Part shown: positions 1 through 23,247 of the stretch, in pieces | Position numbering within the stretch: the stretch's first letter is position 1 | How the letters are laid out: each line of letters begins with the position of its first letter | IMG/VR virus record: IMGVR_UViG_3300040960_000671 | Location: 1 to 23,247 of that record | DNA length: 23,247 bases | Direction: 5' to 3' (one strand) | Source of the DNA: a virus | Position numbers and translations under genes: made by a program | The notes under the pieces: model-generated | What the model was told of the DNA's origin: nothing | What the model saw: only the letters and a program-made list of their open reading frames with translations | Databases searched by the model: none

Positions 1-1
1 A

Positions 2-2044
2 CCTTCTGACACTGTAGGAGATGTTGGTATTAGTTTGAAAGATGCAAACAATGCCATAGAGTTTGGTTTAAGGTTAGACAGTACTTCTAAAGATTTGCAC
101 CTTGATGGGTACTATAGTGGCGCTTGGCATAACCGTATGACCATTGACAGAAGCAGCGGTAATGTTGGCATTGGGACGAGTTCGCCTAGTAGCAAGTTAC
201 ATATTTCTCAGGCTACAGATGCTCTTGCAAGCGGATTGCAAATTAGAAACGCTGCCGACACAAGTTCATTGTTTATATATCAAGACGGAATAGATACGAA
301 ATACGACACTGGTACAAGCGGCTCTCAGATATTCCGAACCAACAACACAGAACGCATGCGCATCGACAGCAGCGGTAATGTTGGGATTGGGACGAGTTCG
401 CCTACCTATACTCTTGATGTTGTTGGTACAATAAACGCTTCAGAGAGGTTACGAATTGGAGGCGGTGCTGCTCTGTATGCGCCCGATGCAAATGAGTTAC
501 AAGTAGGTTCGTCGAGCGCAGGAGACTTCCTTACATTTTATACCGATAATGGTGAAGCCATGCGCATCGACAGCAGCGGTAGTGTTGGCATTGGGACGAG
601 TTCGCCTAGTACACCTTTACATATTAAAGATAGTAATGGTGGTTTAGTACAAACTATAGAAACAGGTGACAGTAATGCTGCTTATACGAAATACATAAAC
701 TCTACGACAGGCAGTGGCACTTTTACTGATGGTTTGCTTGTTGGAATAGATACAGACGAAAGCGCAACTTTCTGGCAATATGAAGCTAGCCATATGAAGT
801 TTGGTACATCTGGCTCTGAACGTATGCGCATCGACAGCTCTGGTAATGTTGGCATTGGGACGGGTTCGCCTAGTGAAAAACTAGAGGTTTCTGGCACTGG
901 TCATACACGCATACAAGTTACAGCGGGTACATCTAGTGATGCTGCTATTTATTTGGGTGATAGTGGAGATGCTGATGCTGGTGCAGTAATTTACGACAAT
1001 GCTCCAAATGCCTTAAAGTTTAGAGCTAACGGCTCAGAACGCATGCGCATCGACAGCAGCGGTAATGTTGGCATTGGGACGACTTCGCCTAGTGGTAAGC
1101 TAGACATTACTACAGGCACAACAGGTAATGTCTTGATTGATGCGGAGGGTAGCAGCAACTTTCATGCTAAAGTTGTGAATGACGCTGGTGACTTGCATTT
1201 GGGTTCAAGAAACACATCATCAGACACTTACCTTACTAGCCAACGTAGCACTGTATTTAAAACAGGTTCTTCTGAAACAGAACGCATGCGCATCAACAGC
1301 AGCGGTGACCTAGCAATAGGAAAAACAGATCCAACGGCTTTTTCGACGGCTGGCATAGGATTATATGGCAGCGGCGAAGTAAATATAACTAGGAATAACG
1401 GAAACCCAGTATATATCAGACGCAACACAAGTGACGGCGGTTTAGTTGCTTTTTATCAGGATGGAAACCAAGAAGGGACTATAAGCGTAAGTGGATCAAC
1501 TGTATCTTATAACGGTGGTCACCTTGCACGTTGGTCACAGCTAGCAGATGGATCAAAAGATACCTCACTACTAAAAGGCACAGTCTTAACAAACTTGGAT
1601 CAGATGGCAGTTTGGTCACATGATGCAGTTGCTGCAACTTACTATGAAGAAGGCGACGAGTTGCCAGAAGGTGTTTCTGTTGGCGATGAAAAGACCCCCG
1701 CAGCGGATGCCTACACAGAGGACAACGAACAGTTGAACTGCATGGCAGTTTCATCAGTTGAAGGTGATCCAAATGTTGCTGGTGTCTTTGTGAATTGGGA
1801 TAATGATGATGACCATTTCAATGATATGAACATCGCAATGACAGGTGATATGGTTATTCGCATTGCTCAAGGCACAACCGTGCAGCGTGGTGATCTGCTA
1901 ATGTCAGCGGGTGATGGTACAGCCAAACCACAAGGCGATGATATTGTTCGCAGCAAGACAATCGCAAAGGTAACATCAACCCATGTCACATGCACATACG
2001 ATGATGGTTCATACTGTGTGCCGTGCGTATTGATGGCTTGTTAA
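2..2044 (+). CDS. Tail fibre / structural protein with GNVGIGTSSP repeats (5' partial)
   Basis: The reading frame is already open at the window edge (codons from base 2 read PSDTVGDVGIS before the TTG at 35), so the true start lies upstream and the TTG is probably internal; 680 residues are visible. Most of the chain is beta-rich segments separated by about six copies of an E-R-M-R-I-D-S-S-G-N-V-G-I-G-T-S-S-P module, a hallmark of phage fibre and appendage proteins. The last 180 residues differ: they are acidic (run NWDNDDDHFNDM) with a compact beta region near GDMVIRIAQGTTVQRGDLL and four cysteines in the final 20 residues. Such ends are often trimerisation or auto-cleaving chaperone domains; a Peptidase_G2-like fold is possible but not shown. 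Role inferred: receptor binding at the virion surface. It is followed after 10 nt by a second adhesin-like gene with a clear ribosome site. Confidence 0.8.
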   Translation, partial: PSDTVGDVGISLKDANNAIEFGLRLDSTSKDLHLDGYYSGAWHNRMTIDRSSGNVGIGTSSPSSKLHISQATDALASGLQIRNAADTSSLFIYQDGIDTKYDTGTSGSQIFRTNNTERMRIDSSGNVGIGTSSPTYTLDVVGTINASERLRIGGGAALYAPDANELQVGSSSAGDFLTFYTDNGEAMRIDSSGSVGIGTSSPSTPLHIKDSNGGLVQTIETGDSNAAYTKYINSTTGSGTFTDGLLVGIDTDESATFWQYEASHMKFGTSGSERMRIDSSGNVGIGTGSPSEKLEVSGTGHTRIQVTAGTSSDAAIYLGDSGDADAGAVIYDNAPNALKFRANGSERMRIDSSGNVGIGTTSPSGKLDITTGTTGNVLIDAEGSSNFHAKVVNDAGDLHLGSRNTSSDTYLTSQRSTVFKTGSSETERMRINSSGDLAIGKTDPTAFSTAGIGLYGSGEVNITRNNGNPVYIRRNTSDGGLVAFYQDGNQEGTISVSGSTVSYNGGHLARWSQLADGSKDTSLLKGTVLTNLDQMAVWSHDAVAATYYEEGDELPEGVSVGDEKTPAADAYTEDNEQLNCMAVSSVEGDPNVAGVFVNWDNDDDHFNDMNIAMTGDMVIRIAQGTTVQRGDLLMSAGDGTAKPQGDDIVRSKTIAKVTSTHVTCTYDDGSYCVPCVLMAC
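139..1306 (+). repeat. Dispersed in-frame repeats of about 50 bp inside the fibre gene
   Basis: Near-identical DNA copies begin around 139, 350, 559, 820 and 1038, with a decayed sixth around 1282. Each encodes RMRIDSSGNVGIGT(S/T)SPS or a close variant. Nucleotide identity is high (core GGTAATGTTGGCATTGGGAC), not only protein similarity. The stretches between copies are unrelated to each other. Confidence 0.85.
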
Positions 2045-2054
2045 GGAGAAAAGC

Positions 2055-3548
2055 ATGACACGAGCAAGAGACTTAGCCGATAGTGCCGACAAGGATATTG
2101 CTGGCACACTTACCCTTGATGGGCTTGATGTAGCTGGCAACGTCAGTGTCGATGGCGGCACGATCAAGCTGGACGGGAATTATCCTGTTGGCTCTAATAA
2201 CGTGGCTTTGGGTGATGCTGCGTTGGATAGTGTGACAGGCACAAGAAACACTGCAATTGGTGATAAGGCTGGAACAGGAATAACATCTGGCAATGGTAAC
2301 GTGGCTATTGGCGACAACACCATGACGGCTACCTTAACAGGGTCTGACAATACTGCGGTTGGGACATACTCACTTAACCTCAATACGTCTGGCACACTGA
2401 ACACGGCAGTCGGGGGTTCTTCTCTTGAGCGCAACACAACGGGGAGCAGCAACACTGCTATTGGGCGTCAGGCTCTCACCTTTAACACCACCGCTTCTTA
2501 CAACAATGCCGTGGGTCGTTCTGCCCTTTACTCCAACACGACAGGCGCAAACAACGTAGCTTTGGGGCATCAGGCGCTCCAAGCCAACACCACCGCCAGC
2601 AACAACACTGCTGTAGGGTATCAGGCGGGGTATGCTGTAACAACTGGAACACACAACACATTTGTTGGCAGTGGCTCTGGTGATGCGACAGATGATGGAA
2701 ATAGAAACACGGCATTAGGTTATTTGTCATTAAGTGCAAATGCTGGTGATAATAACACAGCTATTGGCACACAGGCTCTTATTTTAAACACAGGTAGCTC
2801 TAACACCGCAGTTGGTAAAGATGCTGCTTTCTACAATACCTCTGGCAGCAACAACGTTGCTTTGGGGGAAAGCGCACTACAGTCCAACACCACCGCCAGC
2901 AACAACACTGCGGTTGGCTATCAGGCGGGGTATAGCACAACGACAAGTTCTGGGAGTGTGTATGTAGGATACCTTTCAGGTCAAAATACAACATCTTTAC
3001 AAAATACCTTTGTGGGGTCTGGGTCTGGGTATTTAGTCACAAGTGGCCAGAAAAACACGATCATCGGCACATACTCAGGCAACCAAGGCGGCTTGGACAT
3101 CCGCACCTCAAGCAACAACATCGTGCTGTCGGATGGGGATGGCAAGCGCAGGGTAACGGCTCAAGGTTCATCAGCCATGGACTTAATGGGTACGCCTACT
3201 GCCCAGCTTTCAAACTCACTGTTTAAGATTGTTAATAGAGGAACTGGAAACTCTAGTGAAACCTTTACCTCCATAGACATGGGGATGAATGACAATATTA
3301 CGGCTTTGATCAATATTTCCCTTGGTGGCAATGGTGGATCAAATCAATATGGTGGCTGTTTAATATACTGGACTATGCCAAGAGGCGCTAACTCTATCAT
3401 TCATCAAACTATTGTAAGTGCATATAAAGGCAGTGCCGTTTCTACCTTTAGCGTTTCTGTTAGTGGTAATAGCTTAGTCGTCACAAAGGATAGCGGATTA
3501 ACTGTGTCTGTCACCGTCATAGGCGGCGGCGGCTTGTCGACATACTAA
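2055..3548 (+). CDS. Adhesin-like structural protein with YadA/Hep_Hag-type head repeats
   Basis: This 497-residue protein begins MTRARDLADSADKDIAG, a start often seen in marine phage fibre proteins. Residues about 50-350 are many short repeats built around N-(T/N)-A-(V/I/L)-G, including S-N-N-T-A-V-G-Y-Q-A-G-Y. This matches the left-handed beta-roll repeats of trimeric autotransporter heads (YadA-like, Hep_Hag). The C-terminal 150 residues have no repeats and end in a beta-rich region (VSVTVIGGGGLSTY). A good Shine-Dalgarno (AAGGAG) lies 7 nt before the ATG. Probably a trimeric fibre or fibre-associated protein acting with the preceding one in host attachment. Family assignment comes from repeat pattern only; the exact virion location is not visible. 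Confidence 0.78.
   Translation: MTRARDLADSADKDIAGTLTLDGLDVAGNVSVDGGTIKLDGNYPVGSNNVALGDAALDSVTGTRNTAIGDKAGTGITSGNGNVAIGDNTMTATLTGSDNTAVGTYSLNLNTSGTLNTAVGGSSLERNTTGSSNTAIGRQALTFNTTASYNNAVGRSALYSNTTGANNVALGHQALQANTTASNNTAVGYQAGYAVTTGTHNTFVGSGSGDATDDGNRNTALGYLSLSANAGDNNTAIGTQALILNTGSSNTAVGKDAAFYNTSGSNNVALGESALQSNTTASNNTAVGYQAGYSTTTSSGSVYVGYLSGQNTTSLQNTFVGSGSGYLVTSGQKNTIIGTYSGNQGGLDIRTSSNNIVLSDGDGKRRVTAQGSSAMDLMGTPTAQLSNSLFKIVNRGTGNSSETFTSIDMGMNDNITALINISLGGNGGSNQYGGCLIYWTMPRGANSIIHQTIVSAYKGSAVSTFSVSVSGNSLVVTKDSGLTVSVTVIGGGGLSTY
2584..2933 (+). repeat. Direct repeat with exact 300-bp period in adhesin gene
   Basis: A 28-nt block starting CCAACACCACCGCCAGC at 2584 recurs identically at 2884. It is followed by 7 divergent bases and then TATCAGGCGGGGTAT in both copies. 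The copies encode NTTASNNTAVGYQAGY. The 300-bp offset equals 100 codons, which suggests an internal duplication of a repeat module. Confidence 0.8.
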
Positions 3549-3558
3549 GGAGGCCAAA

Positions 3559-3825
3559 ATGCAGACAACATTTTTTAAATATGAAAATGAAGAACACTCT
3601 ATCCTTTTGGGAGGAGCATGGACATCGTATCATATGGAAGATCAGGGTAAACTTATATCGTCCTTAATAACGGAGAAGATGCGAGAGCATTACACAGAAG
3701 AACAGGCGAATATTGCGGAAGGATTAGACCCTGAAACAGGAGATGGCCTTGCGTATTGGACAAAGGTTTCAGAAATGCAAGCAGAGGTTTTAAACGATTT
3801 TGCATCTTTCGAAAGTCAGCTTTAA
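3559..3825 (+). CDS. Hypothetical protein between adhesin genes
   Basis: I do not recognise this 88-residue acidic protein. It begins MQTTFFKYENEEHSILLGGAW and has a predicted helical second half (EKMREHYTEEQANIAEGLDPETG, then EMQAEVLNDFASFESQL). No membrane segment or metal motif is visible. The start is well supported by AAGGAGG 5 nt before the ATG. It lies just after the adhesin and before another small acidic protein, in the same direction and with a short gap. Such small genes among fibre genes are often fibre assembly factors or moron-like accessory genes, but nothing in the sequence decides this. Confidence 0.65.
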   Translation: MQTTFFKYENEEHSILLGGAWTSYHMEDQGKLISSLITEKMREHYTEEQANIAEGLDPETGDGLAYWTKVSEMQAEVLNDFASFESQL

Positions 3826-3852
3826 CCCTACCAGTCAGAAAAGGAGAAAGAC

Positions 3853-4074
3853 ATGACTGATACACCAACTGCGGAAGAAATCGCACAACACTACACAGCA
3901 ATGGGGCATAGCGTAGACTTGCTAAACGCTGGCAAACCAGAGGGCATGGACGATGCTGATTGGGCTGACACTGTGTCACGCAACGTAGAGCATCTACAGC
4001 TAATGGTGGCTAAAGACTTCTGGACTACAGAAGATATGACAGCGGTTAATGCTGCAATCACAGCAAACTCATAA
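3853..4074 (+). CDS. Small acidic hypothetical protein
   Basis: A 73-residue protein, MTDTPTAEEIAQHYTAMGHS..., predicted to be mostly helical with no membrane segment. AAGGAG lies 7 nt before the ATG, so the start is secure. The segment GMDDADWADTVSRNVEHLQLM resembles short helical proteins that accompany fibre genes in marine phages. It is followed 11 nt later by another small gene with a similar ribosome site, so the two are probably co-translated. Function unknown. Confidence 0.65.
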   Translation: MTDTPTAEEIAQHYTAMGHSVDLLNAGKPEGMDDADWADTVSRNVEHLQLMVAKDFWTTEDMTAVNAAITANS

Positions 4075-4085
4075 GGAATAGACAG

Positions 4086-4319
4086 ATGGCTAAAAACGAA
4101 AAGAAAACCATCACGGTCAATGACGTAGAATACAACTTGGATGACTTAACCCCACGGCAATCAACACTTCTGAACCATGTGAATGACTTAGATCGAAAGC
4201 TGGGCAACGCGCAATTCAACTTGGATCAGCTTCATATGGGGCGGCAGAAAGCTCTTGAGCTACTGGCGGCAGACTTGGAAGCTGAGCCAGAGGAAGCCGA
4301 AGAGATTGCGGCGGAGTAA
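4086..4319 (+). CDS. Small protein resembling DUF6447-type phage proteins
   Basis: A 77-residue protein. The N-terminus (KTITVNDVEYNLDDLTP) looks like a short beta-hairpin, followed by a long heptad-like helix (residues about 22-65: LLNHVNDLDRKLGNAQFNLDQLHMGRQ) and an acidic tail. This order, an I-x-V-x-x-x-x-Y-x-x-D-D-L opening and then a coiled coil, is what I recall for small phage proteins of the DUF6447 type; I assign it from memory of the pattern. These are often next to fibre genes. The start ATG has AAGGAA 7 nt upstream. Role unknown; assembly scaffold or accessory factor is possible. Confidence 0.6.
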   Translation: MAKNEKKTITVNDVEYNLDDLTPRQSTLLNHVNDLDRKLGNAQFNLDQLHMGRQKALELLAADLEAEPEEAEEIAAE

Positions 4320-4370
4320 TGGACGCAACCAGCGCGGCGTGCTATTGTACAGCTAACAAAGGAATAAACC

Positions 4371-4814
4371 ATGGCGATTAGCATTACAAAACCAACAGTC
4401 GGCGGCTCAGAGGACACTTGGGGCACGACAATCAACACCGCGCTGGACGCAATCGTTGACGCGGCGAACGGCACGTCGGGGACACTTGCGCCAGACCTAA
4501 GCACTCTCACGATTAACGGGACAGACGTCACCGCGACGGCGGCGGAGCTAAACATCCTAGACGGCGTTACGTCCACAGCGGCGGAAATCAACTTACTGGA
4601 TGGCGCGGCGTCTAATACGGTCGTCAACAGTAAGGCGGTTGTTTACGGGTCAGCGGGTCAAGTTCAAGCGACAACGATTGACCTTGGGAACTGGACCGTC
4701 ACTGAAAGCGCGGGCGTCCTGTACTTCGCAACGAGTGGCGCCAATAAAATGAAACTTGATGCATCTGGGAATTTGACAGTCGTTGGCAATGTTACAGCTT
4801 ATGGGACGATCTAA
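4371..4814 (+). CDS. Phage fibre-like structural protein (AAELNILDG motif)
   Basis: A 147-residue protein starting MAISITKPTVGGSEDTWGTTINTALDAIVDA. This opening (tail protein N-terminus with W-G-x-x-x-N) and the tandem motif T-A-A-E-L-N-I-L-D-G / T-A-A-E-I-N-L-L-D-G (residues about 60-83) are widespread in marine phage virion proteins. The end (MKLDASGNLTVVGNVTAYGTI) resembles the fibre-repeat ends in the first gene of the window. AAAGGAAT precedes the ATG. Its stop overlaps the next start by one base (TAATG), so it is coupled to the glycine-rich tip candidate. Likely a short fibre or a base for that adhesin; that job is inferred from position. Confidence 0.7.
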   Translation: MAISITKPTVGGSEDTWGTTINTALDAIVDAANGTSGTLAPDLSTLTINGTDVTATAAELNILDGVTSTAAEINLLDGAASNTVVNSKAVVYGSAGQVQATTIDLGNWTVTESAGVLYFATSGANKMKLDASGNLTVVGNVTAYGTI

Positions 4815-5833
4815 TGGCGTTACAATCATCAGGCGCGATATCGCTATCTGACATCCAAGACGAGTTTGGCGGGTCAAACCCGATCAGCTTGTCCGAGTAT
4901 TATCGCAACGGCTCATATGTCACTAGCAACAACACAGGCGTTCCCACGTCTGGGCAAATTCAGCTTGATGACTTTTACGGCGCCGTAAAGCAGTTCTCGT
5001 TTACTGTATCCAGTAACCAGCAAGAGATGAACCTAAGCACGTATGCAACATCTGTAGGCTGGGATGGATCGGCTGCTATCGTCATGACAATTTCTTCAGG
5101 CGTTTACCTTTGGTCTGACAGTGTGTCAGTTGGCGGTTTAACCATACCAAGTAGTCTAAATGGACTGGTTACAATCATAAACAACGGCTACATTATTGGT
5201 CGAGGTGGAAACGGAGGGGGCTATGATGGTGCAGCTCAAATCGGCGGTCCTGCCCTTGTAAATAATGCTACTGGTGTAACACTTACTAACGCATCTGGTG
5301 CATACATTGCGGGTGGCGGTGGCGGTGGCTCAGGTGGCGCTAGTGGCTATGGCGGTGGCGGTGGCGGCGCAGGTGGCGGTAACGGTGGGCGTGGTCGTCA
5401 TGAGAACGGAACAATCTATTCTGGCGGGACAGGCGGAGCTGTAGGCCAGTCTGGTACGGCTGCACCACAAGATGTATACTCAGGTGGTGACGGTGGACGC
5501 GGTCAAGGCGGAGGGACTGGAGGCGGTGGCGGATCAGGCTCTAGCTGGTTTGAAGGTTTGCGCTCAAACGGAGGCGGCGGGGGCGGTCGTATTTTAAACG
5601 GATCAGGCGGAGCGGGTGGCACGTCAGACAGCGCGGGGCCAATTGGTACTGGCGGGACAGGGGGTTCACTTGGTAATGCAGGCGGAGACGGCACTGGTAC
5701 TTACGTTGGTGACGGCGGCGGCGGTTGGGGCGCGGCAGGTGGTGGATCAGGCGGCTCTGGCGGCGCAGCCATCTCTGGCACAGCTATAGCGACATATACG
5801 AACAACGGCACAGTTTACGGATCGGTGGCATGA
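4814..5833 (+). CDS. Glycine-rich tail-tip adhesin candidate (Gp38-like architecture)
   Basis: 339 residues. The N-terminal 60 residues (SSGAISLSDIQDEFGG, then LDDFYGA) form an attachment-type module common in marine phage tail proteins. Residues 61-127 are a beta domain. Residues about 128-320 are extremely glycine-rich, with several blocks of four to six glycines separated by short polar loops, and the chain ends TNNGTVYGSVA. T-even phage Gp38 tip adhesins have glycine-rich motifs that fold into a polyglycine-II sandwich displaying variable loops; this C-terminus has the same look. That similarity is architectural, not shown by alignment. ATG overlaps the upstream stop (TAATG), and its own stop overlaps the next ATG (ATGA). 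Probable receptor-binding protein. Confidence 0.68.
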   Translation: MALQSSGAISLSDIQDEFGGSNPISLSEYYRNGSYVTSNNTGVPTSGQIQLDDFYGAVKQFSFTVSSNQQEMNLSTYATSVGWDGSAAIVMTISSGVYLWSDSVSVGGLTIPSSLNGLVTIINNGYIIGRGGNGGGYDGAAQIGGPALVNNATGVTLTNASGAYIAGGGGGGSGGASGYGGGGGGAGGGNGGRGRHENGTIYSGGTGGAVGQSGTAAPQDVYSGGDGGRGQGGGTGGGGGSGSSWFEGLRSNGGGGGGRILNGSGGAGGTSDSAGPIGTGGTGGSLGNAGGDGTGTYVGDGGGGWGAAGGGSGGSGGAAISGTAIATYTNNGTVYGSVA

Positions 5834-7320
5834 CACTAATACCGCTCAACATACCCGCAGGCTTTTACCGCAACGGCACGGACATAGAGCAGTCGAACAG
5901 GTGGCGCGACGGATCACTCGTTCGCTGGCGTGACAACTCATTGCGTCCGATCGGCGGATGGCGTGAGCGTAAGACATCTTTTTCGACCAACCCCGTGCGC
6001 GGCATGCACGCTTGGGAGGCGATCAATGGGAACGCATGGCTCGCAGGCGGATCGCATGACCAGTTGAATGTGATGACTGGATCGGGCACACTCACAGACA
6101 TTACTCCAACAGACTTGGCCGCTGGCCGCGAGGATGCCGCTGCGAACACAGGCTTCGGTGGCGGCACTTATGGCGTTGGCTACTACGGCCAGCCGATACA
6201 GTCTAACGACAACAGCGTTTTGCTCGAGGCGACGACATGGTCGCTAGACAACTGGGGCGAGTACCTCGTTGGGTGCCACTACGATGACGGACGCCTCCTT
6301 GAGTGGCAACTTAATCCGTCAAACAACGCGGCGCCAATCGCGAATGCGCCAATCGATAACCTTGGCCTCGTTGTGACGGAAGAGCGTTTTATCTTTGCAC
6401 TTGGCGCGGGTGGAAACAGTCGCCTCGTGCAGTGGTGCGACTTTGAGAACAATACCGTGTGGACGCCGTCGACGACGAACCAAGCTGGATCGCAGGAGCT
6501 GCAGACGAATGGCCAGATTATGCAGGGTATTCGCACACGCGGCCAGACGCTGATCATCACCGACACAGACGCGTTTTCCGCGCGATACTCTGGCCCTCCC
6601 TACATTTATTCGTTTTCTCGTGTCGGCACTTCGTGCGGCGGCATATCCCGCAAGGCGGCGTCAGACGTTGACATCGGCGTGTTCTGGATGGGGCAGCGCG
6701 GGTTCTTCCGCTTCGACGGCAACTCTGTCTCAGAGATACCGTGCGACGTGCATGACTACGTGTTTGGCGACTTCAACGTGGCGCAGCAATCGAAAGTGTG
6801 GTCGTTTGCCAACGGCCAGTATGGCGAGATTTGGTGGTTCTACTGCTCATCGAACAGCACTGAGATCGATCGCTACGTCGCATACGACTACAAAGAAAAC
6901 CACTGGCTCATTGGCGACTTATCTCGCACGTCAGGCATTCAGCGCGGCGTATTTCGTTATCCATTTATGGCGGGCCACAACGCGGACAGCGATATTTATG
7001 ACCACGAAGTCGGGTTTAACTTTGACGGCGTGGCGGCATTTGCCGAGACAGGTCCGTTGAGCCTCGCTGGCGGAGATCAGATTGCCAGAGTGACCAAGCT
7101 CATCCCAGACGAGCGCACTCAGGGTGACGTTGACGTCACGTTCAAGACGCGCTTTTACCCGAATGGCACTGAGACGACGCACGGGCCGTTCACGCCGAGC
7201 AACCCAACGTCAGTGCGTTTCACTGGCCGACAGATGCGCATGAAGGTCGAAGGCACTGTTCCAACGGACTGGAAGGTCGGCGACATGCGTGTGGACGTTA
7301 CGGCTGGAGGGCGTAGGTAG
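5830..7320 (+). CDS. Virion structural protein, probable beta-propeller head-tail/tail protein
   Basis: 496 residues. The start is the ATG at 5830, which overlaps the previous stop as ATGA; the frame is open further up to 5725, but that extension (MGRGRWWIRRLWRR...) reads the glycine-rich DNA in another frame. The N-terminus MTLIPLNIPAGFYRNGTDIE, followed by RWRDGSLVRWRDNSLRPIGGW, is a pattern recurring in tailed-phage virion proteins. The body is beta-rich with spaced tryptophans, as in beta-propellers, and the end (KVEGTVPTDWKVGDMRVDVTAGGRR) is a beta module. By length and by its place before the ejection-type genes it could be the counterpart of P22 gp10 (packaged-DNA stabilisation) or of a tail tubular protein. 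No direct homology is visible to me. Confidence 0.68.
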   Translation: MTLIPLNIPAGFYRNGTDIEQSNRWRDGSLVRWRDNSLRPIGGWRERKTSFSTNPVRGMHAWEAINGNAWLAGGSHDQLNVMTGSGTLTDITPTDLAAGREDAAANTGFGGGTYGVGYYGQPIQSNDNSVLLEATTWSLDNWGEYLVGCHYDDGRLLEWQLNPSNNAAPIANAPIDNLGLVVTEERFIFALGAGGNSRLVQWCDFENNTVWTPSTTNQAGSQELQTNGQIMQGIRTRGQTLIITDTDAFSARYSGPPYIYSFSRVGTSCGGISRKAASDVDIGVFWMGQRGFFRFDGNSVSEIPCDVHDYVFGDFNVAQQSKVWSFANGQYGEIWWFYCSSNSTEIDRYVAYDYKENHWLIGDLSRTSGIQRGVFRYPFMAGHNADSDIYDHEVGFNFDGVAAFAETGPLSLAGGDQIARVTKLIPDERTQGDVDVTFKTRFYPNGTETTHGPFTPSNPTSVRFTGRQMRMKVEGTVPTDWKVGDMRVDVTAGGRR

Positions 7321-7979
7321 TGCCCAGCCCGATACTCCCTCCCATTGGCCCCGACTTATCACAGTGGGGCCGTCAGCTTACGCAGTTCCTGCAAGCGAAC
7401 TTGGCCAAGCTAGGCTTTAAGACTGACGTCGATAACCCGTCTGAGGACGGCGTTATTTTGTGGGATCGTGAGAACAAGTATCCCGTCGTTTCGAAGGACG
7501 GAGCGTTTGTGCAGGTCATCTTAGAAGACGGGCACGCCTCATTTTATCGTACCACAGATGTCACGGCCGCCGCAACGAATACGGCGTACGCAATCACGTA
7601 CGACGCGCCGACTGGCAATGTTGGCATTGACCGAGATGCAGTGGATAATAGCAAAATCGTATTCAGCGAGGCTGGCGAGTACCTGTTGATGTTCTCGGCG
7701 CAGATCAGCTCTACGTCGGGAAGCACGGTAAACTTCTACTTCTGGCCTCGCTTGAACGGAACGGACGCGCCCAACAACACGATGAAAAACTCACTACACC
7801 AAAACGGGTCCACGCTTGTCGTGTCTCGATCCGCAAAGTTTGACGTGTCTGCGGGTGACGAGTTACAGGTCATGTGGGCCGTGGATAGCACCTCTGGCTT
7901 TCTCAACGCATCGGCTGCGACAGCGTTTTCACCAGCCGCGCCAGCAACGACGCTGCACATTACACGTATGCATGGATAG
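7320..7979 (+). CDS. C1q/TNF-like jelly-roll virion protein
   Basis: 219 residues starting at a GTG that overlaps the upstream TAG stop (TAGTG). Residues 11-32 (PDLSQWGRQLTQFLQANLAKLG) form one amphipathic helix. Residues about 80-218 show a C1q/TNF-like pattern: F-S-E-A-G-E-Y-L-L-M-F-S-A-Q-I at 115-129, a central strand with WPRLNG, then VSRSAKFDVSAGDELQVMWAV at 168-188. Such domains form trimers and are used by phages as fibre knobs. It sits directly after the propeller-like protein and before the ejection-type genes, the position of the tail needle gene (gp26) in P22-like phages. Sf6 has a TNF-like knob on its needle, but the long coiled-coil shaft of a needle is missing here. Confidence 0.65.
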   Translation: MPSPILPPIGPDLSQWGRQLTQFLQANLAKLGFKTDVDNPSEDGVILWDRENKYPVVSKDGAFVQVILEDGHASFYRTTDVTAAATNTAYAITYDAPTGNVGIDRDAVDNSKIVFSEAGEYLLMFSAQISSTSGSTVNFYFWPRLNGTDAPNNTMKNSLHQNGSTLVVSRSAKFDVSAGDELQVMWAVDSTSGFLNASAATAFSPAAPATTLHITRMHG

Positions 7980-7988
7980 GGTTCACGT

Positions 7989-8447
7989 TTGACGGATAAT
8001 GTTGTACAGTACAAAAAACGGTCACTGGTTCGCATTGAGCCTATTACCAAGGACGTTGACGAGGCGCTGAATAAATCGTTACCGCTTCTGAAGACGTCAA
8101 TAGAGGCTTACGGTCGAAACGTAGACCCCGAAGAGGTGATCGAGGACATACTAGACCAAAACTCTTTGCTCTGGCATGTCTACTTAGAGGACACGTTGAT
8201 TGCGGCATTCACAACTGTCGTTAAACATCACCCTCGCAGAAGCACTCTATTCATAGAGTTCATGGGTGGAGTTGATATGAAAGTTTGGATGAAGGCGGCT
8301 GTCACCATGTTTAAAGACATCTGCAAAATCGGAAACCTAAGTGGCGTTGAGTTCGACGGGCGTGCGGGCTTTAGCCGCTTTGCAAAAGATTGCGGATTTA
8401 CGGAAACATCCCGCAGATTTGAGATGGAGATAACCAGTGGGCAGTAA
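7989..8447 (+). CDS. GNAT-like acetyltransferase-fold phage protein
   Basis: 152 residues. The likely start is the TTG at 7989, with a purine-rich GGATAGGG about 7 nt upstream. The chain has GNAT-like order: helices about 20-60, the strand/turn LLWHVYLEDTLIAAFTTVV (60-78), strands FIEFMGG, a long helix (MKAAVTMFKDICKIGN), strand SGVEFDGRAGFSRFAKDCGF, and a final strand RRFEMEI. The last part matches the C-terminal region of GNAT enzymes (x-x-G-R-x-G-F-x-x-x-x-x-x-x-G-F). Similar short proteins occur among virion genes of podoviruses; whether they acetylate anything is unknown. The stop lies 11 nt inside the next gene, so translation is probably coupled. Confidence 0.62.
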   Translation: MTDNVVQYKKRSLVRIEPITKDVDEALNKSLPLLKTSIEAYGRNVDPEEVIEDILDQNSLLWHVYLEDTLIAAFTTVVKHHPRRSTLFIEFMGGVDMKVWMKAAVTMFKDICKIGNLSGVEFDGRAGFSRFAKDCGFTETSRRFEMEITSGQ

Positions 8448-9513
8448 GACCGAAACACAAAGCAAAACAATGGACCCGCGCCTCGCGGCCCAAACAGACC
8501 AGCTCACTAGCTTTGCTAATCAGTTGGCGAATAGCCAGTTCGACCCGTACACAGGTCAGCGTGTTGCTGGATTGTCGGGGTTAGAAGAGCAAGCTCTCTC
8601 TGGCTATGGCGCACTCACGCTACCTAGCGAGTTCCAAGAGGTCAGCAATATCTATCGCGGCATGGCCACACGCACTCCTCAAGAACGTGAGGCGGATATC
8701 GACGCGTATACACAAGCGTATACATCCAACGTAATTGACCCCACGATGGCGGCTCTAAATCGCCAGCGCGCTCAGCAACGCGTCGGCGAAGAGGCGCAGG
8801 CTATTCAGGCTGGCGCATTTGGCGGCGACCGCCGCAGCGTTTACGAGGGCGAGCGCCAAGGCGCATTCGAAGCCGCGATGGGTCAGACCCTAGGCGGCCT
8901 GCAGGCACAAGGCTACCAGCAAGCTGTGCAGCGCGCTCAAGCGGAAGACGCGCAGCGTATGCAAGCAGCTCAGGCCCTCGGTGGCCAAGCTGGAACGGCC
9001 CTACAGGCTCAGATGGGCTTGCTCGGCGGACAACTACAGGCAGGCGCACTGCCACGCAGCTTGGAGCAACAAGACCTCGAGGCGGCGTACCAAGAGTACA
9101 TACGCGGATACGAAGACCCGTTCAGAAAGTTCGGCGTCCTACAGGGTGCGCAGAGCGTTATGCCGCAGGGCTACGGAACGACGACAACGACGACCAAAGA
9201 CCCGATGGGGCAAGCTGCAAACATGTTCAGTGCGCTTGGTTCGGCTGGCGAAGGTTTTGCGGCTGTGGCGCCATTTTTGGGATTTTCGGACATACGCCTA
9301 AAGGAAAACGTGCAGCCGCATAGCGCAGTTTATGGCATCAAGTTCTACACTTGGGATTGGAATGACACAGCCAAGGCTAAAGGATTAAGCGGGAATAGCT
9401 TTGGCGTTATGGCTCAAGAATTAGAGAAAACGCATCCACACTTAGTCAAGCGCGGCCAAGATGGTTATCGTATGGTTGACTATGGCGGCTTATATCAGGA
9501 GCTAGGCGCATAA
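8437..9513 (+). CDS. Internal/ejection-type virion protein with C-terminal S74-like chaperone domain
   Basis: 358 residues, start GTG overlapping the upstream gene by 11 nt. Residues 1-275 are Gln/Ala-rich and helical (e.g. QRAQQRVGEEAQAIQAGAFGG, 113-130), as in DNA-ejection or internal virion proteins. Residues 284-358 form an intramolecular-chaperone (Peptidase_S74) type module: S-D-I-R-L-K-E-N-V at 284-292, Y-x-I-K-F-Y-T-W-x-W near 299-308, G-V-M-A-Q-E-L-E at 323-330, then MVDYGGLYQELGA. In S74 proteins the chain is cut just before the serine of SDxRxK; here that would be between F283 and S284, freeing 75 residues. The fold match is clear by motif; cleavage is inferred. Confidence 0.75.
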   Translation: MGSKTETQSKTMDPRLAAQTDQLTSFANQLANSQFDPYTGQRVAGLSGLEEQALSGYGALTLPSEFQEVSNIYRGMATRTPQEREADIDAYTQAYTSNVIDPTMAALNRQRAQQRVGEEAQAIQAGAFGGDRRSVYEGERQGAFEAAMGQTLGGLQAQGYQQAVQRAQAEDAQRMQAAQALGGQAGTALQAQMGLLGGQLQAGALPRSLEQQDLEAAYQEYIRGYEDPFRKFGVLQGAQSVMPQGYGTTTTTTKDPMGQAANMFSALGSAGEGFAAVAPFLGFSDIRLKENVQPHSAVYGIKFYTWDWNDTAKAKGLSGNSFGVMAQELEKTHPHLVKRGQDGYRMVDYGGLYQELGA

Positions 9514-10664
9514 TGGCACTACCTTTCGACCCATCTACATTCCTACCCGCAGACGCGAGCGAAGAAGAGCAAAACATCTACGGAGGCACAGACACCTTTG
9601 TTGGCGCCACAGCGACGCAAGCTGCTGGCGATCCACTAGAAGATCGAGGCATTGCAGCGGCACTACAATCTGGCAACTTGGCACCTCCAATTTCTGTCAC
9701 ACGTCCGCAGCCTTCACAGCCCCAGCAAGATAAGTTTTCAAACTTAAGTAAGGACCAGCGTCGGATGCTCGCTTTTGCGGCGCTGCGCGATGTTGGCGCA
9801 TCCCTACGCGGAGAGCAGGGTACGGCATTTCAGAGCCGTCTGAACTACTTTAACGAGCAAGCTGATATGCGACGCAAAGCGGAAGCAGCTCAGGCGCAGC
9901 TCGACATGCAGCGCCAAATCGCTGGTCAATTTGGCACCATGCCGACTGGCGAGGGTCGCATCGCAGAGCTTCAGGCGCGCAGGCAGCAACTCCTGCAGCA
10001 AGCTGCGATGAACCCAAGCATGGCGGACATGTTCCGTCTGCAGATTGCCGAGATAAATCGAGAGATTGAGCAAGCTGAGCAGCAAAAAGCGCAGGGCATC
10101 CAAGAGGCTCAAGGCGCAAGCACCGTGCTTAACACGGTCAGCGACCTATCTGCGGCGATTAGGGCAAACCCAAACATCACTGGCCCAATAGGCATGCTAT
10201 TTGGTGCGCTTCCATTCACCGAGGCAGGCGAGGCGCGCTTGACTATGGAGACGCTAAAAGCGAACCTAGCGTTTGACACACTTCGCGGCATCAAAGCTGG
10301 CGGAGCAACTCTTGGTGCGGTCAGCGCCCCAGAGCTTGCATTGCTTGAAGCGAAAGTTGCGAACCTGAATTTAAACAGAAGCCCTGAGGCTGTCTTGAAG
10401 TCGCTTGAAGAGATTGATCGCTACTATAAGCAGATCGTCATCAACGCGTATAACAAATACGGCGCAGACACTGAGCAACTTGACGCAATGTTTGGCGGTC
10501 GTCCAGCTTACGTTACAGGCGCAGAGCCGCAAGACCTACAGCAATATACATTCGAGAACGCGCCGATCGGCGAGCTTGTTTACGATGCGGAAAACGGTAA
10601 AGTCTTCAGGTACAACGGCGGCGGTCGCAACACTATGGAAGCGTGGACAGAGGTGACATTCTAA
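9513..10664 (+). CDS. Internal / DNA-ejection-type virion protein
   Basis: 383 residues, ATG overlapping the previous stop (TAATG). After a disordered Pro/Gln-rich start (about 45-75) comes a long helical coiled-coil region, residues about 78-205, rich in Gln, Ala and Arg (ERRQQLLQ-like heptads; IAEINREIEQAEQQKAQ). A second helical domain (about 210-320) has ITGPIGMLFGALPF followed by TLKANLAFDTLRGIKAGGATLGAVSAPELALLEAK, a pattern I know from phage virion proteins near ejection proteins. The last 40 residues look like a small beta module (GELVYDAENGKVFRYNGG). Position between two other large helical virion proteins suggests one of a three-protein ejection set. Exact role not visible. Confidence 0.68.
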   Translation: MALPFDPSTFLPADASEEEQNIYGGTDTFVGATATQAAGDPLEDRGIAAALQSGNLAPPISVTRPQPSQPQQDKFSNLSKDQRRMLAFAALRDVGASLRGEQGTAFQSRLNYFNEQADMRRKAEAAQAQLDMQRQIAGQFGTMPTGEGRIAELQARRQQLLQQAAMNPSMADMFRLQIAEINREIEQAEQQKAQGIQEAQGASTVLNTVSDLSAAIRANPNITGPIGMLFGALPFTEAGEARLTMETLKANLAFDTLRGIKAGGATLGAVSAPELALLEAKVANLNLNRSPEAVLKSLEEIDRYYKQIVINAYNKYGADTEQLDAMFGGRPAYVTGAEPQDLQQYTFENAPIGELVYDAENGKVFRYNGGGRNTMEAWTEVTF

Positions 10665-12991
10665 TGGCTGGACCATCTTGGGTAACGAACGAAGGCAGCG
10701 AAGCAGCTAAGCCAGCAGGGCCGAGCTGGGTAACGCAGCCTAAAGTGCCAGCGGCTCCCGAGGGTAAGGAGGTCGTCACAGACTTTGGCGACGGTAGCTA
10801 CATCCTGAAGGGTGAGGGCGGCGGACTTACATTCGTTGACCAAGTTGGCGGGTACACGACGTCCAACATTAAGACAATTACAGAGATCGCCGAGAGCAAG
10901 GGCGGGCGCCAACGCGCTGGCGACATCTATCGCGGAGAAGCTGCGCAGGAAATCGCAGGCGAGCTAGGCACGCGCGGCGCGTCAATGGCAAAAGGTGTCC
11001 CGTTTGTTCGCGGATACGTCGACCCCGCCTTCGGCTTCGCTCGTGCAGTTGGCCAAGGAATGTCTCCAACAACTGCAATGGATACGATCCGCGAGGCAGT
11101 TGCGCGTCGTGAGCAGGAGGCACCGAATACGGTTGCCGCGTCACGACTTGGCACTGGGTTGGCCGCCACGGTAGCCACAGCGCCCTCTATGACCGCCAAG
11201 ACGGTTTTAGGGCGCGCAGGTCAGGCGGCAGGCTATGGCGGCATGGTAGGCGCCATAGAGGGCCTCGTAGGCGGCTTTGGCGAGGGCTTATTCTCTCGCG
11301 ATGGCGACTTCGACAAGGCAATGGAGAAAGCCACGCGCCAAGCGGGTATCGGCGGCGCTGCGGGCCTAGGGTTCGGCATAGCGGGTCAGCCAGCCGCTGA
11401 AGGCTTAGGCGCATTGTATGGCAGCTACCTGCGTGAGCCAGTGCGCGAGGTGGTCGAGAAAATCGGATTTAAGAAGGACGCGGCCAACGCGGTCGAGGAG
11501 TTCTTGGCAATGGATGCGGCGCAGGCCGTGGAGAGCGCGGAGCAAGTCGGCCCGTATGGATCGATCTCAACGCTGGGACCGAATACCGAGGCGCTACTTG
11601 ATGCCGTCGCGAACACGCCAAGCGAAGGCGCGCGGATCGCGAAGCAAAACCTAGACGAGACAGCTTTGGCAGCGTCGCGCGATTTAACAACGCGCCTCGA
11701 TGACGTGCTGGGCGAACCAACGCCAGTGGGCGAGGGCATCATCTCGCAAAAAGCTGACATTATGATCTCGACAGCCGCTGAGCGTCGTCAGGCGTACGGC
11801 GATGCCTACGACTTTAAGATTGACGCCGACAGCGAAGGTGGAGCGGCGGTGCTGACGTCGTTTGGTAAAGTCGACCCGTCTGACCTTAGCGGCGCAAGAA
11901 CGCTACTACGCGAGGCGGGTGAAAACCCTGACTTATTAACTGGTCGTCGTATTAGCGCGGATGAGATTACAGACGCGCTTGCAGACGCCCCAGAGGGTTC
12001 AGTTGTCGTGTCAAACGCAGACGGCTCATACACCGTGCAGGCGAAGCCAACGGTCGCGACGATCGACTATGTCACGCGTCAGTTGTACGACGCAGGCATG
12101 GCGTTGAAGGCAAACAACCAGCCAACTGCAGCGATGTCCAAGATGAACTTGGCTCGCGAGCTGCGTGCAGCCTTGGACGCGGTGAACCCAGATTACGCAA
12201 AGGCACGCGCGGCGGGTAAAGACGCCATCGACCAGAAGCTCGCAGCGGACTTGGGTAACGATATTCTAAGCCCACGCGTTACGCGTGAGGACGTCGCACT
12301 GGCGATGAAGAGCGTCGACGAGGTAGGCGCAAAGCAGCTTAAGCTGGCGCTGCGTAATCGCCTCGATGAGCTGATGGCCAACGCAAAGGTCAATCCACGC
12401 GCCCGCAATGAAGCGGAAGTCGTCGAGGCTCTTGCGGCGCTGAAGGCGATGAACAACCGCGCAGTCGCTCAAAAGCTGCAGCTTGCACTTGGCAAAGAGG
12501 CAGCGGATAAGATCGGCGAGCAGATCGCGCAAACGTCTGGAGCGTTGCTACAGCAAGCTCAAGTCGCCGCAGGGTCACGCACTAACATTCGGCGCCTCGT
12601 CGATGAGCGCCTAAAAGAAATCGTAGGAGAGCCGCTAGGAGCGACCGTGGGGCGCCAAGGCATCATTCCAACGATTGCGGGTGCTGCCGCAGATACCGCA
12701 TTCAGTGGGCCAAGTCAGCGCGAGCGTATCGCGGGGCTTGCAAGCGAGATTGCGCCCGTCCTGACGCAGCGCCTAACGCCAGATCAGTTGCGTCGTCAGG
12801 CGGCGTTGATGCAGCAAATGACGGGTTACATTGATCGCGCAAGCGAAGGCGCTCGTACAGCGCGAGAGCTGACAGCGGGTGCGGCGCAAGGCTTGGGCCG
12901 CCAGCAAGCGCGGCGCGAAGAGCAAGACCCAGCGACAGTGCAGCTAATGCGCCAACTGGGCCTCGATCAATTCGTAAATCGTATGCGCTAA
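10664..12991 (+). CDS. Large internal virion / DNA-ejection protein
   Basis: 775 residues from the ATG at 10664, which overlaps the upstream stop (TAATG); a GTG at 10643 is in frame but less likely. It starts with a duplicated A-G-P-S-W-V-T motif (residues 2-8 and 18-24), then a small beta domain (DFGDGSYILKGEGGGLTFVD). Residues about 160-250 are Gly/Ala-rich and hydrophobic, a possible membrane-interacting segment (LGTGLAATVATAP; GYGGMVGAIEGLVGGFGEGLF). The rest is a long charged helical region. This layout, large size and terminal position in the virion operon fit an ejection protein such as P22 gp16 or T7-type core proteins; no lysozyme motif is seen. Its stop overlaps the convergent gene's stop by 4 nt. 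Confidence 0.68.
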   Translation: MAGPSWVTNEGSEAAKPAGPSWVTQPKVPAAPEGKEVVTDFGDGSYILKGEGGGLTFVDQVGGYTTSNIKTITEIAESKGGRQRAGDIYRGEAAQEIAGELGTRGASMAKGVPFVRGYVDPAFGFARAVGQGMSPTTAMDTIREAVARREQEAPNTVAASRLGTGLAATVATAPSMTAKTVLGRAGQAAGYGGMVGAIEGLVGGFGEGLFSRDGDFDKAMEKATRQAGIGGAAGLGFGIAGQPAAEGLGALYGSYLREPVREVVEKIGFKKDAANAVEEFLAMDAAQAVESAEQVGPYGSISTLGPNTEALLDAVANTPSEGARIAKQNLDETALAASRDLTTRLDDVLGEPTPVGEGIISQKADIMISTAAERRQAYGDAYDFKIDADSEGGAAVLTSFGKVDPSDLSGARTLLREAGENPDLLTGRRISADEITDALADAPEGSVVVSNADGSYTVQAKPTVATIDYVTRQLYDAGMALKANNQPTAAMSKMNLARELRAALDAVNPDYAKARAAGKDAIDQKLAADLGNDILSPRVTREDVALAMKSVDEVGAKQLKLALRNRLDELMANAKVNPRARNEAEVVEALAALKAMNNRAVAQKLQLALGKEAADKIGEQIAQTSGALLQQAQVAAGSRTNIRRLVDERLKEIVGEPLGATVGRQGIIPTIAGAAADTAFSGPSQRERIAGLASEIAPVLTQRLTPDQLRRQAALMQQMTGYIDRASEGARTARELTAGAAQGLGRQQARREEQDPATVQLMRQLGLDQFVNRMR

Positions 12992-13179
12992 GACGACTTT
13001 TTCGCGGCAGCTTTCTTCGCTGGCTTCGCGGCGGCTGCCTCAAGCGTCTTAATTTGCTCTCGCTGCTCCTGCAAAACGGTCGCCGCTTTCTCGCACTGCT
13101 TGAATAGCGCGAAGACGTTTGCAAAGCGGTGCGGCTGGTTTAGCGCGCGGACTAACTCTTTAAACTCTGTATCGTTCAT
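12988..13179 (-). CDS. Small protein with Lys/Ala-rich tail, convergent to virion operon
   Basis: 63 residues: a helical N-terminal part (NDTEFKELVRALNQPHRFANVFALFKQCEKAATVL; no run to the membrane) continuing into a coiled coil (EQREQIKTLEAA) and a basic tail of alternating Lys-Lys and Ala-Ala (AKPAKKAAAKKSS). Basic tails of this type bind nucleic acid in histone-like proteins, but I do not recognise the family. A good ribosome site (GAGGT, 6 nt before ATG) supports the gene. It is the only minus-strand gene in this part, and its TAG stop overlaps the TAA stop of the large virion gene (CTAA at 12988-12991) with no terminator between them. Confidence 0.65.
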   Translation of the reverse strand: MNDTEFKELVRALNQPHRFANVFALFKQCEKAATVLQEQREQIKTLEAAAAKPAKKAAAKKSS

Positions 13180-13224
13180 CTTTTTACCTCATATTACGAT
13201 GCCGTGAGATTACGGCAGATATAG

Positions 13225-13253
13225 TTGAAAAGCAAATCAAAGCACTATATGTT
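13225..13253 (+). promoter_or_regulatory. Sigma70-type promoter upstream of terminator
   Basis: TTGAAA (13225-13230), 17-nt spacer, TATGTT (13248-13253). The -10 hexamer and spacing equal those in the two repeated promoters further on. A transcript would start near 13260 and meet a strong terminator about 65 nt later. Confidence 0.5.
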
Positions 13254-13259
13254 GCGTGT

Positions 13260-13328
13260 ATCGATGGACAATCGACCAACTCACTTCACTGCTTACCTCG
13301 TCCCCGCCTTAGTGCGGGGATTTTTTTT
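13260..13328 (+). ncRNA. Candidate phage small RNA (promoter-to-terminator unit)
   Basis: No gene is visible between the promoter at 13225-13253 and the terminator at 13301-13328. The interval can form a 5-bp hairpin (TCGAT at 13261-13265 with ATCGA at 13271-13275), then a single-stranded stretch (CCAACTCACTTCACTGC), then the terminator hairpin with its U-run. That is the usual layout of a bacterial small RNA. No expression evidence exists here, and the promoter could instead read through the terminator into the next genes. Confidence 0.3.
13301..13328 (+). terminator. Rho-independent terminator
   Basis: TCCCCGC (13301-13307), loop CTTAGT, GCGGGGA (13314-13320), then eight T residues (13321-13328). 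A 7-bp GC-rich stem plus an uninterrupted T-run on the plus strand. It would end transcripts from the virion operon and from the local promoter. It stands just before the first copy of the repeated promoter, so it insulates the accessory genes. Confidence 0.9.
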
Positions 13329-13336
13329 ACTTTACC

Positions 13337-13393
13337 CCCTTGCAATCACACAGTGTTAACGCTATGTTAACAATATAAGCAATGAAGGAGACA
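13337..13393 (+). repeat. 57-bp direct repeat, copy A (promoter plus ribosome site)
   Basis: Identical over 57 bp to 17345-17401, from CCCTTGCAATC to GAAGGAGACA. It carries the whole promoter, the presumed operator and the Shine-Dalgarno of the following small gene, then stops a few bases before the start codon. The flanks and the downstream proteins are different. Confidence 0.95.
13340..13370 (+). promoter_or_regulatory. Repeated promoter copy A with CtrA-like box
   Basis: TTGCAA (13340-13345), 17-nt spacer, TATGTT (13363-13368). Across the spacer and -10 lies TTAA (13356-13359), seven bases, TTAAC (13367-13371). This equals the TTAA-N7-TTAAC consensus of CtrA, the cell-cycle regulator of alphaproteobacteria; it can also be read as the 17-bp inverted repeat GTTAAC-N5-GTTAAC, fit for a dimeric repressor. 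A factor on this box would cover the -10 and so probably represses. Promoter call good, regulator identity inferred. Confidence 0.65.
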
Positions 13394-13397
13394 ACAA

Positions 13398-13616
13398 ATG
13401 CTTAAACTTACAAAAAAATCAGCGGCACAATGGAACGGAAACGGCTTTGGCTCATCAACTGCAGAGTGGGTAGTCAAAGGTCACGAGAATATCGAAGTGT
13501 TTCAACTTGGTTTGTACTGGATCGCGGCTGACACAGCGCACGGGATGAACCGCAAAATTTGCCGCGGCGACACAAAAGCTGATGTCGTAGCGCAGCTAAC
13601 CGCTGAATTGGCGTAA
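13398..13616 (+). CDS. Small accessory protein behind repeated promoter A
   Basis: 72 residues, MLKLTKKSAAQWNGNGFG..., predicted alpha/beta: strands around TAEWVVKGHENIEVFQLG and YWIAADTA, then a C-terminal helix DTKADVVAQLTAEL. No membrane segment. AAGGAG precedes the ATG within the repeated block. It is the first gene of its unit, with a dedicated promoter, and is followed 10 nt later by another small gene. I do not recognise a family. First-position small proteins under a strong phage promoter are frequently host-takeover or anti-defence factors, but this is only an inference from position. Confidence 0.65.
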   Translation: MLKLTKKSAAQWNGNGFGSSTAEWVVKGHENIEVFQLGLYWIAADTAHGMNRKICRGDTKADVVAQLTAELA

Positions 13617-13626
13617 GGAGAACACA

Positions 13627-13851
13627 ATGAACATCGATCTAGCATACTCAATGATCAACACACTTGGCGCAATCTTCAAGGACGCGCTTGATAAGGCTGG
13701 CAAGTCTGTCGATAGCACAGTTTTAATGCACGGCATGGCAGCGTACACCAAGCTAAACTTAAAAGGCGAAGACGCGCAGCTTGACGCAGCTTACGACTTG
13801 GTCATGAATGACATGATGGAGGCCGTACGCGGCCAGTGGAGTGCGACATAA
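13627..13851 (+). CDS. Small helical hypothetical protein
   Basis: 74 residues (MNIDLAYSMINTLGAIFKDALDKAG...), predicted almost fully helical, with no clear membrane segment and no motif I recognise. AAGGAG lies 6 nt before the ATG. Its TAA stop overlaps the ATG of a 26-residue membrane peptide gene (TAATG), so the two are likely translated together. Same unit as the preceding gene, under repeated promoter A. Function unknown. Confidence 0.65.
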   Translation: MNIDLAYSMINTLGAIFKDALDKAGKSVDSTVLMHGMAAYTKLNLKGEDAQLDAAYDLVMNDMMEAVRGQWSAT

Positions 13852-13931
13852 TGGACACCGCAGAATACATCTTAATCTTTGGAACGGCCCTCGTCTGGGT
13901 CGTTTACCAATGCGCACTCATGTGGGTGTGA
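13851..13931 (+). CDS. 26-residue single-span membrane peptide
   Basis: A very short frame, MDTAEYILIFGTALVWVVYQ then CALMWV, starting on the last base of the upstream stop (TAATG). Residues 6-26 are almost wholly hydrophobic, enough for one membrane span, with an acidic N-terminus. The stop/start coupling matches the pattern used throughout this genome, which is the main reason to call it. It could be a small membrane effector. It partly overlaps alternative upstream starts of the next gene; those would be in another frame. Confidence 0.5.
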   Translation: MDTAEYILIFGTALVWVVYQCALMWV

Positions 13932-14049
13932 TCGTGTGGGCGGCGCTATGTGTCGGGCTATAGCGGGTCTGATACGACCAACAAAAACTGTCGTGACGTT
14001 ACAGAATGCCGCCCACCGCGACAATTTAGCAAAACAGAAAGTGAGTGCA

Positions 14050-14325
14050 ATGGAAACTTTTGAAATAATAAAACACAATCGCAATGACAAAGATAAAGAC
14101 GATCTGAAGAAAATTGTCATAGCTACACTTAGAAAAATGGAAAAGAAAGATAAGTTCAAAATCCCTTATGCTGTCTCATATCACTGGGCAAGAGACATCA
14201 GGGCATGGGCAAAACAAATCGGTATGCGAGTAAGAGTAGTCTATAAATGGCCCTCGGAAATCAATGAAGAAAAAAATGGTAACGCACTATTTACAGTGAC
14301 CGTTTTAGAAGATGGTAAAAACTGA
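14050..14325 (+). CDS. Small basic hypothetical protein in AT-rich patch
   Basis: 91 residues from the ATG at 14050 (METFEIIKHNRNDKDKDDLKK...). The frame is open further upstream (ATG at 13948, GTG at 14041), but those leaders look like out-of-frame DNA and 13879 would overlap the membrane peptide. A weak GTGAG lies 5 nt before the chosen ATG. The middle is a charged linker (RKMEKKDKFKIPYAVSYHWA) followed by a basic alpha/beta segment (RDIRAWAKQIGMRVRVVYKW) with the look of a small nucleic-acid-binding domain. DNA here is clearly more AT-rich than the neighbours, hinting at separate origin. The 118 bases before it hold no other gene I can support. Confidence 0.55.
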   Translation: METFEIIKHNRNDKDKDDLKKIVIATLRKMEKKDKFKIPYAVSYHWARDIRAWAKQIGMRVRVVYKWPSEINEEKNGNALFTVTVLEDGKN

Positions 14326-14546
14326 TGGAATTTTTCACAGCATTTTACATTGAATACGCAGTCAGAGGCATGGACATACAATCGTATATCCTGCTGCCCT
14401 CATATGAGGCATGTCAGGTTATGATCCGCGACAATGAAGATATGGATCAATACATGCACACAGACGGAAGCGTAGACAAGTGGTGCATCAGGACTGACAA
14501 ATTGTCTGCTAGTATTCGACCTAAGCTGCGTCCAGAAGGTGTGTGA
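14325..14546 (+). CDS. Small hypothetical protein
   Basis: 73 residues (MEFFTAFYIEYAVRGMDIQS...), starting on the last base of the preceding stop (TGATG). The chain is mixed alpha/beta with a hydrophobic N-terminus (FFTAFYIEYAV), two cysteines (CQVM and WCIR) and a charged C-terminus. The pattern of a short hydrophobic strand, then Y-E-A-C, then W-C-I is common in small phage proteins that resemble secreted or periplasmic cystine proteins, but no signal peptide is convincing. Function unknown; paired with the gene before it. Confidence 0.6.
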   Translation: MEFFTAFYIEYAVRGMDIQSYILLPSYEACQVMIRDNEDMDQYMHTDGSVDKWCIRTDKLSASIRPKLRPEGV

Positions 14547-14603
14547 TTTTGGCGATTTTTATGTTACGCTCTGGGCAAGGTAGCCAACACAAGACGACAA
14601 ACC

Positions 14604-14957
14604 TTGCCTTACAAAGACAGAGAGAAACGCGCCGCTCATGCAAAGCGCTACGGCAAGTCATGGTATCAGCGCAACCGACAGGTCACGCTAGAACGTACGA
14701 GCAGGCGCAAGAAGGAGCAGAGACGCAAGTGGGCAGAGTTCAAAGCAACTCTGTCCTGCTTGTTCTGCGACGCCACGCACCCCGCGATCATCGAGTTTCA
14801 TCACCCCGAGACGGCTGGCGAAACAAAGGTAAGTCAGCTCGTTCAACAAGGCAGCTTCAAGAAGGCGTACGCGGAAGCCGAGAAGTGCTTGCCCTTGTGC
14901 GCAAACTGCCACAGAATATATCACTGGACCGAGAGAGAGGGAGAAAGAGATGAGTGA
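14604..14957 (+). CDS. HNH endonuclease with four-cysteine zinc site
   Basis: 117 residues. The start is a TTG at 14604; MPYKDREKRAAHAKRYGKSW is the typical opening of phage HNH proteins of this group, which supports the unusual start, though the ribosome site is weak. A basic helix region (residues 1-48) is followed by the nuclease fold: C52-x2-C55, the catalytic F-H66-H67, a helix, then C99-x2-C102 with H103 and H107 (CANCHRIYH). The four cysteines would bind structural zinc and the histidines the catalytic metal. Such enzymes act as homing nucleases or support packaging. It stands alone among small genes. A longer overlapping frame (14543-14953) is a shadow of it. Confidence 0.85.
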   Translation: MPYKDREKRAAHAKRYGKSWYQRNRQVTLERTSRRKKEQRRKWAEFKATLSCLFCDATHPAIIEFHHPETAGETKVSQLVQQGSFKKAYAEAEKCLPLCANCHRIYHWTEREGERDE

Positions 14958-15150
14958 GCTAGACCCAAACGTCGCGATCGCTGAGAAAATCGTAAGCCGC
15001 GCCGAGCGCGGGCTACCGCAGGACCGCTGGATGCGTGGCGATCACGAGATGGAGGCGCTTGTGCGCGCCTACATCATCATGAAAAACTCTCTGTTCGCGA
15101 TGCACAATGACATGATCCAACGCGGATCAGATGCCATGGATATCGATTAA
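14950..15150 (+). CDS. Small hypothetical protein after HNH gene
   Basis: 66 residues, ATG inside the end of the HNH gene (8-nt overlap), with GAGAGGGAG upstream. Sequence MSELDPNVAIAEKIVSRAER...: helical, acidic, with RWMRGDHEMEALVRAYIIMKN in the middle and a short acidic tail. No family recognised. Its TAA overlaps the stop of the convergent amidase gene (TTAA at 15147-15150), leaving no room for a terminator, so plus-strand transcripts probably run antisense into the lysis genes. Confidence 0.6.
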   Translation: MSELDPNVAIAEKIVSRAERGLPQDRWMRGDHEMEALVRAYIIMKNSLFAMHNDMIQRGSDAMDID

Positions 15151-15578
15151 GACATCCACTCGCCAACGTCAAAGCACGGGCACGCCTTAGACGCATAGTC
15201 GTTGTGGCCTGACACCGTGCTGATCGTTGGGAACTCTTCCTTCAAGCTCTCGATCAACGCGCGCAACTCGCGATCCTGATCCGCTGTGAAGTTATCCAAG
15301 AAGGCGTCGTCGGCTGCGCCGCCGCGTCCACCGACCAACGCGATCCCGATTGAACCCTTGTTGCGCCCCTTTGTGTGAGCGCCAGTGCGCGTGATCGGGC
15401 GCCCTGCGGCAATCTGGCCATTACGATGCACGATGAAGTGGTATCCGATGTCGCTCCAGCCGCGCTCTTCAGTGTGCCAGCGGCGGATTTCTTTCACGAC
15501 GTCAGCGGCCTCCTTATCGGCGTACCACTTAGGATTAGTTGCCGTGCAGTGCACGACGATTTCGTTCATGTCTCTCAT
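15147..15578 (-). CDS. Endolysin: N-acetylmuramoyl-L-alanine amidase (T7 lysozyme type)
   Basis: 143 residues of the Amidase_2 zinc family, which cuts the bond between N-acetylmuramic acid and L-alanine in peptidoglycan. Active-site residues align with T7 lysozyme: H10 (VVHCTAT), Y46 (DIGYHFIV), H125 (SGHNDY), K131 and C133 (KACPCFDV), corresponding to T7 H17, Y46, H122, K128 and C130. Spacing H-x7-C is conserved. The start ATG at 15578 has GGAGGG 6 nt upstream and overlaps the holin stop as ATGA. No signal peptide, so export depends on the holin. Length is close to T7 lysozyme (151 aa). Whether it also inhibits an RNA polymerase, as in T7, cannot be told. Confidence 0.93.
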   Translation of the reverse strand: MRDMNEIVVHCTATNPKWYADKEAADVVKEIRRWHTEERGWSDIGYHFIVHRNGQIAAGRPITRTGAHTKGRNKGSIGIALVGGRGGAADDAFLDNFTADQDRELRALIESLKEEFPTISTVSGHNDYASKACPCFDVGEWMS

Positions 15579-15964
15579 TTTTTCCCTCCGAAAAACTTAG
15601 TTGCTGAGCGCACGCCAAACGACGCGGCTACGATTACACCGAGCGTGTACTGATACCACTCTGGCATACTTTCTAGCGCTGTAAAGCCGTCAGACACCGT
15701 CTGGCGGCCCCACTCACCCGTGAAGCACAAAACGAGCGGCACGCTGAACAAGATTGTGAGCCACTCATCTTTCCAAGAGTTCTGGCTACCCTGCGCCATA
15801 ATCTTTTCCCACTCGGCCTCGGACGTCGCGGCGGACTTCATGATCGTAGCCTTCGCCTCGGCCTCCACCAGCTTCAAGTTGGCTGCGGCGGCCTGCGCAT
15901 CCGCCTTACCCTTTAACCAGCCCCCAGCAAGCTCTGTGAGCGGCCCTATGAGCGCTTGTAGCAT
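15575..15964 (-). CDS. Holin resembling gene-transfer-agent three-helix holins
   Basis: 129 residues. Residues 18-60 form an amphipathic helix (AANLKLVEAEAKATIM), then SWKDEWLTILFSVPLVLCFTG with a membrane span (68-83), a loop containing PEWYQYTLG, and a second span (about 104-117, GVIVAASFGVRS). The order W-x-x-x-M-A-x-x-S-x-x-S-W-K-D-E-W and the P-E-W-Y...A-A-S-F-G-V motif fit the holins described from alphaproteobacterial gene transfer agents (GTA_holin_3TM). It would form membrane lesions letting the downstream amidase reach the wall. Its ATG overlaps the previous stop (TAATG), and its stop overlaps the amidase ATG. Confidence 0.8.
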   Translation of the reverse strand: MLQALIGPLTELAGGWLKGKADAQAAAANLKLVEAEAKATIMKSAATSEAEWEKIMAQGSQNSWKDEWLTILFSVPLVLCFTGEWGRQTVSDGFTALESMPEWYQYTLGVIVAASFGVRSATKFFGGKK

Positions 15965-16161
15965 TACGACACCTCCTTATTCATCCAGATGCCAAAGCAG
16001 CCTGTGAGGGCGCCCATACAGACGCTGACGAGGCCCGCCTGACCATTGGTCGGCGCCTCGAGGCCCATGTACCAGTGCACGCTTTGATATGTCAGGACGG
16101 TGACTGCGAGCATCATCAATCTGGGGATGACTTTCCAGTCGTCGATAATTGTTCTAGGCAT
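15964..16161 (-). CDS. Small two-span membrane protein of lysis cassette
   Basis: 65 residues, MPRTIIDDWKVIPRLMMLAV..., with two hydrophobic segments (about 11-32 and 41-60) and a short loop APTNGQAGL. Short proteins with this DDWKVIPRLMMLA opening and Q-A-G-L-V-S-V-x-x-G-A-L-T-G core are familiar from marine phages, next to holins. It may be a second holin, pinholin or antiholin. A GGGAG site 8-9 nt upstream and a near-consensus promoter 40 nt upstream make it the first gene of the inner lysis unit. Its stop overlaps the holin start (TAATG). Role inferred from membrane topology and neighbours. Confidence 0.75.
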   Translation of the reverse strand: MPRTIIDDWKVIPRLMMLAVTVLTYQSVHWYMGLEAPTNGQAGLVSVCMGALTGCFGIWMNKEVS

Positions 16162-16197
16162 TTCATGTACTCCCTAGCTACGTTGCTACTACTCGTG

Positions 16198-16226
16198 ATT
16201 ATAAGCAGTTTTCCGTCCTGCGTCAA
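16198..16226 (-). promoter_or_regulatory. Near-consensus sigma70 promoter for the inner lysis genes
   Basis: On the minus strand: TTGACG (16226-16221), 17-nt spacer, perfect TATAAT (16203-16198). It lies in the only non-coding gap (16162-16245) of the lysis cassette, 37 nt before the start of the two-span protein. It would express the small membrane protein, holin and amidase independently of the outer genes. Confidence 0.75.
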
Positions 16227-16245
16227 AACACCCCAGCGATTGTGC

Positions 16246-16416
16246 TTAATCTGGATTAACCTCAAGACACTCAACCGCCATGCTGTTGTGCGTGACTAAT
16301 ACTTTCGCCTTAGCTTTTTCAATTTGACACTGGTCCAAGCGGCTAAACGATCCGATCTGATAGTACTTGATCGTGTCAGTACTTACGAAGTGGATAAAAA
16401 TCAAAATGTAGACCAT
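16246..16416 (-). CDS. 56-residue N-terminally anchored Cys protein of lysis cassette
   Basis: A small frame found by following the stop/start chain: its ATG uses the last base of the upstream gene's stop (TAATG). The protein starts MVYILIFIHFVSTDTIKYYQ, a short hydrophobic N-terminus that could be a signal anchor, then FSRLDQCQIEKAKAKVLV and ends AVECLEVNPD. Two cysteines 20 residues apart (C30, C50) could form a disulphide outside the membrane. Similar short proteins (hydrophobic start, x-L-x-x-C-x-x-A-x, C-L-E-V end) are common in marine phages, without known function. Possible lysis accessory or spanin-like element; that is inference from location. Confidence 0.65.
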   Translation of the reverse strand: MVYILIFIHFVSTDTIKYYQIGSFSRLDQCQIEKAKAKVLVTHNSMAVECLEVNPD

Positions 16417-16883
16417 TACCACTTACCCAAGTAGACGCCTAGATAGTAAAGCGCCCCGATCAAAAACGTGAATGCAATACCGATACCTGCGGCAGATGCG
16501 ATAGCCTCCATTTTCTTCTCCCGTGCCTTCATGGCCGCTCTCTTAGCGTCTGCGCGCTCCTTGCGAACTTTGGCCTCGTAGGATACCCAACGATCCCATG
16601 TGCCGCTGGGCGCGTAGAGGCGGCACCAGCTCTCGAGTTCGGCGCGCTTGGCGCGGATGTCTTCTAGCGCTTGGAACTCTTCCCAGTCACCCTCTGATCC
16701 GCCTGTAATCGCTGTCAGCGGGCTATTCTTCTTGCGGTCGACGGCGGACTTGATTTCCTCTTCAGCGGTCAGAAACTTGCCAATGCTGCCCATGAGCGTG
16801 GCCGTCTCCTTGCCGTTCGACAAGGCAGTTCTGATCACGCTGTAAGCCGCGTTGGCGGCTGCAATGCTTTCTAGGATGGCCAT
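16416..16883 (-). CDS. Conserved-type marine phage protein with C-terminal membrane anchor
   Basis: 155 residues: a hydrophobic-amphipathic start (MAILESIAAANAAYSVIRTALSNG is one helix), a K-F-L-x-A-E-E-E-I helix, then an acidic helix (DWEEFQALEDIRAKRAELES), a W-rich stretch (YAPSGTWDRWVSYEAKVRKERADAKR), a basic coiled coil and one membrane span at the C-terminus (129-151, GIGIAFTFLIGALYYLGVYLG). This order is familiar from marine phages, where it lies beside lysis genes and is not characterised. Both ends use TAATG overlaps, so it is locked into the operon. A C-tail anchored coiled coil beside holin and amidase could regulate lysis or act in the membrane late in infection. Confidence 0.75.
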   Translation of the reverse strand: MAILESIAAANAAYSVIRTALSNGKETATLMGSIGKFLTAEEEIKSAVDRKKNSPLTAITGGSEGDWEEFQALEDIRAKRAELESWCRLYAPSGTWDRWVSYEAKVRKERADAKRAAMKAREKKMEAIASAAGIGIAFTFLIGALYYLGVYLGKW

Positions 16884-17041
16884 TACAAATTTCCATATTC
16901 AACGCAGCCCATCCACACGGGCCTCAATACAAGGTAAGTATACTCTACTTCGGGTGATTTATAAACGCATAGCAGCATGGGCATTGGGCCGCTCGGCGTG
17001 TTGATCCATACACCTAGTATATGGATCAGTATATACAGCAT
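16883..17041 (-). CDS. 52-residue hydrophobic protein of lysis operon
   Basis: An unrecognised small gene filling what looks like a gap. ATG at 17041 uses the last base of the previous stop, and its TAA overlaps the next ATG (TAATG on both sides). The protein reads MLYILIHILGVWINTPSGPM followed by LLCVYKSPEVEYTYLVLRP and ends WMGCVEYGNL. Residues 1-13 are hydrophobic and could be a signal anchor; C25 and C46 could pair. Exact coupling at both ends is stronger evidence than coding statistics at this length. Function unknown; related in style, not in sequence, to the 56-residue neighbour. Confidence 0.62.
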   Translation of the reverse strand: MLYILIHILGVWINTPSGPMPMLLCVYKSPEVEYTYLVLRPVWMGCVEYGNL

Positions 17042-17277
17042 TACTTTCTCAGAGCCTGCTCGATGTTGTCGAGCTTCGTAAATATCGCGGCGATGGTTTG
17101 CTTCATCTCCTTCATCTCGCGATCGTGCGCCAACTTATTGGCCTCGTGCTGCGCTTTGAGTACAGCGATATCAGTGTGATGATCGCCTTGACGGTTATAC
17201 ATTACCCACACGAAACCTGCGACTGGCAGCACTACCCACTGCATAATTACATCGATCATCTCGAAATTTACTTCCAT
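17041..17277 (-). CDS. Membrane-anchored coiled-coil protein, first gene of lysis operon
   Basis: 78 residues from the ATG at 17277. The frame is open up to 17412, but the longer leader has no ribosome site and overlaps the divergent promoter, whereas AAAGG lies about 10 nt before this ATG. One membrane span (residues 6-27, MIDVIMQWVVLPVAGFVWVM) is followed by a coiled coil (HHTDIAVLKAQHEANKLAHD, to the end ALRK). The topology, N-anchor then a long charged helix, is that of inner-membrane spanin-like proteins and of XhlA-like proteins. As first gene of the lysis operon it could be an i-spanin or holin partner; no outer-membrane spanin is visible. Confidence 0.7.
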   Translation of the reverse strand: MEVNFEMIDVIMQWVVLPVAGFVWVMYNRQGDHHTDIAVLKAQHEANKLAHDREMKEMKQTIAAIFTKLDNIEQALRK

Positions 17278-17301
17278 GGTTGGCTGCCTTTCTTTCATAC
17301 T

Positions 17302-17329
17302 TTTATAGCATATCGAAAAAAGAATTAAA
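17302..17329 (-). promoter_or_regulatory. Weak candidate promoter for outer lysis operon
   Basis: On the minus strand an AT-rich stretch offers TTTAAT (17329-17324), 16-nt spacer, TATAAA (17307-17302). The -35 is poor. It is placed well, 25 nt before the first lysis gene, and back to back with repeated promoter B. Confidence 0.3.
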
Positions 17330-17344
17330 ATAATTGCGTTTCTA

Positions 17345-17401
17345 CCCTTGCAATCACACAGTGTTAACGCTATGTTAACAATATAAGCAATGAAGGAGAC
17401 A
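17345..17401 (+). repeat. 57-bp direct repeat, copy B (promoter plus ribosome site)
   Basis: Identical to 13337-13393, offset 4008 bp. Together the two copies flank the accessory genes and the lysis cassette. The copy ends four bases before the ATG of the next gene. Confidence 0.95.
17348..17378 (+). promoter_or_regulatory. Repeated promoter copy B with CtrA-like box
   Basis: TTGCAA (17348-17353), 17-nt spacer, TATGTT (17371-17376), with TTAA at 17364-17367 and TTAAC from 17375. It precedes the early/replication genes. Because the sequence is identical to copy A, both units should respond to the same regulator. Confidence 0.65.
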
Positions 17402-17405
17402 GAAA

Positions 17406-17633
17406 ATGACATTTACTTACACAGCAAAACGCACCCGCCATAAATACGCAGAGCGCTACAATCTTACATCAGACTGCGGAGCGCGCGGCGAGGTTGAGAA
17501 ATACGATGAGGGCGACTGGCGTGTCCGCTTCGGCTCATTGGTCGGTGGCACAAAGCACGCGACAATGGATGATGCCGCAGCCGTAGTATTCAACGCACAC
17601 AAAGAAGCGGTCGCACGCTTAGTCGTTGTTTAA
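17406..17633 (+). CDS. Small accessory protein behind repeated promoter B
   Basis: 75 residues, MTFTYTAKRTRHKYAERYNL..., basic N-terminus, a central W-R-V-R-F strand with glycines (GDWRVRFGSLVGGTKHATM) and a C-terminal helix (DDAAAVVFNAHKEAVARLVVV). AAGGAG precedes the ATG. The fold looks like a small beta-sheet packed by one helix. It is not clearly related to the protein behind promoter A, although both are small and end in an alanine/valine-rich helix. It is first in the early operon, before an RHH regulator. No function recognised. Confidence 0.65.
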   Translation: MTFTYTAKRTRHKYAERYNLTSDCGARGEVEKYDEGDWRVRFGSLVGGTKHATMDDAAAVVFNAHKEAVARLVVV

Positions 17634-17654
17634 TCCTTGCCAAGTTGCCTCGTA

Positions 17655-17671
17655 GTTAGTTCAGTGCTAAC
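17655..17671 (+). promoter_or_regulatory. Inverted repeat GTTA-N9-TAAC, possible operator
   Basis: GTTAG (17655-17659) and CTAAC (17667-17671) form an inverted repeat spanning 17 bp. The two repeated promoters hold GTTAAC-N5-GTTAAC, also 17 bp and also GTTA-N9-TAAC. It lies 25 nt before the start of the RHH gene. Possible shared operator; short motif, so chance is not excluded. Confidence 0.35.
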
Positions 17672-17696
17672 ACGGGGCGCACATATGGAGGCACAA

Positions 17697-17873
17697 ATGA
17701 TATCAGCACTGAAACAACCGCAATACGAAGACGTGAGGCAGATCGGCCCGCGCATCAAAGTCAGCATCGCCGACAGCTTGGCCGATTACAGCAAGCGCAC
17801 GCGTATGCCGCAAGCTCTGATCGTCGAGGAGGCGCTCCGCGAGCTGCTCAAGGACGCGGGCTATGACGTCTAA
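17697..17873 (+). CDS. Ribbon-helix-helix (Arc/CopG-type) DNA-binding regulator
   Basis: 58 residues from the ATG at 17697, chosen because GGAGG lies 5 nt upstream; the longer in-frame start at 17637 would read through that site. The chain shows the RHH order: a strand P-R-I-K-V-S-I (18-24), first helix ADSLADYSKRT (25-35), turn RMPQ, second helix ALIVEEALRELLKDAG (40-55). RHH proteins bind DNA as dimers through the strand pair and often repress their own promoter. It overlaps the RuvC-like gene by 11 nt and follows an inverted repeat, so it is the best candidate in the window for the phage's own repressor. Confidence 0.78.
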   Translation: MISALKQPQYEDVRQIGPRIKVSIADSLADYSKRTRMPQALIVEEALRELLKDAGYDV

Positions 17874-18324
17874 GATTTACGCAGGCATCGATTGCGGCTA
17901 CCGCACGGGAGGCGTCGCCCTGATCGACAAGAGCGGCTTCGCAGAGGTGCACGACCTGCCCGTCTACAGCGAGGGCGGGGTCGACATCACGGCGCTCAAC
18001 GAAATACTTACCAGCGTTGACATTGACCACATCTTCATCGAGAGGCAGCAAGCCATGCCAAAGCAGGGCGTGTCGTCGACGTTCAAGCTCGGCTACGCAT
18101 ATGGGCAGATCGTGACAACCGTGGCGCTCACGCAGACGCCGTACACGATCCTAACGCCCGCTGGCTGGAAAAAGGGCCTACGCCTGCCGAGCGATAAGGA
18201 CGCGGCCCGCAGATTGGCGCAGCAATGGTATCCGAAATGCGCTGGCGACTTTACACGCAAGAAAGACGAGCACCGCGCCGAGGCGCTGCTGATCGCACAC
18301 TATGGAGCACTGCTAGATGGCTGA
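17863..18324 (+). CDS. RuvC-like Holliday junction resolvase
   Basis: 153 residues with RNase H-fold motifs of RuvC. The first strand carries the catalytic aspartate D10 (KIYAGIDCGYRTGGVALID). E60 ends the strand DHIFIERQQAMPKQG, followed by the RuvC-type helix with a conserved S-x-F-K-L-G-x-x-Y-G. At the C-terminus H137 and E140 in DEHRAEALLIAHYG take the place of the last two acidic residues (in several RuvC proteins the first of these is also His; Glu at the last position is a variant seen in phage forms). Length is a little below bacterial RuvC (about 170). It would cut branched DNA during replication, recombination or packaging. It overlaps the RHH gene and the HTH gene (8 nt), so the three are coupled. 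Confidence 0.88.
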   Translation: MTSKIYAGIDCGYRTGGVALIDKSGFAEVHDLPVYSEGGVDITALNEILTSVDIDHIFIERQQAMPKQGVSSTFKLGYAYGQIVTTVALTQTPYTILTPAGWKKGLRLPSDKDAARRLAQQWYPKCAGDFTRKKDEHRAEALLIAHYGALLDG

Positions 18325-18598
18325 CGTACCAAGAGCACGCGAAATCTTGAATGACACGTTAACAAAAAACATGTCACTCGAAGTGCGCGAGGGAATTGAA
18401 CAAGCGCTCAGCTACATGTACCGCGACTATTCGCTGGGACGGAAGGCGCCAGTGAAGTCACGCAAAATCACGGAAGGATTGCGCCAGTCGGTGAAGCAAT
18501 ATGCGTCGACACATTCGACGCTGTCATATCACGAGATTGCGACGGCGTTTAACATCAACATTGGCCGCGTGTCAGAGATACTGAGAGACATCAAATGA
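18317..18598 (+). CDS. Helix-turn-helix protein
   Basis: 93 residues. The first half is helical (PRAREILNDTLTKNMSLEV...). The second half, after a basic linker (KAPVKSRKITEGLRQSVKQY), has a helix-turn-helix: STLSYHEIATAFNINIGRVS (residues about 67-86) then EILRDIK, with the usual A-x-x-F-x-[IN]-x-x-x-[RV]-S spacing. That pattern matches sigma-like or Cro-like HTH domains found in small phage regulators. It overlaps its neighbours at both ends (8 nt and ATGA). Likely a DNA-binding regulator of early genes or a replication accessory factor; target unknown. Confidence 0.72.
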   Translation: MADVPRAREILNDTLTKNMSLEVREGIEQALSYMYRDYSLGRKAPVKSRKITEGLRQSVKQYASTHSTLSYHEIATAFNINIGRVSEILRDIK

Positions 18599-19392
18599 GC
18601 ACCATACGCTACGACATGTCCAACGAGGAATACCACGCGAGCGACGCGCTCAGCGCCTCTGGCGCAAAGACGATCGCGCTCGAAAGCCTCTTTGACTTCA
18701 AATACGCAGAGCGCGAGCACAAGGCAGCGTTCGACGTAGGCACAGCCACGCACACGCTGGTGTTCGAGCCACACTTGGCGGACACAGTGTGGTGCGGGCC
18801 AGAGACGCGTCGCGGCAAGGCGTGGACGGAGGAGAAAGCCGCTGCGGACGCCGCAGGCGCGCTGCTACTCACGGACAGCGACTATCGATTGGCCAAGGGA
18901 ATGGCCGAAGCCGTCCGCGCCAACCCCGACGCAGCCGAGCTGCTCACGTCGCAGATGACGTGCGAGGCAAGCGTCTTTGCGCGGGATCACATTTACGGCG
19001 TCGACTTACGCACGCGCCCAGACGGGTGGCGCAAGGACATCGCAACGCTGATCGACTTGAAGACGACAGTCGATGCATCGCCAGAGGGCTTCGCAAAGCA
19101 GGCGGCAAACTTTGGCTACCACATACAGGATCAGTTCTATCGCAGGGTCATGACGCTCGCAGGTCACGAGATTGACCGCTTCGTCTTTATTGCGGTAGGA
19201 AAGAAGGCACCGCATAAAGTCGGCGTCTACGAACTCGACTGGCGCACGCTCGATGAGGGCAACGCGGCAGTCAAGTATGCGCTCGAGCAGTACGCAAGGG
19301 CGCAGGAAACGGGAGTGTGGGACTACGGATTTGGGGAGCTGCAAACCCTCCAGATACCGCCATACGCCTTCAAATTCACCGAGGCAAATTAA
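18595..19392 (+). CDS. RecE-type PD-(D/E)XK exonuclease (DUF3799-like)
   Basis: 265 residues. The N-terminus (IRYDMSNEEYHASDALSASG) and the early G-T-A-T-H-T-L-V-F-E-P (49-59) are the signature of the phage exonuclease family related to RecE C-terminal domain. The nuclease core follows: E124 in CEASVF, D143 in RTRPDG, D154 and K156 in LIDLKTT, and the helix HIQDQFYRRV (176-185). The D...D-x-K arrangement is the PD-(D/E)XK catalytic set needing Mg2+. It would chew 5' ends to give 3' single strands for annealing. Next gene is an SSB-like protein, which fits a recombination pair; a RecT/Erf annealase is not visible here. Confidence 0.88.
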   Translation: MSTIRYDMSNEEYHASDALSASGAKTIALESLFDFKYAEREHKAAFDVGTATHTLVFEPHLADTVWCGPETRRGKAWTEEKAAADAAGALLLTDSDYRLAKGMAEAVRANPDAAELLTSQMTCEASVFARDHIYGVDLRTRPDGWRKDIATLIDLKTTVDASPEGFAKQAANFGYHIQDQFYRRVMTLAGHEIDRFVFIAVGKKAPHKVGVYELDWRTLDEGNAAVKYALEQYARAQETGVWDYGFGELQTLQIPPYAFKFTEAN

Positions 19393-19406
19393 GTCAGGAG
19401 ACAAAC

Positions 19407-19988
19407 ATGCCAATAGAATTTACATCTGAAAGCATCGGGAACTCGAACTTCGTCCGCGTCAATCTTCCGCAAAATCGCTGGACCCTCAAAACCGAGGGCG
19501 GCGACGAGACGATTGACATGGAGCGCGGGATCGCGATCGACATCAAAAACGTCGTCTTTGGTTGGCTTCACATCGACGTAGGTGTCCGCGATTGGCAGCC
19601 GTGGCCATCGCCATCACAGCAAATCGCCAAGCCCAGTGACCAACACAAAAAGGGCTTCGAGGTCGATTGCTGGATGGGCGACGGACGCGCGGCACAGTTC
19701 GGCGGGAACAGCTACGGGCTGGGATCATTCATCGCGAAACTCTACAACGACGCGGAAACGCGTCCAGAGTTTGAGACAAAGGTCCCAGTGGTACAGGTGA
19801 CTAGCTCGACGCCTGTCGTAATCGGGAAGGGGACATCTTACGACGTCGGATATGCAATCCGCACTTGGATCGATCGTCCAGCCGATGACGCTGCTCCCGC
19901 TGCGCCAGCACCCGCGCCAGCGCCAGCCGCAGCCCCTGAGCCTGCACCTGCACCTGCCGCGTCAGGAGGTAGCGACTTCGGGTTCTAA
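19407..19988 (+). CDS. Probable single-stranded DNA-binding protein
   Basis: 193 residues from the ATG at 19407, with CAGGAG 6-7 nt upstream; an in-frame start at 19317 lies inside the exonuclease gene. Residues 1-155 look beta-rich with spaced aromatic residues (NRWTLK, GWLHIDVG, DWQPWP, DCWMGDG). Residues 161-186 are an almost pure Ala/Pro linker, and the chain ends G-G-S-D-F-G-F, an acidic-plus-phenylalanine tip. Folded domain, flexible linker and acidic tip is the plan of bacterial SSB and of T7 gp2.5, whose tips recruit partners. Position between a recombination exonuclease and the primase-helicase supports this. No classic SSB fold motif is recognised, so the assignment stays inferential. 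Confidence 0.6.
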   Translation: MPIEFTSESIGNSNFVRVNLPQNRWTLKTEGGDETIDMERGIAIDIKNVVFGWLHIDVGVRDWQPWPSPSQQIAKPSDQHKKGFEVDCWMGDGRAAQFGGNSYGLGSFIAKLYNDAETRPEFETKVPVVQVTSSTPVVIGKGTSYDVGYAIRTWIDRPADDAAPAAPAPAPAPAAAPEPAPAPAASGGSDFGF

Positions 19989-20002
19989 CAAACGTACGAA
20001 CG

Positions 20003-20024
20003 CGCCTCGCCTAACGGCGGGGCG
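20003..20024 (+). terminator. Strong hairpin between SSB-like and primase genes
   Basis: CGCCTCGCC (20003-20011), loop TAAC, GGCGGGGCG (20016-20024): nine pairs with one G-U, followed by TTTAT. The stem is strong but the U-run is short, so it may be a leaky terminator or attenuator that lowers primase-helicase expression relative to the SSB-like protein, or an RNA-stabilising element. Confidence 0.6.
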
Positions 20025-20046
20025 TTTATAATGAGTGAGAGTGAGC

Positions 20047-22251
20047 ATGTCAGAAGCATATTTTAACAAGGTACGAGAGAGCGCCGTCGGCGAAATGCTG
20101 TCAACGATAAAAGGCGGACGCAACGAAACACTAAACAAAGCCGCATACGCATTAGGGCGCCACGCCCACCTTGGCCCAGCCAACATCGATGCGGCGGTCA
20201 ACGAATTACACGCAGCCGCAAAACAAATCGGCCTCAACGATATCGAGATCAAAGCCACCATCGGGTCAGGCTTTAAACGAGGCGGCGAAAATCCCAAGGT
20301 TCTCGAGGACAGCGACGCAATCCCATACACGCCGTCCGAGTTCGACCGCCTCATCGGTCGGCTCGCCAGCAAGGAAATGCTGGTGCGCGACGAGGAGACA
20401 CGTCAAGACAAGATAAAGAAGGCGCAGGATCAATGGGAGCGCGCTGTACCGATATCACGGGAGACAACCGACGCAGTACGCCCAGCGCTCCTGTATCTCA
20501 ACTCACGGGGCCTCAGAGCGAGCACAGCGGTCGACGTGGCGCGCTTCAGCCCCAACGTATACGACGGGCCTGCGATTATCTTCCCCGCGCTCAACGAGCA
20601 AGGCACGATCCAAGGCGTGCAAGCCGTGCTGCTCACGCCCGAGGGCAAGAAGCGCGAGCACAACGGCATCAGCAAATACTCGCGCGGCGTGCTCGCTGGC
20701 AACGTAATGCGGATCGGCAACGAACACGACGGCGGCGCAATCATCATGTGCGAGGGGCCAGAGGACGCGCTCAGCGTCAGGCAGGCCGTCAGCGGTTACG
20801 CGGAGGCAACAATCGTCTGCACGTTCGGCAAGGCTGGCATGTACACATATAACGCCCCACGGGCGTCCGACGTTACGATCTGCGCCGACCCTGACCTATA
20901 CGTGGAAAAGGCGGCTGACGTATTGCGCGGCGACGGCAGCACAGCCGTGCACGTCGTGCACTTTGACCGCCTCGGCGTCGAGAACGTCAAGGACGCCAAC
21001 GACTACCTCAAGGAGGCTGGCGAGGAGGCGCTCAAGCTCGCACTCTCGCAGGCAAAGCCAGTCGAGCAGGCGAAGCAAGAAGCCATCGCAACCGAGCGCA
21101 ACTGGCCGACGCTGTTCGAGCCAATCAGCGGGGCAGACATTCCCGCGCGGCGCTGGGTCTACGGCCACCACTACATACGCTCATACGTCAGCGTCGTGGC
21201 ATCCGCAGGGGGCTTGGGCAAGTCATCCATGCAAATGGTGGAGGCGTTCAGCATCGCAACGGGAAAACCTCTCCTCGGGGAACCCGTGCACGAGCCGTGC
21301 AATGTCTGGATCGTTAACCTCGAGGACCCGATGGAGGAGATGCAGCGCAGGGCGGCAGCCGTCATGCAGCACTACGGCATCAAGCCAGAAGAGGTGCGCG
21401 GGAAAATCTTTCTCGACGCAGGGCGCGACCTCAAGATGATCTTCGCCAAGCAGACACGGGACGGGCTGGAGATCATCGAGGAAATCGTTGAGTACATGAT
21501 TAAGGTGATCAACGAGAACAACATCTCAGTCGTCTTCATCGACCCGTGGGTCGCCGCAATGGGCGGCATCAGCGAAAACGATAACATGGCGATGAACGCG
21601 GCGGTGGGAGCCGTGCGCGCAATCGCAGACGCAACGGATGCAGCAATCGTGCTCACTCACCACATTCGCAAGACGAACGGTGAGGAAGCTACGATCGACA
21701 GCGTGCGCGGCGCTGGCTCACTCATCGGGGCCGCGCGCGCTGCTCGTGTACTCAACCGCGTCACGCAGGAGGAAGCCATGAAGCTCGGCGTCAGCGAGCA
21801 GGAAAGCCTCGGCATCTTCCGCGTGGACGACGGCAAAAACAACCTAAGCCTGCCCGCAGCCAAGGCGCTGTACAGGCGCATGCAGAGCGTGCCGCTGGCC
21901 AACGGTGAGTTCGTGGGCGTCGCCACGGAGTTTAAGCTGCCAGACTTGTTCGACGGCATAAGCGCCAAGCACGCCATGGAGGTGCAGCGCCTCGTCGGGG
22001 CGGCCGAGGAGCGCGACGAGCCGATGAGAAAAAATGTCCAAGCGAAAAACTGGGTCGGTCAAGCGGTCGCCGTTGTGCTAGACTTAGACATGGACAAGAA
22101 ACACGAGAAGGCGAAGGCAAAGGCAATCGTGGCGAAGTGGCTCGAGACTGGCGTCCTACGGGAAGCCGAGTGGAAGAGCGCACGACACGGACGCGAGGTG
22201 CCAGTGATTATCGTCGGCGAGTGGATCAGTAGATCGGAGGCAGGGTTGTGA
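20047..22251 (+). CDS. Primase-helicase: Toprim domain plus RecA-fold helicase
   Basis: 734 residues from the ATG at 20047 (GAGTGAG upstream). Residues 1-85 form a helical N-domain with G-R-N-x-x-L-N-x-A-A-Y-A-L-G. Residues about 175-330 are a Toprim-like core: AIIMCEGPEDALSV (E236, D240), TIVCTFGKAG, and ADPD (D281, D283), as in DnaG-type primases. Residues about 375-580 are a RecA-fold ATPase of the RepA/AAA_25 type: Walker A ASAGGLGKSS (385-394), Walker B VVFID (495-499) and THH (537-539). The last 160 residues are helical with a small domain similar to DNA-binding winged helices (KAKAIVAKWLETGVLREAEW). No zinc finger or archaeal-type primase catalytic motif is visible. Central replication protein; it precedes the candidate origin. 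Confidence 0.88.
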   Translation: MSEAYFNKVRESAVGEMLSTIKGGRNETLNKAAYALGRHAHLGPANIDAAVNELHAAAKQIGLNDIEIKATIGSGFKRGGENPKVLEDSDAIPYTPSEFDRLIGRLASKEMLVRDEETRQDKIKKAQDQWERAVPISRETTDAVRPALLYLNSRGLRASTAVDVARFSPNVYDGPAIIFPALNEQGTIQGVQAVLLTPEGKKREHNGISKYSRGVLAGNVMRIGNEHDGGAIIMCEGPEDALSVRQAVSGYAEATIVCTFGKAGMYTYNAPRASDVTICADPDLYVEKAADVLRGDGSTAVHVVHFDRLGVENVKDANDYLKEAGEEALKLALSQAKPVEQAKQEAIATERNWPTLFEPISGADIPARRWVYGHHYIRSYVSVVASAGGLGKSSMQMVEAFSIATGKPLLGEPVHEPCNVWIVNLEDPMEEMQRRAAAVMQHYGIKPEEVRGKIFLDAGRDLKMIFAKQTRDGLEIIEEIVEYMIKVINENNISVVFIDPWVAAMGGISENDNMAMNAAVGAVRAIADATDAAIVLTHHIRKTNGEEATIDSVRGAGSLIGAARAARVLNRVTQEEAMKLGVSEQESLGIFRVDDGKNNLSLPAAKALYRRMQSVPLANGEFVGVATEFKLPDLFDGISAKHAMEVQRLVGAAEERDEPMRKNVQAKNWVGQAVAVVLDLDMDKKHEKAKAKAIVAKWLETGVLREAEWKSARHGREVPVIIVGEWISRSEAGL

Positions 22252-22496
22252 ATTGCAAGTATATGGCATTAGCGCTGGATAGGCATGCGAGGCTTCGCGG
22301 CGATGACATCGGGGTGTTGAAGCCAGTCCTAGCGGACGGCATGTATCGGGATCGTCAGGACGCTTGGGGTGTCGCAGAGTACATGAAGTGGAAACATCCA
22401 GAGTATCGGTGTCTTGTCGTGGAGGTGCTTGAAGAAGTGAATGTCGACCCAACTCGTGACGACGACATAATCGACCAAGGAGACTTTTTCGAATGA
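22248..22496 (+). CDS. Small hypothetical protein
   Basis: 82 residues, GTG start overlapping the primase-helicase stop (GTGA). Sequence MNCKYMALALDRHARLRGDD...: basic first half, then W-G-V-A-E-Y-M-K-W-K-H-P-E-Y-R-C-L-V-V-E-V-L, and an acidic tail. No family recognised. The stop overlaps the next gene's ATG (ATGA), so translation of three genes in a row is coupled. Possibly a helper of the replication proteins, by position only. Confidence 0.62.
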   Translation: MNCKYMALALDRHARLRGDDIGVLKPVLADGMYRDRQDAWGVAEYMKWKHPEYRCLVVEVLEEVNVDPTRDDDIIDQGDFFE

Positions 22497-22729
22497 GCTA
22501 CAGCGAAGACAGAGACGAGATCATGCGCGTCGTGTACTGCGAGAAGTGCGACGGGTACGAGGTCGAGTGGAACGAGGCCAATAAGCGGGTGCCGTCGCTC
22601 AGTTGCGATCAGGACATCGCGGAGGCTATCAAGGCGTGCGCCGACGCCATCGAGGAAATCGTAGAGCTGGAGGAGTTGCTAGGGGCATTGCTTTTGGGCG
22701 ATGTGAAGGCTCCGCAGTATCCACACTAA
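22493..22729 (+). CDS. Small acidic protein with CxxC knuckle
   Basis: 78 residues, ATG overlapping the upstream stop (ATGA). Residues 16-19 are C-E-K-C in VVYCEKCDGYEVEWNEANKR, a single zinc-knuckle half, with one more cysteine at 38 and another at 48. The second half is strongly acidic and helical (IKACADAIEEIVELEELLGA). It may bind zinc through the four cysteines. Its last codons lie inside the first GTGTGG/CCACAC box of the following structured region. Function unknown. Confidence 0.6.
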   Translation: MSYSEDRDEIMRVVYCEKCDGYEVEWNEANKRVPSLSCDQDIAEAIKACADAIEEIVELEELLGALLLGDVKAPQYPH

Positions 22730-22852
22730 AGGTGTGGTGAGGTGTGGAACGTGCGGAAAATAAGCACGAAAAAGCTCCACCACACCTCTAGCGTATATAA
22801 TACGCTAGTGTGGGGGAACGTGTAGGGCTTATTAATTGTAAGTGTGGAAGGT
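22721..22852. other. Structured intergenic region with GTGTGG iterons, candidate replication origin
   Basis: Six copies of GTGTGG or its complement CCACAC: 22721, 22732, 22742, 22780, 22808 and 22842. The second and third are 10 bp apart, one helical turn. CACCACACCTC (22778-22788) can pair with AGGTGTGGTG (22730-22739) or with GAGGTGTGG (22739-22747), but not both. Inside the latter loop CGTGC (22750-22754) pairs with GCACG (22764-22768). A palindrome follows at 22788-22808 and an AT-rich stretch at 22829-22839. Repeated boxes plus AT-rich DNA right behind the primase-helicase is how many replicon origins look; a regulatory RNA is the other option. Confidence 0.5.
22788..22808. repeat. Perfect 9-bp-arm palindrome with AT centre
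   Basis: CTAGCGTAT (22788-22796), three bases ATA, ATACGCTAG (22800-22808). The centre contains TATAAT on the plus strand, but no -35 stands at 16-18 nt upstream. It could be a protein-binding site or a duplex-unwinding start point within the candidate origin. Confidence 0.85.
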
Positions 22853-22860
22853 ACTTGGTT

Positions 22861-23247
22861 ATGAAGCAGAGAATTACAGTGGGGAAGGCAAAGGCGAGGG
22901 GACGTGATCCAGTAGGACACATAAAGCCTGACGAGGATGCGCTGGTCATTAAGGCGGCAGTCTGGGGTCAGCTCGAGCCGCTACAGCGTGTGGCGAATGA
23001 AAAGATTAAGCGCTGGGGCGATTACCTGCCGAAGTGCGTGCCGCCTGAAATGGCTGGTCGCTTCGAGGCAGCCTACGAGGCGCTCGAGGCTGCGGTGCTC
23101 GATAATGACGTCGTCAAGACGCACGAGATTGCGGGGCAGCTCATGCGCGCGTGGGACGTCCTCGAGAAGACGGCGATCGCAGCGGGGCACGAGCCGCTCA
23201 AGGAGAGCGCGTGGTGCGTGCAGATGGAAGAGGGCGACGTGATCTGT
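22861..23247 (+). CDS. Hypothetical protein, 3' partial
   Basis: The frame starts at the ATG at 22861 (MKQRITVGKAKARGRDPVGH), with GGAAGG 9 nt upstream, and is open to the window end: 129 codons are visible and the stop is missing. The N-terminus is basic and probably disordered. The rest is helical with regular spacing (VIKAAVWGQLEPLQRVANEK; FEAAYEALEAAVLDNDVVKT; IAGQLMRAWDVLEKTAIAAG). It is the first gene after the candidate origin. I do not recognise it; a small packaging or replication factor would fit, but nothing proves it. A frame at 22937-23242 is a shadow of it. Confidence 0.7.
   Translation, partial: MKQRITVGKAKARGRDPVGHIKPDEDALVIKAAVWGQLEPLQRVANEKIKRWGDYLPKCVPPEMAGRFEAAYEALEAAVLDNDVVKTHEIAGQLMRAWDVLEKTAIAAGHEPLKESAWCVQMEEGDVIC

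Follow-up and report, generated by a model that had tools for sequence, protein, structure and literature searches.

The 130-bp element between a small ORF (22493–22729) and the gene starting at 22861 of the 23,247-nt viral fragment analysed here (the window) is very probably the replication origin of this phage, whose repeated boxes would be recognised in double-stranded form by the winged helix that the phage's primase-helicase carries. Initiation at this site is deduced from sequence comparisons, and we refer to the element as a candidate origin. The features on which the argument turns are these:

20035–22251, plus strand: primase-helicase with DUF7146, Toprim, a RepA/DnaB-like AAA_25 ATPase and a C-terminal winged helix; proposed origin-binding initiator (Pfam, PHROGs, AlphaFold, Foldseek)
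21964–22248, plus strand: C-terminal winged-helix domain, residues 644–738, proposed box reader (AlphaFold pLDDT about 90)
22039–22041, plus strand: codon for residue 669 (Q); this residue tracks X, the first letter of the box (column analysis)
22186–22188, plus strand: codon of residue 718 (H), which tracks the variable letter, N (column analysis)
22493–22729, plus strand: small ORF (ORF78), 78 aa, no family
22720–22848, no strand: the whole element, iteron array and hairpin, proposed replication origin
22721–22726, minus strand: box 1, GTGTGG
22732–22737, plus strand: box 2, GTGTGG, the arm common to two alternative hairpins
22742–22747, plus strand: box 3, GTGTGG
22751–22756, plus strand: degenerate box 4, GTGCGG, a C-type letter within a T-type array
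22759–22765, plus strand: AATAAGC, complementary to GCTTATT at 22827–22833; scaffold conserved among near relatives
22780–22785, minus strand: box 5, left base of the palindrome
22788–22808, no strand: palindrome CTAGCGTAT-ATA-ATACGCTAG
22808–22813, plus strand: box 6, right base of the palindrome
22820–22825, plus strand: degenerate box 7, GTGTAG (GTGAGG in locus L004)
22842–22847, plus strand: box 8, GTGTGG, overlapping the ribosome-binding region of the next gene
22861–23247, plus strand: conserved gene downstream, truncated by the end of the window; its complete product has 202 aa and belongs to no Pfam family

The repeats that a preliminary description had listed for this region are all present. 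Six exact GTGTGG/CCACAC boxes stand at 22721 (minus), 22732 (plus), 22742 (plus), 22780 (minus), 22808 (plus) and 22842 (plus), with two more that are degenerate, and the unit GTGTGG...AACGTG occurs twice, at 22742 and 22808, the spacing differing between the two. The palindrome is the window's only perfect hairpin with 9-bp arms (spacer 2–5), and the inner hairpin (CGTGC at 22750, GCACG at 22764) can also be found, although among relatives it is common only to the near relative L003. Two hairpins do have the arm 22732–22737 in common, one of 6 bp (22721–22726 with 22732–22737) and one of 10 bp (22730–22739 with 22778–22787); the arm is shared because many identical boxes stand in both orientations, and the proposed switching between the two hairpins is not needed. 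Box 1, read as CCACAC, also forms the last two sense codons of ORF78, CCA CAC (Pro-His), ahead of its TAA stop (22721–22729).

That this is more structure than an ordinary gap would hold is borne out by a chance test: when the whole window was simulated 60 times with a Markov-1 model, the commonest 6-mer in any 132 bp reached four copies in 50 runs and five in one, against six in the element, a density above that of all 60. Compared with shuffles, the element folds with z-scores of -4.9 as RNA and -6.9 as single-stranded DNA. The sole denser 6-mer of the window is CCGCCA, seven copies of which lie at 5313 within an ORF with Gly-rich repeats. Tail-protein-like ORFs at 2–2044 and 2055–3548 of the window carry repeated 'ERMRIDSSGNVGIGTSSP' and 'NTAVGYQAG' units.

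More than 120 loci were recovered when the primase-helicase and the downstream protein were used as queries. About 90 distinct relatives among viruses, and also prophages and two phage-plasmids, have an array with a palindrome downstream of their primase-helicase gene. Nearly all the scanned loci hold about 6–12 boxes in about 200 bp, placed around the palindrome and between the helicase and the downstream gene, so that boxes and palindrome are kept as an architecture; a few relatives, L054 for example, have no clear array. Within one phage nearly all boxes are the same 6-mer of the form XTGNGG, and between relatives its copies change together on an unchanged scaffold: the 6-mer is GTGTGG in the window and L003, GTGAGG in L004 and L053, GTGCGG in L002, L006 and L009, GTGGGG in L069, and CTGAGG, CTGTGG or CTGCGG in farther clades. 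When the window's own clade is aligned, with helicases 95–98% identical, the N letters of the boxes (T in the window and L003, A in L004 and L053, C in L002) co-vary among otherwise invariant neighbours, and the array has therefore not simply been replaced wholesale. Single C-type GTGCGG boxes stand in T-type arrays at 22751–22756 of the window, where L004 has GTGAGG and L010 has GTGTGG, and as the first box of L010, L013 and L056; such lone boxes look like relics of an unfinished switch.

The palindrome, compared across relatives as a list of stems, is replaced by other self-complementary sequences (TAGCGTAT, TTACGTAT, TTGCATAT, ACGCC, CCCTAT and CCCCCC); since the sequence of the stem changes and its self-complementarity persists, either hairpin formation or strict symmetry has been kept. 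Our first search for arrays was limited to XTGNGG and misses other kinds of box, TGACGC among them, which an unbiased 6-mer search recovered. Distant homologues are arranged alike, with boxes unrelated to these, namely TGGAGC (L143), CAGTGGCGC (L145), TGCGTA (L076) and GTGGAG (Methylobacterium), and their array lies mostly directly behind the helicase with other genes after it. Among 50,697 records of phage isolates none was near, and the only matches were three distant helicases, among them those of Microcystis phage Mae-Yong1326-1, which has a cluster of seven GGCGCA, and Rhizobium phage RHph_X2_26, which has no clear array.

When the 1486 alignment columns of six neighbouring proteins were scanned against the box letters, the best column for N was residue 718 of the helicase (0.80, with the next at 0.58). 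H or A occurs there with T in 22 of 22 cases and D with C in 12 of 12, while Q occurs with A in 21 and with G in two, and the code overall reads H, A or T for T, D for C, Q for A and K for G. Residue 669 is perfect for X, with a normalised mutual information of 1.00 over 57 of 57 sequences (Q with G in all 31, R with C in all 26); a value of 1.00 for X is also seen in two columns from much smaller samples, of 12 and 23 sequences. ORF78 and the downstream protein, which are physically nearer to the array, fall below residue 718 for N, and no downstream column is among the best. The residue-base pairs resemble known major-groove preferences, in which Gln goes with A, Asp with C, Lys with G and Ala or Thr with T.

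Shared ancestry was taken into account with a tree of 88 loci built from the helicase without its C-terminal domain. N changes 13 times on this tree and residue 718 also 13 times, and 12 of these changes are shared, whereas no other column shares more than six. In this test over 284 columns residue 718 has a Jaccard index of 0.86, the next best column 0.33, and the mean share is 0.22 (sd 0.11); residue 669 is the best column for X, at 0.71. We used shared changes because sign tests on phylogenetically independent pairs are underpowered for A, C, G and X: these pairs are few, and the test gave six of six for T (p 0.03) and no significance for the others.

The rule was then applied out of sample. 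With the residue-to-letter assignments fixed before the final scans, N and X were both as predicted in all 32 new and distinct loci that had six or more boxes, cases of K with G and a second case of T with T (L279) included, although these loci fall into few clades and are not 32 independent events. Further loci agree, among them L217 (an Opitutae metagenome-assembled genome; D with C), L218 (a Verrucomicrobiota metagenome-assembled genome; K with G) and L183 (A with T), as does the Methylobacterium indicum phage-plasmid pVL1_6, whose helicase is of the K718 type and is directly followed by 13 copies of GTGGGG. There are exceptions. In L118 and L119 Q718 goes with G boxes (GTGGG rather than GTGAGG), the array of L109 also being listed here; the wing in question has the neighbouring change D715A, and since this sits beside Q718, position 715 may also shape specificity. 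R718 in L239 and L244 stands with GTGTGC boxes, altered in their last base, and is outside the code. X is mixed in L067, L068, L071, L155 and L245, N is mixed in Microvirga plasmids, and the boxes of L186, L187 and L191 are degenerate.

Both residues lie in the predicted winged helix. AlphaFold models this C-terminal domain as helix-helix-helix-strand-wing-strand, placing residue 718 at the wing tip; residue 669 immediately precedes helix 2. Foldseek searches with this domain returned only weak, generic winged-helix matches and no specific winged-helix family; the modelled helicase core is best matched by RSF1010 RepA and T7 gp4. The protein thus has the makings of an initiator with a helicase and a separate DNA-binding domain, here AAA_25 and Toprim plus the predicted winged helix. 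As residues 718 and 669 track the letters, and as all 32 predictions held, the boxes are most likely double-stranded sites for the primase-helicase; both the co-evolution and the prediction are strong, and specific recognition by its winged helix is the most likely reading of these alignments.

It could be that the helicase does bind the array but does so as an operator through which it regulates how its own region, or the gene at 22861, is transcribed, with initiation elsewhere. Co-evolution, after all, demonstrates recognition and not initiation, and box 8 reaches into the start region of the following gene. We consider this unlikely, however, as the distance of the array from the helicase end varies from about -50 to 2500 nt across loci, as in distant relatives the array directly follows the helicase and other genes come after it, and as there is no conserved promoter: scans found neither a promoter nor an intrinsic terminator within the element, and the TATAAT inside the window's palindrome is not conserved in relatives. 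The 7–12 sites around a hairpin would also be unusual for an operator. That correlation might have arisen through pure linkage, the helicase end and the array being swapped as one cassette with no contact between them, is made conceivable by the short distance of about 0.5 kb that separates the two in the window's clade; yet only single columns track the letters, ORF78 and the downstream gene do worse for N from nearer by, the tree-aware test sets residue 718 apart from all its neighbours, and the scaffold around the boxes is constant across box types, all of which makes this explanation extremely improbable.

The preliminary description had also raised the idea of an RNA switch, or structured leader, controlling translation of the gene at 22861, and the RNA fold z-score of -4.9 and an outer helix that covers the ribosome-binding region of that gene would be in keeping with it. 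This, too, we judge highly improbable and have set aside: the box letters track helicase residues 718 and 669 and not the downstream protein, copies of the box that lie outside any one set of stems switch as well, and in distant relatives the array is not ahead of this gene. Nor does the element match any Rfam family at the gathering score, the sub-threshold matches being mostly to microRNA models.

The suggestion that these are the iterons of an origin behind the primase-helicase is, by comparison, strongly supported by the co-evolution of helicase and boxes and by the phage-plasmid relatives. Near-complete genomes, about 37 kb long, have just one copy of the array each. Two circular phage-plasmids, pVL1_6 and Rhodoplanes serenus plasmid 1, carry a homologue with the array directly behind the helicase, and their gene tables, which are incomplete, name no other replication initiator. 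GC skew lends the origin reading no support. Along most of the whole genomes of about 37 kb the cumulative curve keeps essentially a single direction, and no turning point of the kind that had been expected was found at the array in ten near-complete genomes or in the two phage-plasmids. Several contigs of the genomes G001–G011 (36–39 kb) have end repeats of 59–141 nt, as is typical for circular assemblies, which suggests that these genomes are complete, permuted or circular.

From these patterns we infer a sequence of events for the candidate origin. The XTGNGG boxes, here GTGTGG, set in both orientations around a hairpin-forming palindrome, would act as iterons and would be bound directly, as double-stranded DNA, by the C-terminal winged helix of the primase-helicase, with residue 718 at the wing tip reading the fourth base and residue 669 the first. 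Once several subunits are bound, the RepA-like hexameric helicase could be loaded and the duplex opened; with the hairpin exposed as a single strand, the Toprim primase part might prime or be loaded there.

That an initiator helicase can recognise iterons lying downstream of the gene that encodes it has been described for SaPI Rep and SCCmec Cch2 (PMC7581432), and the arrangement proposed here is similar in that a C-terminal domain would recognise short iterons directly downstream of its gene. However, those are separate proteins with no fused Toprim primase, whereas here we find a RepA/DnaB-like (AAA_25) helicase-primase, bidirectional boxes around a hairpin and a traceable residue-to-base code. 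The alpha protein of P4 combines a Toprim-type primase, a helicase and a winged helix that binds origin repeats (PMC4234260), a set of parts that, compared by published description, resembles the one proposed here. In pRN1 (ORF904) and phage BIP-1 a stem-loop lies downstream of a primase-helicase with a winged helix, and in pRN1 it is essential for replication (PMC4234260); here too a stem-loop behind a winged-helix primase-helicase changes its sequence and keeps its pairing, but the pRN1 and BIP-1 systems have an archaeo-eukaryotic primase and an SF3 helicase, no iterons, and no sequence-specific binding that has been found. A stem-loop origin of the pRN1 type was rejected, as the protein here has Toprim_3 and AAA_25 in place of that primase and helicase. 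RSF1010, with its RepA helicase, RepC-bound iterons and ssi hairpins (PMC4234260; PDB 1OLO, 1NLF), resembles our element in having iterons plus hairpins at the origin and a helicase core among the closest solved folds, and differs in dividing iteron binding, helicase and primase among three proteins. Co-variation of iterons and initiator has been described for PLE RepA and its origin, with Odn of ICP1 (PMC8263062), and for geminivirus iterons and Rep (PMC12548392), where, as proposed here, origin repeats diversify and match the DNA-binding domain of the initiator; unlike the whole-module swaps of PLE, the changes here are single-residue steps on a constant scaffold. An initiator helicase with downstream iterons is thus of a known kind (SaPI, SCCmec, P4), whereas this family and its residue-to-base code appear to be new: in the open-access literature we found neither a published origin for this phage family nor a single-residue code with concerted switching.

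Genes at 7120–7710 of L129, 7347–7892 of L068, 7198–7740 of L071 and near 6150–6554 of L250 encode stand-alone proteins whose winged helix is a weak paralogue of the one at the helicase's C-terminus, with hmmsearch E-values from 1e-4 to 2e-3 in L129, L068 and L071. These genes sit between the helicase and the array, or overlap the latter. By analogy with Odn against PLE, their products could be antagonists or modulators of the origin. It is tempting, although doubtful, to see in the box letters a fast-evolving incompatibility code, in which a one-nucleotide change in the wing redirects the helicase and selection drives all 6–12 boxes to follow; the selection might then come from co-infecting relatives that compete with the phage, or from antagonists that imitate the winged helix.

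It has long been asked how a protein that binds at many sites can acquire a new specificity and avoid a lethal mismatch. With about 13 switches over 88 loci, the partner residue and base known for them, and what looks like a relic box in the window itself, the question becomes directly testable in small replicons. The simple rule by which two residues specify two bases may help in recognising such origins and in building orthogonal laboratory replicons, and it comes with a candidate origin and initiator for a large and almost uncultured group of phages.
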